Assembly (NCBI GenBank): GCA_030425385.1
Contig: JAUIAH010000024.1
Location: 1 to 64,000 of the forward strand
Reading direction: 5' to 3'
DNA: 64,000 nt
Source: Verrucomicrobiia bacterium
GTDB lineage: Bacteria > Verrucomicrobiota > Verrucomicrobiia > Verrucomicrobiales > DEV007
In this document: piece after piece, positions 1 through 64,000 of the stretch
Layout of the letters: each line of letters starts with the position of its first letter
How positions within the stretch are numbered: the first letter of the stretch is position 1
The notes under the pieces: model-generated
Told to the model about the DNA's origin: nothing
What the model saw: only the letters and a program-made list of their open reading frames with translations
Database searches by the model: none
Made by a program: the position numbers and the translations under genes

Positions 1-54
1 TGACGCAGAGCGATTACTTTCGATTTAGGCTGGGGCTGGGAAGTTTTACGTCTC

Positions 55-399
55 TTGTTAGTTTTCACACACCGATTAGACGGCGTGAGCTTTCCGGTTT
101 CCAGCTTTTCTTACGGGATGCCTGTGGACCCGAATCGTGATGATTCGGACTTCATTGCGTTCTTTGCCGCGCGTACACGGACCCTTGAATTGGGTTTCAC
201 TAAGCCTTTGCTTCAGCGGGAGCCAACGACTGGCGAGTTTTCGTTTGAGATTCTTTTGCAACAGAACACCACTCCTGCAGGCCCGTTCGAGCTGCTATTT
301 GTCTCCCCTGATGACGTTACTGTTAATGGTGGCGTTATTGAGGTGCATTTTTCAACGCCAGCGGACCGGATGTTTTATAAATTGAGGGGCGCGGAATAG
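55..399 (+). CDS. C-terminal FYRL-type module of a secreted protein, probably a fragment
   Basis: The frame is open from base 4 (an in-frame TGA occupies 1-3) to a TAG at 397-399. No convincing ATG exists; a TTG at 55 is the first usable start. The protein ends in a beta-rich stretch finishing FYKLRGAE. This resembles the C-terminal module ending in FYRLR or similar that is common on exported Verrucomicrobia proteins; the esterase at 41072 carries a related FYRV segment. The short length and lack of a signal peptide suggest a remnant or the 3' end of a larger gene disrupted upstream. No enzymatic function can be assigned. Confidence 0.4.
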   Translation: MLVFTHRLDGVSFPVSSFSYGMPVDPNRDDSDFIAFFAARTRTLELGFTKPLLQREPTTGEFSFEILLQQNTTPAGPFELLFVSPDDVTVNGGVIEVHFSTPADRMFYKLRGAE

Positions 400-506
400 G
401 GTTCAAACCATAAACCTTCAAGAAAGCAGCGAATTGACTCCAAATTCCTGGACAGATGTGGGCACGCTGCCCGAAAACAGCGGCCTAATCAATGAAGTCG
501 TTGTTA
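386..506 (+). pseudogene. Truncated FYRL-type C-terminal module, cut by the transposon end
   Basis: In the second frame, immediately after the previous fragment, the translation reads QTINLQESSELTPNSW and continues to NEVVVTI. This is typical of the same C-terminal beta module (a described quantity with 'tests' of the form WTDVGTL). It then loses sense at about 505, where the repeat-rich DNA of the putative transposon end begins. The expected FYRL ending is missing, so the module looks truncated by insertion. Whether it was once in frame with the fragment at 55-399 cannot be decided here. Confidence 0.4.
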
Positions 507-905
507 CGATCCGAATTGAAATCGAGTGCGATTGCCGAATTGACATCGCAGAGATCTAGTCGGAATACCGCGCTGATATCGTAGTTCGGAGCCATTTTCA
601 TCGTACTCGTATGTGGGCGAAATGATAGTATCAGAGTTTTTGTGTCTACGGTAGTCGACTCTAAGCCTGACGACGGAAGTAGATGAAGCAGATGTTCGAT
701 TTGTTACGGGCCGAATTGATATCGAGTTTGATTGCCGAATTGACACCGTAGGGATTTGATCGGATTTTCGCCTTGATATCGTAGTTTGGAGCCATTTTCA
801 TCGTGCTCGTTGTGGGTAATTGATAGGGGTGGCGTCGAGTGGTTTATGATAGGGGCGCCTACGCCTGAACGACGGAAGTAGATGAAGTAGACGTTCAGTA
901 TATAT
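501..905 (+). repeat. Two imperfect tandem copies of a ~200-bp unit
   Basis: Copy 1 is about 501-700 and copy 2 about 701-900, offset by 199-200 bp. Shared landmarks are TTGTTACG at 501 and 701, the 12-mer ATTGCCGAATTG at 531 and 731, a GGAGCCATTTTCATCGT block near 587 and 789, and ACGACGGAAGTAGATGAAG near 670 and 869. Copies differ by scattered substitutions and small indels. No credible gene lies in this stretch. It adjoins the accessory genes of the transposon and contains candidate transposase-binding sites, so it is read as a duplicated transposon end. Confidence 0.75.
511..748 (+). other. Left-end array of short CCGAATTGA sites (putative transposase-binding sites)
   Basis: CCGAATTGA followed by A, T or C and then a near-common TCG occurs at 511, 534, 711 and 734. 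These are two pairs about 23 bp apart, one pair in each 200-bp copy. The 12-mer ATTGCCGAATTG (531-542, 731-742) recurs as its reverse complement at 6868-6879, on the far side of the transposase. Multiple spaced sites near element ends are a known feature of Tn7/Mu-type transposons with an AAA helper. The assignment here is inference. Confidence 0.4.
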
Positions 906-1000
906 AAGGCTAGAACGCGCACGTGCAGAGGTGGGAGCGTTCAAATGAGCACTCACCATCCGCCTGGGGCTGGAGAAGAAGATGTTCGAGAGGTGCGACG

Positions 1001-1465
1001 CTACTGGAGGTTTCTTCGCAGGCGTTCGCGAAATGCCTGTAGCTGTGCGACAGCGGCTTGCTGAGTGGCGTCATCGCATTCTGAGATGTGCGGAAACGAC
1101 TCTTGTTTGGGGGCCTTCTTTTGGTGTGATGAGGATGGATCGGGGCTGGCGGTTGCCTGGGCTTGGAGATCGAGCACTTGGTAGTTCGGTTTGTGATAGG
1201 CGATGAGCTGGGCCTCAACGAGTTCGCGGCGGGCTTGACGTAGCTGGAAGTTGCCTATTTTCAGCATGCCGCAGAGGCTGCCGTCTTTGTAGTAACTGAT
1301 GCCGTGCCGGTTGCCGACGGCGACGAGAACGAGGTAGAGGGCGAGAGAGCCGGACTGGCAATGGCGGATGTGGCCGTTTCTGATGAGGCGTGGGTCGATC
1401 CAGGTGAAGGGCTGCGAGGGGCGGCCTCGGAGATGGCTGGGGTCGGGTATGGGTAGGTCGGACAT
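1001..1465 (-). CDS. Transposon accessory protein, winged-helix-like
   Basis: The 154-residue protein has an N-terminal conserved-looking part (about 15-100) with FTWIDPRLIRNGHI, a leucine-rich helix (LALYLVLVAVGN) and a segment ending LIAYHKPNYQVLDL. This resembles the helix-turn-helix accessory proteins that accompany ExeA-type ATPases and DDE transposases in mobile elements; that match is from memory. The C-terminal third is polar and rich in Q, S and K. Its ATG (1465) sits just after the stop of the upstream ATPase (1467), so the two are translationally linked. It might regulate the element or bind its ends; function is not known. Confidence 0.65.
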   Translation of the reverse strand: MSDLPIPDPSHLRGRPSQPFTWIDPRLIRNGHIRHCQSGSLALYLVLVAVGNRHGISYYKDGSLCGMLKIGNFQLRQARRELVEAQLIAYHKPNYQVLDLQAQATASPDPSSSHQKKAPKQESFPHISECDDATQQAAVAQLQAFRERLRRNLQ

Positions 1466-1466
1466 G

Positions 1467-2177
1467 TTAGTCTCGTTTGGTTGTTGGGATGATGGGTTCG
1501 GCGGGTTCGTTTTCTTGGCTGTGATGCCAGAGGGGTTGGAGGAGGACGGCGTTGACTTGTTTGGTGTCGATGGTTTTGGTCTGGTCGCGTACGGCTTCGA
1601 TCATGGAGCCGATGCAGAGGTTTTTGACGGCTCGCAGGATGCCTTCGCTGCTACGGATGATGAGGTTGAGAGTGGCTTCGGTGTCGGTGTGATGCGGGAG
1701 GCCTACTTGGTCGAGCTGACTTAGGATGAAATCGGTGAGGGTGTCAGGTCCGAGCCGTTCGACGGTGGCGGAGTAGGTGACGCGGGTGCGGATGTCGTCG
1801 TTGACGCGAAGCTGTAGGGTGGTGTTGAAGGCGGGTTGGCCGAGGAGGATGAGGTTGTGGTTCTTAGGAAAGTCTTCTAACAGGAGTCGTAGTTTACGTA
1901 GGGCGGCGATTGGGATGAGGTGGGCATCGTCGATGATGGGGATGATGTGTTTGCCATTGAGGGTGCGGGCTTCATTGATAAGACGTTCTTCGCATCGGTG
2001 GTCGTTGCCGTCGCTTTCGAGTCCGAAGGCTTGGCAGAGGAGTCGGAGCATGTTGTGCCAGGTGTTGAGGGAGCGGTTGATCCATTGTGGTTTGGGGTCG
2101 TGGTGAGTGAGGGCGTTCTTGAGGATGGTTTTCCCGGTGCCAGGTGTGGCGCGGCAAATTAAGTCGTGGAAGAACGG
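1467..2177 (-). pseudogene. 5'-truncated ExeA-like AAA ATPase of the transposon
   Basis: The frame is open from 2177, just after an in-frame TGA at 2178-2180, and begins only about 10 residues before a Walker A motif (ATPGTGKT). It continues with Walker B-like IIPIIDDAH and sensor-like LILLGQP, and ends at 1467. ExeA/TniB-type ATPases normally have 30-45 residues before Walker A ('HFGL..PF' region), and these are missing. The first ATG in frame (MLRLLCQ, 2051) lies after Walker A. The gene therefore looks truncated at its 5' end, next to a 21-bp tandem repeat (2187-2228). Such ATPases choose targets and activate the DDE transposase. The downstream 154-residue gene is coupled to it. Confidence 0.65.
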
Positions 2178-2186
2178 TCAGATTAT

Positions 2187-2228
2187 TTCGTGGGATTCTC
2201 AGGTAAGTTCGTGGGTTTGTCAGGCTTT
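2187..2228 (+). repeat. Two 21-bp tandem repeats beginning TTCGTGGG
   Basis: TTCGTGGG starts at 2187 and again at 2208, each followed by a TC-AGG block (TTCTCAGG, TTTGTCAGG). A third, weaker copy (TCGTGG...GGTCAG) lies just left at about 2164-2180. The array lies between the accessory gene (stop at 2220) and the truncated ATPase. It could be a transposase-site array marking an internal transposon end, which would explain the lost 5' part of the neighbouring ATPase. Confidence 0.45.
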
Positions 2229-2639
2229 GCCGTGGAGGTGCGTTGCAGTTGCAACCTCAGATTGCGAAAAGGCTTGTGCGCCTTCCTCGGGGGTGAAGGT
2301 GTCGGTGGGGTTGCGCTCCGGCCGTGGTTTTGATGGTTTCGATCTTCTGGTTAGTCTCGCTCGACTGATGTTGAGGTCTTCTTCAAAGCGCTCAAGTTGG
2401 AGAAAGTTACTGGGCTTAAGCGCTCCTACACGGCGGCGTTCTGCCCGGATCTCCCGTTGCAGGTATCCGACGACTTGTTCCACGTCTTGACTGGTGTACC
2501 CGGCTCGTAGTAGCTCATACCAGGCTCGTTGCCGGTCGAAGCCTAGACTCAGTTTCTGCCCGGTCAGTTGGCAATAGTGTTGGTGTAGGGCGGCCACTTG
2601 CTCTTCGATAGAGCTGCTTTGGTTTGATGGCTTTTGCAT
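2220..2639 (-). CDS. Transposon accessory protein of unknown function
   Basis: The 139-residue protein starts MQKPSNQ (ATG at 2639), 19 bp downstream of the stop of the IS-split ATPase (2659). The central part is helical, with LHQHYCQLTGQ, a FDRQRAWYELLRAGY segment, and VGALKPSNFLQLERFEEDL. Its N-terminal half resembles small proteins found beside ExeA-like ATPases in similar elements, but no family can be named safely. The C-terminal tail is basic and proline-rich, then low in structure. Position in the operon suggests a role in transposition, such as target binding or regulation; this is inference. Confidence 0.6.
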   Translation of the reverse strand: MQKPSNQSSSIEEQVAALHQHYCQLTGQKLSLGFDRQRAWYELLRAGYTSQDVEQVVGYLQREIRAERRRVGALKPSNFLQLERFEEDLNISRARLTRRSKPSKPRPERNPTDTFTPEEGAQAFSQSEVATATHLHGKA

Positions 2640-2658
2640 GTTTCTGTGGGCTTTTCTG

Positions 2659-2812
2659 TTAGTTCTCCTCTGGCAAGGCTCCGCGATGCTCGTTGGCGGC
2701 GGGGATCTGGGGGATCACTTGCTGCACGTGTTCGGTGTTGATGATGGTTGCTTTTTCTTGGCTCGTTGCGATCCACGCTGCCCGTGCTAGTTGCAGCGCG
2801 GTGCGAGGACGC
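2659..2812 (-). pseudogene. C-terminal piece of the ExeA-like ATPase split by IS3
   Basis: Read on the minus strand from the IS edge (2812) the frame gives RPRTALQLARAAW, then a helical end, with stop at 2659-2661. This is the expected C-terminal helical lid of an ExeA-type ATPase (PR..L..LARAAW pattern) and completes the N-terminal piece at 4058-4777. A few residues between DLIT of the N-terminal piece and PRTALQ seem to be missing, and simple joining of the flanks would not keep frame. IS insertion therefore seems to have been accompanied by a small deletion. Confidence 0.65.
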
Positions 2813-2838
2813 TGAAGTGCGCTAGATTTCTGGACCAG
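2813..2838 (+). repeat. IS3 left inverted repeat
   Basis: The sequence begins TGAAGTGCGC and ends TTCTGGACCAG. It pairs with 4032-4057 at 19 of 26 positions. Confidence 0.85.
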
Positions 2839-2864
2839 GCGATAAGCAACTGAAACACTGAGAC

Positions 2865-3176
2865 ATGAAGACCAGAAAGCGATATACCGATGAATTCAAG
2901 AACCAGGCGGTTGAACTCTCCGAACTTGGAAAGCCTGTGGCAGAGGTCGCCAGCGACCTTGGAATCAGCACCGACCTTATCTACCGCTGGAAGCGCGAAC
3001 GACCGCAACTTGCGCAGGGCGGCAGCGCAGGCCAACGAGCCGTAGGCGAGGCGGCCGGAGCTGACGAACTGCGCAAGTTGCGGCGCGAGGTGACTCAACT
3101 AAAAATCGAGAATGACATTTTAAGAAAGGCCGCCGTGATCCTAGGGACGGCTCCCCATCGGAAATGCGCGAAATGA
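2865..3176 (+). CDS. IS3-family transposase OrfA
   Basis: The 103-residue protein has an N-terminal helix-turn-helix (KRYTDEFKNQAVEL, then ISTDLIYRWKRER) that in this family binds the inverted repeats. A leucine-zipper-like helix follows (about 65-92, ELRKLRREVTQLKIEN), serving oligomerisation. It overlaps orfB by 13 bp in the -1 frame, the arrangement used by IS3 elements to make an OrfAB fusion by programmed frameshifting. A classic A6G slippery run is not seen, and the best candidate is the weak AAGAAAGG near 3121. OrfB also has its own ATG. Confidence 0.92.
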   Translation: MKTRKRYTDEFKNQAVELSELGKPVAEVASDLGISTDLIYRWKRERPQLAQGGSAGQRAVGEAAGADELRKLRREVTQLKIENDILRKAAVILGTAPHRKCAK

Positions 3177-4024
3177 TTGACGCCATTAGCCAGGAAACAG
3201 GCCACAGTGTCCGCCAGATCTGCGACACGCTTGAACTGCCTCGCAGTAGTTACTACCACGCAGCTGAGCCGACGGAGACGCAGCTCGCCGATCAGCAACT
3301 CGGAGACCAGATAGAAGCCATCTTCGCCGAGCACCGAGGCCGCTACGGTTACCGAAGGATCTACCAAGCGCTTTCAGATCTAGGCACTCGATGTGGTCAT
3401 GCAAGGGTGCGTAGACTCATGAAAGAGAGGGGATTACAAGCTATCCAGCCCAAGAACTTCATCCCCAGAACCAGCGACGGTCGAGCCGACAAACCCTCCG
3501 AGAACTTGGTGGTAGACCGACCATTGCCGGACCGCTCAAATCAAGTGCTAGCCGGGGATATCACCTACATTCCAACAGTAGATGGATGGCTCTATTTGGC
3601 AATTGTGATAGACTTATGTTCCCGTCGAGTAGTCGGATGGGCACTAGCAGATCACATGCGATCGGAGCTCGTCATCGAAGCCCTTGAGCAAGCGTTGGGA
3701 TCAACCGAAAAGGTAGCAGGACGAATCTTCCATAGTGACCGCGGAAGCCAGTATGGGAGCAAGGCATACCGGAAACTCCTGAGAGATCATGGAATACTGC
3801 AAAGCATGTCCGCGCGGGCCAACCCCTATCACAACGCCTGGACGGAATCGATGATTGGAACGTTGAAAGCTGAGATGGTCCGCGACGGAATCTTTGAAAG
3901 CGAGGAAGATGCGCGAACCGAGCTGTTTGCCTACCTTGACTCTTATTACAACACCAAACGAAAGCACGCTTCATTGAACTACCAGACCCCAATGGAATTC
4001 GAAGAAACACTAACATCCAACTAA
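3164..4024 (+). CDS. IS3-family transposase OrfB (DDE catalytic subunit)
   Basis: The 286-residue protein carries an HTH_21-like region (about 45-90: HRGRYGYRRIYQAL), followed by an rve integrase core (about 120-275). The catalytic triad can be placed: D in AGDITYIP, D in FHSDRGSQY and E in AWTESMIGTLK, with the usual 35-residue spacing between the second D and E. The C-terminus has YNTKRKHASLNYQTP, typical of IS3 transposases. The start MREMIDAIS (3164) overlaps the end of orfA. The full length and intact triad suggest a functional enzyme. Confidence 0.94.
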   Translation: MREMIDAISQETGHSVRQICDTLELPRSSYYHAAEPTETQLADQQLGDQIEAIFAEHRGRYGYRRIYQALSDLGTRCGHARVRRLMKERGLQAIQPKNFIPRTSDGRADKPSENLVVDRPLPDRSNQVLAGDITYIPTVDGWLYLAIVIDLCSRRVVGWALADHMRSELVIEALEQALGSTEKVAGRIFHSDRGSQYGSKAYRKLLRDHGILQSMSARANPYHNAWTESMIGTLKAEMVRDGIFESEEDARTELFAYLDSYYNTKRKHASLNYQTPMEFEETLTSN

Positions 4025-4031
4025 TCTAAAA

Positions 4032-4057
4032 CTGGTCCAAAAATCCGTTGCATCTCA
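4032..4057 (-). repeat. IS3 right inverted repeat
   Basis: Read on the minus strand it starts TGAGATGCAACGG and ends TTTTTGGACCAG, matching the left repeat at 19 of 26 positions. Confidence 0.85.
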
Positions 4058-4777
4058 GGTGATCAGGTCTATGGCGGCGGGGATGATGATGGGGTCATTC
4101 AAGCCTACGGCGTGTTGGCTGGTTTCGAGGAGGTCTTCGATCTCTTGGCTTTCCCACGCCTTGAGCTGATGATGGCAGGCGATGCGGCTGTAGAGGGCGC
4201 GGTGGCTACGTAGCCGTAGACTCCCTAACAAATGCTCGTCTCCGATGAGTACGAGACTGAAGGCAGGGCGCCGGGACAGTCCGATGCCTAAGAGGAGCCG
4301 TATCTCTTCGAGGGCCCCGTGGCTGTAGTTCTGGGCTTCATCGAGGATGATGACTGCGGTGGTTTCGCCAAGTTCTGCTAGGGCTTCTTCGAGATGCATG
4401 AGGGTGGTGCTGCGGGTGCCGCCGGCTTTGCCGAATTTGCGGGCCAGATAGGCTAGCAATCCGGCATGGCTTAGACTGGCTTGGGTGATGGCGATGGCGC
4501 AGTAGAGCCGCGGATCGAGCCGCTCTTTCCAGTGGCTGACGAGATGGCTTTTTCCTACTCCGTTGGGTCCACTGAGCAGCATGAGGCTGCGGAGGGCGGG
4601 ACTTTGGGTTAGTAGCTGTTGCTGGGCTTGCTGGATCTGAGGTGGCTCTTGATAGTGGGTGGTTTCTTCGCTGAAGGGGATGCCGGTGGCTCCCCAAAGG
4701 TGGGTGTAGTGCGTGATGCTGGCGTCTGTGATGGGCTTACGGCCACTGGGTTTTCTGAGTTTGGTTGTGGTGGACAT
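4058..4777 (-). pseudogene. N-terminal part of an ExeA/TniB-like AAA ATPase, interrupted by IS3
   Basis: From ATG 4777 the frame runs 240 residues and enters the IS, where it stops at once. It contains Walker A SGPNGVGKS (about residue 70), Walker B AVIILDEAQ (about 140), and a sensor-type LVLIGDE. The N-terminal IPFSEETTHY region precedes Walker A by about 40 residues, as in ExeA-like transposition ATPases. The C-terminal lid lies on the other side of the IS (2659-2812). It follows the transposase by 38 bp. Such ATPases deliver target DNA and stimulate the DDE transposase, so the element is probably crippled. Confidence 0.8.
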
Positions 4778-4815
4778 TTGATTTGAGGAATTTGAGGATG
4801 GTTGTGGTGGATTGC

Positions 4816-6057
4816 TTAGCCCTGGCGGCGGCGTTCGTAGTTGAGCCGGTCGATTTGGCTGTTGAGGTGGAGGTTGACGCGGTGGGCGGTGCCGGTGTGA
4901 TGGTTGTTGTGATAGATTTCCAGTGGTTGATCTTCACTTTTGGCAAAGGGGTCGTAGCGCACTTCGATGCGGCGACCGCGTAGGCTTAGGTCGAATTCGT
5001 AGAGGCGATTTTCGATGCGTATGGTGCCATTGTTGCGTACGGTGCGGTGGATGCGGGTGTAGAAGAGTTCTTCCAGAGCGCTCTGACTGAGCTCAAGCTG
5101 GCGGAGGTGTTCGGTTCCGGCTTGGAAACGGGCTTGCGGGGTGGTGCCGGTGCTGCTGTGTTGACGGTTGTGATAGTCTTTCTGCAGCCAGGTGGAGAAT
5201 TTGGCATTGAGGTCTTGGAGATTGTAGACGCGCTCTTCGTGTAGTGATAGTGTGGTTTCAAATCCTAATTGGATAGTGGAGAATAGGCGTTCTATCTTTC
5301 CTTTGGCGGCTCCGTCTCTAACAGGTGTGTGGATGAGCAGGGTGCCGAGGCGGGTGCAGATGGTGGAGAGTTCCTTGGAGGCGTAGTTGGAGCCTTGTCG
5401 ACGTAGAGTGCTTGGGGGACGCCGCGTTTGTAGAGGGCCGTTTGGAAGAAGCAGTTGATGAGGTTGGGGGTGGAGTCTGAGGTGTAGAAGGCGCCGTGCG
5501 GGACGACGCGTGAGGCGTCGTCGATGAAGCAGAGGAGGTAGGTTTTGGTGGTTGTGTTATTAATGCGCAAGTAGGGGCCGTGGAGGGTGTCAGCTTGCCA
5601 CATTTCGTTGGCGTGGGCTTTGGCGAAGGCTCGCCGGAGCTTGGTCCGCTCTTGGCTGGAGGGTTTGAGGAGGCCGAATTGGTTGACCTTTCGGCGGAAG
5701 GTGTTTGGGGCGATTTGCTCGCGTCGTAGGAGGCCCTGTTCGATGCGGGCGCGGTAGACGAGGGCGATTGCCGTGGAAGCTTGGCAGGAGCTTCTCGATG
5801 ACTTCGAGGAGGAATTCGGGTGAGACTTTGCGCATGGTGCCTTTGTCAGCGCGCTGAGGTGGTTCGGTGATGCCGTGGCGGCGGTAGTAGTACCACCAGG
5901 TTTGAATGGTTCTCCAGGTGAATTGGTGAGGCTTGCCGTCTTCGTCTTTGAAGGTCATCTGACTGACGGCTTTGTAACGGGCCACGAGGGAGTTGTCAGG
6001 GGCGTATTCGAGGGCGCCTAGGACCCTCATTTTCAAGTAGAGTGAGATACGTTTCAT
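4816..6057 (-). pseudogene. DDE transposase of the ExeA-associated family, with two frameshifts
   Basis: From ATG 6057 the frame reads MKRISLYLKMRVLGALEYA, then an HTH (WRTIQTWWYYYRRHG), until a frameshift near 5775-5790. The next frame reads YRARIEQGLLRREQIAPNTF, then MWQADTLHGPYL, DDASRV and ALYVD. A second shift at about 5397-5400 looks like one lost base in the VDNGS codons. After it come SNYASKELSTICTRL, RDGAAKGKIERLF and a beta-rich C-terminus, with stop at 4816-4818. The D, D and E of the rve core are all recognisable (QAD, YVD, IER). Length, about 413 codons, is full for the family. The frameshifts could be real decay or sequencing errors. Confidence 0.8.
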
Positions 6058-6230
6058 AGCGCGGCGGATTCTTCCAGGCTGCCCTGGGAGAGGACGATAG
6101 CCGTTTGGTGCTGCTATGAGTTGATGTTAGATCGATGAATAGGGCTACGATGTGAATTCGGCCACGACTTGGGATGCGCGACTCACACTAAGGGCGATGC
6201 CCCAGCCTTGCTGAGCCCTCTCGGGAGCGA

Positions 6231-6784
6231 TCAGACGTGAGCGATAGAGGTCTGGAAGTGAAGCTGGTACGCAGCGATGGGGCAGAGAGCTTTGGGAAAG
6301 ACTCTGTGAGGTGTTTTAATGTGAGGTGGGTCGGCGAAGTGATGGCGGCTTCAGCTGGAGGCGGGTGCCGACGACAAAGGTGCGTGCGTATGGCTGTTAG
6401 GTGAATTTGCCAGCGTTTCGCTCAGTGATAGGCGGAGTTCAGCGAGAGCGGAAACCGGGCGTCCAGCCATGCTTTGTGGACGCAGCCGTTGAAATGAGCG
6501 AGTGCCAGGATAAAGGCGAAGAGTGCTTGAGTACGAAGAAAGCAGGCTTGAATCATCGGTGTCCAGAGCACGGAGAAGGTTCGCCCACATCCTTCGTTGG
6601 CTTGGCGGTTGGAGCAGAAGAATCGCTGGCCCCTAATGGAAGTCGCGCATCCGTCGTCCGAGGAGCCGCGGAGGAACCCGTGGCAGAGGATGAAGCCGAA
6701 ACGATGACAATGGACGCATCGTTCTCTGCGGACGGTCTGGCGGAAAGTGAATCTCAAGCGAGTCCAAAGCCATGTGATGAGCAA
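6231..6784 (-). pseudogene. Transposon-associated zinc-ribbon protein, broken
   Basis: The minus frame from 6784 encodes a zinc-ribbon-like region: two C-x2-C/H-type knuckles (RCVHCHRFG, FFCSNRQANEGCGRTF), then a helical part ending SLNSAYH. A TGA follows at once. Beyond it the same frame continues sensibly (AKRWQIHLTAIRTHLC, then PPPAEAAITSPTHLTL). A further shift near 6270-6290 restores a familiar-looking CPIAAYQLHFQTSI, with stop at 6231. A stop plus a frameshift mark it as a pseudogene. Similar zinc-ribbon proteins accompany mobile elements in Verrucomicrobia and relatives; this is from memory, and no function is known. Confidence 0.6.
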
Positions 6785-6827
6785 ACTTCATCCCGTGAAT
6801 CTACCAGGATGAAGCGGTTGGCGGATG

Positions 6828-6905
6828 GCCGAATTAACGCCGATGAATGCCTCACATTTTACGATCACAATTCGGCAATTCCCGCCAATTTCTACGATCA
6901 CAGGG
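6828..6905 (+). other. Putative right end of the transposon with repeated short sites
   Basis: This stretch holds CAATTCGGCAAT (6868-6879), the reverse complement of the left-end 12-mer, and a GCCGAATTAACGCCG at 6828 resembling the left-end sites. TACGATCACA occurs twice (6860 and 6893). Directly beyond it, at about 6915, RHS-like coding sense begins. It is read as the transposase-binding end; the exact terminal bases are not defined. Confidence 0.4.
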
Positions 6906-6914
6906 TGGAAATTA

Positions 6915-7235
6915 ACAAATAACCCGGTCATGGCGACCGATCCACTGGGAACGACATCCGCTCTCGAATATGCACTCATGGTGCACGAGATGGTGGATGC
7001 TTTATGCACGGCCGCAGGCATCGGTGAGCAAATAGACAAGTGCTTTACGGAGTTGGCGAGGATTCTTGCGAATCCCTCTGGGGGAGGAGGCGGATCTTGC
7101 GTCAATCTGCCGGCTCCCGCAGGGCCCTACCCTATTCCCAGCTTCACGCGCATGGCAGAGTTAGCATCGGGTAGTAGTCTCGGCGGTGGCGGTGGCGGCG
7201 GCAGCAGTGGTATCAAGGGCTGCCCTTCCCTTTGA
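6915..7235 (+). pseudogene. 3' tail of an RHS-family gene, cut by the transposon
   Basis: At the transposon edge the plus frame reads LTNNPVMATDPLG. This matches the end of the RHS repeat-associated core (NNPxxxxDPxG), after which RHS proteins carry a variable C-terminal region. Here the variable part has a helical segment (ALEYALMVHEMVDAL), two glycine-rich linkers, and ends SSGIKGCPSL at 7235. The large 5' part of the RHS gene is absent from the left flank of the element, so the locus has also lost DNA or been rearranged. No known toxin motif is recognisable. The frame continues into transposon DNA upstream, giving a spurious ATG at 6825. Confidence 0.55.
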
Positions 7236-7261
7236 GTGTGAGCAAACCGCCGCGGTCCTCT

Positions 7262-8182
7262 TCAGTTAGGCATGAATTGGGTGCGTCGTGATGGGGCGCC
7301 TTTGTGAACAGCTTCCTCGCAGGAGGCACTGCAACATCCTTGGTGCGCATCTTCACAGCCTTGGCAGCAGAAGAATTGGGCATTGCATGCTGTGTGGCTG
7401 CAGTTGCCATAACGTTCGCTGGGCTCCTGACAATGCGCGCAGCGCGAGATGACTTGAGGATTGATGTGATTGATAGGGACGCCGATGCGTTCGTCGAAGA
7501 CATAGCAGAGCCCGTCGAAATCGCGTCCTTGCACTTCAGGGTCACGGCCATAGGTGACGATGCCGCCGTGCAATTGACTGACATCTTCAAATCCTTCGTC
7601 TAGCAGGAAGCCGGAGAACTTCTCGCAACGGATGCCGCCGGTGCAGTAGGTGAGGATGCGTTTGCCCTCTAACAGGTCGCGATGGGCGCGAATCCAGGCT
7701 GGCAGGTCTCGGAAATTGCTGACATCGGGACAGATGGCGTGGCGGAACTTGCCTAGTTCGCATTCGTAGTCGTTGCGCGCATCCAGGATCACGGCATTGG
7801 GATCCTGCATGGCTTCATAGAAGTCCTTGGGCGAGAGATAGGTGCCAGTGGTTTCGGCGGGATCGATGTCTTTGTCAGGATCGAGCCCAAGAGTGACGAT
7901 TTCTGGGCGGGCCTTGATGGAGAGCTTCTTGAACACGTGCCCATCAGCGGGATCGACTTTAAAAGCCATGTCTTCCGTGCCGGGCTGCGCATGCATCCAT
8001 GCCTGGTAGCGGTCGGTGGCTTCGCGAGGCCCACTGACGGTTCCGTTCACGCCCTCGGAGGCCACGAGAATGCGTCCGCGGAGACCGAGATCCTCACAAA
8101 GCGCCCGATGCTCGGCCACGTAGCTGTCGACATCGGCGATGGAAAAGTATTTGTAGTAGAGGAGAACTTCGAAAGGTGCCAC
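7262..8182 (-). CDS. trhO: tRNA uridine(34) hydroxylase, rhodanese family
   Basis: TrhO (YceA/YbfQ family) makes 5-hydroxyuridine at the wobble position of tRNAs using O2. The N-terminal acylphosphatase-like part (LLYYKYFSI, SEGVNGTVSG) is followed by a rhodanese domain with active-site loop YCTGGIRCEK carrying the essential cysteine. The C-terminus is cysteine-rich (CAHCQEP, CSHTACN, FFCCQGC), as in many TrhO proteins that probably bind zinc. The frame is open to 8296, but a GTG at 8182 gives the family-typical start APFEVLLYYKYF and avoids overlap with ftsZ, so it is chosen (306 aa). It lies 73 bp downstream of ftsZ and may share its transcript. Confidence 0.92.
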   Translation of the reverse strand: MAPFEVLLYYKYFSIADVDSYVAEHRALCEDLGLRGRILVASEGVNGTVSGPREATDRYQAWMHAQPGTEDMAFKVDPADGHVFKKLSIKARPEIVTLGLDPDKDIDPAETTGTYLSPKDFYEAMQDPNAVILDARNDYECELGKFRHAICPDVSNFRDLPAWIRAHRDLLEGKRILTYCTGGIRCEKFSGFLLDEGFEDVSQLHGGIVTYGRDPEVQGRDFDGLCYVFDERIGVPINHINPQVISRCAHCQEPSERYGNCSHTACNAQFFCCQGCEDAHQGCCSASCEEAVHKGAPSRRTQFMPN

Positions 8183-8255
8183 AAGACAACCTTGTAGGGA
8201 GGATGGAACTCTCAACAAGGAAGTTGTGTGTGGCGCACGCCTGAAGAATCTCCAT

Positions 8256-10325
8256 CTATCCCTTCTTGCCGCGTTTGCGGAAGAAAGTGGGGACATCGAG
8301 ATTCTCGCCGTCCATCATGGTGGGGGTGGCTTTCTCGAAGCGGCCTTTGAGCGGCTCCAATTCGAGTTCGACTTGAGCGACCTGTGCTTTCTCGGGCTGG
8401 CGGGCCGTGGCATCAGCGGGTGCCGCAGGCTTCACTTTGGGAGCGAGCGGCTTGGCTGGAGGGACGGGGGCAGGCGTGCCCGACTTGCGGCTGGGTGGCA
8501 ACGACTGGCGCGGTTGTGGGGGCACGGAGACGCGTTGCGTCTGGTCGAGGTCCACGTTGTCGAGATCGATCACGGGTGGGGCGTCGGCCGGATCTGGGCT
8601 GGAAATGACGGGCGCGGCCTTGGGCTTGGGTTGTGGAGGGGCCGCGTTGTTAGAGCGCTTTCCCACGGCATTCGCCTCGTCCTCCATCTTTAAGAGTCTC
8701 TCAAGCTCGGCACGTTTCCGTTCCAATTCCTCCTGCGCTCGACGGCGCTGTTCTTTAAGGTCTTCCGCATTGGCGGCACGCGGTTTGGGCGTGGGCTCTG
8801 GAACGGCCGACTTGGCTTCAGGCTCTTCCTTCTGGGGAGGGGAGGCAGGCTGGGGTTGAGAAGCGGTCTTCTTCAGTTCGGCGCGGCGTTTCTCAAAGGC
8901 TTCGCGGCGGGCACGTTCCTCGGCTTCTTCTTCTGCCTTGGCCTCTTTGCGCGCGCGTTCTTCGGCTTCCTTGGATTCCTGGGCTTTCGCTTGAGCTTTG
9001 GCTTCAGCGGCTTCTTTCGCCTCGCGTTCTTGACGCTGCGCTTCTGCTTCTGCTTTCGCCTTTGCCTGAGCCTCCGCTTCCTCGCGTTCACGCTTTCGGG
9101 CGGCGTCTGCTTCTGCTTCTGCTTGAGCGCGAGCGTCTTCTTCGGCCTGGCGGGCTTCCGCCGCCTCTTGAGCGCGTGCTTCTTCTTGGGCTTGGTGGTC
9201 CTCGTCGGGTTCGGAAGCTTGGGGCTTGTCTGCTGGGGCGTCCGGCTTGGCTGCTGGTTCGGACTCGACGCGGCTGGTGGTGGTCGTCGAAGGGACGTCA
9301 ATCACGTGGCTCGTATTGGCGAGATCCGTCTCGTGCTTGCGCAGTTCTTCCAGAGTGAGCGAGCTGATGATGGTGACGCTCAGGCGGTCCTCCATCTTGT
9401 CGTCGGTGCCGGCACCGAAGAGGATCTGCGTGTCGTTTCCAACGTGCTTGCTCATCTCGTTCATGAGGAGTTCGACCTCGTAGAGAGACATGGACGCGCC
9501 ACCCACCACATGGACCAGGGCATTGCGCGATTTGCCGAGGAGCTTGCCGCGGTCGAGCAAGGGGCTGCGGAGAGCGACCTTGAGCGCTTCTTGGGCGCGG
9601 TTCTTGCCCTTGGCTTCGCCGTAGCCGAAGAGACAGCGGGAGACAGGGTTCTTCAGAGCCGTGAGGAGGTCGTCCATGCCGATTTGGATGAGGCCTGGCT
9701 GAGTGACGACGTAGGTGATGGCTCTGACACTTTGGCTGATGATCTTGTCAGCATTGCCGAACGCTTGTTGGATGCCTTCTTTGGGGAGGACGAGCTCGCC
9801 CATGCGATCATTCTCGAAGGTGATGAGGGCGTCGGCACTACGCTCGAGCAGCTTGAGGGCGGTTTCCGCCTGCTGGATGCGGCGACGGCCTTCGAAGGAG
9901 AAGGGCATGGTGGCGAAGACGACGACGAAAGCGCCTTCTTCTTTCGCGATCCGGCTGATGGTGGGGGCGGCTCCTGAGCCCGTGCCGCCGCCGAGGCCGG
10001 CGCAAATGAAGATCATGTTCTGTCCGCGCACCGCCGCGCGAATCTCTTCCTCGGCCTCTTCCGAGGCAAGGATCCCGAGTTCGGGGTCACCTCCAGCTCC
10101 GAGTCCACGGGTGAGTTGTTTCCCGATCTGCACCTTGGCATGCGCGGTGGATGTCTTGAGGGTGCGCACATCCGTGTTCATGCAAATGAGTTCGGCGTCC
10201 TCCATGCCGTCGAGAGCGATCTGGTCGAGGACGTTGCTGCCGGCACCGCCCACGCCGATGACCTTGACCAGGAAGCCCTTGGCTCGGATCAGTTCGGTTT
10301 GTTCTTCACGTTGATATTCGATCAT
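8256..10325 (-). CDS. ftsZ: Cell division GTPase FtsZ with a very long charged tail
   Basis: FtsZ polymerises into the Z ring. Residues about 15-335 form the tubulin-like core, with GGAGSNV near 26, the tubulin signature GGGTGSG at 112-118, and a T7-loop-like NxDLLTAL region. The protein is 689 residues, against about 380-420 usually. The extra length is a 330-residue linker rich in E, A, K, R and Q (about 355-560), resembling TolA-type helical repeats, then a proline-rich part. The final LDVPTFFRKRGKKG is a good C-terminal peptide for FtsA binding. It is last in the dcw set, 44 bp after ftsA. Confidence 0.97.
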   Translation of the reverse strand: MIEYQREEQTELIRAKGFLVKVIGVGGAGSNVLDQIALDGMEDAELICMNTDVRTLKTSTAHAKVQIGKQLTRGLGAGGDPELGILASEEAEEEIRAAVRGQNMIFICAGLGGGTGSGAAPTISRIAKEEGAFVVVFATMPFSFEGRRRIQQAETALKLLERSADALITFENDRMGELVLPKEGIQQAFGNADKIISQSVRAITYVVTQPGLIQIGMDDLLTALKNPVSRCLFGYGEAKGKNRAQEALKVALRSPLLDRGKLLGKSRNALVHVVGGASMSLYEVELLMNEMSKHVGNDTQILFGAGTDDKMEDRLSVTIISSLTLEELRKHETDLANTSHVIDVPSTTTTSRVESEPAAKPDAPADKPQASEPDEDHQAQEEARAQEAAEARQAEEDARAQAEAEADAARKREREEAEAQAKAKAEAEAQRQEREAKEAAEAKAQAKAQESKEAEERARKEAKAEEEAEERARREAFEKRRAELKKTASQPQPASPPQKEEPEAKSAVPEPTPKPRAANAEDLKEQRRRAQEELERKRAELERLLKMEDEANAVGKRSNNAAPPQPKPKAAPVISSPDPADAPPVIDLDNVDLDQTQRVSVPPQPRQSLPPSRKSGTPAPVPPAKPLAPKVKPAAPADATARQPEKAQVAQVELELEPLKGRFEKATPTMMDGENLDVPTFFRKRGKKG

Positions 10326-10369
10326 GATGTGGGTCGTTGAGGTTTGTGTGTGGAGATGTTGTTGTTGTG

Positions 10370-11599
10370 TTAAGAGGGGCGCGGGGCTCCGAAGAGGTCC
10401 CGCACAAAGATGCTGAATCGGCGAAAGAGCGAAGGTTGCGGGCGCTCGCGGTCTTGAAGCTGGGCGTAGCGGATGAGGCCGATGGCGGTGCTGTATCGCG
10501 GATCCGCGGCAACAGCAGAGACCCCGTTGAGGGGCACGGGGCGCGACTTGACGATGGGAATGTCTCCAAAGACTTCCGCGGCCACCCGGTCAATGCCCGG
10601 AAGCAAGCTGGTGCCACCTGTTAGGTAGATGCCGCTGCCGACGCGGTCAAGGTGGCCCCAGTCGTCTAACGGCTTCATGACGCAGGTGAATATCTCGTGT
10701 AGGCGCATGTAGATGATTTCGTGGAGCTGCTCCAAATCGATTTCGCGGCCATTAAAGCGCGTCTCATCGGTGAGAACAATCGAATTCTTGCTACTGCTTT
10801 CGTCGACGATGGCGCTGCCGTGTTTGATCTTGAGCTTCTCCGCGAGGTTGTTGGGTACTTTGAGTACCATGGAGATGTCATTGTTGATGTGATCGCCTCC
10901 CACAGAGAGACATCCTGACTGACACACTGACCCGTTGTTGTAGAGGACGTAGTCGGTGGTGCCGCCGCCGATATCGATCACGAGAGCCCCTTCATCTTTC
11001 TCCTGGCGATTGAGCATGATCTGAGCGGATGCCAGGGGGCTGAAGACAATGTCGTCCACCTCCATGGGAAGCTCGCGCACGAATCGGATCGCATTCTGCA
11101 GCCGTGTCCGGGTGCCGTGGATGATGTGATAGTCTGCTTCTAACTGCGACCCACACATGCCGACAGGATCCTCGACGCCTTCCTGACCATCGACGAAGTA
11201 GTGTCGGATGTGCGTGTGGAGAAAGGCATTCGTCTCGGGGATGGGAAATTCACGTGCGATCTTCTTGAGTTCATCGACGTCGTCGAGCGTGATCTCGCGC
11301 TGGTCTTCGGGAATGCGCACGCACCCGCGATCATTGAAGCTGGTGATATGGGAGCCAGTGACACTCAAATAGACGGCTTTGATCTCAAGGTCAGCGCGAT
11401 CTTCCGCCATGCGAATGGCGTTGTAGACACAGGTGCTCGCCAACTCGAAATCGATGATTTCTCCTTTACGCACCCCTGCCGATGGCACATCTCCGATGCC
11501 GAGAATCTTGAGCGCTCCGTCAGGGCGCACTTCTCCCACGACGACGCACACTTTGCTCGTGCCGACTTCCAAACCGACATAGATGTCTGTGCGGGCCAA
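10370..11599 (-). CDS. ftsA: Cell division protein FtsA
   Basis: FtsA is an actin-like ATPase that tethers FtsZ to the membrane and recruits later division proteins. The 409-residue protein begins with a phosphate-1 motif (VGLEVGTSKVCVVVGE), has the SHI/1C region (SVTGSHITSFNDRG), a phosphate-2 loop (VIDIGGGTTDYVLY) and an adenosine motif (IYLTGGTSLLPG). The C-terminal part ends in a basic, aromatic stretch (SLFRRFSIFVRDLFG) that suits an amphipathic membrane-targeting helix. Start ATG at 11599 lies 19 bp after ftsQ. Confidence 0.96.
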   Translation of the reverse strand: MARTDIYVGLEVGTSKVCVVVGEVRPDGALKILGIGDVPSAGVRKGEIIDFELASTCVYNAIRMAEDRADLEIKAVYLSVTGSHITSFNDRGCVRIPEDQREITLDDVDELKKIAREFPIPETNAFLHTHIRHYFVDGQEGVEDPVGMCGSQLEADYHIIHGTRTRLQNAIRFVRELPMEVDDIVFSPLASAQIMLNRQEKDEGALVIDIGGGTTDYVLYNNGSVCQSGCLSVGGDHINNDISMVLKVPNNLAEKLKIKHGSAIVDESSSKNSIVLTDETRFNGREIDLEQLHEIIYMRLHEIFTCVMKPLDDWGHLDRVGSGIYLTGGTSLLPGIDRVAAEVFGDIPIVKSRPVPLNGVSAVAADPRYSTAIGLIRYAQLQDRERPQPSLFRRFSIFVRDLFGAPRPS

Positions 11600-11618
11600 G
11601 AGGAGGGAGTGTTAGGGA

Positions 11619-12671
11619 TTACGAATCGATGTTGACGATGTTCTCAAGGTCTTGTTCGGACAGCTGGTGGTTCCAGGGTGAGCGGGGTTGCCACCGAGGA
11701 GCGGGTTGTTGCTCGATGGCATCGGCAGGTGCCTCCAAGGCAGGGGCGAAATTCGCGTCGTGATAGATGACGGGAATGTTATCGGCTACGGTAAGATCGA
11801 CTTTCGCAAAGTAGCGGTTCTGGCGTTCGCCGTGGCGAATGGTATCGCCCAACTTGATCAGTTGCCCTCTCAGATTCTCGGGAAGGAAGACCAACTGTGT
11901 TTCTGGTAGGCAATCGACAGTCAAGCGGTAGTGACGGCTAGCATCGATTTGTGCTAGGTGGAGATTCGGGTGCAAATGAGGCTCCATTGGCCAAAGGTGC
12001 ACGAGTTCTAGGGCTGCTTCCACGCTTGGAAGGTCCACTTTCTCGCCATAGATGACGAACTCCTCAATCATCTCGCGGGGGATGAGGATGACGGGGAAAT
12101 CGTAGAACTCGCGGTAGAGGGTGTGACAGCAAATGGCAATGCCTTCAGCATCGAGAAGGATGCCTTCCTGACGTTTGTCCAAATCGCCTCCCTGATAGCC
12201 TAACCAAGCCACTGGTGTGCGTTCCCAGACCATGATCTCCAGGGTGTCTGGTACCTTGCGTTTCACGCGCACGTCGCGGACCTGAGAACGGCTGCGCAAA
12301 TTGGTATCGATCGCTTTCAGATCGATCTCTAGCAGATTGATCTTCGACGGAATCTGGGCGGTCTGAAGAATCTCCTGCTTGGTGAGGGTGCCATCGTTGA
12401 GGACTTCGACGTGTTTTAGAAGAAACTCAGGATTGTCGTAGAAAGCCTTGTGAAACAGGGCCCAACCCGCCACGGCGAGCGCGGTGAGCCCGGTCAGCCA
12501 GAGAAGCCCTCGGCGAAAGCGGCGCCGATTCTCGGCAGCCCGGCGATTCACCCCGCGCCGGGAATCAACCGGCATCTTGAGCATTTCGCGCACTTCGCGA
12601 GCCTCACGCCGAGCTTGGCGGGCTTTCTCGCGAGACCGTTTGCTATTGGAGGTGTGTTTCTTGCGGCTCAT
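11619..12671 (-). CDS. ftsQ: Cell division protein FtsQ (POTRA domain)
   Basis: FtsQ links cytoplasmic and periplasmic division proteins. The 350-residue protein has a highly basic cytoplasmic N-terminus of about 50 residues (many K and R), a single membrane helix (GLLWLTGLTALAVAGWALF, about 54-72), then a POTRA domain (FLLKHVEVLNDG, KQEILQTAQI, LRSRSQVRDVRVKRKVPD). A beta domain (LEIMVWERTPVAWL) follows. Order and position between ddl and ftsA are as in typical dcw clusters. The start MSRKKHTSN (12671) is 11 bp after ddl. Confidence 0.92.
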   Translation of the reverse strand: MSRKKHTSNSKRSREKARQARREAREVREMLKMPVDSRRGVNRRAAENRRRFRRGLLWLTGLTALAVAGWALFHKAFYDNPEFLLKHVEVLNDGTLTKQEILQTAQIPSKINLLEIDLKAIDTNLRSRSQVRDVRVKRKVPDTLEIMVWERTPVAWLGYQGGDLDKRQEGILLDAEGIAICCHTLYREFYDFPVILIPREMIEEFVIYGEKVDLPSVEAALELVHLWPMEPHLHPNLHLAQIDASRHYRLTVDCLPETQLVFLPENLRGQLIKLGDTIRHGERQNRYFAKVDLTVADNIPVIYHDANFAPALEAPADAIEQQPAPRWQPRSPWNHQLSEQDLENIVNIDS

Positions 12672-12682
12672 GGGGAAGGTTG

Positions 12683-13606
12683 CTAGCGAGTGATGGCCAA
12701 AGACTGCTCGGCGATGCGGACACAGAGTTCCGTGAAATCGATCCCTAACGCTTGCGCCCCTTTAGGAAGAAGGCTGCTGGCGGTCATCCCTGGGATGGTG
12801 TTGAGCTCCAGGACCCAGGGGCGGTCATCACCGTCTAACAAGACATCCACCCGAGAATACACCTCGACACCCAGGGCACGATGCGTGTCGAGCGCGGCCT
12901 TCTGGACTGCCTTGGTCACTTTGTCAGGAAGCTCGGCTGGGCAAATGTAGTCGGTGCCTCCAGCATTATTCAGCCAGGGATACTTGTTGTTCATGTCATA
13001 GAATCCCGATCGCGGGGCTATATGTACGATCGGAAATGCGGTATCCCCTAGCACGCCCACGGTCAGCTCCTTGCCTTCCACGAAAGCCTCGACCAAGGCC
13101 ACATCAGTGTATTGAGAAACATCTTCCCGTGCGCGCGCTAGATCGTCTGACGTTTTCACAATGTGCACGCCGACACTGGATCCCTCGCGAGGAGGCTTCA
13201 CCACGCAGGGGAGTGCCATCTTAGGCGCATCTGTCTCTTTCAAGCGCCAATATTCGAACGCTGGTGAAGGGACGCCCTCTTTCTCCAGGCGTTCCTTGGT
13301 GAGGATCTTATCGAAGGCCAAGGTGCTCGACTCTCGGCCTGCGCCGGTATAGGGGACGCCGCGTTTCTCAAGGATTGCTTGCAGTTGGCCATCCTCGCCA
13401 AAGGTGCCGTGGATGACGTTGTAGGCGAGATCGGTCCCCGCTGGCAATTCGAAATCGGCTCCCTTCACATCGACATCGATCACGGTGACATCTCCGAGTG
13501 AACGCAGCGCTTCACTCACGCTCTTGGCCGAATGCAGCGAGATTTCGCGTTCCGATCCGGGGCCGCCCATGAGGACGGCGATGGTTTTCCCTTGGAGTCT
13601 ACTCAT
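12683..13606 (-). CDS. ddl: D-alanine--D-alanine ligase
   Basis: Ddl makes D-Ala-D-Ala for the peptidoglycan pentapeptide. The 307-residue ATP-grasp protein has the N-terminal GGPGSEREISLHS loop, the ATP-binding VVKPPREGSSVGV segment, a lid region EGKELTVGVLGD, and the metal-binding end VLELNTIPGMT. Length and motifs match the DdlB class. It overlaps the upstream murC-murB stop by 4 bases (ATGA at 13603-13606), a sign of translational coupling. Confidence 0.96.
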   Translation of the reverse strand: MSRLQGKTIAVLMGGPGSEREISLHSAKSVSEALRSLGDVTVIDVDVKGADFELPAGTDLAYNVIHGTFGEDGQLQAILEKRGVPYTGAGRESSTLAFDKILTKERLEKEGVPSPAFEYWRLKETDAPKMALPCVVKPPREGSSVGVHIVKTSDDLARAREDVSQYTDVALVEAFVEGKELTVGVLGDTAFPIVHIAPRSGFYDMNNKYPWLNNAGGTDYICPAELPDKVTKAVQKAALDTHRALGVEVYSRVDVLLDGDDRPWVLELNTIPGMTASSLLPKGAQALGIDFTELCVRIAEQSLAITR

Positions 13607-15939
13607 TTGACAAATTGGTGAGGGGTAGGGGGTTCTTCTCCTATGATCTGTACTTCCGTCTCTAAATCGATCCCGCGTTCTTCCTTGGCTTTGGTTTGAA
13701 TCCTGCCGATCAATGTGAGGATATCTGCGGCAGTGGCGGCGCCATCGTTGACGATGAAGTTACCGTGCACGTTGGAAACACGCGCATGTTCGTAGCGCGC
13801 ATTCTTCATGCCTAGCTCTTCGACTAACATGCCTGCAGGGATGGTTTCTGGATTCTTGAAGATGCACCCTGCGCTCGGAGCCACGGGCTGAGAGTTCTTG
13901 CGCTTCTCTTTGGAGGATTCCAGGAGGGCATCGATGGCCGCAGTGTCAGTCGGAGTGCCTCGGAACACCGCAGAGAGAACAATGTTCTCCGTTAATTCTG
14001 GCACATTGCGATAATGATAGGCAAAGGCGTCGCCAGCTTTCTCGACAATCTCTCCCGTCTCAGCGTCGAGGTATTTCACGGACACCACTTGATCAAAGGT
14101 AGCCGTACCCATGGCCCCAGCATTCATGCGGAGCCCGCCACCGACATTGCCGGGGATGCCTTCCATCCACTCGAATCCTCCGAGGCCGGCACTGCGGGCT
14201 GCTCCCGTGAGGGTCTTGAAACGCGCGCCTGCACCGGCCTCGATCTCTTGCCCACGCACGGTGATCTTGCCGAAGGCGCCCTTCACGGGATGCAGGACGA
14301 CGCCTGGAATCCCGCCGTCTTTGACCAAGAGGTTCGAGCCGCGTCCGATCACGCGGACGGGCCACTGATTCTGCTTGGCGTAGCGCACGGCGGCTTGAAG
14401 GGCTTCGAAGCTGTGAGGTTCGAGCCAATACTGGGCTGGACCGCCAACGCGCATGGTGGTGTGTTTGGCCATGGGCTCATAGAGTTGGCTGGGGCCGTGT
14501 TCTCCGGCCATCACTTCTTCTAACGCTTCCAGAACCTCCAAATCTTGGGCAAGCCGTTTTCCCACCAGATGGACATCGCCTGCGCCCAGGGTGAGGAGCA
14601 AATCGCCCTTCTGCAGGGCTCGCCCCACGACCCAATGCGCGGTGGCATTGTCCTCAATGCAATGCACCTCCACATCTGGGGATTCTGCGAGGATGGCATC
14701 GGCGATCGTTTGCCCACTGACGCCAGGGATGGGGGCTTCGCTGGCGGGATAGATTTCACTGACAAAGACCACATCCGCCTGCGCGAAGGCTTTGCCAAAA
14801 GCCGTCGCCAAGCGCTGAGTGCGTGAGTAGCGATGAGGCTGAAAGAGAACGACCAATCGGTTAGGATCTTGGCTTCGTGCGGTGTCCAAGGTCGCCGCTA
14901 CTTCGGTGGGATGGTGGCCGTAGTCGTCGACGATAAGGTGATTGGGACTCGTATATTTGCGATCGAAACGACGGCGTGCGCCGCGAAAGGTTCCTAGCGC
15001 TTCTCTCAACGACTCGAAGGTCACTCCCAACTCCAAGGCCACCGCGGCGGCAGCGAGCGCGTTGAGAATGTTGTGTTTGCCCGGGATGTTCAGTTCCACG
15101 CGCCCTTGCAATTCGCCTCGATGAAAGAGGCTGAACTGAGAACTCTGCGCGTCGGCACTGACCACGCCTGCAGCGTAGTCGAGTGCATGGTCCCATCCGT
15201 AACTGCGCCCTCGCTCTCCTAGCGTTTCCCCTAGCGCGCGAGCTTCAGGATCTTCGCCGCAATAGACGACGGCATCTGTGGTTTGCGCGAGCAATTGTTG
15301 GAACACGGTGCGGATCTCAGCGATGCCGCTGTAGTGATCCAAGTGCTCCTCTTCCATGTTCAGAATGATGGCAATGGCAGGATGGAAGTTCACGAGCGTA
15401 CCGTCGCTCTCATCGCCCTCGGCCACGAGGTGCTTGCCCTCAAGGTCGTAGTGCGCGTTCGTGCCTAACAAAGGTATTTCTGCGCCGACATAATGGGAGG
15501 GTTTCAAGCCGCCCACGCGGAGGATGTGGGCGAGAAGGGCGGAGGTGGTCGTTTTCCCATGGGTGCCGGACACGACAATGCCCTCTTTCGTGCGCATGAT
15601 TGCGGCGAGCGCTTCTGCGCGACGGAGAAGTAATTTCCCGCCGTCCGCCGCCGCATCGTAGGCGGCGTTCCCGGGCTTGATGGCCGAGGAATAGACGACG
15701 ACATCGACGTCCGCCACGTCCTCAGCGGCGTGAGGTGACCGGAAGCGTAGGCCGACTTTCTCTAGGCGGGCTGTCTCTCCCGTGGCCACCCGATCGGAAC
15801 CGCTGACGTGGTGCCCGAGAGCGAGCAACAACGAGGCGAGCCCACTCATGCCGGAGCCCGCCACGCCAATGAGATGGATGCGGAGGGGCTCGCCATGGGT
15901 GGGGTCCGCGAGTCGAGAAATGGCTTCGTTGCGGGTCAC
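13603..15939 (-). CDS. murC-murB: Fused MurC (UDP-MurNAc--L-Ala ligase) and MurB (UDP-MurNAc dehydrogenase)
   Basis: The 778-residue bifunctional protein joins two steps of UDP-MurNAc-peptide synthesis. Residues about 1-465 are MurC, with the nucleotide-binding GVAGSGMSGLA, the Mur-ligase P-loop SGTHGKTTTSA, and the YGHHPTEV region. Residues about 475-778 are MurB, with FAD-binding VIGRGSNLLVKDGG, GIPGNVGGGLRMNAGAMG and AGCIFKNPE. MurB makes UDP-MurNAc from UDP-GlcNAc-enolpyruvate; MurC then adds L-Ala. No stop or linker break is seen between them. The start is GTG at 15939, overlapping the murG stop (GTGA). Confidence 0.95.
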   Translation of the reverse strand: MTRNEAISRLADPTHGEPLRIHLIGVAGSGMSGLASLLLALGHHVSGSDRVATGETARLEKVGLRFRSPHAAEDVADVDVVVYSSAIKPGNAAYDAAADGGKLLLRRAEALAAIMRTKEGIVVSGTHGKTTTSALLAHILRVGGLKPSHYVGAEIPLLGTNAHYDLEGKHLVAEGDESDGTLVNFHPAIAIILNMEEEHLDHYSGIAEIRTVFQQLLAQTTDAVVYCGEDPEARALGETLGERGRSYGWDHALDYAAGVVSADAQSSQFSLFHRGELQGRVELNIPGKHNILNALAAAAVALELGVTFESLREALGTFRGARRRFDRKYTSPNHLIVDDYGHHPTEVAATLDTARSQDPNRLVVLFQPHRYSRTQRLATAFGKAFAQADVVFVSEIYPASEAPIPGVSGQTIADAILAESPDVEVHCIEDNATAHWVVGRALQKGDLLLTLGAGDVHLVGKRLAQDLEVLEALEEVMAGEHGPSQLYEPMAKHTTMRVGGPAQYWLEPHSFEALQAAVRYAKQNQWPVRVIGRGSNLLVKDGGIPGVVLHPVKGAFGKITVRGQEIEAGAGARFKTLTGAARSAGLGGFEWMEGIPGNVGGGLRMNAGAMGTATFDQVVSVKYLDAETGEIVEKAGDAFAYHYRNVPELTENIVLSAVFRGTPTDTAAIDALLESSKEKRKNSQPVAPSAGCIFKNPETIPAGMLVEELGMKNARYEHARVSNVHGNFIVNDGAATAADILTLIGRIQTKAKEERGIDLETEVQIIGEEPPTPHQFVK

Positions 15940-17057
15940 GCCGTTTGGGCCTCCATTATATCGCAGATCTTAATATTCGCATCATCTGAACTAAATGAAT
16001 GCATCTTCTCGCGCATGGCTCTGAGGGACTCATCGACGAGAAATTTCTCCCGGAGCAACGTGGCAAGTTTGGGACCATCCAGGGAATCCTGGGGACAAAG
16101 AACCGCGGCCCCCCCATCATCGAACGGTTTCGCGTTGAAGGTCTGATGATTCTCCGCGGCGAAGGGGTAGGGCACGAGGATGCTGGGAATGCCGAAGTGA
16201 GCGAGCTCGCTCATGGTGGAGGCACCAGAACGGCAAAGGGCGAGGTCGGCCACGGTGAGAGCCTCTGCCATGCGGTCGCAGAAGGCAGCCACGTAGTGGG
16301 TGAATGCCGTCTTACCGTAGGCCGCGCGCACGCGCGATTCGTCTTCGGCCCCGGTCAGGTGGAGCATCTGGACCTGGGCCGGATCGAGGTCTCCCAGAGC
16401 ATCACACACGGCGTCATTCACTCCCCGTGCTCCCTGGCTGCCACCCATCACGAGCATGGTGCGTTTGTCAGGTGATAAGCCAAAGCTCGCCAGGGCTGCC
16501 GTGCGATCCACTGGCTCGCGGAGGGCATCCCGGACGGGCGTGCCGACCACGTGGCACGTCTTATTCGGGAAATGGGCCTCACAGACATCCATGCCCAGGA
16601 AGACGGCAGAACAGTACTTCGCAGTCAGTTTGTTGGCCTTGCCGGGAATGGCATTCGATTCGTGAATGAAAGTCGGTTTGCCCAGCTTCTTGGCCGCCAT
16701 GATGGGAGGCATGCTGGTGAAGCCGCCCATGCCCAGGACGGCATCCGCTTGAAACTTCCGCACGAGCCCTTTGCAAGAGCGATAGGTTTTCCAGAACTTC
16801 AGAAGGAATTTCACCATCGCGGGAGAGAGGGTGCGGGGCTTGCCGATCATGGATATCTGGCGGCTTTCCAAATCTGGATGTGCCTCCAGGGCGCGTTGAT
16901 CGATCTTCTTCTCGGAGACGAGGAGGAGAACCTGATGCCCGCGGCGGTTGAGTTCCTGAGCAATGGAAATGCCTGGAAACAGATGCCCGCCTGTCCCGCC
17001 GCAAGCGATGAGAAAGCGCTTGGGAGACGCTGTTGTCGAGGTGTTGGTATCCATCAT
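15936..17057 (-). CDS. murG: Lipid II synthase MurG
   Basis: MurG transfers GlcNAc to lipid I to give lipid II at the inner face of the membrane. GT-B fold motifs are present: N-terminal CGGTGGHLFPG, middle VMGGSQGARGVND, and the UDP-GlcNAc-binding CRSGASTMSELAHFGIPSILVPYPFA with the AAENHQ that follows. The open frame reaches 17138, but ATG 17057 (MMDTNTS) puts the glycine loop at the usual distance and removes the overlap with ftsW (ends 17086). With it the protein is 373 aa. Its end overlaps murC-murB by 4 bases. Confidence 0.95.
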   Translation of the reverse strand: MMDTNTSTTASPKRFLIACGGTGGHLFPGISIAQELNRRGHQVLLLVSEKKIDQRALEAHPDLESRQISMIGKPRTLSPAMVKFLLKFWKTYRSCKGLVRKFQADAVLGMGGFTSMPPIMAAKKLGKPTFIHESNAIPGKANKLTAKYCSAVFLGMDVCEAHFPNKTCHVVGTPVRDALREPVDRTAALASFGLSPDKRTMLVMGGSQGARGVNDAVCDALGDLDPAQVQMLHLTGAEDESRVRAAYGKTAFTHYVAAFCDRMAEALTVADLALCRSGASTMSELAHFGIPSILVPYPFAAENHQTFNAKPFDDGGAAVLCPQDSLDGPKLATLLREKFLVDESLRAMREKMHSFSSDDANIKICDIMEAQTA

Positions 17058-17085
17058 GGTGCCGCCATAACGCAGCCTGGCTTCA

Positions 17086-18213
17086 TTACAAGCGAGGGGT
17101 GATGCGAACGTTGGCCTTGGCCAACTGGGGAGCGACAAAGTCGTGTTTCAGCCAGGCTTGGCGATGGATGCTTAATAGTAAACCCACGCCAACAAAGCAC
17201 ACGATCAAATTGGTTCCTCCCTGACTGACAAAAGGCAATGGCAAGCCCGTATTCGGCATCACGGCCGTGGTCACTGCCATGTGGATAATGGCCTGGATCA
17301 CCATGATTCCCACGACTCCGCAACCTAGCAACATGCCGAACCGATCAGGCGCATGGAGGGAAATGATGACTCCGGTGACCATGATGACCACATAGGCCAA
17401 GACGACTAACAATGACACTTGGAGCCCGAACTCGCCACCGATGACGGGGAAGATGAAATCACTTTCCAGGTAGGGAAGCCGTTTCACATGATCCATGACA
17501 TTTCCGAGACCCACGCCTTCCCATCCGCCGACGCTGAAGGCGAGCTTTGATTTGATCTGTTGCCAGCCATCCCCATTGGCATGCTTCTCCAAGTCCAGGA
17601 AGGCTAGCAAACGCCCCATCCGCTCGGGGATCAGGTAGATGCCGCTGGCAATGGCACCACAAGCTCCCACCACGCCGAGGATGAGCCAGCGAAAGCGGAC
17701 GCCCGCCATGAGCATGACGATGGCGGTGGCGATGCCTAACAAGGTCGCCGCACCAATATCCACCTCCCCAGCAATCAAGCCGACGAGAATGGATACGAAG
17801 GCACCGGGCAAGATGAATCCAAACAGGGTCGTGCCCGCTTGTTGCGCATATTTGTTGTACCACGCCGCGAGGAAGACGATGCAGGCGATCTTGGCCAGCT
17901 CCGAAGGCTGGAATTGATAGCCAAGATTGATCCAGCGTCGTGCTCCCTGAATCTTGACGCCGATGCCAGGAGCGTAACAGAGCAGTAGAAGAATGGCGGC
18001 TACCCAGAAGAGGGGCCAGGCCCACATTTCCCAATGGCGGTAGTCGACAAGGGTCACGCCCCAACAGACAGCAACGCCCATGGTCGCCCACAAGAGGTGA
18101 TTCTCAAAGTTGGCGTGTCGAGACACTTGCTCAGCGCTAAAGAGCGTGACAAGGCCAAGCGCCAACAGGGCCCCCACCGTGAGGATGAGGACGACAGATG
18201 CGTAACGGTTCAA
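17086..18213 (-). CDS. ftsW: Septal peptidoglycan polymerase FtsW (SEDS family)
   Basis: FtsW is the SEDS glycosyltransferase that polymerises lipid II at the septum with its partner FtsI. The 375-residue protein has about ten hydrophobic segments. Conserved SEDS stretches are GARRWINLGYQFQPSELAK, the extracellular LPYLESDFIFPVIGGEFG loop and NTGLPLPFVSQGGTNL near the C-terminus. The location between murG and the LysM gene, inside the dcw cluster and with ftsI upstream, supports FtsW rather than RodA. Confidence 0.94.
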   Translation of the reverse strand: MNRYASVVLILTVGALLALGLVTLFSAEQVSRHANFENHLLWATMGVAVCWGVTLVDYRHWEMWAWPLFWVAAILLLLCYAPGIGVKIQGARRWINLGYQFQPSELAKIACIVFLAAWYNKYAQQAGTTLFGFILPGAFVSILVGLIAGEVDIGAATLLGIATAIVMLMAGVRFRWLILGVVGACGAIASGIYLIPERMGRLLAFLDLEKHANGDGWQQIKSKLAFSVGGWEGVGLGNVMDHVKRLPYLESDFIFPVIGGEFGLQVSLLVVLAYVVIMVTGVIISLHAPDRFGMLLGCGVVGIMVIQAIIHMAVTTAVMPNTGLPLPFVSQGGTNLIVCFVGVGLLLSIHRQAWLKHDFVAPQLAKANVRITPRL

Positions 18214-18240
18214 GAGGAGCGGACTCTGGAGGTCAACAAG

Positions 18241-19038
18241 CTAGCGAGGGATCTTCAAGGTTTGTCCCACCTGCAGGCGCTTGGGGTCGCGGATGCCATT
18301 GGCGCGCATCAGTGCACTGGCGGAAACACCATGTTTCCGGCCGATGCTGTAGAGCGTCTCGTTCTTACGCACTTTGTGAGAGCGAGAGCTCGGTTTCGGC
18401 TGGGGCTTGGGTTTCGGCTTGGCCTGGACCGTTCTGGGCCGGGGCGTCGTCTCTCGGCGGGGCGGGGTTGGCTGGACAATGGTGGGTGGGTCCTGTTGGG
18501 CCACCTCTGGCTGTGCCGGTGGGTTGGTGACCACGGGAGCTTCCCGCAAGGTGGCCTCGGTGACGCGCTGAGCGGAGTCTGGCACATACACCGTTTCTCC
18601 CTGGATGAGGCGTCCTTGCTGGAGAGGGGTGTGCTTGTTCAGATCCAAGAGTTCACTCTCACGGAGACCCCACATCATGGCGAACTGAGCGGTGGTCGTA
18701 TTGGCCTCCACTTTCACGGCGCGCATTCCCTCCATGCGCACGGGTCTCACCGGCGTGGCGGGCCCTGGCGCCGGGGTGGCGGGTCTCACTTCCTTAGCCT
18801 TGACCGGCTTTTCGGGGAGCTTGGTTTCCTGTCCGATCTTCTCATCCTTCTTACCGACGAAGTTGAAGAGGACCAGGCCAGCCACGGCCACGATGTGCAG
18901 CGCGAGGACGACGATGAAGGCACGGGAAAGCTTCATGTTAGGACCATCATCCTCCCAGGCTTCCTCATGCATGACGTTCGCAGGAAGGCGGAATTCCCGC
19001 GAGATCTTGGAGCGACGTTTGCGTGTTTGTGGTTTCAT
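18241..19038 (-). CDS. Membrane-anchored LysM protein of the dcw cluster
   Basis: The 265-residue protein has a basic cytoplasmic N-terminus, one membrane helix (about 38-63, AFIVVLALHIVAVAGLVLF) and a periplasmic part with one LysM-like stretch (about 115-160, TTAQFAMMWGLRESELLDLN, GETVYVPD). A proline/arginine-rich linker follows, then a clear C-terminal LysM (HKVRKNETLYSIGRKHG ... LQVGQTLKIPR). LysM domains bind peptidoglycan glycan chains. It overlaps the murD stop by 4 bases (ATGA at 19035-19038) and precedes ftsW, so it is probably a cell-division or septal wall protein. No enzymatic domain is seen. Confidence 0.85.
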   Translation of the reverse strand: MKPQTRKRRSKISREFRLPANVMHEEAWEDDGPNMKLSRAFIVVLALHIVAVAGLVLFNFVGKKDEKIGQETKLPEKPVKAKEVRPATPAPGPATPVRPVRMEGMRAVKVEANTTTAQFAMMWGLRESELLDLNKHTPLQQGRLIQGETVYVPDSAQRVTEATLREAPVVTNPPAQPEVAQQDPPTIVQPTPPRRETTPRPRTVQAKPKPKPQPKPSSRSHKVRKNETLYSIGRKHGVSASALMRANGIRDPKRLQVGQTLKIPR

Positions 19039-20360
19039 GTTGTTGCTAGGTGTTGTTTGACCAAGTCACGAAAGACATCCCCTCGCTGTTCGTATCCGGT
19101 GAACATGTCGAAGGAAGACGTCCCAGGAGAGAAGAGAATGGTTTGAGCTGGACGCGCATGGGTGAAGGCCGCCTCGACAGCGGCATCCAAGCTCTCTGCT
19201 AGGGTCGATGGGCACAAGCCCTCGGCCAGCGTAGCAAGTTCTTGGCGAATCTCCCCTAAGGCGACCAGATGACAAACCTTGTCAGCCAACCAAGGGCGAA
19301 GACTCGTATAATCAAGTCCTTTCTGCTTGCCGCCAGCGATAAGGACGATCTCACCGTCCAAGGCGCGCAACGAGCTTTCTAACGCATGCACATTAGTGGC
19401 TTTGCTATCGTTAAGAATGGTGATCCCGCGCGTTTCCCCGACCCGCTCGCAGCGGTGTCTCGGGGGGGAATAGCTTCCTGTGGCCGCTCGCATGGTCGCA
19501 GGGGAAAGCTGTCGGACCGTGCCCACGGCGAGCGCCGCCATGAGATTCTCGGCATTGTGACGTCCGGCGAGTTGAGTCTCGCGCAAATCGGCCATCACCT
19601 CTCCGCGAAAGACAATCTGGCCGCCCTCGAATGTGAAATCAGCCTCCTCTTCAAAAGCGCTGAAGGTGAGTGTCTGAGGAATGAGATCGATGTCAGGGCC
19701 ATTGGCAGCGTTGATGACGGCCCAATCCGTGGCGGTTTGGTTGCGATAGAGCGCGCGTTTCGCTTGGCGATACTCTTCGACCGTTTCGTAGCGATCCATG
19801 TGATCGGGCGCAAAGTTCATCCAGACACTGATGTCGGGACGGAAGTGCTCGATGGTTTCCAACTGAAACGAACTCAGCTCTAGCACAGCCACTTCCCAGC
19901 CGCCGTCTTCGAGGACAATCTCCGCGAAGGGTTTCCCGTAGTTGCCTCCCGCCACAGCGGGTTGTCCGGCAGCTTCGAGGAGATGGGTCGTCAACTCAGT
20001 GGTCGTTGTTTTCCCATTGGTGCCTGTGATCCCAATCACGGGGCGCCCCCAATGGGCGAAGGCAAACTCGATCTCGCCAACGATGGGGACTTCAGAGGCG
20101 ACCCACGGACGCATCAGTGGGCTTTTGAGATCAATGCCAGGGCTGATCACGAATCGATCAGGATGCCCACGCCAGGCCAAGGCGTCTTCACCAAAGAGCA
20201 TCTCTGCCTCGGGGAGTTTCTTGCGGACCGGCGCCAGTTTCTCGGGGGCACCCGTGTCTAACAAGGTCACGCGAGCGCCCTGGGCACAAGCCAAGCGGGC
20301 CGCTGCCAGGCCGCTCCGCCCAGCACCGCCTACCGCGATGGTTTGTCCCGTAAGAGTCAT
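19035..20360 (-). CDS. murD: UDP-MurNAc-L-Ala--D-Glu ligase MurD
   Basis: MurD adds D-Glu to UDP-MurNAc-L-Ala. The 441-residue Mur ligase has an N-terminal Rossmann-like IAVGGAGRSGLAAARLA, the ATP loop ITGTNGKTTTTELT, ELSSFQLETI (typical of MurD), and the C-terminal NDSKATNVHALESSLRAL segment. Length is as expected. Starts 11 bp... after the mraY stop (20371) and overlaps the LysM gene by four bases at its end. Confidence 0.96.
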   Translation of the reverse strand: MTLTGQTIAVGGAGRSGLAAARLACAQGARVTLLDTGAPEKLAPVRKKLPEAEMLFGEDALAWRGHPDRFVISPGIDLKSPLMRPWVASEVPIVGEIEFAFAHWGRPVIGITGTNGKTTTTELTTHLLEAAGQPAVAGGNYGKPFAEIVLEDGGWEVAVLELSSFQLETIEHFRPDISVWMNFAPDHMDRYETVEEYRQAKRALYRNQTATDWAVINAANGPDIDLIPQTLTFSAFEEEADFTFEGGQIVFRGEVMADLRETQLAGRHNAENLMAALAVGTVRQLSPATMRAATGSYSPPRHRCERVGETRGITILNDSKATNVHALESSLRALDGEIVLIAGGKQKGLDYTSLRPWLADKVCHLVALGEIRQELATLAEGLCPSTLAESLDAAVEAAFTHARPAQTILFSPGTSSFDMFTGYEQRGDVFRDLVKQHLATT

Positions 20361-20370
20361 GGTTCTGTGG

Positions 20371-21501
20371 TCAGACGCGCAATTTAAGAGTGGCTAGGCC
20401 CACGCCCGCACAGAGCAGCGCAAGAATCCAGAAGCGCATGATGACTTTCGTTTCCGGCCAGCCTTTGAGTTCGAAGTGATGATGAATGGGGGCCATCTTG
20501 AAGAGGCGCTTCCCTCCTCGCATCTTGAAGCTGCCCACCTGTAGGATCACGGAGAGGGCCTCCATTACGAAGACGCCGCCCACAATGACGAGAGTGAGTT
20601 CTTGTTTGCAACAGATGGCCACGGTTCCTAACATGCCTCCAATGGCGAGGGATCCGGTATCGCCCATGAAGACGCTGGCGGGGTAGCTGTTGAACCAGAG
20701 GAATCCCATGCCTGCGCCGACGATGGCCATGCAGAACACGGTGACTTCGGTAGACCAGGGATGATGGGGAATGAAGAGATACTCGGCCGCCCAGTCTGCG
20801 CGCCCTGCCGTGTAGTTGAAGACCGCATAGGTGGCGGCCACAATGATCGTGCAGCCAATGGCGAGACCATCCAGGCCATCTGTGAGATTGACCGCATTCG
20901 AGCAGCCTACGATGACGCCACCGAAGAGGAGGATGGCGAACCACCCTAACTGAAGCCCACTGAAGGTGCTGCCCACATTGAGGAAGGGAAAGAACAGTTT
21001 CGTCATCAGGCCGCCATGCTCTGGGTGTTCGACGAAGATCAGAAAGGCGGTGACGCCAATGGCCAACGCGGCTTGCACGCCCATCTTGAAACGGGCGCTT
21101 ACCCCATCCGATGTCTTCTTCGTGACTTTCGCGTAGTCATCGAGGAAGCCCAGAGTGCCTAACACAACGGTCACGACGAGACAGAGCCAGATGAAGGGAT
21201 TGTCCAGGCGGGCAAAGAGCAGGGTGGAAATGACGACCGACCCCAGGATGAGCACGCCGCCCATGGTGGGAGTGCCTTGTTTCTTCCCGTGGAGTTCGTG
21301 CAGTTTGTGCACTTCTTCCGCCGTGCGGATCGGTTGGCCGATCTTCAGAGCCAGCAGCTTGCGGATGACCCATTTCCCCATGATGAGGGAGATGAGAAAG
21401 GCAAACAACGCTGCCGCCAGGCTGCGACTACTGACGTAGCGCAAGACCCTGACGAAAGATTCAAAGTCTTTCTCAAGAAGTTCGTAGATCCAATAAATCA
21501 T
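20371..21501 (-). CDS. mraY: Phospho-MurNAc-pentapeptide transferase MraY
   Basis: MraY transfers phospho-MurNAc-pentapeptide to undecaprenyl phosphate to make lipid I. The 376-residue protein has about ten membrane helices. The family's signature acidic motifs are present: LGFLDDYAKV, NAVNLTDGLDGLAIG, GDTGSLAIGG and the C-terminal PIHHHFELKGWPE. The start at 21501 overlaps the murF stop (21498) by 4 bases. Confidence 0.97.
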   Translation of the reverse strand: MIYWIYELLEKDFESFVRVLRYVSSRSLAAALFAFLISLIMGKWVIRKLLALKIGQPIRTAEEVHKLHELHGKKQGTPTMGGVLILGSVVISTLLFARLDNPFIWLCLVVTVVLGTLGFLDDYAKVTKKTSDGVSARFKMGVQAALAIGVTAFLIFVEHPEHGGLMTKLFFPFLNVGSTFSGLQLGWFAILLFGGVIVGCSNAVNLTDGLDGLAIGCTIIVAATYAVFNYTAGRADWAAEYLFIPHHPWSTEVTVFCMAIVGAGMGFLWFNSYPASVFMGDTGSLAIGGMLGTVAICCKQELTLVIVGGVFVMEALSVILQVGSFKMRGGKRLFKMAPIHHHFELKGWPETKVIMRFWILALLCAGVGLATLKLRV

Positions 21502-22868
21502 GGGCTTGGTGTCGCGAAGAGTTCGTAGATGCGGTCCATGGCGGCAGATCGACTGCCCTTGAGCAGAACGAGATCACCGGCCACGGTGGTTTCAGTGAGG
21601 AAACGGGCGGCTTCCTCGTGCGACGTGAAATGGTGGACAGATGGTGTCGACGATGCAGGCAGGGATTCGGTCAATCCCCGCGCCCCATCACCCACGCTGC
21701 AGATGTGGTCGAAACCTTCCTGAAATGCAAGCTCGCCCATGGCGCGATGGGCCTCAGCGCTCTCGTCGCCCAATTCGCCCATTTCTCCTAGGACCGCGAA
21801 ACGTTTCCCGGTGACCTCCATGGCGCGTGCGGTCTGCAACGAAGCGCGCACGGAATCAGGGTTGGCATTGTAAGCGTCGTTGACGACACGCACGCCGGCA
21901 TGCTCCAGGATCTGCAAGCGCCCAGGGGTGAGATGCACCGCGCTCAATGCCTGAGCGATGTCTGGCACGCTCAGACCTGCCTCCGAACCGACGGCTGCTG
22001 CGAGGAGAGCATTGGAAATCATGTGCCTACCGGGAACGGGTAAACGCACCGGAGCCCGTTCGTCCCCGATCACGAGTTCGAACGCGGCGCCCCCATCTAC
22101 CATCGTCACGTTGGTCGCCTGGATGTCGCCTTGCTCGATGCCGGCGGTCATGACTCTGGCGGGGGTGCGTTCACGGATGGTAGACGTGAAATCGTCATCC
22201 GCATTCAAGACGAGCAGTCCTTCCTCGGAGAGGGCCTCGGCGAGCATGCCTTTCTCCAACGCGATGGCTTCGCGGCTGCCCATGTTGCCGATATGGGCCG
22301 TGCCGATGTTGGTGATCACACCGATGTCAGGGCCTGCGATGGCTGCCAGCGGAGCGATTTCGCCTGGGTGATTCATGCCAATTTCCCACACGCCATAGGC
22401 ATCCGTTTCCTCTGTGTTGAGGATGGTAAGGGGCAGGCCGATGTGATTGTTGAAGTTTCCCGCCGTGGCAGTGACTTGAAATTGGCTCTCCAGGACGCCG
22501 CGAATCATGTCCTTCGTCGAAGTCTTGCCATTGCTACCCGTGATGACGACGCGTTTGGCAGGCAAGATCTCGCGATAGCCGCGGGCGAGCGATTGTAAGC
22601 CTGTGAGGGTATCTGGGACCAGGATAACGGGCACGCTGTCATCCAGAGAGGGCATTTGACTCACCAACACCGCGGCGGCTCCCGCAGCCACTGCCTGATC
22701 TAGGAAATCATGCGCATCGAACCGGTCGCCTACCAAAGCGACGAAGAGGGATCCTGGAGCGATCTTGCGCGTGTCCGTGCTCACTGCGGTGACCGCGACG
22801 GCGCCGTCGCCTCGCATCAAGGCTCCTCCTGACAAATCAGCCACTTGCTGGATCGTCAACGCCTTCAA
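21498..22868 (-). CDS. murF: UDP-MurNAc-tripeptide--D-Ala-D-Ala ligase MurF
   Basis: MurF attaches the D-Ala-D-Ala made by Ddl to the UDP-MurNAc-tripeptide. The 456-residue protein has an N-terminal substrate domain (STDTRKIAPGSLFVAL, DRFDAHDF), the P-loop ITGSNGKTSTKDMI, EIGMNHPGEI (characteristic of MurF), and NDAYNANPDSVRASL. The start overlaps murE's stop by 4 bases (22865-22868), and the end overlaps mraY. These couplings tie it to the dcw operon. Confidence 0.96.
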   Translation of the reverse strand: MKALTIQQVADLSGGALMRGDGAVAVTAVSTDTRKIAPGSLFVALVGDRFDAHDFLDQAVAAGAAAVLVSQMPSLDDSVPVILVPDTLTGLQSLARGYREILPAKRVVITGSNGKTSTKDMIRGVLESQFQVTATAGNFNNHIGLPLTILNTEETDAYGVWEIGMNHPGEIAPLAAIAGPDIGVITNIGTAHIGNMGSREAIALEKGMLAEALSEEGLLVLNADDDFTSTIRERTPARVMTAGIEQGDIQATNVTMVDGGAAFELVIGDERAPVRLPVPGRHMISNALLAAAVGSEAGLSVPDIAQALSAVHLTPGRLQILEHAGVRVVNDAYNANPDSVRASLQTARAMEVTGKRFAVLGEMGELGDESAEAHRAMGELAFQEGFDHICSVGDGARGLTESLPASSTPSVHHFTSHEEAARFLTETTVAGDLVLLKGSRSAAMDRIYELFATPSP

Positions 22869-24370
22869 ACCAGACCTCCTTGCCGCCGAGAGGGGTTGTA
22901 GTCGAGTGCTTGCAAGGCTTTGAACGCCTCGTCCCGATCATCAAAGGGCACGGTTTCTTCGGCGAATTGCTGAGTGGCCTCATGACCCTTGCCTGCGATC
23001 ACGACGATATCGCCGCGCTGGGCAGCCCCGATGGCTTCGCGGATGGCTTCACGGCGATCCGCGATGGCGACGTAGCCGACGCCTTCGTAGGCCTTCACAA
23101 TATCCTCAATGATGGCGTTAGGATCCTCGTTGCGAGGATTATCCGAGGTCACCACGGAGAAATTGGCGCCTCGGCGCGCGGCCTGTCCCATGAGAACGCG
23201 TTTGCCACGATCACGATTCCCGCCGCAGCCAAAGACGCAGATCAATCGGCGAGGCGAGAGATCGCGCGTGATCTTGAGGACATTCTCCAGGGCATCCGGC
23301 GTGTGCGCGTAGTCCACGTAGACTTTGAAGCCTCCTTGGTGATCGATGGATTCTAAGCGCCCAGGCACCTGCGGGCACGATTCCAGATGATGCACCGCTT
23401 CGCGGAGATTCAGCCCCATCGCTTTCGTCGCGGCGAGTGCCGCCATGGCATTGTAGACATTGTAGCGACCGATCAGAGGCAGACGCACAAGGAATGATCG
23501 CCCTTTGGCTTCCAACTCGAAACGCGTCCCATTGAAGTCTGAAGCAATTCGCGTGGCTCGGAAATCGCATTTCACGCCCATGCCGTAAGTGATGAGGTCT
23601 AGGCGATGCTCGAAGCGCCGGACCAAGCGTTGTCCGTAGCCATCGTCGCGATTGACGATGAAGACGGGTTTCTTGCGGTCCTGATCGGCTAACAATTCGC
23701 CTAACAAAGCCTTCGCCTCGAAGTAGTCGTGGAGCGTTCCGTGGTAGTCGAGATGGTCTTGGGTGAGATTCGTGAAGATCCCTGCATCAAAGGCCACGCT
23801 GTCGACGCGATGTTGATGCAAAGCATGGGAAGACACTTCCATCACCGCACCACGACACCCGGAATCGACCATCTCCCTGAGGAGCGATTGGATCTGCAAG
23901 GACTCGGGCGTGGTGTGCGTGGCTGGGCGCAACTCGTCTCCGAGATCGTAATGCACGGTACCTAACATGCCTGCCACGTGTTGAGAGCGCTTGAGGAGGT
24001 AGTGGAGCAGGAACGTGATGGTGGTCTTGCCATTGGTCCCGGTCACACCGGTGACCTTGAGCTTCCGAGAGGGATGCCCGTGATAGGCCGCGCTCGCGTG
24101 GGCCAGTGCTTCACGAGAATCCACCACCTGAATCCATGGAAACGCACAAGGGTCCGGGGCAACGTCCTCGGCCACCACGGCGATGGCGCCGGCGTCCACG
24201 GCATCCCCAATGAACTGATGCCCATCCACAGTGGATCCACGCAGGGCAAAGAAGACACTGCCTGGCACCACGTCCCTGGACGAATAGCAGAGCCCTTCTA
24301 CCTGTAGCGTGCTCCCGCCTTGGGATGCGCGCTTCGTGGGCATGCTATCGATCAGTTCCTTTAGTGTCAT
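22865..24370 (-). CDS. murE: UDP-MurNAc-tripeptide synthetase MurE, meso-DAP type
   Basis: MurE adds the third residue to UDP-MurNAc-L-Ala-D-Glu. The 501-residue ligase has CYSSRDVVPGSVFFALRG at the N-terminus, P-loop GVTGTNGKTTITFLL, and EVSSHALHQHRV. The SDNPRNEDP motif contains DNPR, the hallmark of MurE enzymes that add meso-diaminopimelate rather than lysine. The peptidoglycan is thus predicted to be DAP type. It is 7 bp downstream of ftsI and overlaps murF. Confidence 0.96.
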   Translation of the reverse strand: MTLKELIDSMPTKRASQGGSTLQVEGLCYSSRDVVPGSVFFALRGSTVDGHQFIGDAVDAGAIAVVAEDVAPDPCAFPWIQVVDSREALAHASAAYHGHPSRKLKVTGVTGTNGKTTITFLLHYLLKRSQHVAGMLGTVHYDLGDELRPATHTTPESLQIQSLLREMVDSGCRGAVMEVSSHALHQHRVDSVAFDAGIFTNLTQDHLDYHGTLHDYFEAKALLGELLADQDRKKPVFIVNRDDGYGQRLVRRFEHRLDLITYGMGVKCDFRATRIASDFNGTRFELEAKGRSFLVRLPLIGRYNVYNAMAALAATKAMGLNLREAVHHLESCPQVPGRLESIDHQGGFKVYVDYAHTPDALENVLKITRDLSPRRLICVFGCGGNRDRGKRVLMGQAARRGANFSVVTSDNPRNEDPNAIIEDIVKAYEGVGYVAIADRREAIREAIGAAQRGDIVVIAGKGHEATQQFAEETVPFDDRDEAFKALQALDYNPSRRQGGLV

Positions 24371-24377
24371 GAGACTG

Positions 24378-26237
24378 CTAGTTATCGGTCACCTCCCCAG
24401 CGACTTCGAGACGGCGAATGCCGTAATGGTACATGCCTGCTTCGGCGATTTCTTTGAAGATCGGGCCCGCGATGTTGCCACCGTGGCGCTTTCCTTTGTT
24501 ACGAGGTTCGTCGACTAACACCATGCCGATCAAGGCTGGTGCATCGACGTCTTGCCCAATGAAGCCGACAAAGGAGGCGAGATTCCGTCCCTTGTAGTAG
24601 TGGCCGCGGATGCTCTTCATGGCTGTGCCTGTCTTGCCACCCACGATGTAGCCCTCCACGGCGGCGTCCTTGCCGGTACCATGCTCGACCGCATGCACCA
24701 AGGCTCTCCGCAGTGTCCGAGCGGTGCGGGAAGCAATGACACCTTCCATCACCTCGGAATCGAGTTCGGCACTCACGCTAGCATAATCCTCTGCAAGAAT
24801 CTGCCGAACGATCCGTGGTTTCACCAGATTGCCATCATTGCATAACACATTCATAAGGCTTAACACTTGCAGTGGTGTGGTGTTGAGGTTATAGCCCATC
24901 CCCACGCGGGATAGGGTGAAGCGATCGCGAATCTGTGCGGCGGAGACCAAGCTGCCACTTTCTTCCGCTGGAAGGCGAATGCCTGTGTCCGTGCCAAGGC
25001 CGAAGCGCTCCATGTAGTCGCGGAAGCGGTTGGCGTTCAGTTGCTGTGCCACCATGAAGGTTCCAGTATTGAGCGAGAAGGCGAGCACGTCGCGGACAGA
25101 AGCAGATGGCCGTCCTTCGGCGGAGTCTTCCAGGGCACCCTTCCATCCTTCCTCCATGTAGTAGCCATCGTGACAGCTCACCCAGCTATCGAGCCCCACA
25201 AGGCCCTGATCGATCGCGGCCCCATGCGTCACGATCTTGAACGTGGAGCCGGGTTCGTAGACGGAGGAAACAGCCGTGTTCCATTTCGGATCCACGGTTT
25301 TCCAAGGGGTGGACGGTTTGGCATTGGCCCCTTCCGCAGATTGGAATCCTGGCCGATTCACCAAGGCAAGGATTTCCCCCGTGCTCGGCTCGGCAAAGAT
25401 TGCCGTCATGGCGTGCGGCGTGAGCGATTGGAAATGGCTATCCATCACTTTCTCCACCATGCCTTGGAAGGCTGAATCGATGGTCAGGACCACGTGCTTG
25501 CCATGCGTGGGGAGTTTCTCCGCGTGCAGGACCTTGTGCCGATCAAAGGCAAGATAGCCATCCTCACCTTGCAGAAACATATCCATGCTCTGCTCAATCC
25601 CTGCCACGCCCGCCATCGCATAGTTCACATAGCCGAGGACATGGCAGGCAAGGCTTTCATTGATGTAGACGCGATCCGTGGCATCGCGGTAGTGGACCCC
25701 GTAGAAATCTTCCGCTTCAAGGGTCTTCACAATTTCCCGAGCCAACTGACTATCCACCCCTTGATGAATCCTCGGATTGGGAGAGTTCGCGTGGAATCGC
25801 TCTAACAATTCCTCTTGCGTCATCTTCAGAGGGCGCTCCAGCCGCTGGGCGAGCAGCTGGTAGTAGAGATTCTCATCATCCTCCTTTCGATTCTCGCTGA
25901 GGTCCTCCAAGGACATTCCTAGATGATCAACGGCCAGTTGGTGAATGGTTTCGCGGACGGGAATTTGGAACCTGTCTAACAAAAGCCTGCTGACAGGTTG
26001 AGTCGTAGCCAAGGGACGCTGATGCCGATCCAGGATGTCGCCGCGACGGGATGGAATGGGTTCGATGCGGCGCCAGTCATCTTTCAATGACGCCTTGGCC
26101 TCTTCGTGCTCTGTGTGTTGAAGGTGGATCAGGCGAAGAGAGATCCCAGTGAGCAGCATCACGAAGCCGGTGCAGAGCACGAGCGCGCGTTGCTCAAGAC
26201 AATAACGATAGGGGCGCTCTGAGGAAACGTGATCCAT
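24378..26237 (-). CDS. ftsI: Septal transpeptidase FtsI (penicillin-binding protein 3)
   Basis: FtsI is the class B PBP that cross-links septal peptidoglycan with FtsW. It has one membrane helix near residue 20-40 (ALVLCTGFVMLLTGISL), a dimerisation-type N-terminal domain (RRGDILDRHQRPLA), and the transpeptidase domain. The catalytic motifs are SxxK (EPGSTFKIV), SxN (FSLNTGT) and KTG (GGKTGTAMK). No PASTA domains follow. The open frame begins with a TTG at 26255, but the ATG at 26237 (MDHVSSERP) is preferred; 22 bp then separate it from ftsL. Confidence 0.95.
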   Translation of the reverse strand: MDHVSSERPYRYCLEQRALVLCTGFVMLLTGISLRLIHLQHTEHEEAKASLKDDWRRIEPIPSRRGDILDRHQRPLATTQPVSRLLLDRFQIPVRETIHQLAVDHLGMSLEDLSENRKEDDENLYYQLLAQRLERPLKMTQEELLERFHANSPNPRIHQGVDSQLAREIVKTLEAEDFYGVHYRDATDRVYINESLACHVLGYVNYAMAGVAGIEQSMDMFLQGEDGYLAFDRHKVLHAEKLPTHGKHVVLTIDSAFQGMVEKVMDSHFQSLTPHAMTAIFAEPSTGEILALVNRPGFQSAEGANAKPSTPWKTVDPKWNTAVSSVYEPGSTFKIVTHGAAIDQGLVGLDSWVSCHDGYYMEEGWKGALEDSAEGRPSASVRDVLAFSLNTGTFMVAQQLNANRFRDYMERFGLGTDTGIRLPAEESGSLVSAAQIRDRFTLSRVGMGYNLNTTPLQVLSLMNVLCNDGNLVKPRIVRQILAEDYASVSAELDSEVMEGVIASRTARTLRRALVHAVEHGTGKDAAVEGYIVGGKTGTAMKSIRGHYYKGRNLASFVGFIGQDVDAPALIGMVLVDEPRNKGKRHGGNIAGPIFKEIAEAGMYHYGIRRLEVAGEVTDN

Positions 26238-26259
26238 CAAGGGGAAGAATCGCAAAGAG

Positions 26260-26568
26260 TTAGCGTGCCGCCGTCATGTCAGGAACAAGCGTCTCTGTCT
26301 GTTCAACGCCTACTGGCTGAAGTGTGCTCTGGTAAGTCCGCAAGCGGTCTTCGAGGATGCCAGGAGCAAGATGACGCTTGATATTCGTATCGATCTTCTG
26401 GATGGCGAGCCTGACAGTCGCCTGTTCCTTTCTAAGGCGATCAATCTCTGCATATTTGACATCGTGCTGAGACCGCATCGAAATGAACAGGCAGCCACAC
26501 ACGACGAAGAGAAGCATGATCGTGGATCCTTTGACGATGCTGGCGATTCTGATAGGCGATTCATTCAT
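26260..26568 (-). CDS. ftsL: FtsL-like cell division protein
   Basis: The 102-residue protein sits exactly where ftsL belongs, between rsmH and ftsI. It has a short cytoplasmic N-terminus, one membrane helix (GSTIMLLFVVCGCLFISM, about 14-31) and a helical coiled-coil-like part (YAEIDRLRKEQATVRLAIQKIDTNIKR). FtsL proteins diverge strongly in sequence; the assignment relies on position, size and topology. FtsL forms a complex with FtsQ and FtsB and activates FtsW-FtsI. Start ATG at 26568, 8 bp after the rsmH stop. Confidence 0.8.
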   Translation of the reverse strand: MNESPIRIASIVKGSTIMLLFVVCGCLFISMRSQHDVKYAEIDRLRKEQATVRLAIQKIDTNIKRHLAPGILEDRLRTYQSTLQPVGVEQTETLVPDMTAAR

Positions 26569-26576
26569 GATAATGG

Positions 26577-27533
26577 CTACGAGTTGGGGCGGCGAATAGC
26601 GACGCGGAGTTTAGCGCTACGGGCACGCGGGTTGCGGGCGGCTTCTTCCTCGGTGGCTTTGAGCCATTTGTGAGGAAGATCCACTTGATAGTGAGGATTG
26701 GGTTTAGGAGAGGGCCAGGTGGGATCATCCAGCTCTGCTTGGCTCCGCTCCCGCAGAAAGCGTTTCACAATGCGGTCTTCCAACGAGTGGAAGCTGATCA
26801 CCGCCAGCTTGCCGCCGGGTTTGAGCAAGCTCATGGCCTGCTCCAGCATCTCAGGAAGGACTTCCAGTTCCCGATTCACCGCGATGCGTAATGCCTGGAA
26901 CGTGCGTGTGGCGGGGTGAATGCGACTCTTCTTGGGGGACACACGACTCACGAGATCGGCTAACGCTTTCGTCGTTTGGAGCGATTGCGTTTCCCGTGAG
27001 TTCACGATCGCGCGCGCAATCCTGCGGCTGGCGCGTTCTTCGCCAAAGGCCCACAGCAGATGCGCAAGTTCCGCCTCTTCTAGGCCATTGACAAGATCAG
27101 CAGCTGTGGTGGTTCCGCTAGGATCCATTCGCATATCGAGAGGACCTTCGGATTGGAAGGAGAAACCGCGATGTGCTTGATCCAGTTGCCAGGAACTGAC
27201 TCCCAGGTCGAAGAGAATGGCGTCCACCTGAGAAGGGAGAGTGGCGTGGGTGGCCAAGAGATTCGTCAGTTGTGACGCATTCCCAGCCAGAGGATAAAAG
27301 TGATCGCCATGGACAGCCAGACGCTCTTGCGCCATGCCCAGTGCTTCTGGATCCTGATCCACCCCGATCACGGAGGCGCCCCGTTCGAGAAAGCGCTCGC
27401 TATGGCCACCAAATCCCAGTGTGCCATCAATGACCCAGACGCCAGGTGCGGGCGCGAAGAAAGCCAGGATCTCATCCAGCAGCACCGGCAGGTGAATCCG
27501 GTCGCCGCCCGCGGCATGCTCCTCGGCGCTCAT
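26577..27533 (-). CDS. rsmH: 16S rRNA m4C1402 methyltransferase RsmH (MraW)
   Basis: RsmH methylates N4 of C1402 in 16S rRNA. The SAM-binding region is DGTLGFGGHSERFLERG, followed by GVDQDPEAL, the DAILFDLGVSSWQLD motif, and PGGKLAVISFHSLEDRIVKRF. The open frame reaches 27833, but everything before ATG 27533 (MSAEEHAAGG) overlaps mraZ and lacks family sense. With this start the protein is 318 residues, the usual length, and begins 4 bp after the mraZ stop. Confidence 0.95.
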   Translation of the reverse strand: MSAEEHAAGGDRIHLPVLLDEILAFFAPAPGVWVIDGTLGFGGHSERFLERGASVIGVDQDPEALGMAQERLAVHGDHFYPLAGNASQLTNLLATHATLPSQVDAILFDLGVSSWQLDQAHRGFSFQSEGPLDMRMDPSGTTTAADLVNGLEEAELAHLLWAFGEERASRRIARAIVNSRETQSLQTTKALADLVSRVSPKKSRIHPATRTFQALRIAVNRELEVLPEMLEQAMSLLKPGGKLAVISFHSLEDRIVKRFLRERSQAELDDPTWPSPKPNPHYQVDLPHKWLKATEEEAARNPRARSAKLRVAIRRPNS

Positions 27534-27537
27534 GATC

Positions 27538-27975
27538 CTAGAATCCAAGTTTAGCGGCCATGGCCTCCACGCTCCGCGTCTCCTCTTCCCCATTATAGCG
27601 GTCCCAGTCCTCGGGACGCCAGAGCTCCAAATGCTCACAGGCCCCCACGATGACCACCTCTTCGGCGAATCGGTAGCGCTGCTGTAGCTCGGGCGGCACC
27701 ACGATGCGCCCCTGCTTGTCGAGCGGACACGGGATGGCGTGTCCGAACCATAGCGTGCGGAACTTCTTCTTCTCTTCAGGGGTGAACTCGTCAGACTCAT
27801 CAAGGATGCGATGCATGCGCCGAAGGGCGTCAATATTGAGCAGTTTTAGGCAGGGATTCTTGGCGTCAGGAAGGGCGTGAAATTCCGGGTAATGCGCGTC
27901 CCGGTAGCGCGCGGGGATGTTGAGACGATGCTTCTCATCCACCACGCGGCGAATGTGCCCATTATAGAAGCGCAT
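27538..27975 (-). CDS. mraZ: Transcriptional regulator MraZ
   Basis: MraZ is an AbrB-like DNA-binding protein that represses the dcw operon. Two SpoVT/AbrB half-domains are visible: GHIRRVVDEKHRLNIPARYRD and PCPLDKQGRIVVPPELQQRY. The open frame begins at 28023 but that ATG lies inside the TGGGG repeat array, the expected operator. The internal ATG at 27975 (MRFYNGHIRR) gives a 145-residue protein with the normal N-terminus and is preferred. It is the first gene of the cluster and probably autoregulates it. Confidence 0.92.
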   Translation of the reverse strand: MRFYNGHIRRVVDEKHRLNIPARYRDAHYPEFHALPDAKNPCLKLLNIDALRRMHRILDESDEFTPEEKKKFRTLWFGHAIPCPLDKQGRIVVPPELQQRYRFAEEVVIVGACEHLELWRPEDWDRYNGEEETRSVEAMAAKLGF

Positions 27976-28009
27976 GGTTCGCTCGCGGGTGTCTGCTGAG
28001 GTATCGTCA

Positions 28010-28056
28010 CCATTAGCCCCCATTTGCCCCCACTCCTACCCCCACGACCCCACATG
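28010..28056 (-). promoter_or_regulatory. Probable MraZ operator: TGGGG repeats
   Basis: On the minus strand the repeated T-GGG(G) units begin at plus-strand positions 28052, 28044, 28032, 28022 and 28012 (the last is TGGT). The last three have a 10-bp period; 28052 is in phase with them. MraZ is known to bind TGGGN repeats with 5-bp spacers (10-bp period) upstream of its own gene. The array lies 37-77 bp before the chosen mraZ start. It also argues against the longer ORF start at 28023. Confidence 0.7.
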
Positions 28057-28347
28057 TTCAATCTCTTTGTCATGGATCCTTAAATATTTTAAAACTTTTA
28101 CTGTTGAGGGGCCGAGATATTTAAGAATAGTGACTAACGACTCTTAACTTCAAACTATAATAGAATATTAAGGTTTCTAAAATATCCGCAAGTGCAATCG
28201 TGGAATTGTCGCACCTTCCATGACCTCTCATCTTCGCTCTGAGGAGTGAATCTCCGGCTTGAAGGGGACCCGGTCGTCTTTCTTCTCAGCAGTTCCTCAC
28301 ACCTTCGAGAATTTCTATAACTCTTTGAATTTTATGGAATTCAACCC
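28057..28347. promoter_or_regulatory. AT-rich divergent promoter region between mraZ and the 28348 gene
   Basis: No gene is seen in this stretch, which is distinctly more A+T-rich than its neighbours. On the plus strand a perfect -10 hexamer TATAAT lies at 28156-28161. On the minus strand TTGAAG (28148-28153) and TATTCT (28124-28129) are 18 bp apart, a plausible sigma-70 promoter for the dcw operon. The remaining 180 bp before the plus-strand gene hold no structure that I can name. Confidence 0.45.
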
Positions 28348-29502
28348 ATGCTAAGGAGCATGCGTGCCTGGCTTTCCATCGTCTTTGCCCTCCTATTGCT
28401 CTTCCTTGGAGCCAATACGGCGCTCTATTTCATCCGCCTGAAGGAGGTCGAGGGAGACCTTCGTGTGAAGACAGAGATGGCTCTCGTGGAGAAGCTGAGC
28501 GAGGCGCAACCAGGACGCCTTCGCGTGGAGTTTGATGGTCGCGATGGGGTGGTCTCGGGGCAGGTAGGCACGACTGACAGCGCTGATGCGGTGCGAGCCG
28601 CGGTGGAGAGCATCGCTCTGGCGGGCGAGCTTCCCCAATTGCGGAGCCTGACCCACGAGATCAAGCGGCGTCCAGAGTTGGAGATCTGGCTGGAAGATGG
28701 TCGCCCGTTCCTCCGTGCCTACCTGGCAGAATCTACTCTGAATAAGGTGCGGAGCGGCGTTCGAAACGCCCTCGGGGCATTCCCTGGGGCACGCGATGAG
28801 CAAGGGTCGGAAGGGCCTCCCGTGCAAGCGATGGCCGACGCCGCCGTTCCCCCTTGGGAGGGGCGAGTGGAGGAGTTTGTTGAGTATTTCTTCTTCCAAG
28901 ATGCCGAGGGAAATCGCCGTGTGGATCAGCCGCGTCTCCGCATCATTGATGGACATGAACTCAATCTCCAAGGGCGCGCTGGGAGTAGCGATGAGGCATG
29001 GGCCATCGATGGCAAGGCAAGGGATTGCTTTCCCAGTTTGGCGGAGCACGTCCTGAACCGCATCATTGGCAAACAAGATGCCGAGCCTCTCATCATCAGT
29101 CAGGGTCCCGACAATGCCGTCACCATTGAGGGGATGGTGCAACAGGAGCCCCTACGAGAACGCATCCTCGAGGCCTTCCGGGAGTTGGGGGCGCAGGGGC
29201 AGTTCTTCAACAACGCGATCGCAGTGAGTCCGCGAGGGTTCAGCGACGTGCCGTGGTTGGACGGCGAAACGCGGTATTTGAAAGAAATCCTGCACCAGAT
29301 CGGCACGGATAAGGTCGACAAGGTGCGCCTCATCATTGGTCCAGGCACCATCGCAGTCGGAGGCGAGACACCCTCGACTGAGATCCACGCGCGCATCGGT
29401 CGCCTGCTTGAGGAAGATCTTCCCTCCTATCAAGTGCACTATCGCATGACCATGACTCCCGATGACGTGAATCCACTGGCAGAAGACGAAACGAACCCTT
29501 AA
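28348..29502 (+). CDS. Membrane-anchored protein with BON-like repeats
   Basis: The 384-residue protein has an N-terminal membrane helix (AWLSIVFALLLLFLGANTALYFI) and then alternating alpha/beta repeats. Typical stretches are LRVEFDGRDGVVSGQVG, AVRAAVESIALAG and NAVTIEGMVQQEPLRERILEAF. These resemble BON domains, which bind lipids or membrane-associated partners. No enzymatic motif is seen. It is 14 bp upstream of a coiled-coil/HhH membrane protein; the pair is probably co-transcribed and may act in the cell envelope together. The family assignment is by pattern only. Confidence 0.65.
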   Translation: MLRSMRAWLSIVFALLLLFLGANTALYFIRLKEVEGDLRVKTEMALVEKLSEAQPGRLRVEFDGRDGVVSGQVGTTDSADAVRAAVESIALAGELPQLRSLTHEIKRRPELEIWLEDGRPFLRAYLAESTLNKVRSGVRNALGAFPGARDEQGSEGPPVQAMADAAVPPWEGRVEEFVEYFFFQDAEGNRRVDQPRLRIIDGHELNLQGRAGSSDEAWAIDGKARDCFPSLAEHVLNRIIGKQDAEPLIISQGPDNAVTIEGMVQQEPLRERILEAFRELGAQGQFFNNAIAVSPRGFSDVPWLDGETRYLKEILHQIGTDKVDKVRLIIGPGTIAVGGETPSTEIHARIGRLLEEDLPSYQVHYRMTMTPDDVNPLAEDETNP

Positions 29503-29516
29503 GGTCTTACACAACC

Positions 29517-31172
29517 ATGCCCTTCCTTGACACCGCATTCTGGATTGAGATCATTCCGGAAACCCTTGCGATCTTCCTCCCAACCGTGTTGTGCACGGCA
29601 TTCATTTGCTGGTGGGCGTGGCGGCGTGGTCGCGAGAACCGAGAGGTCTTCGCGGATGCACCCATTCCTGCCGCGGCTTCAGATCAGGCATTGCAAGAGC
29701 GGAAAGCGTTAGAGCACGAGCTTCAATTGGCGCAAGCAAACGTCACCAATCTCCAAGAGGAGGTCCAGGTCCTCAAGCTAGAGCTCGCAGAGTCCTCAAA
29801 TCCGCAAGCGGGTGATGGGCAGGAGTTGCAGCGCGCCAACCACGCCTTGGCTCAGGCCATGGATGAATTGAAGCGGATGGAGAACGAACGCGATGGGTAT
29901 GGGCAAGAGATCCAGGCTCTACGGGCGGAACTGACGCAAGTGCGGGCAGAGGCCGAAGAAAGGAAGCAACAAGTCAACGTGGTTGCTGATAGTGAGGATA
30001 ATGAGAAAGTGAAAGAGCTGACCGAAGCGCTTCGCGAATCTGAATACCAAGTCTCACGATTGTCCACCGAGCTTCAGCTCCTCCGCACCATCCGGACAGA
30101 GTTCGAGGCGCTCCGCAATGACAACCGTGATCTTGAGGCTGACCTGCAAGCCCTCCAGGAGCAGAAATTGGAGCTCGAATCCGAAGCCGGTGCCTTCTTG
30201 AATCGGGCCAAAGACGCCAAAGAGCGTCAGATCGAATCGGAGAGGCACTTGGCGCAGGTGCGAGACGAATTGAGTAAAGTGCGAGAAGAACTCGGAGCCA
30301 CTCGTGAGGAGCTAGGCAAGTCGCGTGGGGAGCTCGACAAGGCGCTGCAAGAGTTAGAGCAAGCGCGCGCCACCAAGGCGGAGATCACGGAACGAGTCGC
30401 TCTTCCCGAAGTGACGCCTCACTCGCCAGAACCCGTGGTTGATGAGGAAGCCCACCCTGTGAGAGAGCGTGACGCCCTAACCGAGATCGAGGGTATTTCG
30501 CCAGGATTGGAGAGTAAGCTCAACGACTTCGGAGTCTATCAATGGCGTCAAATTGCCGATTGGCAAGAGGACGACATTCAATCCCTTTCCGATCAGTTAG
30601 GGTTTCAAGACCGTATCCATCGTGATCGCTGGGTAGAGCAGGCTCAGAAGCTTATTGGGGATCAATCAGATCCCAAAGAACAAGCACCCGAGCCTGCCGC
30701 GGAACTCGAGGACGTTGTGGAGCAACCTCCATCCTCGGATGAAGATCAGGGTCATCCTTCGCTCTTTAGTCTCTTTGATAGTCCGCCTACTGTGGATGAA
30801 CCCGATGATGAAGAGGTGATTGAGAAGACCGCTCCCAGGATGGAGACGAGTGCCAGTGAAGAGCATGGTGATCTGCTAGAAACGGATCCCAAGCTCGGGA
30901 ATGTTTACAAGCGCCCGCCCTCACAGATTGACGATCTCACGCGGGTCAAAGGCATTGCCCGCGTGATCGAGGGGCGACTCCATGAGATAGGCATCTTCCG
31001 CTACAAGCAGATTGTGCAGTGGGATGAGTCACACATGAGCGCCTTCGCCAAGCAACTCGGCTTTGGAGACCGCATCCAGCGAGATCGCTGGCGGGAACAG
31101 TGTCAGGAGCTTCACGAGGAGAAATACGGAGAGCGCCTCACCATCCCCGAGGGCAGCGTCCTAGACTTCTAG
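29517..31172 (+). CDS. Membrane-anchored coiled-coil protein with two HhH-type domains
   Basis: The 551-residue protein starts with a membrane helix (about 13-35), a long coiled coil (about 55-295, with dense L, E, Q and R heptads) and two related helical domains. The first is about 318-380 (LTEIEGISPGLESKL ... LGFQDRIHRDRWVEQA), the second about 471-531 (LTRVKGIARVIEGRL ... LGFGDRIQRDRWREQC). The repeats resemble helix-hairpin-helix-like 'GI-x-x-x-LxxxGI' domains. An acidic linker separates them. Function is unknown; a scaffold is possible. It is read with the BON-like gene upstream. Confidence 0.75.
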   Translation: MPFLDTAFWIEIIPETLAIFLPTVLCTAFICWWAWRRGRENREVFADAPIPAAASDQALQERKALEHELQLAQANVTNLQEEVQVLKLELAESSNPQAGDGQELQRANHALAQAMDELKRMENERDGYGQEIQALRAELTQVRAEAEERKQQVNVVADSEDNEKVKELTEALRESEYQVSRLSTELQLLRTIRTEFEALRNDNRDLEADLQALQEQKLELESEAGAFLNRAKDAKERQIESERHLAQVRDELSKVREELGATREELGKSRGELDKALQELEQARATKAEITERVALPEVTPHSPEPVVDEEAHPVRERDALTEIEGISPGLESKLNDFGVYQWRQIADWQEDDIQSLSDQLGFQDRIHRDRWVEQAQKLIGDQSDPKEQAPEPAAELEDVVEQPPSSDEDQGHPSLFSLFDSPPTVDEPDDEEVIEKTAPRMETSASEEHGDLLETDPKLGNVYKRPPSQIDDLTRVKGIARVIEGRLHEIGIFRYKQIVQWDESHMSAFAKQLGFGDRIQRDRWREQCQELHEEKYGERLTIPEGSVLDF

Positions 31173-31231
31173 GTGTTCCAGAAGCAAATCTCGTTGTCAT
31201 CCCACCGGACACCGCGTAGTCTCAGAGCGGA

Positions 31232-31690
31232 ATGACATTCTTCGTAGCGACTACCGGGTTGATCCTCCTCGCCATGGTCTTGGGGAGAGTGCTCACCGAG
31301 TGGCTGGCGAATCGTCCCGAGAAAACGCCTGAGTATTCCCGCGAAGAAATTCTGGAGGAAATGGAAGCCGCCTTCGTGGCGCGAGACATTCTCACCTTCT
31401 CTGTCCGACCGGAGTCGGTCCGCATCCTCTTGCAACGTCTGACAGAGAGTGTGGGTCTCGGATTTGGGTCGCAGCAGGCAGAGACGCTCACGCATCGCAT
31501 GCTTCATCAGCAGGCTCACGATTACTATCAGGCCGCCTTCCCAATCGAGGTAGCGGGCCAAGCGAGCGACTTGGAATTCCAGTGGACTCGGGATGAGGAC
31601 GCGATCCAAATCGCGATTTGCGCGGTCGATCCTGTCCTCACGTTCGCCACAGACGCCGCTGCTGATATCGCCATCGAGCACGAGGTCTGA
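31232..31690 (+). CDS. Small membrane-anchored protein, unknown
   Basis: The 152-residue protein has an N-terminal membrane helix (FFVATTGLILLAMVLGRVL) and a soluble domain of mixed helix and strand with acidic character. I do not recognise a family. It follows the HhH protein by 59 bp on the same strand and may be part of that unit. A long ORF on the opposite strand (31169-31681) lacks hydrophobic or domain sense and is taken as its shadow. Confidence 0.6.
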   Translation: MTFFVATTGLILLAMVLGRVLTEWLANRPEKTPEYSREEILEEMEAAFVARDILTFSVRPESVRILLQRLTESVGLGFGSQQAETLTHRMLHQQAHDYYQAAFPIEVAGQASDLEFQWTRDEDAIQIAICAVDPVLTFATDAAADIAIEHEV

Positions 31691-31703
31691 TCCAGGCGGG
31701 AAG

Positions 31704-31778
31704 TGGTGCGCGATACAGGATTTGAACCTGTGACTTCTTGCGTGTGAAGCAAGCGCTCTACCCCTGAGCTAATCGCGC
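31704..31778 (-). tRNA. tRNA-Val(CAC)
   Basis: On the minus strand the acceptor arm GCGCGAT pairs with ATCGCGC, followed by an encoded ACCA end. The D-arm contains AGCTCAGGGGTAGAGC, the anticodon arm is CTTGC-TTCACAC-GCAAG with anticodon CAC (reads GTG), and the T-arm has GGTTCAAATCC. The cloverleaf is complete and 75 nt long, including the CCA. Confidence 0.96.
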
Positions 31779-31876
31779 TTTCGCCGGGCGAGGCGCGACG
31801 CTAGGCTGAACTCTCTGCTCACGCAAGGTCTAAAAAAGCGCTCGCCGCTCGGCAGAGCGGGTGCTTGGCTCGGGGC

Positions 31877-33307
31877 ATGGATCGAGCTGCCATTCCCAAT
31901 GTCCTTGCCGAGCGTTACGCGACGGCTCCCATGCGTGATCTCTGGTCTGCCGAAGGGCGGATCATTCTCGAGAGGGAGTATTGGATCGCGGTGATGAAAG
32001 CGCAGCGCGAGCTGGGTTTGCCCATTCCCAGTGAGGCCATCGAGTCCTACGAACGGGTGAAAGGGGAGGTGAATCTTGGCTCGATCATGGAACGTGAACG
32101 GGTGACCCGGCACGATGTGAAGGCGCGGATTGAGGAGTTCAATGATCTCGCCGGGCAAGAACACATCCACAAGGGACTGACAAGCCGAGACCTGACGGAG
32201 AACGTGGAGCAGTTGCAAGTGTATCGTGCGTTGTTAGAAACGCGGCGCAAGGCCATTGCTAGTCTTCAGGCGTTGGCGGAGCGGGCGCGGCAATGGCGCG
32301 ATCTCGTCATCACCGGACGCACCCACAACGTTGCCGCGCAGACCACGACTTTTGGGAAGCGGCTGAGCATGTTTGGGGAAGAATTCTTGATGCAATGTCA
32401 GTCATTGGAAGATCTCATCGAGCGCTATGCGGCACGCGGATTGAAGGGCGCGGTCGGCACGCAGTTGGACCAGTTGAGCTTGTTTGAGGGAGACACGGCC
32501 AAGGTGGAGGCGTTGGAGGCTCGGGTGGTGCAGCACTTGGGAATCGGGCATCGGCTCAAGAATGTGGGTCAAGTCTATCCTCGAAGCGCTGATTTCCAGG
32601 TAGTGAGTGTGCTCTGTGGGCTTGCGAGTTCACCTGGTGATTTCGCTAAGACCTTGCGTCTCATGGCGGGTCATGAATTGGCAAGTGAAGGCTTCGCAAA
32701 AGGGCAAGTGGGGTCCTCGGCCATGCCGCACAAGATGAATAGCCGTTCGTGCGAACGGATCAATGGATTTCATACCTTGCTCAAAGGGTATGTGACCATG
32801 GCGAGCGGACTGGCGGGTGATCAGTGGAATGAAGGGGACGTGTCGTGTTCGGTCGTGCGGCGTGTCATGTTGCCAGACAGCTTCTTTGCGATGGATGGTT
32901 TGTTAGAAACGTTTCTCGTGGTCTTGAGTCAAATGGACGCCTACCCAGCGGTGATCGATCGTGAGAATACCTATTACCTACCATTCCTCATGTCGACGAC
33001 CTTCCTCATGGAGGCTGTGGGGCAAGGAGTGGGGCGTGAAACGGCTCATGAAGTGATCAAAGAACATGCCGTGGCCGCTGTGATGGCTCTCCGTCAGGGG
33101 GAAATTTCTCAGAATGATTTGTTAGATCGGCTGGCGCAAGACTCTCGGTTAGGGATTTCGTTGGAGCGCTTGCAGCAATTGCTAGAGGAGGGTCGTGAAC
33201 GCTGCGGAAACGCGCAAGCACAGGTGGATGCCTTTGCTCAGGAAGTGGAGGCTTGGGTGGCCCGTTATCCTGAGGCGGGTGGCTATAGGCCGGGGGCGAT
33301 CCTCTAG
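31877..33307 (+). CDS. purB: Adenylosuccinate lyase
   Basis: PurB splits SAICAR and adenylosuccinate, releasing fumarate, in purine synthesis. The fumarase/aspartase superfamily signature GSSAMPHKMNSRSCERI is present, with TSRDLTENVEQ and GRTHNVAAQTTTFGKR upstream as the substrate-binding regions. The open frame begins with a TTG at 31865 but ATG 31877 (MDRAAIPN) gives the natural start and a 476-residue protein. The next gene starts 13 bp later, so the two may be co-transcribed. Confidence 0.95.
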   Translation: MDRAAIPNVLAERYATAPMRDLWSAEGRIILEREYWIAVMKAQRELGLPIPSEAIESYERVKGEVNLGSIMERERVTRHDVKARIEEFNDLAGQEHIHKGLTSRDLTENVEQLQVYRALLETRRKAIASLQALAERARQWRDLVITGRTHNVAAQTTTFGKRLSMFGEEFLMQCQSLEDLIERYAARGLKGAVGTQLDQLSLFEGDTAKVEALEARVVQHLGIGHRLKNVGQVYPRSADFQVVSVLCGLASSPGDFAKTLRLMAGHELASEGFAKGQVGSSAMPHKMNSRSCERINGFHTLLKGYVTMASGLAGDQWNEGDVSCSVVRRVMLPDSFFAMDGLLETFLVVLSQMDAYPAVIDRENTYYLPFLMSTTFLMEAVGQGVGRETAHEVIKEHAVAAVMALRQGEISQNDLLDRLAQDSRLGISLERLQQLLEEGRERCGNAQAQVDAFAQEVEAWVARYPEAGGYRPGAIL

Positions 33308-33320
33308 TTTAGTTAGGCGT

Positions 33321-35474
33321 ATGAGGGTTTCCTGTGCAAGTTTAGGCGTTCTTCTGGTGGCGTTCTCAAGCTCCGCACAGGAGCCCTTCCCTCACACGCA
33401 TCCTTTGGCCTGGGAGGGAGATATCGCCTCGCGTTTGGTGGAGGCGGCAGATGCGTTCCTCCTGAAGGAGATCGCCGCGGCGAAAGAGAAACGGATCCAA
33501 GGCTGGTCACGGGACGCGGCGTTTCTCGAAGCGCGCCGACGTGATCTTGCCCATATGATTGGGGCGGTGGAGGAACGCGCTGCCTTTGATGCGTTCACCA
33601 GCAAACACCTTCTTGGAAGCACCTCGACCATGGAGGCCTTCGCGGTCCGCTGGCCGGCGTTCGCCGATGTGCAAGGAGAAGGGATTCTGCTAGAGCCTAC
33701 GAGCGATCCTGTCGCCCAGGTGATCGTTATTCCTGATGCCGATCAGGACCCTGAAACTCTTGTGGGGTGGAAAGGGGATGGTGAACGGTCTCGCCAATGG
33801 GGGAGGCTTGCCGCTGAGAAGGGTTGCCGCGTCCTGATTCCCACGATCATCAACCGCCAGGCCACCCATCGACAATTGAGCAATCGCGAGTTTCTCTATC
33901 GATCCGCCTTCGTACTGGGACGCCACCTCATTGGCTATGAAATGATGAAGGTCCAGGCGTTGGTAGATTGGTGCAAACGTCAGCATGCTGAGAGTCCTGT
34001 GATCGTGGCCGGTTGGGGCGAAGGGGGCCTGCTCAGCCTCTACACCGCCGCGATCGACCCCCGAATCGATGCCGCATGGGTCCGTGGGTACTTTGGTCCG
34101 CGCGACGCTGTCTGGGAGGAGCCCGTTTACCGCAATGTCTTTGGACTGCTCTCTCAGTTTGGCGATGCGGAGATGGCGAGTCTCATCGCGCCCCGGCGCT
34201 TGGTCGTGGATCCCTCTCCCAGCCCTGAGATCATGGTGCCTCCTGGGACAGGGGGAAAGCCTGGTAGGTTGCGCAGTCCTTCACGAGTGGCTGTTGAGGC
34301 AGAATGCCTGCGTGCGTGCGATCTCTCGGGACTGGGGCACTGTGTGATCGGAGGGTTCGAGGATGTCCTTCCTGCGCAAGTAACGCCATGCCATGTTCCG
34401 AATCCGACGGCTCTGCCTGACAGTGTGGCCAGGCACGCACGGCAGATGCATGAGCTGGATCGGCACAATCAGCAACTCCTGGTGGAGAGTCCTTACACTC
34501 GGAAAGCGTTCATGCAGGATCTCCAGACGGAGAGCTTGCTGGCCTTTGAAATCTCCGCTCAGCCTTATCGGGAATACTTCGCCGAGGAGATCATTGGTCA
34601 ATTCGATCTTCCCTTGGGGGACCCCAATCCTCGTTCGCGTCTCATTCGAGAAACGGATAGAGTCGCTCTCTATGAAGTCGTGCTAGATGTGGGTGAGGAC
34701 TTCTTTCTCTATGGGATCCTTTGTTGGCCCAAGGGGATCGATCCAGGTGAGCAGCGTCCAGTGGTCGTGTGCCAACACGGGTTGGAAGGGCGCCCGCAGA
34801 TGCTCATTGGCGAGGAGGGTCACCAGTACTACAAGGCCTTCGCTCTCCGCTTGGCCGAACGGGGTTTCGTCACGTTTGCGCCTCAGCATCTCTACCTCTT
34901 CGGGGATCGCTTTCGCACCCTGCAGTTCAAGGCGAATGCCATCAAGAAGACCCTCTTCTCCCTCATGGTGCCCCAGCACCAGCAACTCACCCGCTGGTTG
35001 GGATCATTGGGACAGGTCGACGCCCGTCGGATCGGCTTCTACGGGTTGTCATACGGAGGGAAGTCAGCCATGCGCATCCCGCCGCTGGTGCCCGCCTATT
35101 GCCTCTCCATCTGCTCCGCGGACTTCAACGATTGGGTGTGGAAGAACGCGTCATCTCGCAGTCCCTATAGTTACGTATGGACTGGAGAATACGAAATCTT
35201 TGAATTCAACTTGGGCAGCACCTTCAACTACGCTGAAATGGCTGCGCTCATCGCCCCGCGCCCATTCATGGTGGAACGCGGCCACGCTGATGGCGTGGCT
35301 CCCGACGAACGGGTGGCTGCGGAGTTTGCGAAAGTGCGGCACCTCTACGCCGCACAACTGAAGCTTCCTCAGCACGCGCGCATCGCGTGGTTTGATGGCC
35401 CTCACACCATTGACGGCCGGGAGACATTTGCGTTCCTCCATGAACACTTGGAGTGGCCCGTTCCCACCGATTGA
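33321..35474 (+). CDS. Secreted tandem alpha/beta hydrolase, first module lacking its serine
   Basis: The 717-residue protein has a signal peptide (VSCASLGVLLVAFSSSAQ). Two alpha/beta hydrolase-like modules follow. In the first, the nucleophile elbow reads GWGEGG (about 231-236), with Glu where Ser would be. In the second, GLSYGG contains the candidate nucleophile Ser577, followed by a GHADG and a GPHTIDG that can supply Asp and His. Both modules share a strand-helix segment (EMASLIAPRRLVV, EMAALIAPRPFMV). It resembles the dienelactone/acetyl-xylan-esterase type of Planctomycetes and Verrucomicrobia. ATG 33321 is preferred over the longer frame from 33195, which overlaps purB. Confidence 0.85.
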   Translation: MRVSCASLGVLLVAFSSSAQEPFPHTHPLAWEGDIASRLVEAADAFLLKEIAAAKEKRIQGWSRDAAFLEARRRDLAHMIGAVEERAAFDAFTSKHLLGSTSTMEAFAVRWPAFADVQGEGILLEPTSDPVAQVIVIPDADQDPETLVGWKGDGERSRQWGRLAAEKGCRVLIPTIINRQATHRQLSNREFLYRSAFVLGRHLIGYEMMKVQALVDWCKRQHAESPVIVAGWGEGGLLSLYTAAIDPRIDAAWVRGYFGPRDAVWEEPVYRNVFGLLSQFGDAEMASLIAPRRLVVDPSPSPEIMVPPGTGGKPGRLRSPSRVAVEAECLRACDLSGLGHCVIGGFEDVLPAQVTPCHVPNPTALPDSVARHARQMHELDRHNQQLLVESPYTRKAFMQDLQTESLLAFEISAQPYREYFAEEIIGQFDLPLGDPNPRSRLIRETDRVALYEVVLDVGEDFFLYGILCWPKGIDPGEQRPVVVCQHGLEGRPQMLIGEEGHQYYKAFALRLAERGFVTFAPQHLYLFGDRFRTLQFKANAIKKTLFSLMVPQHQQLTRWLGSLGQVDARRIGFYGLSYGGKSAMRIPPLVPAYCLSICSADFNDWVWKNASSRSPYSYVWTGEYEIFEFNLGSTFNYAEMAALIAPRPFMVERGHADGVAPDERVAAEFAKVRHLYAAQLKLPQHARIAWFDGPHTIDGRETFAFLHEHLEWPVPTD

Positions 35475-35641
35475 GCGTTTCAGGGGCTCGGTTGAGATAG
35501 AATTTGCGAATATTTATAAAAATTCACCATTTCAGCTTGCGGGATGACCCTGTAAGGTATGGTTATTATGAAAATTAGATTTCGAGATTGGCTTCTTGCT
35601 GTTCGAGAAAGACTAGTAATCCTAACCATCGCATTCCCCAA

Positions 35642-36748
35642 ATGAGCGCTCAATCTGACAAAGGACGCATTCTGATCGTCGACGATCTGTTGGCTGAGAG
35701 GCAATTTCTCAGGCAGGTTCTTGAAGACATGGGGTATGAATTGATAGAGGCCCCCACCGGTGAGGAGGCCCTGGACATGGCTGCCGAATTGATGCCAGAC
35801 GTGATCTTGTTGGATGTCATGATGCCGGGGATCGATGGCTTTGAGGTCTGCAGGAGCTTGCGGGATGACCCTGAAACGAGCGGCATCCCGGTCCTGATCC
35901 TCTCGGCTTTGGATTCTCCCGAGGACAGGATCCGGGCGTTGGAGAATGGGGCGCTGGCCTATCTCCAGAAGCCTGTTTCCCCGGATGAGCTTCGGTTTCA
36001 TGTCCAGAATTGTGTTCGCCATCTCAGGCGCCAACGGCTACTTGAGGCCGCTTTGAGAGAGTCCGAGCGGAAAGAGCGGGTTCGCAACGAGTGGGTCACT
36101 TACGTGGTGAATGAGCTCGATGACCAGTTGCTTGCCTTGCTTGAGAGTGAGGCGGCGGCGGCTCCGCCGGTCGACGAACTCCGTGAGTTGACCGCCAACA
36201 TGTTGGATTGCCGAACGCTCAGCCATCCCAAGGCACGGGTGCACCCCATGGCATGCGATCTTGGGAATCACCTCGAAGAAACGGCGACCAGTCGGAGCAT
36301 TCCGATTGAATGTGAATCGACTGCTAGCGGCATCGTGGACGCTGATCCTGAGTTGTTGAAACGGGCCTTAGGCCAGTTGTTGACGATTTGTCAGGACCAT
36401 CTCGGAGAGCCTGAGGAGGCCCTTCAGGTCACTTCTGCTCACCTTGAAGAACGGGTCTCTTTGGAAATCTTTGCCCCCGGGACAGGAATCTTGCACAAGG
36501 ATTTCGAAACACTGAGACGTGGAGAATTCACCCAGGGATTGGATTGCCAGAGTCGTCAGGAATTGCGGCTTCAATTCTGCCGGCATGCCATGGATGTGAT
36601 GGGAGGCAGCATTGGTGCGGAGGCGCTTCCTGGCGAGGGCTTGAGGTGTTGGATCACGCTTCCAAAACACGTTGATGAGGAGGCCTTGCCGAACATGGTG
36701 GCCTTCGAGAGGCCTGTCTTTGCTTACGACAATGCTGTTAGTCGGTGA
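35642..36748 (+). CDS. Response regulator fused to a degenerate histidine-kinase module
   Basis: The 368-residue protein starts with a receiver domain (about 8-122): acidic pair D14-D15, phosphoacceptor D58 in LLDVMMPG, S88 and K110. The rest looks like a kinase with key parts lost. Where DHp would read SHELRTPL there is VVNELDDQLLAL with no His. The N-box reads LLKRALGQLLTICQDHL without Asn, while a GTGI remnant of the G1 box is seen (FAPGTGILHKDFE). It may act as a phosphorylation-controlled scaffold or inhibitor. ATG 35642 starts the receiver; the longer frame from 35588 adds 18 unlikely residues. Confidence 0.82.
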   Translation: MSAQSDKGRILIVDDLLAERQFLRQVLEDMGYELIEAPTGEEALDMAAELMPDVILLDVMMPGIDGFEVCRSLRDDPETSGIPVLILSALDSPEDRIRALENGALAYLQKPVSPDELRFHVQNCVRHLRRQRLLEAALRESERKERVRNEWVTYVVNELDDQLLALLESEAAAAPPVDELRELTANMLDCRTLSHPKARVHPMACDLGNHLEETATSRSIPIECESTASGIVDADPELLKRALGQLLTICQDHLGEPEEALQVTSAHLEERVSLEIFAPGTGILHKDFETLRRGEFTQGLDCQSRQELRLQFCRHAMDVMGGSIGAEALPGEGLRCWITLPKHVDEEALPNMVAFERPVFAYDNAVSR

Positions 36749-36800
36749 TAGTTAGGCCGATTCGGCTTGCATCCTCACACATCGCTTTCTAATACATCAC

Positions 36801-36830
36801 CGCCCGGGTGAGCATGAAGCTCGCACGGCG
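36801..36830 (+). promoter_or_regulatory. GC-rich hairpin in the metY leader
   Basis: CGCC (36801) pairs with GGCG (36827), and GTGAGC pairs with GCTCGC around an ATGAA loop, giving about 10 bp with a small internal loop. It ends 15 nt before the metY start. A SAM-responsive leader would be reasonable for this gene, but no known riboswitch consensus is recognised. Confidence 0.3.
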
Positions 36831-36845
36831 CGCGTTCTCCTTGTG

Positions 36846-38129
36846 ATGAAATTAGAAACCACTTGTCTCCACGGCGGCCAGCAGCCCGATCCCACGACGA
36901 ATTCCCGCGGTGTCCCGGTCTATCGCACGAGTTCTTTCGTCTTTAATAGTACTGAGCACGCGGCCAATCTCTTCGGGCTGAAGGAGCTGGGAAACATCTA
37001 CACCCGCTTGATGAATCCCACCCACGATGTGCTCGAACAACGTGTGGCTCAGTTAGAGGGTGGCGCTGCGGGGTTGGCAGTGGCCTCGGGAACGAGCGGC
37101 ATCTTCTATGCCATCATCAATCTTGCGCAGGCTGGTGATGAGATCGTCTCTGCCAACAATCTTTACGGAGGCACCTTTACTCAATTTAACGACATCCTGC
37201 CCGCGCTTGGGATCAAGGTCCGATTTGTGGATCCCAACGACCCAAAGCACTTCGAGGCCGCGATCACAGATAAGACAAAGGCTCTCTTCTGTGAGTCGGT
37301 CAGCAATCCTGGGCTACACGTTTCTGACATCTCGGCGATTGCGGACATTGCTCACAACCACGGAATCCCGCTCATTGTCGATAGCACCTTCTCCACGCCT
37401 TACCTGACTCGTCCCATCGAGCACGGAGCGGACATCGTCGTCCATTCACTCACCAAGTGGTTTGGTGGGCACGGCGCAGGCATCGGTGGGATTGTCGTGG
37501 ACTCTGGCAAGTTCTCATGGGCGAACGGTAACTTTCCTCTCTACGACGAGCCTGATCAATCCTATCACGGCCTCCGCTGGGGGCATGATCTGCCCGAGCC
37601 ACTTGCTCCTCTAGCCTACATTCTTCGCATGCGTACGGTGCCGTTGCGAAACCTCGGAGCGTGCATTTCTCCGGACAATGCCTGGATGTTCCTCCAGGGC
37701 ATCGAGACGCTGCCGCTCCGCATGGAACGGCATTGTGAGAACGCACTCGCCGTGGCGAAACATCTGCAAGCGCATCCGAAAGTCGACTGGGTCCGGTTCC
37801 CAGGATTGGAGTCCGACTCCCAGTATGCTCTCAATCAGAAATACCTCGATGGGAAGGGCGGGGCCATGGTGGTGTTTGGCATTCAAGGAGGCTCAGAAGC
37901 GGGCTCCAAGTTCATCGAAGGGTTGGCGTTGTTCTCACATTTGGCAAATGTGGGAGATGCCAAGAGCCTGGCCATCCATCCCGCCACGACCACGCACAGT
38001 CAACTGACAGAAGAACAACAGGCCGCCGGGGGGATCACTCCCGAACTGGTCCGGCTCTCTGTCGGAATCGAGCACATTGACGATATCTTGGAAGACATCG
38101 ATCGTGCGCTCGCAGCGGCTTCAGCCTGA
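36846..38129 (+). CDS. metY: O-acetylhomoserine sulfhydrylase (MetY type)
   Basis: The 427-residue PLP enzyme belongs to the Cys/Met metabolism family and probably makes homocysteine from O-acetylhomoserine and sulfide. Conserved regions include SFVFNSTEHAANLF, YTRLMNPTHDVLEQR, ASGTSGIFYAI and the PLP lysine K204 in VHSLTKWFGGHG, followed by GIGGIVVDSG. The long LPALGIKVRF and NLYGGTFTQF segments favour MetY over cystathionine gamma-synthase. GTG 36843 immediately precedes ATG 36846, and the ATG is preferred. No Shine-Dalgarno sequence is visible. Confidence 0.9.
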   Translation: MKLETTCLHGGQQPDPTTNSRGVPVYRTSSFVFNSTEHAANLFGLKELGNIYTRLMNPTHDVLEQRVAQLEGGAAGLAVASGTSGIFYAIINLAQAGDEIVSANNLYGGTFTQFNDILPALGIKVRFVDPNDPKHFEAAITDKTKALFCESVSNPGLHVSDISAIADIAHNHGIPLIVDSTFSTPYLTRPIEHGADIVVHSLTKWFGGHGAGIGGIVVDSGKFSWANGNFPLYDEPDQSYHGLRWGHDLPEPLAPLAYILRMRTVPLRNLGACISPDNAWMFLQGIETLPLRMERHCENALAVAKHLQAHPKVDWVRFPGLESDSQYALNQKYLDGKGGAMVVFGIQGGSEAGSKFIEGLALFSHLANVGDAKSLAIHPATTTHSQLTEEQQAAGGITPELVRLSVGIEHIDDILEDIDRALAAASA

Positions 38130-38136
38130 GCTGGTC

Positions 38137-38433
38137 ATGGCGACTACCATTGATCCCCTTCCCGTAGATGTCCTCCGGAAACAGGTGGACCGGCGGGGCA
38201 CGCGCGTCATTGATGCGGAGACCGTGGCAGAAGAGGACGTGTATAGAGACCGCGTGGACACCCCAGCGAGCCCACCTCCTCAAGGGCTCCTCAAGCCGAA
38301 GCAGGTTGTCATTCCCGGCAGTGGTGGCCATAGGAAATCAATAAGGGTTGCCTTGCTCTTGATCCTCGTCGCGGTCTTGATGCTCCTTGGCGTAGGGCTA
38401 TGGCTCCTGCCAGGCCTTCCAAAAGGCCTCTGA
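38137..38433 (+). CDS. Small single-pass membrane protein
   Basis: The 98-residue protein starts MATTIDPLP (ATG 38137), seven bases after metY. It has a charged soluble N-terminal two-thirds and a C-terminal membrane helix (VALLLILVAVLMLLGVGLWLL). It is a tail-anchored-like protein of unknown role. Its 3' end overlaps the 3' end of menD on the opposite strand by 36 bp. The longer frame from 38077 overlaps metY and is rejected. Confidence 0.6.
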   Translation: MATTIDPLPVDVLRKQVDRRGTRVIDAETVAEEDVYRDRVDTPASPPPQGLLKPKQVVIPGSGGHRKSIRVALLLILVAVLMLLGVGLWLLPGLPKGL

Positions 38434-39957
38434 TTGTTCTGGGCAGGGACGCAACTCGATCACGACGTCGTCGGGCAGCGCATCCGTGGTGAAGTCGGCT
38501 GCCTGAGACCAGTGCACGTGCTCCATGGACCAGGACCCTGCCCATGCGGCGAAGTCAAAGGCGTGCTGGTTTTCCAGGACTGCCCATTGCCTTTCATTCA
38601 TGCTGCGGAAATGAGGAAGCCGCCGAAAGATCTTCCCGCCGCCATTGGCAATGACGACGAAGCGCCGTCGCCCATGAGAAAGAGAGGGGAGAATGCTAGG
38701 CGCGGACAAATCATAGAGCGTCGTGAGATCACCAAAGAGGCCCCAGGCTTCAGGAAGCCCACTCGCCATGCCGAGAAAGGTCGCCAAGTTGCCATCGATC
38801 CCATTGGCGCCGCGATTGGCCATCACGCGTTGGGTGCTCAAGCAACTCGCGGCGAGGAGACTCAATTCACGGATAGGGAGGCTGTTGCCAACAAATAAGG
38901 ATGCGGACTCTGGAATCTCGCGCAGCAGTTTCCCTAGCAAAGCGACCTCGCTTTGCGGATAGCGTTCTAGCAGTGTATCTAGGCGCATCGCGTTCTCATG
39001 GGCAATGGTCTGCCAGCTTGCGGGAGCTTCCTGCCGTTCTTCTACCGAGGCCTGTGCCAGCAAGCGGTCAGGTGGTCCTGTGAGGGTGATCGATTCCCGA
39101 GCGAGGCCCGCGTAGCGGCGTGGGGTCAACGAGCACACTTGCACGTCGAGGCGCGTTTCCAGATCGCGCCACCAACGGAAGCTCGGCACTCCACCGAGGC
39201 GCAGGACGCGACACACATTGAGTTGATTGGCCGAGCGCTCACCGCCTTTCAGGAGCCAGGGCTTCAGCCTCTCACAGGCATGCAAGCCAGACGTCGCATC
39301 GGCGAGGATGGGAACCTGGAGTGTTGCTAGCAGTTTGCCTAAGTTTGGTGCCAGATCGAGACAGCCGGCGACCACGAGCAAGGGTCCATTCCCCTGCAAG
39401 AAAGCGGTGAGCACCTCTGTGCCGTCAATGGCGATGCTTGCGGAGGATACACAGCTTTCTGAATGGTGATGTAATGTTAGTTCTTGATTGGGAGTGATTT
39501 GAGGATCTTCCAGGCAGACGTTGAGATGGATGGGGTGATCGCGTGGGAAGGGTGGGATGTCTTGGGGATCTGTGAGGTCCACGAAGGCCGCGTACTCGCC
39601 GAACAAGCGCACCTGCTCGATGGCTTGTGGGGCTCCTGATTTGCGATAGCGCGCCGGACGGTCGGCCGTGATCAGTACAAGGGGAAGCGCTTGGTAGTGC
39701 GCTTCAACCACTGCAGGCAGCAGTTCTGCTGCCGCGGTGCCAGATGTCGTGACGACAGCCGTGGGAGAACCCGTTTGCCGTAGCCGACCGAGAGCGAAGA
39801 AAGCAGCCGCTCGCTCATCGAAGAACGGAAAGATTTGAGCCGTTCCTTCATTTGCCAGGAGCCCTAACACAAAGTCGCTGTTGCGAGAACCCGCACAGAG
39901 ACAAAAGTCCCGAATGCCGCGGTCGAAGCAAGATTGAAGGACGGCGCGCGCGAGCAT
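38398..39957 (-). CDS. menD: SEPHCHC synthase MenD (menaquinone synthesis)
   Basis: MenD is a thiamine-diphosphate enzyme that joins isochorismate and 2-oxoglutarate-derived succinyl semialdehyde. Family features include CAGSRNSDFVLGLL, FFDERAAAFFALG with the ThDP-activating Glu, VVTTSGTAAAELLPAVVEA, and LITADRPARYRKSGAPQAI. The C-terminal half has NSLPIREL and NRGANGIDG, then GDLTTLYDL for metal/ThDP binding. It is 519 residues, and its start ATG 39957 is 12 bp downstream of the isochorismate synthase gene. Confidence 0.94.
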   Translation of the reverse strand: MLARAVLQSCFDRGIRDFCLCAGSRNSDFVLGLLANEGTAQIFPFFDERAAAFFALGRLRQTGSPTAVVTTSGTAAAELLPAVVEAHYQALPLVLITADRPARYRKSGAPQAIEQVRLFGEYAAFVDLTDPQDIPPFPRDHPIHLNVCLEDPQITPNQELTLHHHSESCVSSASIAIDGTEVLTAFLQGNGPLLVVAGCLDLAPNLGKLLATLQVPILADATSGLHACERLKPWLLKGGERSANQLNVCRVLRLGGVPSFRWWRDLETRLDVQVCSLTPRRYAGLARESITLTGPPDRLLAQASVEERQEAPASWQTIAHENAMRLDTLLERYPQSEVALLGKLLREIPESASLFVGNSLPIRELSLLAASCLSTQRVMANRGANGIDGNLATFLGMASGLPEAWGLFGDLTTLYDLSAPSILPSLSHGRRRFVVIANGGGKIFRRLPHFRSMNERQWAVLENQHAFDFAAWAGSWSMEHVHWSQAADFTTDALPDDVVIELRPCPEQSEAFWKAWQEP

Positions 39958-39969
39958 GTCCCTATGAGG

Positions 39970-40977
39970 CTAGAGACCAAAGGCTGACTTCACCGCGTCG
40001 CGCTTCAACGCCAGCTCGATCCATTCATTCTCCATGACACTTTCACGAATGAGGCCGCAACCGGAAGGCAGCGCGACATCGTCTCCAGACCATGCCACCT
40101 GACGGATGGCTACGACTGAATGAAAGACGCTCTCATGCCAGGCGCCAAATGGAGCCGCGAAACTGCTAGGAGATCCAAGTTCCGATCGAATCGCTTCGTA
40201 GAGGCCAGAGACAGCCGCCGTTCGTGGCCAATAGCCAACGGCAGGCGTCGGATGAAGTTGCCGGATAAGCGCGTTGACGTCCACTGGTGCCCTGAGAGGC
40301 ATTTCTAAGCGCGTGAGGAAATGGCGGAGCCCCTCAAGCTCGAGCACTTCGCGTGAGGCCTCTCGCATCTCGCCTCCCAAAGCCTCACGGATTCCCTCCA
40401 CCACGAGAGCTTGCTCGCGGATCTGCTTCGGGTCCGAACGAAACCCTACTTCCTCGTCGGGTGACGCCGTGCCAGCCAAGGCCATGGTTTCCAGGCGAGA
40501 TGGTGAAAGTGTCATGAAGTCCTCTGGCGTGGCCCCGATCCAGCCCCCTTGCGGATTCCAATACCCATAGGCACGGACGTGGCGGCCGGGTTCGCGGAAC
40601 GCACGGATACCCGCTGCCCGAAGATCGCCTTTCCGCAGACGCCCCGTTTCCGTGACGACCGGCACGAGCTTTTCCAACTGGACACCATTGTCGAAGGCCG
40701 CGGTGATCCGCTCAAAGGCGGTCGCAAAGCCGTCCTTGGCCACTGGCTTCCAGTCCACGACTGGAGCCTCCACCGGATCCCACAGATGGAAATCACTCGC
40801 TTCCTGCCAACGCGTGGGCACCTTCCACGGCCTCGGGTCAGATAAGCTGAAGTCATTGCGATAAAACGCTACCCCTGAAACCGGCGGTTCCGACAACGAC
40901 TCGAAGGGCCCTTCGCCGACCAAGACAGCGTCTTGGCTCAGTTGGAGAAAGGCGATTTCAGGTGGCATCGGATTCAC
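39970..40977 (-). CDS. menF: Isochorismate synthase (MenF/EntC family)
   Basis: It converts chorismate to isochorismate, the first committed step of classical menaquinone synthesis. The 335-residue protein is a chorismate-binding enzyme: family-type GWIGATPEDFMTLS, ETMALAGTASPDE, LHPTPAVGYWPR and the C-terminal GCGLIRESVMENEWIELALK are recognisable. The family's second HPTPAVGGxPR glycine is replaced by Y-W, and GAGIV is GCGLI; both are mild variations. It heads the menF-menD pair. Confidence 0.9.
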   Translation of the reverse strand: MNPMPPEIAFLQLSQDAVLVGEGPFESLSEPPVSGVAFYRNDFSLSDPRPWKVPTRWQEASDFHLWDPVEAPVVDWKPVAKDGFATAFERITAAFDNGVQLEKLVPVVTETGRLRKGDLRAAGIRAFREPGRHVRAYGYWNPQGGWIGATPEDFMTLSPSRLETMALAGTASPDEEVGFRSDPKQIREQALVVEGIREALGGEMREASREVLELEGLRHFLTRLEMPLRAPVDVNALIRQLHPTPAVGYWPRTAAVSGLYEAIRSELGSPSSFAAPFGAWHESVFHSVVAIRQVAWSGDDVALPSGCGLIRESVMENEWIELALKRDAVKSAFGL

Positions 40978-41071
40978 GTGCCTTTCTGTAGCCGGTCCCT
41001 TGTAAGGTCACAAATGGCTTTCTCAAATTGCGGCCCATTGCGAGACGTCACCACCGCTCTTACTGTCAGCC

Positions 41072-42172
41072 GTGAACCGCATTCTCCTGGCCCTGCTCTC
41101 GCTAGGCAGTCTGGCTTCTGGTCAGCCCTATCTCCCCCTGGTGATCGAGCAAGCACCGGGGCGTACCGTGATTGAGATCGGATTCGAAACACAGACGGGA
41201 AAAGCTTACCACATTGAGGGGTCATCGGACCTAGCAGAATACGTGTCCCTGGGCGACGTTTCGGGAACCGGTGCCCCCGTGCGCATCACCGTGGCGACGG
41301 ATGGTGCACGCCAGCACTTTTATCGCGTGAGCGAACAGGAGCCCCTGATTGGCGTGGGGACCATTCTGAACGCGACCTCTCCGCCGCCGGACGCGCAGAT
41401 TGCCTATGGCGACGACCCGTTGCAGTTCGGAAAACTCCGCCTACCCGATGAAGAAGGTCCCCATCCCGTGGTCATCTTCATCCACGGAGGCTGCTGGCTT
41501 GCCTCCTTTGATATCGCCCACACGGGTCCAATAGAGGAGGCTCTCGCCGCCGAAGGGTATGCCGTTTGGAGTCTCGAATACAGACGTGTGGGAAACGTGG
41601 GCGGCGGCTGGCCGGGTACCTTCCTCGATATCGGTCGTGGAGCAGATCATCTTAGAATGCTAGCAGACACATACGATCTCGACCTCAGCCGCGTGGTCGC
41701 CAGTGGTCATTCTGCCGGAGGCCATCTTGCGCTTTGGCTCGCCGCTAGAAATACCCTTCCCAACCAGAGCGAGCTTGCCGTCGCCGATCCGTTAGACATT
41801 CATGGCGTCGTTGGGCTGGCCCCGGCGCCGGATCTTGAGAGCCTCTACGCCGAGCAGTTCTGCGGGCATGTCATCGATGGGCTCATCGGAGGGGCGCCGA
41901 CCACCTTCCCGGAGCGCTATGCGGCAGCATCCCCCATGCAATTGGCTCCCATAGAGGTGCCGCAGATCCACGTGATCGGAAGCCGTGACCGCACTTGGGC
42001 ACCGGTAGGTCGGCGCTATCTCCAGCGCGCTCAGGAAACTGGTAGCCCAGTCAACGTCATCCATGCCCCTGCCTCCGGACACTTCGAAATGATCTCGCCG
42101 ACGAGTTCCACGTGGCCGCTCATCCAAGAAGCCTTCCGCGCGCATTTCGAGAGCGCAAAGGATTCAGACTAG
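41072..42172 (+). CDS. Secreted alpha/beta hydrolase (carboxylesterase/BD-FAE-like) with an N-terminal FYRL module
   Basis: The 366-residue protein starts with GTG (41072) and a signal peptide (ILLALLSLGSLASGQ). Residues about 20-90 resemble the FYRL-type beta module that usually sits at C-termini (FETQTGKAYHIEGSSDL ... HFYRVSE). The hydrolase domain has oxyanion motif IHGGCW, nucleophile elbow SGHSAGGHLALW and PAPDLESLY, then a GSRDRTWAP loop (Asp) and ASGHFEMI (His). This fits esterases or lipases that deacylate plant polysaccharides. The next gene starts 7 bp after its stop. Confidence 0.85.
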   Translation: MNRILLALLSLGSLASGQPYLPLVIEQAPGRTVIEIGFETQTGKAYHIEGSSDLAEYVSLGDVSGTGAPVRITVATDGARQHFYRVSEQEPLIGVGTILNATSPPPDAQIAYGDDPLQFGKLRLPDEEGPHPVVIFIHGGCWLASFDIAHTGPIEEALAAEGYAVWSLEYRRVGNVGGGWPGTFLDIGRGADHLRMLADTYDLDLSRVVASGHSAGGHLALWLAARNTLPNQSELAVADPLDIHGVVGLAPAPDLESLYAEQFCGHVIDGLIGGAPTTFPERYAAASPMQLAPIEVPQIHVIGSRDRTWAPVGRRYLQRAQETGSPVNVIHAPASGHFEMISPTSSTWPLIQEAFRAHFESAKDSD

Positions 42173-42179
42173 CACTAAT

Positions 42180-42539
42180 ATGGAAATCTTGATAGAAATC
42201 TTGGCAGAAGGATTGATTCAGTTCCTTCTTGAGTTGATTGCTGATCTCTTCTCGGGAAGCCGCTGGAGCGATCATTCTAAAGCGTGGTATTGCGTTGCTT
42301 ATTTGGTCCTTGGTGCCGCAATTGGTGGTCTAAGTTTGCTTCTGGTCCCTACGTTCTTGCCCGTTTCAGTTCCTCTGAAGGTGGCCAGCATTGTCGTGAT
42401 TCCTGTCCTGGCCGGATTGATGATGAGAGGACTCGGAAATTGGCGAAAGCACAGAGGAAAGGGCAAGACCAATTTGGAGACGTTCACGCATGCTTACTGC
42501 TTTGCTTTCGGAATGGCTCTTGTCCGTTCGTTCGGCTAA
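42180..42539 (+). CDS. Small membrane protein, unknown
   Basis: The 119-residue protein has an amphipathic acidic N-terminus (EILIEILAEGLIQFLLEL), two membrane helices (VAYLVLGAAIGGLSLLLV and VASIVVIPVLAGLMMRGLG) and a basic stretch. I do not recognise a family. Codon use here is more A+T-rich than that of the esterase upstream. Size, topology and A+T-richer composition resemble the small membrane gene at 57433. Confidence 0.6.
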   Translation: MEILIEILAEGLIQFLLELIADLFSGSRWSDHSKAWYCVAYLVLGAAIGGLSLLLVPTFLPVSVPLKVASIVVIPVLAGLMMRGLGNWRKHRGKGKTNLETFTHAYCFAFGMALVRSFG

Positions 42540-42645
42540 AACCTCATCTAAACGAGATAAAGTTGTATGAGGACGTTGGATCGATGGAAGTTTCTGCGCG
42601 TCTTAATGCAGGCTTAAGAATCCACCGCCACATTCTGAGAGACCT

Positions 42646-43308
42646 ATGGATATTCTCGTGATTGAAGATGACCCGCGGCTCCTCAACGTCGTCGTGCGGG
42701 AACTACGTGACGAAGGTTATCGGGTCCACGGGGAGAGCAATGGGTTGGAGGGCCTGCATGCGGCCATAGACGAGCCTTTCGATGCGATCATCCTCGACGT
42801 GATGCTGCCGGGAATCGATGGCTTTGAGGTGTTGCGACGATTGCGTGCCAGCGAAGTCGCGACACCGGTGATCATGTTGACGTCTAAGGATCGGGTGAGA
42901 GATCGGGTGGAAGGGCTGGACCTGGGTGCGGATGATTACCTCACCAAGCCATTTGAGCTCGACGAATTGTTTGCCCGCCTGCGCTCGACGCTGAGGCGCG
43001 CTGGTGGGCACGCGGCGCCCATCATCAATGTGGGTGATGTGGCCATCGACCTTGCCGCCAAGCGCATCCTGAAGGGCGGCGATCCAGTCATGCTCACGGC
43101 CTACGAATATCGTCTGGTCGAAACCTTGGTGCATCGCAAGGGGCGTGTCGTAGAGCGCGCTTTCCTATCGGAAAAGCTCAGCGAATCTTTCGGTGATACG
43201 GTCTCGAATGCCGTTGATGTTCATTTGTGTAATGTCAGGAAGAAGCTTGGCAAAGAATTTGTGAGGACGATTCGGGGATTGGGCTACATGGTGGAGACGC
43301 ATTCTTAG
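42646..43308 (+). CDS. OmpR-family response regulator
   Basis: The 220-residue protein has a receiver domain (acidic pair E7-D8-D9, phosphoacceptor D51 in LDVMLPG, T82 and K102 region LTKPFEL), and a winged-helix DNA-binding domain with LTAYEYRLVETLVHRKGRVV and VDVHLCNVRKKLG. The kinase starts 8 bp after it. The pair resembles the CusR/CusS or copper/heavy-metal and envelope-stress type, but the signal cannot be told from sequence. Confidence 0.92.
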   Translation: MDILVIEDDPRLLNVVVRELRDEGYRVHGESNGLEGLHAAIDEPFDAIILDVMLPGIDGFEVLRRLRASEVATPVIMLTSKDRVRDRVEGLDLGADDYLTKPFELDELFARLRSTLRRAGGHAAPIINVGDVAIDLAAKRILKGGDPVMLTAYEYRLVETLVHRKGRVVERAFLSEKLSESFGDTVSNAVDVHLCNVRKKLGKEFVRTIRGLGYMVETHS

Positions 43309-43316
43309 AATCATCG

Positions 43317-44798
43317 ATGCCTTCCAAACTTCATCGCTCGATTCGTTGGCACATTCAGGCTTGGAATGTGGCTATCTTGTCAGTGGTAGTCACCGGGTTG
43401 GTGACGGCATTCTATCATTATGAGAAACGGTTGCGGATTCAGTTGATCGATGCGCAGTTAGCTGCCCGTGTCCCGCAATTGCTTCCCGTGACCGTAGGGC
43501 GTAGCGGAAGACCTGGGCCTGGGCCCGGATCGCGTGACCGTCCCCGGCGTCCTCGGGCTGGTCTTGGTCCTGCACCTGGACAACAGGGCAAGGCTGCGGA
43601 AAGGCGCCAGCGCCAACGAGGGCCCGGCCCCAAATCACAGGATGAGCTCTTCAAGGAACTCACCGATGAGGGGCTTTACTGCGCCTTCTGGAATCCTAGG
43701 CAAGAGCGATCGGCACAAACCTCCAATCTTCCCGAGCACGCCAAGACACTTCCAATCGTCCCGGCAAGTGCCAAAGAGGGGGACTTCGTCTTCCGGTGGC
43801 AGGGGAAGAACCGCGAAGTCGTCACGTTTCCACCTCGCGGGGCGATGTTAGTCGTTGGCAAAGAGGCGGCATCGCTACGCTCGGATTTGCACCGCTTTGC
43901 CTGGCAGATGGCGGGCATAGGAGCCTTCGTGATTCTGATAGGAACGGGTGGTGGCTGGTTCTTTGCAGGACGAGCCATCCGACCGATCGCGCAAATCAGT
44001 GACACCGCCCGCGATATCGCCCGAGGGGACCTTTCGCATCGGATCGACGTTGGGGAAACCTGCCACGAACTGAGTGGATTGGCAGCGACGTTGAACTCCA
44101 CGTTCAGTCATCTCGGAGGAGCCTTGGAACAACAGATCCAGTTCACGGCGGATGCCTCCCATGAATTGCGGACGCCTCTGGCGGTGATCCTGGCAGAATC
44201 GCAATCTGCCCTGCGCCGGGAGCGCACTGCCGAAGAACTGCGTGAGCAGTTCAAGACCTGCATGCAGTCAGCAAGACACATGCGAGGCTTGATAGACTCT
44301 CTCATGGAGCTGGCTCGCATTGATTCAGGCGAGTCTAGATTGCAAGTGGTCTCTGCCAATCTGTCGGACATTGCTAGGGAAACGCGCGATCTCGCGCGGC
44401 CCATTGCTGACCAGAAAGCGGTGACTCTCCTAACGGACTTGCAATCCGTGTCTTGTGATGTCGACGAGGAGAAGATTCGTCAGGTATTTCTCAATCTCGT
44501 GGTGAATGCCATTCAACACACGCCCAAGGGGACCGCGATCCGCATTCGGACGGAGCAGACGGATGAGTACAGCGTCTTTGAGGTGTCTGATCAGGGCGCG
44601 GGCATCGCGGAGCAGGATCTCCCTCACATCTTTGACCGGTTCTACCGCGCTGATAAGGCGCGTTCCGGTGATAACACTGGGCTCGGATTGGCCATTAGCA
44701 ATGCCATTGTCGTCGCGCATTCGGGATCGATTAGCGTGGGAAAGGCCGAGCCACAAGGGGCGACGTTCACCGTGCAGTTGCCTTGTGTTAGCGTCTGA
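43317..44798 (+). CDS. Sensor histidine kinase with a Gly/Pro/Arg-rich periplasmic segment
   Basis: The 493-residue kinase has two membrane helices (about 22-40 and about 195-220), a HAMP domain (RAIRPIAQISDTARDIARGDLSHRI), a DHp domain with phosphoacceptor H282 (ASHELRTPLAV), and a HATPase domain with N-box (FLNLVVNAIQHTPKG), G1 (VSDQGAGIAE) and G2 (SGDNTGLGLAIS). Between the helices lies a low-complexity stretch of about 55 residues rich in R, G and P, then QQG. Its partner is the upstream regulator. Its 3' end overlaps the convergent response regulator by 11 bp. Confidence 0.9.
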   Translation: MPSKLHRSIRWHIQAWNVAILSVVVTGLVTAFYHYEKRLRIQLIDAQLAARVPQLLPVTVGRSGRPGPGPGSRDRPRRPRAGLGPAPGQQGKAAERRQRQRGPGPKSQDELFKELTDEGLYCAFWNPRQERSAQTSNLPEHAKTLPIVPASAKEGDFVFRWQGKNREVVTFPPRGAMLVVGKEAASLRSDLHRFAWQMAGIGAFVILIGTGGGWFFAGRAIRPIAQISDTARDIARGDLSHRIDVGETCHELSGLAATLNSTFSHLGGALEQQIQFTADASHELRTPLAVILAESQSALRRERTAEELREQFKTCMQSARHMRGLIDSLMELARIDSGESRLQVVSANLSDIARETRDLARPIADQKAVTLLTDLQSVSCDVDEEKIRQVFLNLVVNAIQHTPKGTAIRIRTEQTDEYSVFEVSDQGAGIAEQDLPHIFDRFYRADKARSGDNTGLGLAISNAIVVAHSGSISVGKAEPQGATFTVQLPCVSV

Positions 44799-45198
44799 TG
44801 TTACCGTGTGCCACAGCGCACTTGGCGATTTGGACGACGATGCGATTCAACGTGTCGATCTCAATGGGCTTGGGTAAGAATGCTAGGGCGCCCGATGCGA
44901 TCATCTCTTCACCCTTGTCGTGCTGCGCACTCATCCCTATGATCGGCATGGCCTTTCCTTGTGAAACGACGACTCGAATGAGATCGATTCCCGATTGGAT
45001 TGGCAAATTGTAGTCCGTGAGAATGAGCGTGGGTAGGTGTCGTCGCAAGGACTCCAAGGCGGATCTCACGTCACCGCAGGCCGTCACCTCGAGGCCGAGG
45101 TGTTGGAGGGCACATTCCAGGAAGGCACTGACGACGGGCTCGTCCTCCACAAGAAGGATGGATGCGGATGGTGGTCTCGTAAAGCTTCGTAATCGCAT
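44788..45198 (-). CDS. Stand-alone receiver-domain response regulator
   Basis: The 136-residue protein (ATG 45198; the frame extends to 45246) consists of a receiver domain: ILLVEDEP acidic pair, LILTDYNLPIQSG with the phosphoacceptor Asp, MSAQ and LPKPIE with Lys. No output domain is present. Such proteins act in phosphorelays or bind partners directly. It converges on the sensor kinase at 43317 and overlaps its last 11 bases; whether they work together cannot be told. Confidence 0.82.
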   Translation of the reverse strand: MRLRSFTRPPSASILLVEDEPVVSAFLECALQHLGLEVTACGDVRSALESLRRHLPTLILTDYNLPIQSGIDLIRVVVSQGKAMPIIGMSAQHDKGEEMIASGALAFLPKPIEIDTLNRIVVQIAKCAVAHGNIRR

Positions 45199-45366
45199 GG
45201 GTGGTTCTGGCGTTGAAAGAGGTGGCGACGGGACAGGGACATTCATGGATTCATGGTCGGTCCCGATTCTTAAGAGAGGATAAAGCTGGGCACCCTATTC
45301 ACCATTCATCACGCTTCTGTGGGTTCGCGCTTTCTTTGAGGCCGGATCTGTGCTGGATTCATTGCC

Positions 45367-46245
45367 ATGAACCGACGTCATTTCCTCCGAGCCACCGCGG
45401 CGACTTCTGTGGTTGCCTGCCAACCCAGAACCTTATTGGCCTTGGCCAAAGATAACAGTTATCGCAAACAGATCGGGTTGCAGCTTTACACCTTGAGGAA
45501 TGAGATCTCCAAGGATGCGGACGCCACTCTGAAAGCCGTCGCCGAGGCGGGTTACTATCAGGGCGAGATGTACGGGTTTCCCAAAGCAGACGCCATGATC
45601 AAAGCCGCCCAAGCGCATGGTGTCGCGCTACACTCCTCACACTTTGAATGGGACACCGTGGTGAATCCGTCAGACCAAGGGCTATCGGATTTCATGCGTA
45701 TCCTCGAAGAGGCCAAGAAGATTGGACTGAAGCACCTCGTGATACCCTACCTCCATGGCAAAGACCGTGAATCGCTCGACGATTACAAACGGGTAGCGGA
45801 GAACTGCAATCAAGGGGCCGCCAAAGCGAAAGAAGCAGGGATTCAACTATCCTATCACAATCACGCCTTCGAGTTTGAACCCAAAGAAGGCAAGCAAACG
45901 GGATTTGATGTCTTTGTGAAAGAATTCAGTCCAGACATGAAATTCGAAATTGATACCTTCTGGGTGAAAGTGGGGGGTGGGGATCCTGTCAAACTCGTCA
46001 AGGAATTGAAAGGGCGCGTGACCCAATTGCATCTCAAGGATCTGAAAGAAGGCCTTACCTTGCCAAACTTTGGAAGCGTCCCGAATGATGCGTTCCAGGA
46101 ATTGGGAGATGGGATTATCCCCGTGGAACCCTTGTTAGAGGCAGGGAAAGAAGCCGGTGTGGAGCACTGCCACGTCGAGCAGGATCAGTCGCCCGACCCC
46201 TTGGCAAGCATCCGTCAAAGCATGCAACACCTGCAGGGGCTGTAA
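45367..46245 (+). CDS. Tat-exported sugar phosphate isomerase/epimerase-like TIM-barrel protein
   Basis: The 292-residue protein begins NRRHFLRATAATSVVA, a twin-arginine signal (RRHFLR). The rest is an AP_endonuc_2/xylose isomerase-like TIM barrel with IGLQLYTLRNEIS, HLVIPYL and YHNHAFEFEP at one end and EIDTFWVKVGG and HLKDL at the other. The Glu and His residues of these motifs probably bind a divalent metal. Members act on sugars or inositols. The substrate is unknown. Confidence 0.85.
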   Translation: MNRRHFLRATAATSVVACQPRTLLALAKDNSYRKQIGLQLYTLRNEISKDADATLKAVAEAGYYQGEMYGFPKADAMIKAAQAHGVALHSSHFEWDTVVNPSDQGLSDFMRILEEAKKIGLKHLVIPYLHGKDRESLDDYKRVAENCNQGAAKAKEAGIQLSYHNHAFEFEPKEGKQTGFDVFVKEFSPDMKFEIDTFWVKVGGGDPVKLVKELKGRVTQLHLKDLKEGLTLPNFGSVPNDAFQELGDGIIPVEPLLEAGKEAGVEHCHVEQDQSPDPLASIRQSMQHLQGL

Positions 46246-46369
46246 TAAGGATTAGGAGCGAGCGAAGCTTTGGACTGCGCGCAGCCCTGCTGCCGCGAAC
46301 ATCTTCACCATAAGTGTTCCAAAGCCTGCGTCAGTTGAACTGCGGTGAGAGTGAAGAATCGCCTCGAAG
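46246..46369. repeat. Possible dispersed extragenic repeat
   Basis: Between two genes lies AGCTTTGGACTGCGCGCAG, followed by CCCTGCTGCCGCG with partial inverted symmetry (CGCGCAG/CTGC..CGCG). Similar CTTTGGACTGCG-type extragenic repeats are recalled from Verrucomicrobia genomes; this could not be checked. It might also serve as a terminator for one of the flanking genes. Confidence 0.3.
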
Positions 46370-47452
46370 TTAGTAGCGCTTGATCAAGGCGCGCTCGCGT
46401 AGGCCCGCGACCCATTTGTCAACGATAGCTTCTTTCTGACCACCAGTGATATTATTCTCGATGTCTTCGCGCACTTCGCTCAAGGGCTGCGCCTTGCCGT
46501 AGCGCCGTGCGACGGCCTTGATGATGTAATAATTGCGATTGTCCTCGATCACTTCGCTCACCTCACCTGCGTCAAGGTTGAAGGCATTGATCGTCAATAA
46601 CGGCTGTAAGGTTGTCTTGTTGATGAACCCACGATCATCGACACGAGCGGCGGGATTGCGCGCGTATTTCTGGGCCAACTCGGTGAGCTTGGTGCCCCGT
46701 TTCACTTGGTATTGCAGGTCTTGAGCGAGGAGGCGCTGACTCTTAGGCGTTGAAAGAGGATCTCGAGGACGCTTGGACACGGTGATGGTCCAGACATGGA
46801 TCTCCCCTTCGTCACGGTAATCATTGATGTGTTTCTGATAGTAAGCCTCGACCTCTTTGGGGGACGGCGGACGTGTCTTGTCACGGGCAATCGCATTCTT
46901 CATCCGCAGGACCTTGATCACCTTCACCTGATCTTCCCGAAATTTACGCATCGTGATCCCTGTCTGGCGGAGAGCATTCACAAACTGATCACGATTCCCG
47001 CCAAAGCGTTGGCGAATGATGTGGTTCACCTGCGCATCGACGTCCTGTTCCTTCACTGGAAATCCGCGTTTATCATATTCTGATAGGATCAATTCACGCT
47101 CGATCATGGCATCCAGTCCCTCCTTCTCTAGCTTCTGAATCCGGCGCTTCTTCTCGGCAGGCGAAAGCACTTGCTGCTCCAAGAGAAAGCGTTCTCGGAG
47201 GATGGCATCTCGCACCTCGGATCGTGGGATCACCTTGCCATTCACCGTTGCCGCAATGCCATCCGCAAAGAGGTTGCTTCCGATCACCGGCGTCGGTTCG
47301 CTGGACGGGCGAGTCGGCTGGGCATTGGCCACGCTCGTCGGCGGCGTCATCTCGGCATCACTGCTACGTCGGAACCACCCGCAGCCGACCATCCCGACGG
47401 TGAGAAGGGCCACGCCAAGTAAGAGAAGGAAACGACGGATTCGCGCGATCAT
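46370..47452 (-). CDS. SurA/PpiD-like lipoprotein peptidyl-prolyl isomerase
   Basis: The 360-residue protein has a lipoprotein signal ending VGMVGC. Residues about 65-220 resemble the SurA N-terminal chaperone fold (ATVNGKVIPRSEVRDAI, FREDQVKVIKVLRMKNAI), followed by a parvulin-like domain (EGEIHVWTITVSKRP, YARNPAARVDDRGFI, NAFNLDAGEVSEVIEDNRNYYIIKA). It probably assists folding of outer membrane proteins. It is transcribed alone, divergent from the MauE-like gene. Confidence 0.85.
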   Translation of the reverse strand: MIARIRRFLLLLGVALLTVGMVGCGWFRRSSDAEMTPPTSVANAQPTRPSSEPTPVIGSNLFADGIAATVNGKVIPRSEVRDAILRERFLLEQQVLSPAEKKRRIQKLEKEGLDAMIERELILSEYDKRGFPVKEQDVDAQVNHIIRQRFGGNRDQFVNALRQTGITMRKFREDQVKVIKVLRMKNAIARDKTRPPSPKEVEAYYQKHINDYRDEGEIHVWTITVSKRPRDPLSTPKSQRLLAQDLQYQVKRGTKLTELAQKYARNPAARVDDRGFINKTTLQPLLTINAFNLDAGEVSEVIEDNRNYYIIKAVARRYGKAQPLSEVREDIENNITGGQKEAIVDKWVAGLRERALIKRY

Positions 47453-47606
47453 GTCACCAATTTCTTAAATTTGCAGACCCTCGAAGCAAGGGCAAATCAT
47501 CAGAATAGACTGGAGTGAGAAGCGCTTTGTTCATTCAAACATTCAGGCGATGCAAAGCAGTGCACACCAATCTGGCCTTTCGTCCGATTTGGGAACACCT
47601 TCACAG

Positions 47607-48089
47607 ATGCGACTCAACCACCTTGCCTGGGCGATGCGTCTCTTCCTTGCCTACCTCTTTCTCACGGCCTCCATTGGGGGGTGGGCCTGGAATGAAGGCC
47701 GTTGGGTGCAGGTGGAAGGCAAGTTGGTGGACCCCCAACGATTCCTCTTCCACCTGCGCGCCCTAGACCTGCTGGAAGACCCGTGGAACGCCTGGGTAGC
47801 TATGAGCCTCCCTTGGCTGGAAGCCGTGACCGGCATCGCGCTGATCCTGCCGTGGACGACCTTGGGAGGGTCTGCCATGGCGGCTGGGTTGTTAGGAACG
47901 TTCGTGGTGTCCCTAACGACGGCACAACAACGCGGCCTCGAAATCGACTGCGGTTGCTTCGGCGGGACGGCAGCCACAGATAATCTAAACGTCGCGATTG
48001 CCTGGCGCGTGCTATGGTTAGGGCTGGCGGTTTTCTCATTCGTCATCGCCTGGCAAACCACTCAAGGCCGAGCTGCGAAATCTCAGTAG
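47607..48089 (+). CDS. MauE/DoxX-like membrane protein
   Basis: The 160-residue protein (ATG 47607; frame opens at 47550) has four membrane helices: WAMRLFLAYLFLTASI, WLEAVTGIALIL, AMAAGLLGTFVVSLT and VLWLGLAVFSFVIAW. It has the conserved GLEIDCGCFG motif with paired cysteines, typical of the MauE/methylamine-utilisation family and of VKOR-like or DoxD-like redox proteins. Such proteins may handle disulfide or thiol chemistry in the membrane. Confidence 0.8.
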   Translation: MRLNHLAWAMRLFLAYLFLTASIGGWAWNEGRWVQVEGKLVDPQRFLFHLRALDLLEDPWNAWVAMSLPWLEAVTGIALILPWTTLGGSAMAAGLLGTFVVSLTTAQQRGLEIDCGCFGGTAATDNLNVAIAWRVLWLGLAVFSFVIAWQTTQGRAAKSQ

Positions 48090-48196
48090 GGAAAGCGCCT
48101 CACTCTCGCTCTGCAATGGGCGCAATCGCAATGTGTTAGAATTGCTCGCTCTGCGATGCTTTCGCAAGCGACTCCCGGGAGGGGGGCCTCGTCATT

Positions 48197-48652
48197 TTAA
48201 AGAAACACCGCCTTGAAATGAACTTGATCTCCTTCCTTAAGGATAAAGTCATCGGGCTCTTCAGGATCTGACCATTCCGTGGGCGGCGACCTTCTGGATC
48301 GCAAACGGAACACTGGCACCTGCTTTCCTTCTCGCATACGAGTAATCAACCACTTTCCTCTCCAGAATGGTAGAGTCTCCTCTGAATCCAAAAGTTCAAT
48401 GAGACTTGTGCCCATAGGCACCGTTCGCTTGCCTGGATGACGAACACCCAAGCCCTCCGCGATCGTGATGGTTATCAACCGTTTCGCTGCCCGATTCCTC
48501 GTCGGAGGAAGAATGCTCACCCACTTGGATGCGTTGGTTGAAGTCATGCCTTCTGAATTGGCTCCCCGCGAATGCCCAGAATCGCCACCCCGGCCACAAG
48601 AGGATGCGTGTGCGGTGAAGATCGCTATGGCTACGGAAAGATAGTTCTTCAT
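48197..48652 (-). CDS. Small probable lipoprotein, unknown
   Basis: The 151-residue protein (ATG 48652; frame opens at 48670) begins with MKNYLSVAIAIFTAHASSCGRGG, a signal ending in a possible lipobox cysteine. The mature part is mostly beta, with RLITITIAEGLGV, LPFWRGKWLI and a final ILKEGDQVHFKAVFL that recalls SLBB/polysaccharide-export-like ends. No family is certain. Start choice is by signal-peptide position only. Confidence 0.5.
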   Translation of the reverse strand: MKNYLSVAIAIFTAHASSCGRGGDSGHSRGANSEGMTSTNASKWVSILPPTRNRAAKRLITITIAEGLGVRHPGKRTVPMGTSLIELLDSEETLPFWRGKWLITRMREGKQVPVFRLRSRRSPPTEWSDPEEPDDFILKEGDQVHFKAVFL

Positions 48653-48787
48653 GCGCAGCGTCGACAACATCTCGCCCTAAGGTGAACGCTTCAGAACTTC
48701 CCGCAATCCTAAAGTGATGGTTTCCGACTAGCAAGTCACTTGGAATTCAATCCACCAATCGCATGTTTGTTAGATCGGTCTTCGCTC

Positions 48788-50482
48788 CTACACGCGGAAG
48801 AGGGCACCCATCTTCTTTCCGAGGATGAGGCTGGCGCCGAGGATGGTGATGCCGAGAAATGCCATGGCCCAGACGCCGAGGGCGGAGGCGAGTTGTTCGC
48901 CGTTCCCAAGGGCATTGAAGAGCGCGTACATGGCGGTTGTGATAGGATAATAGGCCTGCTTGGTGGCGAGGATGAGGGAGTCGGAAACTTCTAGCATGGC
49001 AAAAGCGAAGGCTAAGAGGCCGCCCGCGATGATGTTGGCGGAGATGAGGGGGAGCGTGATCTTGCGAAGGGCTTTAAAGGGGCTGGCTCCGAGATTCTGA
49101 GCGGCTTCCTCAAGCGTGACACTTGTTTGCTGAAATCCTGCGGCGGCCGAGCGGACGACATAGGGGAGTCGGCGGACGGCGTAGGCAATGACGAGAAGGA
49201 TGATTGGGTTGTCGCCTAACATGAGGAAGTCGAAGGCCTGACCCTCGCGTGTCATGGCGAGGTAACCAAAGGCGAGAACGAGTCCAGGAACGGCGAGAGG
49301 CATCATGGCCATGGCGTCTAACCAGTGTCGTCCCCTTAGGTGGGTCCGCACGACGACGTAGGCGATGGCGACGCCGAGGAGGATGTCGACCAAAGTCGAG
49401 AGGCTGGCGTAGACGAGGCTGTTCTTGATGGAAAGAAGTGTGAGCGGGTGCCCTAACGCTTCTTCATAAGCAGCGAGGGACCACGTTTCGGGCAAGAGTG
49501 TACCATACCAGTCGGGGGTGAGGGAGGTGATGACGACAGCAAGGTGTGGTAGCACGGCTAAGATCGTGACTCCGGCGAATACCGCGGTGCATGCCAGTGC
49601 GGGAAATAGGCCTAACGCTTTTGCCTGGCGCGCAATGACGGCTTTGCCAGCAACGGCATGTGCCTTGGCTCCGAAGAGCCATTTGCTGAGGCCATATAGA
49701 AGCATGGCAAAGAGAAGCATGACGACGACGAGAGCGTATGGCGTGGGATTGCCTGAAAGGTCTTTGAGGCCAGCAAAGATCTGCACGGAAGTGACGCGTC
49801 CGTAGTCGAACATCAAGGGCACCCCGAGTTCGGTGAACGCCCAGATGAAGACAATCGTCGAGCCTGCGAAGATGCCAGGCATGGTGAGCGGAAGCGTGAT
49901 CTTCCAGAATCTTCGGAAGGGGCCGCAGCCAAGATTCTGGGCGGCTTCTTCCATGGCGGGATCGAGATTGGCAAGGGCGGCTGCAACATTGAGATAGACG
50001 ATAGGATAGAGGTGCAGCGCATTCATGATGACGATCCCCAATAATTGGCTTTCGCCTAACCAATCGTAAGGATGCGCGGCATCCATCCAGCCCCACTCGA
50101 TCAAGAGAGTGTTAACCACCCCCATCTTCCCTAACAGCTGCTTGATTCCAATGGCCCCAACGAATGGTGGGAGCATGAGAGGGATGAGAATGAGGGAGGC
50201 GAACCAGGCTTTGCCGGGGAAGATGTAGCGATCGGTGAGGATCGCGAGAGGCAGCGCAATGACTAGCGCAAGGAGGGTGCTGAACACACCCATCTTGAGC
50301 GCGTTGAGCAAGCCCTCCAGGTAGAGAGGCGTTTGAAAGACATCGCCGACGAAGGCGAGCGTCCAGCGCCCCTGCGGATCAATGAAAGCCTCTCTAACCG
50401 TGAGCCCAATGGGCCAAACGAAGAAGAGGGCGAAGAACACCCCCATCAGTAGGAAGAGAGCGATGGCGACAGCGCGTGCCAC
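48788..50482 (-). CDS. ABC transporter permease, iron(III)-type, two fused permease domains
   Basis: The 564-residue protein has about twelve membrane helices and two BPD-type permease halves. Each has an EAA loop: EEAAQNLGCGPFRRFWKITLPL in the first and EEAAQNLGASPFKALRKITLPL in the second. This is the FbpB/ThiP-like organisation used for ferric iron or thiamine uptake. No ATPase or solute-binding gene is adjacent, so the partners must be elsewhere or supplied by another system. Confidence 0.9.
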   Translation of the reverse strand: MARAVAIALFLLMGVFFALFFVWPIGLTVREAFIDPQGRWTLAFVGDVFQTPLYLEGLLNALKMGVFSTLLALVIALPLAILTDRYIFPGKAWFASLILIPLMLPPFVGAIGIKQLLGKMGVVNTLLIEWGWMDAAHPYDWLGESQLLGIVIMNALHLYPIVYLNVAAALANLDPAMEEAAQNLGCGPFRRFWKITLPLTMPGIFAGSTIVFIWAFTELGVPLMFDYGRVTSVQIFAGLKDLSGNPTPYALVVVMLLFAMLLYGLSKWLFGAKAHAVAGKAVIARQAKALGLFPALACTAVFAGVTILAVLPHLAVVITSLTPDWYGTLLPETWSLAAYEEALGHPLTLLSIKNSLVYASLSTLVDILLGVAIAYVVVRTHLRGRHWLDAMAMMPLAVPGLVLAFGYLAMTREGQAFDFLMLGDNPIILLVIAYAVRRLPYVVRSAAAGFQQTSVTLEEAAQNLGASPFKALRKITLPLISANIIAGGLLAFAFAMLEVSDSLILATKQAYYPITTAMYALFNALGNGEQLASALGVWAMAFLGITILGASLILGKKMGALFRV

Positions 50483-50534
50483 GTGAGGCTAAACGGTTAG
50501 GGAGCTTTCGACTGCTCGAGGAGTGTCCCGGGGG

Positions 50535-51551
50535 TCACTTCACGACGGGGCGAAGGACGATGTTGCGATAGTCGACATCTGTGTGATCGCCTTGTAAGTA
50601 GATCGGGCCTGGAAGAGATTCGTCGGAGGTGAGAGCACCACCCGTGCAGCCTAACAGAGCGACGTTGTCGTGAATGGTCTTGCCGTTCAGGATCACTGTC
50701 ACATGGCGGTCGACCAAAGTGATGTCATACGTTTGCCATTCGCCAGTGGGTTTCTCGGCTTTCACGGCCGGGGTCACGCGACTGTAGATGCCGCCCATGT
50801 GATGGGAATCGAGACGATCCCGGTCGTAGGTATCGGCCACTTGGACTTCGTAAATGCCGCGGAGGTAGATGCCGCTATTGCCGCGCTTGGGCACCCGCAC
50901 TTCAAGGGTGAGGTTGAAATCTTCAAAGGTTTCCTTGGTCCGCAGATTCCCGAAATGTTTGCGAGGCTCGCCGTCCTCTTGCTTCGTGCGATTCATGAGA
51001 ATATCGCCCTCGACGCTCCAGGCGCTATCATGCTTGGGATTGGTCAGCTCCCATTTTTCCATATCAGCTTCGGAGGCAAAGAGGGTCTTGGCTTCGCCAA
51101 ACGTCACTTTGGAAAGATCGGGAGCCGGGGGAAGATCAGGGATGCGTTTGCCAGAGAAGGTCTCGCTGTCCATGCCCTCGCCATCCGTATGCGGATTCAA
51201 ACGCCGAAGTGTGAGGGTATCGCCATCTAACTGGGCAATGAGCGACTCCGTGAACGCGTGCCGCCGCACTTCCTCACCGGACGCGTCTGTGCGTTTCACC
51301 TCACGAACACGCGTGACGACCAAAGTGTCGTCATCGGGAAAGAACACGGAGGAAACGGGAACCACACTCCCGCCGCCCCAGAGAATGCTGGCGTCATAGT
51401 AGCCGTCTTCTTGAGTGACGCCTAGCCAACCAGCCGCTCCGTTTGGCAATGTGAGAGCCCATCGTCCAAGAAAGGCCTCCTTATCGGCCCACGTGGTGGC
51501 CGTGAACGCGGTGCTGAGGAGTGCGGTCGAGAGAAGGAATCGAGTCATCAT
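50535..51551 (-). CDS. Secreted DUF1080 (3-keto-disaccharide hydrolase) protein
   Basis: The 338-residue protein has a signal peptide (TRFLLSTALLSTAFTATTWA). A beta-rich N-terminal part of about 130 residues is followed by a DUF1080 concanavalin-like domain (FEDFNLTLEVRVPKRGNSGIYLRGIYEVQV, PTGEWQTYDITLVDRHVTVILNGK, GPIYLQGDHTDVDYRNIVL). DUF1080 proteins are numerous in Verrucomicrobia and Planctomycetes; some are 3-keto-disaccharide hydrolases. It is divergent from the selenoprotein gene. Confidence 0.88.
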   Translation of the reverse strand: MMTRFLLSTALLSTAFTATTWADKEAFLGRWALTLPNGAAGWLGVTQEDGYYDASILWGGGSVVPVSSVFFPDDDTLVVTRVREVKRTDASGEEVRRHAFTESLIAQLDGDTLTLRRLNPHTDGEGMDSETFSGKRIPDLPPAPDLSKVTFGEAKTLFASEADMEKWELTNPKHDSAWSVEGDILMNRTKQEDGEPRKHFGNLRTKETFEDFNLTLEVRVPKRGNSGIYLRGIYEVQVADTYDRDRLDSHHMGGIYSRVTPAVKAEKPTGEWQTYDITLVDRHVTVILNGKTIHDNVALLGCTGGALTSDESLPGPIYLQGDHTDVDYRNIVLRPVVK

Positions 51552-51733
51552 GATGGGTGACTATTCGACCGATCGGCCGCGAGAAACAAGTGTATTCCTG
51601 TCGCAAGGCCGCCCCGCGACAGGAATGCGGGCGGAGGAGAATGCCTAGCGCCCAAGCTTGTGAAATCTGTGAAATCCGTGGGAATAAGTCGCGCTTTGAC
51701 TTCGTCTCTTATCCAGAGCATTCTATCAACGCT

Positions 51734-52255
51734 ATGTATCGTATCCTGACCTCATGCATCATCGGCCTTACCCTGGCCGCTGGAGGCCTCACAGCCACCG
51801 CGGACACCAAGGGCAAAGGAAAGATCGCCAGCGCAGTCTCTGGCAAACTCGTCAAAGCTTCTGGGAAGAAAGTCGATGCCTTTAAGAGCGACGCTTCTCC
51901 TAGCTACTACCTCGCCTATCATTCAGCTAGTTGGTGAGGCGCTTGTAAGCAAGTGACTCCACAGTTGGTGGAGTTCTACAAGGGTCTCGATGGTAAGAAA
52001 GATCGGAAGTTGGAAATCGTCCTCGTCAATCACGATAGCAATCAGAAGGGCATGGATCAATACATGACGAAGAGTAAGATCAACTTTCCCGGGCTCAAGC
52101 ACTCGGAGTCTAACAAGAACGCGCTCGCCACGGCGACGAAAGTGGAATACTTGCCCACGATCGTCCTCACCGATGCCAATGGCAAAGTGGTGGCCTCCGG
52201 TTACGGCGCGGATTGTGCCAAAGTCATCGCCAAAGCGAAAGCGGTCGCGAAATGA
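51734..52255 (+). CDS. Exported thioredoxin-like selenoprotein, Sec encoded by in-frame TGA
   Basis: One frame runs from ATG 51734 to TGA 52253-52255, interrupted only by TGA at 51935-51937. Read as selenocysteine it gives 173 residues with Sec68. The signal peptide (RILTSCIIGLTLAAGGLTATA) exports the protein. The active site reads SASW-U-G-A-C-K, matching thioredoxin's WCGPCK with Sec at the attacking position and Cys71 as resolving residue. The fold goes on with VEFYKG, EIVLVNHD, and VEYLPTIVLTD, whose Pro matches the cis-Pro of thioredoxins. A SECIS-like hairpin follows the TGA. Cut into two ORFs, it would look like a short lipoprotein-like gene and a 100-residue fragment. It resembles nucleoredoxin/TlpA thiol reductases. 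Confidence 0.9.
51935..51937 (+). other. In-frame UGA codon, predicted selenocysteine (Sec68)
   Basis: The codon lies exactly where thioredoxins have the first active-site Cys, between W67 and G69. Coding sense continues unchanged after it in the same frame. Confidence 0.88.
51955..51975 (+). promoter_or_regulatory. Bacterial SECIS-like hairpin
   Basis: GACTCCAC (51955-51962) pairs with GTGGAGTT (51968-51975), giving 8 bp with the outermost a G-U pair. The loop is AGTTG, with GU at 51964-51965. The loop's G lies 27 nt after the UGA, inside the known spacing range for bacterial SECIS elements, which bind SelB through a GU-containing apical loop. It overlaps codons for VTPQLVE. Confidence 0.78.
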
Positions 52256-52286
52256 ATCAGCAATATTGTTAGCACAGCACACTTCC

Positions 52287-52323
52287 AAGGGCCCGTTCTC
52301 CGCGAGGAGGACGGGCCTTTCTT
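52287..52323 (+). terminator. Rho-independent terminator after the selenoprotein gene
   Basis: AAGGGCCCGTTCTCC pairs with GGAGGACGGGCCTTT around a GCGA tetraloop: a 15-bp stem with two G-U pairs. A short T-rich run (TTTCTT) follows. It lies 31 bp after the stop codon. Confidence 0.85.
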
Positions 52324-52382
52324 GTGCGAAAGAGAGGCAAAGTCTTGCCAAGTGAGCGAAAGCGCTGACATTATCGCCAGGC

Positions 52383-53339
52383 ATGCTTCATTATCTGCCA
52401 GGGTTTTCGTGGTCGGTGGCGCTCTGCGCATGGCTACTGAGTGTTTCGCTCACGTGGGCTGGACCGCCGAACACGACTGCGATCACGCGGCTTCAGATCT
52501 ACCTCGACAACCATCATTTCAGTCCAGGCCCAATCGATGGTCACTACGGCACGTTTACCAAACGCGCATTGGCCTACTACAACACCCGCGAGGGCCGCTC
52601 GCCATTGGACTGGCAGACAGTGCTCTCCAAAGCCGAGCGCGAGATTCCTTTCGTGGTCGTGACGCATCGTTTGCAGCGGAGTGAATGGAAATGGGTGGGT
52701 GACGTGCCAGACGATCTGGCGGCGCAAGCCAAGCAGACGTCGCTCCCCTACACTTCCATTAAGGAGTATCTAGCAGAGCGCTATCATGCAACGGTGCCAT
52801 TCCTGCAACGGCTCAACCGCCGCAAGGATCTCGATTTCCTTCAGCCGGGTGATTTGGTCGTGGTGCCGAATGTGAAGGACGTGTTTCGAATAGAGGCGGT
52901 GCGCGCTCTGCGGCGTCCTCGGGGGCAGGTCCAGACGGAACGCTATGTGTTCGTCGACACGGCGAACCGCATGGCGAGCATTTGCCGAGGAACGACCTTG
53001 TTAGCAGCCTTCCCCATCACGCATGGGCGGGAACGCTTTGTGCCTCGGGGGCAATGGAAGGTGCAGAATCTGGTGGCCAACCCGAGCTTCCGCTGGGACG
53101 AACGGATGCTGAAAGAAGGCGAGCGGAGCACGGACTTTCACACGCTGCCACCCGGTCCGAATAACCCAGTGGGAGTCCTCTGGATGGGGATTAGCAAGAA
53201 AGGCATTGGACTGCATGGGACGAATGCCCCAGAGACGATCGGGCGGTCGCTCAGCGCCGGTTGTGTGCGCTTCACCAACTGGGACGCCATGCGCTTGCCC
53301 AAATACCTCGGAGTGGGTTCCGAGGTGATTGTGCGTTAG
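52383..53339 (+). CDS. L,D-transpeptidase (YkuD) with N-terminal binding modules
   Basis: The 318-residue protein has a signal peptide (SVALCAWLLSVSLTWA). A peptidoglycan-binding-like helical part (TRLQIYLDNHHFSPGPIDGHYG) and a LysM-like stretch (IKEYLAERYHATVPFLQRLN, LQPGDLVVVPN) precede the YkuD domain. That ends with the catalytic motif HGTNAPETIGRSLSAGCVR. The enzyme probably cross-links peptidoglycan in a 3-3 manner or attaches proteins to it. The start ATG is 60 bp after the terminator. Confidence 0.92.
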   Translation: MLHYLPGFSWSVALCAWLLSVSLTWAGPPNTTAITRLQIYLDNHHFSPGPIDGHYGTFTKRALAYYNTREGRSPLDWQTVLSKAEREIPFVVVTHRLQRSEWKWVGDVPDDLAAQAKQTSLPYTSIKEYLAERYHATVPFLQRLNRRKDLDFLQPGDLVVVPNVKDVFRIEAVRALRRPRGQVQTERYVFVDTANRMASICRGTTLLAAFPITHGRERFVPRGQWKVQNLVANPSFRWDERMLKEGERSTDFHTLPPGPNNPVGVLWMGISKKGIGLHGTNAPETIGRSLSAGCVRFTNWDAMRLPKYLGVGSEVIVR

Positions 53340-53365
53340 ATGGATGGTTAGAGTTGCTGAAAGTC

Positions 53366-54964
53366 TCAGCGCAACCCATCAGCCGCGATGCGAAATCCGC
53401 GGCTCATGGTGCGTTTGCCAGGATCGGGTAACCGATGGTGCGTGAGTTCCAGGGACTCTTTGGTGAGGAAGGAGGCGCCCTTCACGATAGGGCGTTCGGC
53501 TGAATCCTCCTCACCGGGAGACGTGCCGAAGGTGAGCGTCCATTCGGACACATTGCCAGCCATGCCCCGGATGCCATAGGGACTGACATCCCCCTCAACT
53601 TGGTCGACAGGATTCCACGCATTGTAGCCATCCTGGTGGCCTCCGCTCCCCGTTGCTTCCGCATAGTCGAGCCCTGTGTTGGCTTTGCGAGGATCGGCAT
53701 CGTTTCCCCAGGGAAAGAGATTCCCGGATGTGCCCCGCGCCGCTTTCTCCCACTCGGGAGCGGAGGGAAGCCGTCCGTTGCGCCAGCGCGCGTAGGCGTA
53801 GGCGTCCCACCAATCCACGCCGACGACCGGGCAGTTCAGGTTGATGGGATGCCCGCGATGAGCTCGATTAGCCTTGGCCGCGGTGTAGTAGCTTTCCCAA
53901 TCCAGGGGAACGTGATCGGTCTTGGTGGCAGGTTGATCTGCGTGATCGAAGGCTTTGCTAGAACCGATCGCGGTGAGAAACGTGGCATATTGGTGGATGG
54001 TAATCTCATACTGAGATAGCCAGAAATCGGGAAGATCTATCGATTCGCCGGTGTGATAGATGAAGGGGCCCGCTGGCACTTTCACCATGGGATTCTCCAC
54101 TGGCGTTATGGGGCGATTCCAGACAAACCAGAAAGCCGCTGCCCCAAGGGCGAGCACGAAGAGGAGCATGACCAGAAGCTTGGAGAATGCCGTCGAGGCT
54201 CGTTGTGCATGCCGTAACGCCTCCGGTTCGATGCTGGAGGTGATCGATGCCGATCCAGTGGGCTTGCCGGTGGCCAACGTGACCGGAGGCTGAGAGGTCA
54301 CCTGCATGGCGATGTTGCAATTCCGTTGGAGATCGCGCCAATCGCGAAAGACCTGTTCATGATCGGGATCGAGTCGGGCAAAGAATCGCCTCACCTCAGG
54401 GGAATGCGTATCGTCCGCCCGGAGAAGTCGCCAGAAGCTGTGACGGATTGCTTCCAGTGAATGTGTGAAAGTGCTAGGGTCTGTGGTCTCGGCGATCGCG
54501 AGATTCGCCATGTAGGGTTCCTCATGAATGAGGACGAGCGCCTCGGGTTGAAAGGCGCGATAGCCTAACTGATGGTCCTCGTAGTAGAGAAAGGTCTCAC
54601 ATACCGTCTTCAGCAGCGTCCAGACAAAGGAGAGGGGAAAGCGGTGACCATCCTCACGGAGTGCGACGATGTCCTGCCCGGCGACGACCTCCCGGGCATA
54701 GAAGACGAGGCCGTCCTGTGTGTTCGCTTCGTAAACGGCGGCGATGCGAGGATGGGTGACGCTGGCTTTGGCCCGTATGTCGGCCTGGAATGCGGCGACG
54801 GCCGACGGATCACCGCAGCGATGGGGCTTGAGAATCACCAAGGCCGCGGGACGATCAATCGAGACTTGGCGCGCGACGAACGTCTGCGTGTCGTCCGTCT
54901 CATGGAGGGACTCGAGGATCTCGTAGTCCCCTAGTTGGCGTGGTGGAAACGCTGCCATGGGCAA
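53366..54964 (-). CDS. Pseudokinase-transmembrane-FGE (formylglycine-generating-like) protein
   Basis: The 532-residue protein has a kinase-like domain (about 13-215) with LGDYEILESL and a lysine in LVILKPH (about 46). Where the catalytic loop HRDLKPEN should be there is GYRAFQPEAL (134-143); the DFG motif is not recognisable. A membrane helix (262-282) separates it from an FGE/sulfatase-modifying factor domain (292-530) with VPAGPFIY, EITIHQYATFL, CPVVGVDWWDAYAYARW, LPSAPEWEKAARG, and GNVSEWT. FGE-like domains are often non-enzymatic ligand modules in bacteria. It starts 3 bp after the TPR gene, so the two are co-translated. Confidence 0.85.
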   Translation of the reverse strand: MPMAAFPPRQLGDYEILESLHETDDTQTFVARQVSIDRPAALVILKPHRCGDPSAVAAFQADIRAKASVTHPRIAAVYEANTQDGLVFYAREVVAGQDIVALREDGHRFPLSFVWTLLKTVCETFLYYEDHQLGYRAFQPEALVLIHEEPYMANLAIAETTDPSTFTHSLEAIRHSFWRLLRADDTHSPEVRRFFARLDPDHEQVFRDWRDLQRNCNIAMQVTSQPPVTLATGKPTGSASITSSIEPEALRHAQRASTAFSKLLVMLLFVLALGAAAFWFVWNRPITPVENPMVKVPAGPFIYHTGESIDLPDFWLSQYEITIHQYATFLTAIGSSKAFDHADQPATKTDHVPLDWESYYTAAKANRAHRGHPINLNCPVVGVDWWDAYAYARWRNGRLPSAPEWEKAARGTSGNLFPWGNDADPRKANTGLDYAEATGSGGHQDGYNAWNPVDQVEGDVSPYGIRGMAGNVSEWTLTFGTSPGEEDSAERPIVKGASFLTKESLELTHHRLPDPGKRTMSRGFRIAADGLR

Positions 54965-54967
54965 ACG

Positions 54968-56137
54968 CTAGTCGCCGAAGAGGGTGGCGTCCAGTTCCGT
55001 CTGATCTTCCTCCTCGGAGAGCAGTTCGACGAGCACGCGTGGTTCCACGAGAACGTCTTGGATCTCATCGCGGTAGTAGAGTTTCACGACGTAGCCGAAG
55101 AATTTCCGGTCAGAGCCATCGTCCATGTGAGGGATGTGATAGGTGACATCGAGCAATTCCTCCTCAGGATTCTTGTAATCAGGATTCTCAGAACGCCAGG
55201 GGTTGACCTCTTCCACGGGAGGCTGCGCGCCGTCGCAGGGCAAGATCTCAGACGCATTCACAAGGTCGTAGAAGTAGATGTAGGGGACGACGGCATGGGG
55301 ATCGATCTCTTCTCCGGCTTTGGCGCGGATACTCAAGGATAGCTTGACAGTGCGATTGCCCTCCGCGTCGGAATCGAGTTCCGCAAACGCTGGGCCAATG
55401 CTGAGGGGGCGATGGGTGAGACCTCCAGGGTGGTTCTCTGGAGTGGTGCCATTGAGATAATGCAAGGCTAAGTTGGCGAGTTTCCCGGCGCGTTGATCCA
55501 TGGCCGCGACGCGTTGGAAATATTCTACTGCCCGACGTTTGTTGCCTAACTTATCGAGAAGAATGCCAAAGCGATAGAGCACTGCGGGGTGGTTGGGTTC
55601 TAGCTTATTGGCGAAATCCAAATGACGCAGGGCTGCGATGATGTCCTGATCGGCTTCCTTCCTCCGGGCAAGGGCAAATTCCTGCTCGGCGGCCGAGATC
55701 TGAAGTTTAGGGACGCCATCTTCATCGAAAGCGGCCGCAAGGCGTTCGGCTTCTTCCAATTCCTTCGTGCTGGGAATCTCGTCCATCCGCGGAGGTGGCG
55801 GTGGGATCTGCGCTGCCATCAACGCCTCGTCATTCTCGACGGAAGGGCGAGGCGTGCCGAACGGATTACGCGTCGTGGGAAGAGGAAAGACCTTATCGGC
55901 CAGGCGGCGTCGGCGCTCAAGACGTTCCTGTTCGGCCAGCGCGGCCTCCGCTCTCTCAAGGGCCGCCTCTGCCTCCATGGTTTCGGCGTGGGCGCGCGCC
56001 GATCGGTGCTTCGCTTCAAAGAGAGCATAGCCAAGCACGCCACCGACGATGAGGAGAAGCAGCCATGGCACCAGCCAGGCGACACTCCCTGCAGAGGACG
56101 AGGACTCGGGATCGGCGGGCGGAGACGGTTCGTTCAT
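54968..56137 (-). CDS. Membrane-anchored TPR protein
   Basis: The 389-residue protein has one membrane helix (AWLVPWLLLLIVGGVLGYALF), a charged coiled-coil (AEAALERAEAALAEQERLERRRR), TPR units (AALRHLDFANKLEPNHPAVLYRFGILLDKLGN, AVEYFQRVAAM) and a C-terminal beta domain (TVKLSLSIRAKAG, PYIYFYDLVNA, RKFFGYVVKLYYRDEIQDV). It is 3 bp upstream of the pseudokinase-FGE gene and may form a membrane complex with it. Function is unknown. Confidence 0.75.
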   Translation of the reverse strand: MNEPSPPADPESSSSAGSVAWLVPWLLLLIVGGVLGYALFEAKHRSARAHAETMEAEAALERAEAALAEQERLERRRRLADKVFPLPTTRNPFGTPRPSVENDEALMAAQIPPPPPRMDEIPSTKELEEAERLAAAFDEDGVPKLQISAAEQEFALARRKEADQDIIAALRHLDFANKLEPNHPAVLYRFGILLDKLGNKRRAVEYFQRVAAMDQRAGKLANLALHYLNGTTPENHPGGLTHRPLSIGPAFAELDSDAEGNRTVKLSLSIRAKAGEEIDPHAVVPYIYFYDLVNASEILPCDGAQPPVEEVNPWRSENPDYKNPEEELLDVTYHIPHMDDGSDRKFFGYVVKLYYRDEIQDVLVEPRVLVELLSEEEDQTELDATLFGD

Positions 56138-56237
56138 GAGCGCGGTGGAAGGAGGAAATTACTCTGTTGCCAGAAGGCGTCAATCTCCCCCTCGTCCGCG
56201 AGTTTGACAAATGATCGGCACCTGCTCTTCTAGCACG

Positions 56238-57395
56238 ATGGAAACCGTTAGACTAGGACTGGTCGGCCTCGGCAATATGGGGCGTGCACACAAGGCAAAT
56301 ATCCTTGCTGGCAAGGTGAAAGGGTTAGAGATCACGGCAGTGTGTGACCTCGCTCCCGCATTGGAAGGCGTGGAAGAAGGCCTGGCCAAGTTCACGGATG
56401 CCGGGGAAATGATCGCTTCTGGAAAGATTGATGCGATTCACATCGCCACCCCGCATCCATTTCATTGTGCGATCGGTTGCCAGGCCTTGGAAGCGGGCTT
56501 GCACGTGATGATGGAGAAGCCTCTGGCCGTGCACAAAGCGGAGTGTGAGCAATTGATCAATGCCTACTCGGACAAATCGAAAGTCTTTGCGGCCATGTTC
56601 AATCAACGGACAGATCCTCTCTATCGGAAACTCAAAGATCTCATTGATTCGGGTGAGCTGGGTGAGATCCGGCGGGTGCAATGGAATGTCACGGATTGGT
56701 TTCGGAGCCAAGAGTATTATGCCTCTGGTGGTTGGCGGGCCACCTGGAAGGGAGAAGGCGGCGGCGTCCTGCTCAACCAATGCCCCCATAATCTCGATCT
56801 CTTCCAGTGGATGTTCGGCATGCCCCAGGAGGTGCACGGTTTCTGTAACTTCGGACGCTATCACCAGATTGAAGTCGAGGATGATGTTAGTGCCTATTTC
56901 CGATATGCCAATGGGTGCAACGCCCTCTTTGTGACGTCGACTGGTGAGGCCCCAGGCGTGAATCGCTTGGAGGTCGTGGGCGAGCAGGGCCTGATCACGG
57001 TCGAAGACGGGCAGATTCGATTCCTACGTAATCGCGTGCCCATGAGCCAATTCAGCGACGAGACATTATCATCCTTCGGCAAACCTGAAGTGTGGGAAGC
57101 GTCAGTGCCTGTGTCAGGAGATGCAGGGCAGCATGTGGAGATCTTACAGAATTTCACGAATGCTATTCTCCATGGAGAAACGCTTATTTCTCCAGCAGTC
57201 GAAGGCATCCATTCCGTCGAGTTGGCAAATGCGGTCCTCTATTCGGCCTGGATGAATGAGACCATCGCCTTGCCCCTGGATTCCGGGGCCTATGCGAAGG
57301 AACTGCAAGATCGCATCGAGGGGTCGACGTTCAAGAAACGCGAGCCGCGCCAGACAGGAGGCGCCTCCTCTGACGATTTCGCCAAGAGTTTTTAG
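56238..57395 (+). CDS. Gfo/Idh/MocA-family oxidoreductase
   Basis: The 385-residue protein has an NAD(P)-binding GLVGLGNMGRAH at the N-terminus, IHIATPHPFHC, the family motif MMEKPLAVHKAEC with EKP, and a C-terminal beta-sheet domain (FGRYHQIEVEDDVSAYFRYANG). These act on sugars or inositols. The open frame begins at 56211, but METVRLG (56238) puts the glycine motif at the usual place. The last 49 bp of the gene region are duplicated 443 bp downstream. Confidence 0.92.
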   Translation: METVRLGLVGLGNMGRAHKANILAGKVKGLEITAVCDLAPALEGVEEGLAKFTDAGEMIASGKIDAIHIATPHPFHCAIGCQALEAGLHVMMEKPLAVHKAECEQLINAYSDKSKVFAAMFNQRTDPLYRKLKDLIDSGELGEIRRVQWNVTDWFRSQEYYASGGWRATWKGEGGGVLLNQCPHNLDLFQWMFGMPQEVHGFCNFGRYHQIEVEDDVSAYFRYANGCNALFVTSTGEAPGVNRLEVVGEQGLITVEDGQIRFLRNRVPMSQFSDETLSSFGKPEVWEASVPVSGDAGQHVEILQNFTNAILHGETLISPAVEGIHSVELANAVLYSAWMNETIALPLDSGAYAKELQDRIEGSTFKKREPRQTGGASSDDFAKSF

Positions 57396-57403
57396 GGCTG
57401 GGT
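57347..57403 (+). repeat. 57-bp direct repeat, copy 1 (overlaps end of the oxidoreductase)
   Basis: It matches 57790-57846 over 57 bp with one mismatch; the last 49 bp (57355-57403) are identical to 57798-57846. It contains the perfect palindrome AGGAGGCGCCTCCT (57357-57370). Confidence 0.95.
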
Positions 57404-57432
57404 GGTTAGTGATAGATAGGGGACGCTCACGC

Positions 57433-57816
57433 ATGTTAGAGCTTGTTGGGTGGGGTGCCGTGATTGCTTCCTACTTCGCGATTGCGATTTGTGGATACGC
57501 GTCCCTCGGGAAGGAGGCGAAAGCTTCTCAATCCCGGTTCGTCGCGGCAGTCCTGGGATCATGCTTCAGTTTGCTCATCCTCAGTGGTATTGCCTCCCAA
57601 TGTTTCAGCTTAGCGGAACTCCAAACAATGAGGGAAATTGGATCGCTCAATGAAGACCAGATGCTACCCGACATGCCCAATCTGTTCTCTGGGGGATTTC
57701 TGATTGGGACAACCTTGTTCTTCACTGGCCGAACCGTTGCTAAGAAGACTTCTCGTGGTACGCCGCAGGATTCTGATGGTAGCAATGAAGCGCCAGGCAG
57801 GAGGCGCCTCCTCTGA
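57433..57816 (+). CDS. Small membrane protein inside a repeat-flanked insert
   Basis: The 127-residue protein (ATG 57433) has two membrane helices (VIASYFAIAICGYASLG and FVAAVLGSCFSLLILSGIA), a polar loop and a further hydrophobic stretch (FSGGFLIGTTLFFTG). I know no family. Its last codons and stop lie in copy 2 of the direct repeat, so its 3' end is made of sequence copied from the oxidoreductase gene. The insert has lower G+C than its neighbours by eye. The ORF frame upstream of 57433 overlaps the oxidoreductase and is not used. Confidence 0.6.
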   Translation: MLELVGWGAVIASYFAIAICGYASLGKEAKASQSRFVAAVLGSCFSLLILSGIASQCFSLAELQTMREIGSLNEDQMLPDMPNLFSGGFLIGTTLFFTGRTVAKKTSRGTPQDSDGSNEAPGRRRLL

Positions 57817-57846
57817 CGATTTCGCCAAGAGTTTTTAGGGCTGGGT
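57790..57846 (+). repeat. 57-bp direct repeat, copy 2
   Basis: It is offset by exactly 443 bp from copy 1. The palindrome AGGAGGCGCCTCCT is at 57800-57813. Confidence 0.95.
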
Positions 57847-57947
57847 CAGTCAATACGGCGGAAACGTCAGGATGACCCTGCGAAGTCACACAAATGTGAC
57901 GTGAAGGACCTTCCTCGGGTGGTGGCTCTGTGGTTGCTTAACCAACC

Positions 57948-58499
57948 ATGATTTCAACAACTGCACCAAGTATTGAGGAAATCGGTGCTTATGAGAGCCT
58001 GATCGCGGATATCCTTGTGACGCGTTCTCTCCTCTTCTCAATCGTGGGCTTGGGAGGTGAAGGGAGAGAATGGATGCGCCGCCTTCCAGAGGACGGCTTT
58101 GCCACTGTGGGAATCGAGACGCAATCAGATCAAGCGTATCGAGAACCAATGGCGTCGTCCATGGTGCGTGTGAGCGCTGAACTTGAGGATATCCGCGGCG
58201 CGGATGTCGTCATTGATACGCGCGGGTTCCCTTGCGAGCGGACGTTGGTACCCTTGCTTCCCCATGTGAAGCGTGGCCAGGTATTGTGTTTTATCACTCA
58301 GAAGCAAGCGGAGCCAGCATGCGTGACGTCCCTCGCCGAATCGCTAAAGCTGTCTGGACGTCAATTGGGTCATGATGTCTTTGTCGTCCAACGGCCGCCG
58401 CTGGGCCGTGCCGATGCGGTCTGTCCAAGCGGACTCACCCCTGCCTGCACGCGGATTGCTACGGCTTTGGAGACGCACGTCTTCAGCAAGCTGGCCTGA
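57948..58499 (+). CDS. Unknown protein with a nucleotide-binding-like N-terminus
   Basis: The 183-residue protein has LLFSIVGLGGEGREWMRRL, a Rossmann-like GxGxxG stretch, then RGADVVIDTRGF and GQVLCFITQKQAEP. I do not recognise a family; the pattern suggests a nucleotide or metabolite-binding fold. The start ATG 57948 has no clear ribosome-binding site. It stands alone between the small membrane protein and the discoidin-like gene. Confidence 0.6.
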   Translation: MISTTAPSIEEIGAYESLIADILVTRSLLFSIVGLGGEGREWMRRLPEDGFATVGIETQSDQAYREPMASSMVRVSAELEDIRGADVVIDTRGFPCERTLVPLLPHVKRGQVLCFITQKQAEPACVTSLAESLKLSGRQLGHDVFVVQRPPLGRADAVCPSGLTPACTRIATALETHVFSKLA

Positions 58500-58580
58500 T
58501 TCAACGGATTCAACGGGGGCTCCAACAATCTTGCCTTCTGCCAGGGAAGGCGATAGCGTTCCCCTTTGGTCGTTGATGCC

Positions 58581-59642
58581 ATGAAACTCGCTTTGACTCT
58601 TTCGCTTGGAGGTGCCCTTGCCATGTTGGCAGTGCTCACCGTCTTCTTCCAGAAATCTGCCGATCGCATTGCCGCAGGACCCTTAAAACCGCATGGAGGT
58701 GACATCTCGCCGCATGTGCCTCTGCCAGAGGGGCAGCCGGGACCCAGTCGCTCTCCGCATTCTCCCTTGCTCCCCGATCGTGCACGGGCCCTGAGAGCGA
58801 TGGATGCCGCGACGCCAGGGATGGCCTACGAGGAGAGAGAAGAAGCATCAGAATGGGAAACCAATGAGGAGGTGGCAGAAGCGGATTCTCTTGAGTCCTC
58901 CGATGAGGGGGTGTTAGAATCGAATGGAGATGGGGCCGCTCCTGTCCCTACGGCGGACGTGGAACCGTATGAAGTGGCCTGGACAGGCAACCGGTTGTCG
59001 GTTCCGCCAAGCAGTGGTGGTGGATTGGGATCGACCGTGGTGGGTGATCTCGTCCCACTCGTCACCGCATTGCCCGAAGCCCTGTTCGAAGGAATCAAGC
59101 GGCCCATCAAACTGGAGAATTTGGAGCCGGTGGAGCGAGAGCAGCCGCCTTTGCTCGTGCCGCGCGGCGTGCGCTTATTGTCAGAGGGCAAACCAGTGAT
59201 TTCCAGTGATCCCGCGCCGACGATCGGCGCGCTCGCCTACCTCACAGACGGAGACAAGGGCGCAGCGGATGGCCGTTATGTTGAGCTGGGGCCACGCAAA
59301 CAATGGGTGCAGATTGACTTAGAGCATGTGTCAGAGCTCTACGGTATTTGGATCTGGCACTATCACAAGAACCCTCGTGCCTACATTGACGTGGTCGTGC
59401 AGGTTTCCAACGACGCGCATTTCTCGCCAGAGGCCACCGCTACCATCTACAATGCGGATCATGACAACACCTGTGGCTTCGGCCCTGGACGACACATGAC
59501 CTATGTGGAAACACACCGTGGCCGCGTGGTGGATGCGGGCGGTCTCGGGGCGCGCTATGTGCGGCTCTACAGCAATGGGAACACCTCCAACGACATGAAT
59601 CACTACGTTGAAGTCGAGGTCTGGGGCCTCTCAGGCGCGTGA
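58581..59642 (+). CDS. Membrane-anchored protein with a discoidin/F5-8C-like domain
   Basis: The 353-residue protein has a signal-anchor (KLALTLSLGGALAMLAVLTVFF), a long low-complexity acidic and proline-rich linker and, from about 205, a beta-sandwich domain resembling F5/8C or discoidin carbohydrate binding. Its cues are LGPRKQWVQIDLEHVSELYG, VVVQVSNDAHFSPEATA, RYVRLYSNGNTSNDMNHYVEVEVWG. ATG 58581 is chosen over the frame start at 58566, since it starts the signal directly. It is convergent with the channel gene, whose stop is 8 bp away. Confidence 0.78.
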   Translation: MKLALTLSLGGALAMLAVLTVFFQKSADRIAAGPLKPHGGDISPHVPLPEGQPGPSRSPHSPLLPDRARALRAMDAATPGMAYEEREEASEWETNEEVAEADSLESSDEGVLESNGDGAAPVPTADVEPYEVAWTGNRLSVPPSSGGGLGSTVVGDLVPLVTALPEALFEGIKRPIKLENLEPVEREQPPLLVPRGVRLLSEGKPVISSDPAPTIGALAYLTDGDKGAADGRYVELGPRKQWVQIDLEHVSELYGIWIWHYHKNPRAYIDVVVQVSNDAHFSPEATATIYNADHDNTCGFGPGRHMTYVETHRGRVVDAGGLGARYVRLYSNGNTSNDMNHYVEVEVWGLSGA

Positions 59643-59649
59643 ATCTCTG

Positions 59650-62600
59650 CTAGGGGTTCTTGACATGAATCTCCATCTGAGGAAACGCGATCTCAATGCC
59701 AGCCTCGCGGAGAGCCGCTTCGATCCGCTGATTGAGTTCGGTTTGCGTGCTTACGAGATCGCTCAATTGGCCGACATGGGCACGTAATTCGAAGTCGAGG
59801 GTGCTCGCTCCAAATCCAATAAAGACCGTCACAGGGGCAGGATCTTTCAGAACCCGAGGATGATCCATGGCCAGTTGAGTGAGGAGGGTCTGCACCTCGG
59901 TGACCGAGGACCCGTAAGCTACTCCGACAGGAATCTCGAAGCGTAAAACAGTGTCACTCAGAGTCCAGTTCACAAACTCACTCGTGATAAAGGCCTTGTT
60001 AGGGACGACCAGGTCACGGTTGTTGAAGAGGGTGATCGTCGTGGCGCGGCTGCGGATCTGCGAGACCTTTCCTGACAGATCACCCACGGTCACAATGTCA
60101 CCCACGCGAATGGGGCGCTCGACGAGGAGAATGAGGCCAGCGACAAAGTTGGCGAAGATTTCTTGAAGACCGAAGCCGATCCCCACGGACACCGCGGCTG
60201 CAAGCCATTGGACCTTGTTCCAACTGACGTGAATGAAACCAAAGCCGATGATCAGTCCCGTGATCAGCAAGACATAGCGCACGCCACTGGTAATGGCATA
60301 GGCCACCCCGCGGTCGAGGTGCATCCGCTGAAGAATGGATACCTCGAGAAGACCAGGAACATTTCTAACAGCAATGTAAGTGGTGAGAAAGGTGAGGATG
60401 GCTAGCGCAATGTCAGCGAGAGAGATGCCCTCTGCAGGTGCCTTGACGGCGTCACTTGCAGGCGTACCTGTGCCTGGAATGAGTTCGTTGTTAGTCTTGC
60501 CGAGGTCGGGTGATTCATCCGTCAAGGTCGACCCGGGCCAGACGGTCATTTCATCGAAGACTTGGAAGGCGGGAAGCACACTGCTCCAGATGCCCCAGAG
60601 GCCGATGCCAGCGGCGAGCACGAGCGCGGCTCTCAACAGGCGATGTGTCTGATGCTGGGCCTCATCGAGATCGATCTGTTCAATCTCGGGAGGCTGTTCT
60701 TCGAGGACGGGCTCGGTGCCCTGCGTCTCTTGTTGACGCGATCGTTCAGCGCGCCAGGCAGCGAGCCGTTCACTGGCTTGCTTGAGCTTCAAGCGGCGTC
60801 GAGCGGTAAGAATGGCGCGCCGAGAGAGCGAGGCAAAGAGGAGGAGCCCCAATGCCAACCACATGGTCTTTGCGAGCAGACCTTCGACTAACATGACCGA
60901 ATACTGGAAGCCCGTGGCGGACGCCAAGGTCAGGGAAACGGGGATGGCGATCGAGGTGATGAGGACGGCGAGATGCCAAGCCTTGCGATTCGCTGCCCCG
61001 CGCAAGCACGCTCTACCCATGAAGAAGATGCCCATGCCTAACACCCCCATTTGAACAAAGTAGAAGAGGCGGCCATCGCTGGTGCCGGGGGCGGTATTCA
61101 AGCGGTATGCCGTCACAAGCAGCGCGAGGCCCACATAAACCGGGGTGAACCAGCGAAGATGTCGCGCCAGTGGATTGCGGATCCGTTCTTGAAGGTGAAA
61201 GTGTGAGACGGCGAGGCTCTTGGGGCGAAGGGATTGCTGGAGAAAGATGAGAAAGAGCATGAGCCCAAGCACACTGGCCACACCACTGCCGATGGCGCGA
61301 CCAAGGGGGATGGCGAAGATGAGCCAGGTCCCCAGGGTCAAGGCCATGACGATCACAAAGGCCTTCGCCGTGATGCGAAAGCGATGACAGGCGCGTTCCT
61401 CTGCTTTGGCACCAAGCTTGGAGAGATGGGTGAGGAGACGTTTGCGTAGAGCGATGAATCCACCGACGAAAGCGAGGTAGAGAAACCAAGCGGTGGGATA
61501 CGATCGCTGATCATTCCAAAGTTGGCTCCAGGAACGCCGCAAAGCTTGATTGGCAAATCCTGGCAAGCTTGCCGCATCGGTGAGAAACTGTGAGGGACTC
61601 CAAGGTTGTTGGCTCCGGATCCAAAGGATCCTCTCATTGATGTAGCGGTCGAACGCGTTGACCAAGGGAATCAACTCTTGCAGTTGCGTGCTCACGTTCC
61701 CCAAGGTGGCCACCAATTCACTCCGTTCGTCGATGGACGTGCGTAGGAGCGCCTGGTGTTCTTCGGCAAGTTTGCTAGCCTGGGCATCGTCCGGCTGAGT
61801 GGTGGTGAGGTCGCCCTGGGGCGCTTGTTCTTCTTCAGTGGCGTTGTTAGTTGCGGTATCTACCGTGCGGGTTGTGGTCAGGGTGCGTCGTTTGCGCAGC
61901 TCATCCATGCGGAGAAGCACAGAGGCGGATTCCGTCACAGCGTCTGCCAATTCGTCATGGAGTACGTCCGTGGAGGGGAGACGGCTTCGGTGGCTTTGTA
62001 AGAGAATGCCAGTGGTCTCTTGGAGATCGAGCCCGGCCCGTTTGATGAGATCGATGCGTTGCCGTGTTTCCTCGAACCGTTGCCGGATTTCATCGGTCTC
62101 GGCCTGACGCGTCTTGAGCTGAGATTCCCAGAAGGCTAAGCGGGCCGCTGTCCCATCGATTCCGGTCCGCTCTTGCGCCAGTTGCAAGTTTTCCATCGCG
62201 AGGTCGGCGAGCGGGGTGCTCTTGAGGCGATCCCATTGTGCCTGCGCGTCCTCAAGGGCAGTGTTCGCATTCTGTCGGCGAATGGCGCGCACTTCCGCCC
62301 GCCAGCGGAGGTCGAGATCCGTGAGCGCGGCGACGCGTTTCTCAGCCGCGGCCAGTTGATCCGTGTTTAAGGCGGCGGTGTCCCGATAGAGCGTGCTCTC
62401 CGTTTCAAGCGCTTGCCGCTCAAGTTCGGCCAGTTCCTTCTGCGCCTCTGCGATGAGACGCGCGTAGGGGCGGACGTCGCCATTCGGGGGCGGCTGCGAC
62501 TCAATGGCGGCACGTTTGGCCGCAATCTCATCTGGAAGGGTGCGGAGACGCTCAGCGCGTTGTTGGCTTTCCGTGCGGAGCGTGTCCAATCGGCGCTGGG

Positions 62601-62973
62601 CAGCGAGCAAATCCGCCGTCACGGATTCCTGGCGTTCCACCTTGGCATCGGGATCGAGATCATCGGCATCCTCGGGCCCATCCGGCAACGGATCGGGATT
62701 GGCGAGCTTCGCTTTGGCGGCTTCGATGGTCGCGGCCGCTCCACGCGTTTGTAGAGTCGTCAGGTGCTCCTTGGTCTTCTGGATGGATTCGATCAGAGGG
62801 ATCAACGCATCCAAATCCTGCAGCCGTTCGCGTTCCTCATCGGACGGCTCGGTGACGCTGCGCAGCGCTTCTGTTTCTGCCTGGAGCGCGCTAAGCGCAG
62901 GGCGAGCGACCTCCTGCCCGTGCAGGAGCGCCATGGAGATGTTGAGAATGAAGAGAAATGCTAGGCGACACAT
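59650..62973 (-). CDS. MscK/KefA-type mechanosensitive channel
   Basis: The 1107-residue protein (ATG 62973; the frame opens at 63036) has a signal peptide (RLAFLFILNISMALLHGQ), a long periplasmic coiled-coil N-terminus (about 25-440), about eleven membrane helices, and a C-terminal MscS pore and beta domain. MscS landmarks are AVSVGIGFGLQEIFANFVAGLILLVERPIRVGDIVTVGDLSGKV, FNNRDLVVPNKAFIT, and LRFEIPVGVAYGSS. It lets ions escape on hypo-osmotic shock. It is 59 bp after the kinase gene on the same strand. Confidence 0.93.
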   Translation of the reverse strand: MCRLAFLFILNISMALLHGQEVARPALSALQAETEALRSVTEPSDEERERLQDLDALIPLIESIQKTKEHLTTLQTRGAAATIEAAKAKLANPDPLPDGPEDADDLDPDAKVERQESVTADLLAAQRRLDTLRTESQQRAERLRTLPDEIAAKRAAIESQPPPNGDVRPYARLIAEAQKELAELERQALETESTLYRDTAALNTDQLAAAEKRVAALTDLDLRWRAEVRAIRRQNANTALEDAQAQWDRLKSTPLADLAMENLQLAQERTGIDGTAARLAFWESQLKTRQAETDEIRQRFEETRQRIDLIKRAGLDLQETTGILLQSHRSRLPSTDVLHDELADAVTESASVLLRMDELRKRRTLTTTRTVDTATNNATEEEQAPQGDLTTTQPDDAQASKLAEEHQALLRTSIDERSELVATLGNVSTQLQELIPLVNAFDRYINERILWIRSQQPWSPSQFLTDAASLPGFANQALRRSWSQLWNDQRSYPTAWFLYLAFVGGFIALRKRLLTHLSKLGAKAEERACHRFRITAKAFVIVMALTLGTWLIFAIPLGRAIGSGVASVLGLMLFLIFLQQSLRPKSLAVSHFHLQERIRNPLARHLRWFTPVYVGLALLVTAYRLNTAPGTSDGRLFYFVQMGVLGMGIFFMGRACLRGAANRKAWHLAVLITSIAIPVSLTLASATGFQYSVMLVEGLLAKTMWLALGLLLFASLSRRAILTARRRLKLKQASERLAAWRAERSRQQETQGTEPVLEEQPPEIEQIDLDEAQHQTHRLLRAALVLAAGIGLWGIWSSVLPAFQVFDEMTVWPGSTLTDESPDLGKTNNELIPGTGTPASDAVKAPAEGISLADIALAILTFLTTYIAVRNVPGLLEVSILQRMHLDRGVAYAITSGVRYVLLITGLIIGFGFIHVSWNKVQWLAAAVSVGIGFGLQEIFANFVAGLILLVERPIRVGDIVTVGDLSGKVSQIRSRATTITLFNNRDLVVPNKAFITSEFVNWTLSDTVLRFEIPVGVAYGSSVTEVQTLLTQLAMDHPRVLKDPAPVTVFIGFGASTLDFELRAHVGQLSDLVSTQTELNQRIEAALREAGIEIAFPQMEIHVKNP

Positions 62974-63032
62974 GATCGGTTGGAGCGGAAACGGAGCACT
63001 GGCACGCGGCATCTGCCAAGCGCAATATTGGC

Positions 63033-64000
63033 TCACAGACGAATCGTCGGGGCGTCGTCGAAAGAATCACTCGTGACACCCGGAGCCTCGTCGTCGTAGG
63101 TCGTCACCGGAAGGCGTTCGATGAGAAGGCGCAAATCGTTGACGTATTCGCTGTCGAGACCCGTCTTGACCAATTGCCGATGCAACTCGGCGGCCTTGAC
63201 CAAATTCGCTTCCTCAGCACTCGCGAGGCGTTTGCTAGGATCTGGATGAATGAGATCCTGACAAAGATCGATAAGATCGGCGTTGCGGGCCACATCGGGA
63301 GGCAAGAGTCCGGGTAATCGGTTGGGGAGTTGTCGTTTGGCGGCGCGCAAGGAGTCGATCGATTCGGCTTCGTGAAAGAGGCGGCACCCGGACAGCATCT
63401 CGATGAGAACATAACCGAGGCTGGCGAGATCGGACTGCACCGACTTGGGCCGACTGTCGAGGATCTCGGGCGCGGCATAGGCGGGCGTCCAACTCACGCG
63501 CAGGCCACCTGTGGTCATGTCCACGGCAGAACCCAAGTCGACGAGTTTGACATTTCCCGTCTGATTCAACATGACATTGCTAGGCTTGATGTCGCCATGA
63601 GCGAGACCGGCACGATGGAGCGAGGCGAGTCCTGTCAATGTTTCACGAAGGATCTGAAGGGCCACTCCTGGCTGCAACCGCGAGTGCTGAGGTCCATGCG
63701 TGATGACCACATCATTCAATTGGGCGTGCTGCGCTTCCGAGAAGTGTTCGCGGGCCCAATGAAGCGTTTGCGAATGGAGGAGGTGCTTGAGGTCATAGCC
63801 ATTGACCCATTCCATCACCATGATGCGCACCCCATCATTCTCGATGAAATTGTGCACGTCCAAGAGTTGATGGCATTGCAGTTGCGAGGCCCGCATCGCC
63901 ACGGCAGCCATGCGGCCCATGTCCGCGACGTAGTCTGAGGAGTTGGCGTAATTGATAGGGGAAAAGGCTTTCAAGGCCACCGGATGCCGAAAGCCATCCA
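63033..64000 (-). CDS. Ser/Thr protein kinase, 5' end outside the window
   Basis: The frame is open to the end of the window (64000). The visible part holds VALKAF with the VAIK-type lysine, MEWVNGYDLKHLL, catalytic loop LAHGDIKPSNVML, the DFG region (VDLGSAVDM, with Leu replacing Phe), a TPAYAAPEIL activation segment end, and a C-terminal tail with TYDDEAPGVTSDS. The kinase therefore looks active, and no transmembrane helix is visible in this part. The N-terminus and any preceding domain are missing. Confidence 0.88.
   Translation of the reverse strand, partial: DGFRHPVALKAFSPINYANSSDYVADMGRMAAVAMRASQLQCHQLLDVHNFIENDGVRIMVMEWVNGYDLKHLLHSQTLHWAREHFSEAQHAQLNDVVITHGPQHSRLQPGVALQILRETLTGLASLHRAGLAHGDIKPSNVMLNQTGNVKLVDLGSAVDMTTGGLRVSWTPAYAAPEILDSRPKSVQSDLASLGYVLIEMLSGCRLFHEAESIDSLRAAKRQLPNRLPGLLPPDVARNADLIDLCQDLIHPDPSKRLASAEEANLVKAAELHRQLVKTGLDSEYVNDLRLLIERLPVTTYDDEAPGVTSDSFDDAPTIRL

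Follow-up and report, generated by a model that had tools for sequence, protein, structure and literature searches.

The closest described counterpart of the gene reported here is the "thiol-disulfide isomerase-like" selenoprotein, which combines a UxxC motif with a pfam13905/cd02966 domain, is catalogued in reviews from 2022 and 2026 (PMC9312934, PMC13188914), and was first found in the Sargasso Sea (PMC1088965). Cys homologues of this family are widespread. Verrucomicrobia were not named in the papers searched on the family, and nothing relevant was found in the literature that pairs Verrucomicrobiales or Roseibacillus with selenoproteins.

The locus lies in a 64,000-nucleotide stretch of DNA, hereafter the window (C32:1-64000), from the 8.0-Mb genome of a member of the Verrucomicrobiales. 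Within it, the TGA at 51935-51937 very probably encodes selenocysteine (Sec) at the active site of a thioredoxin-like enzyme. Because standard gene calling splits such genes, they are easily missed; in this case, mechanical ORF calling yields two pieces, 51557-51937 and 51953-52255.

Gene structure and selenocysteine machinery

Translated with TGA as Sec, the gene forms a single frame with one internal TGA (codon 68), located at the position of the attacking residue of the thioredoxin fold in a WUGAC motif (Table 1). A preliminary description of this DNA had joined the two called ORFs into one frame across the TGA, placed that codon where thioredoxins have their attacking Cys, and proposed a resolving Cys71, a cis-Pro, and a terminator closing the gene. 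These points were borne out by the translation, by the Thioredoxin_8 domain around the motif, by an alignment of 12 homologues in which both Cys71 and the cis-Pro are invariant, and by a 15-bp hairpin downstream of the stop codon (-31.8 kcal/mol, z -4.7). A scan for consensus terminators did not list this hairpin, probably because its stem extends into the T tract. The ATG at 51734 is supported as the start by homologues. The N-terminus, MYRILTSCIIGLTLAAGGLTATA, resembles a signal peptide by eye, and a hydrophobic N-terminus is common to the aligned homologues; the selenoprotein is probably exported to the periplasm by way of this peptide.

Table 1. Coordinates of the selenoprotein gene, its signals, and the adjacent gene in the window
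Feature	Position	Strand	Details or basis
Selenoprotein gene	51734..52255	+	173 aa; TGA codon 68 as Sec; stop TGA 52253-52255
Likely signal peptide, residues 1-23, ATA cleavage-like site	51734..51802	+	inspection by eye
Active site U-G-A-C (Sec68 to Cys71)	51935..51946	+	translation, homologue codons, and alignment
SECIS-like hairpin, 7-bp stem, AGUUG loop at 51963-51967	51956..51974	+	comparative and folding
cis-Pro codon (Pro141)	52154..52156	+	invariant in alignment
Terminator-like hairpin, then T-rich tail	52287..52320	+	folding energy
YkuD L,D-transpeptidase, catalytic-type Cys (SAGCVR)	52383..53339	+	outside selenoprotein gene

With tRNA-Sec, selA, selB, and selD all present, the host decodes Sec by every genomic criterion tested, and the search for selA, selB, selC, and selD proposed in the preliminary description thus returned the full set. 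The tRNA-Sec scored 65.1 bits against a cut-off of 47 and was called by ARAGORN as tRNA-SeC with anticodon TCA; selB (C32:84654-86564) resides on the same contig as the window, and selA is present in the genome. The host selD (C23:120876-121799) has an in-frame TGA, read ...TCGUAAK..., and is a selenoprotein gene itself. Judging from this machinery and the sequence, SelB together with Sec-tRNA-Sec would bind the hairpin that follows the UGA, such that Sec is inserted and translation does not stop.

A proposed role in envelope redox control

In the periplasm, Sec68 and Cys71 would alternate between the selenol/thiol and selenenylsulfide states, with the reduction of disulfides or sulfenic acids of envelope proteins as the most likely role. 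Electrons would probably be supplied by the host's single DsbD-type protein, which apparently bears Sec as well. Specifically, the only DsbD-type (DsbD_TM) protein found in the host (C61, L167:197-2494) has a TGA (L167:2222-2224) right after FTASW at its C-terminal thioredoxin active site, and continues as UATC to its natural end. Of 30 DsbD loci examined across the order, 23 carry TGA at this codon and 7 have Cys instead. A DsbD with TGA at its active site makes an exported electron relay with Sec at two steps plausible. A Sec-bearing DsbD may already be known, since the 2026 review (PMC13188914) includes a PF13098 "thiol:disulfide interchange protein" with UxxC and a rhodanese/DsbD fusion-like protein, TsoB. 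The chances that the selenoprotein is a reductase fed by DsbD are about even. More tentatively, a DsbD with Sec may, in many Verrucomicrobiales, be the electron donor of an exported and likewise Sec-containing thioredoxin-like protein, which in turn would protect enzymes of the envelope, perhaps including L,D-transpeptidases. A MauE-family membrane protein with a CGCFG motif, possibly another envelope redox protein, is encoded approximately 4 kb upstream (47550-48089, + strand).

In a narrower form of this explanation, the Sec protein would act as a dedicated guardian for the adjacent YkuD protein, shielding its catalytic Cys in the manner of E. coli DsbG, which has been reported to protect L,D-transpeptidase-type enzymes (PMC3526765). 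Apart from this precedent and the catalytic-type Cys itself, the idea draws on the fact that YkuD is the next gene downstream in four genomes of the same genus (the window's and three others). However, the YkuD neighbour is missing in the wider family and beside the copy in genome G275, and a terminator hairpin separates the two genes; little weight is therefore given to YkuD as a substrate, which makes it a weak lead and the dedicated guardian an improbable one. Across the family as a whole, no conserved neighbour emerged that could be an operon partner. The G275 copy (L070, G275:C125) belongs to a genome that was binned to a different family. Downstream of its TGA it shares 93% identity with the copy in G099, a genome of the window's genus, and it could be either a transferred gene or a misbinned contig. 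A reductase fed by DsbD remains the preferred reading. The gene offers a testable idea of how selenium may be used in envelope redox control, and cultured strains with longer relatives are available.

Conservation of the TGA codon and its hairpin

Matches to the protein at E <= 1e-10 were found in 228 of 387 genomes of Verrucomicrobiales. The closest relatives (61%, 54%, 54%, and 52% identity) have TGA at the aligned codon, as do many more distant homologues, while others have TGC or TGT; wherever the codon was readable, it was Cys or TGA, as was to be checked according to the preliminary description. After the removal of duplicates, 32 distinct homologues in the order have TGA at exactly the same codon (in G198, a rejected candidate, the TGA is located elsewhere and Cys occupies the site). 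No internal TGA occurred among the matches listed from outside Verrucomicrobiales in a wider sample of the phylum, and those of them read at the codon carry Cys.

A search of approximately 85,000 species genomes with a TGA-specific DNA pattern identified 56 contigs, all but three of which belong to Verrucomicrobiota and encode a Thioredoxin_8 domain. Among these contigs are those of the cultured Roseibacillus persicicus, R. ishigakijimensis, and Persicirhabdus sediminis, which possess longer WUGPC relatives. L109 was discarded as a fortuitous match; L112 and L126, from outside Verrucomicrobiota, were classed as other TlpA-like Sec candidates. The latter two, from a Phycisphaerae MAG and a KSB1 MAG, respectively, have TlpA-like domains with WUGGC and are candidate selenoproteins, although the hairpin of L126 is weak. 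A peptide-pattern scan of the genome contigs recovered no relatives, probably because one pattern presumed a Cys codon and the others derived from a single divergent sequence. Two main types of the protein are apparent, namely a short WUG(A/G)CK type that includes the window's and a longer, mostly WUGPC type. A tree built from 101 sequences of both forms, Sec and Cys, requires 4 state changes and does not cleanly separate the two; it is compatible with either several gains or losses of Sec. In L064 (G006) and L132, three Sec-containing thioredoxin-like genes are clustered in a single stretch, which suggests local duplication.

The distribution of the Sec form tends to follow that of selA, which is present in 118 of the 387 sampled genomes, making Verrucomicrobiales an order with many Sec-decoding members. 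Specifically, selA was found in 24 of the 28 Sec-form genomes and in 94 of the 359 remaining ones (p 5e-10, uncorrected for genome relatedness). Among the four Sec-form genomes in which it was not found, three are less than 60% complete and one is approximately 90% complete.

In nearly all TGA homologues, the UGA is soon followed by a hairpin with a 6-7 bp stem and a near-constant AGUU(G/A) loop. The stem shows compensatory changes (CUCCAC/GUGGAG, CGAAGC/GCUUCG, and CUGCAC/GUGCAG), and its covariation score of 0.503 compares with 0.180 +/- 0.030 for shuffled alignments (0 of 500 reach it) and with 0.259 at best in slid registers. Codon usage at the loop is dictated by the loop sequence: all 32 genes use TTR for the Leu at this position, compared with 114 of 492 Leu codons (23%) in the remainder of their sequences (p 1e-19), and CAG encodes every one of the 31 Gln residues present there, against 53 of 107 at other positions, while Cys homologues have different residues and codons at this position. 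The first 24 sequences were picked independently of the hairpin; since the later 56 contigs were selected by their loop, only their stems count as independent. A covariance model of the hairpin recovers the window's site (E 3.5e-11, with that site in the training set) and gives a second, weak match in the host (E 0.16) at a WUGPC thioredoxin. An Rfam scan of the site returned nothing relevant. Taken together, the hairpin is a putative SECIS signature, and the gene represents a clean Sec family in which this element is well defined.

Features by which bacterial selenoproteins are recognized were thus found at this locus: an in-frame UGA with Cys in homologues, selA, selB, selC, and selD in the host, and, on comparative grounds, a hairpin just 3' of the UGA. 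In addition, the sequence 3' of the TGA shows purifying selection, with dN (0.03-0.43) below dS (0.32-2.1) in every pair among five close relatives. Read-through by itself leaves the inserted residue unnamed, and the TGA might instead specify a different amino acid or be read through general nonsense suppression. This is very unlikely, given that the readable non-TGA homologues have Cys at the aligned site, that tRNA-Sec is the only TCA-anticodon tRNA among the candidates checked (part of the genome's tRNAs), and that the RNA hairpin accompanies the TGA forms. A dead gene in which a Cys codon mutated to TGA, or was misread as such, would take a single base change from TGC or TGT in a genome known from one assembly, but this most improbable of the alternatives is already refuted by dozens of independent genomes with TGA at this very codon, which exclude a sequencing error at 51935-51937, and is further opposed by the purifying selection 3' of the TGA, the hairpin covariation, and the complete Sec machinery. 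The recurrence of this TGA, at its exact position, in dozens of homologues, together with the covariation, the codon constraint, and the selection, places the Sec reading beyond chance. Comparative evidence thus brings it close to shown, and, alongside the host machinery, it supports the hidden selenoprotein proposed in the preliminary description.

Relation to known thioredoxin-fold families

The protein matches Pfam Thioredoxin_8 (PF13905) with 59 bits against a gathering cut-off of 27 (E 5.9e-16); Thioredoxin, Redoxin, and AhpC-TSA score lower. An AlphaFold model has a thioredoxin-like fold (pLDDT 85, with low confidence for residues 1-26), and its best PDB matches are tryparedoxins, followed by ResA and StoA. 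These proteins, the best matches in both structure and sequence, share the fold but have Cys where the window protein has Sec. The scores for ResA (NF002854; 40.9 bits, cut-off 170) and classical thioredoxin (TIGR01068; 34.7 bits, cut-off 96.8) are far below threshold, and the NCBIfam score for StoA is far under its cut-off.

Among Sec-containing relatives, the TUGYCR motif (seleno)protein (NF053656) likewise joins Sec to a thioredoxin fold, but the window protein scores only 21.2 bits against its cut-off of 100. The Sec-containing thioredoxin (WUGPC) also has Sec at the attacking position, and the host has such a gene, whereas the window protein is longer, has a likely signal peptide, and forms a family of its own. 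This second host Sec protein, at C69:36244 on the minus strand (L165/L073), has an N-terminal hydrophobic segment. The preliminary description had placed the novelty in both family and host; this holds only in part, as UxxC Thioredoxin_8 selenoproteins are already catalogued. No paper on the protein in Verrucomicrobiales was found. The thiol-disulfide isomerase-like selenoprotein has the same UxxC motif and, according to the table of the 2022 review, the same Pfam domain, and the window protein has both of these defining features. The likeness to this family (references MAK15852.1 and MGB1650493.1) is one of motif and domain definition, and by that definition the window protein belongs to a known kind of selenoprotein.

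Follow-up and report, generated by a model that had tools for sequence, protein, structure and literature searches.

An in-gene hairpin read as a bacterial SECIS element in a thioredoxin-fold selenoprotein gene of Verrucomicrobiales

Bacterial SECIS (bSECIS) elements follow a compact set of rules, as given in the available text of PMC13188914. The apical loop has 3–9 nt and the upper stem 4–16 bp; position one or two of the loop is a G, with a G or U frequently coming next; the Sec-UGA and the loop are 16–37 nt apart; and the MFE is at most −7.5 kcal/mol (PMC13188914). In the SECIS of E. coli, the available text of PMC8659212 describes an apical GU that contacts SelB and, in the upper stem, a U that bulges from the 5′ arm. 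For other families, the available text of PMC1794560 already reports remnants of SECIS-like structures in homologues with Cys.

We investigated a hairpin that follows an in-frame UGA in a stretch of 64,000 nucleotides (the window) from a Verrucomicrobiia bacterium of the order Verrucomicrobiales. Measured against the bSECIS rules, its 5-nt loop, its 8 bp, the G in the second loop position followed by U, the spacing of 25 nt between UGA and loop, and the energy of the isolated strict hairpin (−10.8 kcal/mol) all lie within the given ranges. The bulged U of the E. coli type was not found, as the window stem is formed by eight unbroken pairs and the homologue consensus contains no bulge. Taking the analyses below together, we are highly confident that this hairpin is a bacterial SECIS in a thioredoxin-fold selenoprotein gene, predicted to bind SelB and to support readthrough of the UGA.

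A gene interrupted by an in-frame UGA

Plain ORF calling splits the locus, which, when translated with TGA as U, becomes one full predicted thioredoxin-like selenoprotein gene (Table 1). The Pfam domain PF13905 (Thioredoxin_8) matches residues 58–152 of the product with an E value of 5.8e-16 and runs across the UGA at residue 68. The UGA falls within the thioredoxin fold at the position of a catalytic Cys, and 23 homologues carry Cys in that column. Homologues align both upstream and downstream of the UGA. Among five close homologues, dN is well below dS on both of its sides; dN/dS downstream of the UGA is 0.09–0.35 (10 pairs), a rough estimate with most dS values above 1. Purifying selection on the coding sequence thus continues past the UGA. 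The terminal stop of the gene is also TGA (52253–52255), so that one codon would have two readings within a single gene.

The standard ORF listing, which divides the gene into two frames, is also what one would obtain if the UGA were a normal stop or had arisen by a sequencing error, in which case the gene would be broken or end at 51937. Yet this UGA is shared by 33 sequences in 29 genomes, one of them the host genome itself, and both the selection downstream and the uninterrupted Thioredoxin_8 match speak against a dead end at this codon. We therefore regard a stop or an error as highly improbable.

The N-terminus is hydrophobic and, judged by eye, resembles a signal peptide. The closest solved sequences are mostly tryparedoxins, and no NCBIfam model attained its cut-off against the window protein. 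These sequence features make an exported thiol-disulfide oxidoreductase, its active site being UGAC, the probable product. Downstream of the stop (region 52253–52322), a GC-rich inverted repeat was noticed by eye at about 52288–52322; it could be a terminator and is missing from the scan output.

Table 1. Location of the gene, the hairpin and related features
Feature	Location	Strand	Basis
Predicted selenoprotein gene, 173 codons, Thioredoxin_8-like, motif W-U-G-A-C	51734..52255	+	translation with TGA=U; PF13905; homologue alignment; dN<dS
In-frame UGA of codon 68, predicted selenocysteine at the first position of UxxC	51935..51937	+	aligned Cys of CxxC / TGA in homologues
Putative SECIS stem, 5′ arm, GACUCCAC	51955..51962	+	sequence, fold, covariation
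Apical loop AGUUG, conserved G 51964 and U 51965	51963..51967	+	loop counts in 33 Sec sequences
Putative SECIS stem, 3′ arm, GUGGAGUU	51968..51975	+	sequence, fold, covariation
Hairpin in a Cys homologue, read as a relic	L033:1666-1713
Hairpin in a Cys homologue, read as a relic	L038:1768-1815
Host selD, one in-frame TGA	C23:120876-121799 (L178)
Host thioredoxin-fold gene, one in-frame TGA	G000:C28:21860-22225 (L183)
Host thioredoxin-fold gene, one in-frame TGA	C19:14317-14751 (L184)
Host thioredoxin-fold gene, one in-frame TGA	C55:287151-287507 (L189)
Host thioredoxin-fold gene, one in-frame TGA	C58:37800-38147 (L193)
Host thioredoxin-fold gene, one in-frame TGA	C13:768-995 (L204)
Host thioredoxin-fold gene, one in-frame TGA	C55:289832-290233 (L205)
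Host thioredoxin-fold gene, one in-frame TGA	C69:36059-36325 (L208)

The hairpin in Sec and Cys homologues

The two stem arms form eight pairs, the outermost a G–U, and enclose the loop AGUUG, whose G lies 27 nt past the last base of the UGA. The initial annotation had proposed exactly this geometry, and the sequence confirms it. The fold of 51935–51985 includes the 8-bp stem and reaches −18.3 kcal/mol (z = −2.25), a stability equalled in 7 of 200 shuffles. A scan of the hairpin region against Rfam at a permissive threshold returned no family match. A lower helix, which also folds in the window, was considered as a conserved part of the element and discarded; it is absent from the consensus of 33 Sec homologues.

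Homologues were searched in 386 genomes of the same order, 330 of which gave matches. The Sec set (n = 33) consists of 32 of the 33 rows with one TGA among the matches listed, together with one paralogue from locus L059, and comes from 29 genomes, the host included. The remaining one-TGA row (G197, L054) has TGC at the aligned codon; it was removed from the Sec set and counted with the Cys forms. The Cys set (n = 23) comprises the Cys sequences within the fetched loci, which are a subset of all Cys rows. A search using back-translated patterns of the window protein yielded no related loci, probably because such patterns call for a Cys codon where the gene has UGA. L059 (G006:C1:3392100-3396500) contains three Sec paralogues of the window family within 4.4 kb, one of them with the loop CGGGUU, and L014 (G274:C125) comes from a different family of the order (Akkermansiaceae isolate ANT-87, going by the matching named record L114), although its homologue falls among those of the window genus in the tree; either the gene was transferred or the contig was misbinned.

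Counting from the UGA, 48 bases align without gaps across the whole Sec set. The loop reads AGUUG in 23 sequences, AGUUA in nine and GGUUG in one. A lack of the hairpin in Sec homologues had been named in advance as an argument against a SECIS; instead, 32/33 keep the AGUU[G/A] loop at an identical distance from the UGA, and the closing C–G pair is found in 32/33. The outlier, L059:646, has a 6-bp hairpin with the loop CGGGUU nearby.

Within the Sec set, 80.9% of stem cells are paired, compared with 59.9% after shuffling, and the stem covaries: the score of 0.538 (0.202 shuffled) was reached in 0 of 500 shuffles, which take no account of relatedness. Compensatory changes, for which the initial annotation had recommended looking, are present as double-sided changes at seven of the eight stem pairs (59 cells). 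Sliding the stem to other registers gave far lower covariation (0.08 to 0.25). Unprompted, RNAalifold predicted the inner six pairs, five of them with compensatory changes. Conservation is weak at the two outer pairs of the window stem, and the second outermost is paired in only 10 of the 32 distinct sequences, which suggests that the shared element measures about 6 bp. Sec genes have on average 5.52 of the six inner pairs and an MFE of −9.0, as against −4.4 in synonymous recodings; by stem pairing alone, 8/33 fail to beat 95% of their recodings. By the strict measure of the bSECIS energy rule, 15/33 Sec sequences pass and 18/33 are weaker than −7.5 kcal/mol.

The Cys set gives a different picture, linking the hairpin to the Sec form of the gene. 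Here 51.1% of stem cells are paired and covariation is 0.178, with a mean of 3.09 of the six inner pairs and an MFE of −4.0 (−3.5 in synonymous recodings); a single sequence out of 23 passes the energy rule, through an unrelated hairpin (L039). The initial annotation held that Cys homologues with the same hairpin would reduce it to an effect of codon choice. This was seen only in part: 21/23 do not have the hairpin, while L033 and L038 retain a stem of six unbroken pairs from the loop and have lost the G from the first two loop positions. In the tree these two group with the Sec gene L064 as its sisters (support 100/99), all three sit inside the Sec-gene group (support 91/81), and the genomes of both still encode SelB. 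The hairpins of L033 and L038 read as relics of a Sec-to-Cys change.

These comparisons also bear on whether the stem is a mere by-product of its codons, V-T-P-Q-L-V-E-F. The region encodes a conserved thioredoxin-fold stretch, most Cys homologues likewise have P, L and V/A there, and the conserved peptide V-T-P-Q-L-V-E might happen to give a foldable RNA devoid of function. With the peptide fixed, 20,000 synonymous recodings of the window gene produced eight pairs in 0.38%, all six inner pairs in 0.73%, and six inner pairs together with an AGUU loop in 0.10%. Equal stability over +15..+47 was found in 0 of 1,000 recodings and, in a second run, in 1 of 1,000. That fewer than 1% of recodings yield the hairpin upholds the earlier view that a stable stem over VTPQLVE is unlikely to arise by chance. 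Moreover, covariation in the stem extends over differing codons and amino acids, and the loop-coded Gln before Leu is present in 32/33 Sec proteins and 0/23 Cys proteins. A purely codon-driven stem thus has very little probability left. The last comparison further suggests the reverse dependence, in which the RNA signal appears to dictate the protein sequence at the loop-coded Gln-Leu.

Selenocysteine machinery and the AGUU loop in other genes

The host genome encodes a complete Sec gene set. The selB gene lies on the same contig as the window gene, about 34 kb further along, and the genome also has a tRNA-Sec with the anticodon TCA, selA, and a selD gene that itself contains one in-frame TGA. 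Grouping genomes by the fetched forms (29 Sec, including the host, and 18 Cys), the SelB wing domain was found in 23/29 Sec-form but 3/18 Cys-form genomes (Fisher p = 5e-5). The six Sec-form genomes with no SelB match are 53–83% complete.

With this gene set, the conservation and covariation in the Sec set and the absence of the hairpin from most of the Cys set, the SECIS reading of the initial annotation is well supported. A ribosome arriving at the UGA of codon 68 would have the hairpin loop beginning 25 nt downstream. SelB carrying Sec-tRNA(Sec) would bind the hairpin through its apical GU, and this binding would cause the UGA to be decoded as selenocysteine rather than as a stop. Recoding to another residue, such as Trp or Cys by a near-cognate tRNA, with the hairpin merely stalling the ribosome, would be in keeping with the Cys that homologues have at this position. 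Nevertheless, the tRNA-Sec, SelA, SelB and SelD of the host, the SelB-type GU of the loop, and the classic pattern of Sec/Cys replacement in a redox motif leave this the least probable of the alternatives considered, with only a minute chance of being correct.

Besides the window gene, seven thioredoxin-fold genes and selD of the host have one in-frame TGA (Table 1). This suggests that the genome has about nine selenoprotein genes, whose loops differ (AGUUG, CGGGU and others). At C55:287151 the AGUUG loop recurs, 16 nt past the UGA of that gene, and the gene at C58:37800 has the loop CGGGU; for C13:768, C55:289832 and C69:36059, the hairpins were taken from fold output only. Under the strict hairpin rule, no strong hairpin was found in selD (C23:120876) or C19:14317, which argues against a uniform rule for all selenoprotein genes of this genome.

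A search requiring CAGTTRG returned 80 loci from 88 matching stretches, with 83 sites; as the loop was demanded, the search is silent on loop conservation. Long flanking frames surround 68 of the 83 sites, of which 43 have all six inner pairs, 15 have five and 10 have fewer. The other 15 sites include one with 6/6 pairs, in a gene truncated at the edge of its locus. With this loop-requiring pattern, Sec-thioredoxin-like genes of Planctomycetota, Desulfobacterales and unclassified bacteria were observed to combine the same CAGUURG loop with differing paired stems (L094, L098, L101, L105, L113, L115, L134, L147 and L168). The matches also include a Sec homologue in Roseibacillus persicicus (L120), a cultivated relative, and named records such as L103 and L159, whose bases around the UGA are identical to those of L012 and L015 from the window genus; on this ground the organism is assigned to Verrucomicrobiales. 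The pattern TGA-24N-CAGTTRG alone is unspecific, occurring at 20 sites in the host genome compared with 15 for the reversed control. A covariance model with stricter filters (R1) gave matches in 4 of 387 genomes of a phylum sample, all from the same order, and thus did not extend the family.

The C-AGUU-[G/A]G loop may have become nearly fixed in this and related lineages. It may be that a requirement of RNA binding overrides protein choice here, and that the loop reflects a SelB preference that spans protein families and phyla, in keeping with its recurrence at C55:287151 and in the Planctomycetota and Desulfobacterales genes; we advance this tentatively, at somewhat less than even credence. 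A loop placed within the coding sequence would then dictate the Gln-Leu that follows the active site in thioredoxin-fold proteins with Sec. The Sec, Cys and relic genes together offer a natural experiment on SECIS decay, and the same set is a natural test of how strongly an in-gene RNA signal limits a protein.

Comparison with described SECIS elements and selenoproteins

Among the papers listed by searches on selenoproteins with Verrucomicrobia, Verrucomicrobiota or related terms, none describes the window family in its title or abstract start. The UxxC thioredoxin and thiol-disulfide oxidoreductase selenoproteins in Table 1 of PMC13188914 share with the window protein the thioredoxin fold, the UxxC motif and many Cys homologues, but differ from it in that its best Pfam match is Thioredoxin_8. 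As several of the UxxC thioredoxin-like families in that table may include the window gene, we claim no new protein family. What the locus adds is a covariation-backed SECIS family in Verrucomicrobiales, a new example of a known SECIS type.

The Cys homologues L033 and L038 resemble the remnants described in the available text of PMC1794560 in their Cys codon, retained stem, nesting in a Sec clade and SelB-encoding hosts. Unlike those remnants, they belong to a thioredoxin-like family and have lost the early-loop G. With the E. coli-type SECIS, as presented in the available text of PMC8659212, the window hairpin shares an upper stem-loop soon after the UGA and an apical G and U; in contrast, the lower stem of the window family is unconserved in relatives.

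As expected of a bSECIS, the stem is maintained by compensatory changes in Sec homologues and absent from Cys homologues, with two exceptions read as relics, and the host has SelB, tRNA-Sec, SelA and SelD. The bSECIS model in the available text of PMC13188914 and the window hairpin both have a stem-loop inside the coding sequence just after the UGA, with a 5-nt loop, a G followed by U, and similar spacing. However, the loop of the window family, AGUU[G/A], is much more uniform than the bSECIS rule requires.
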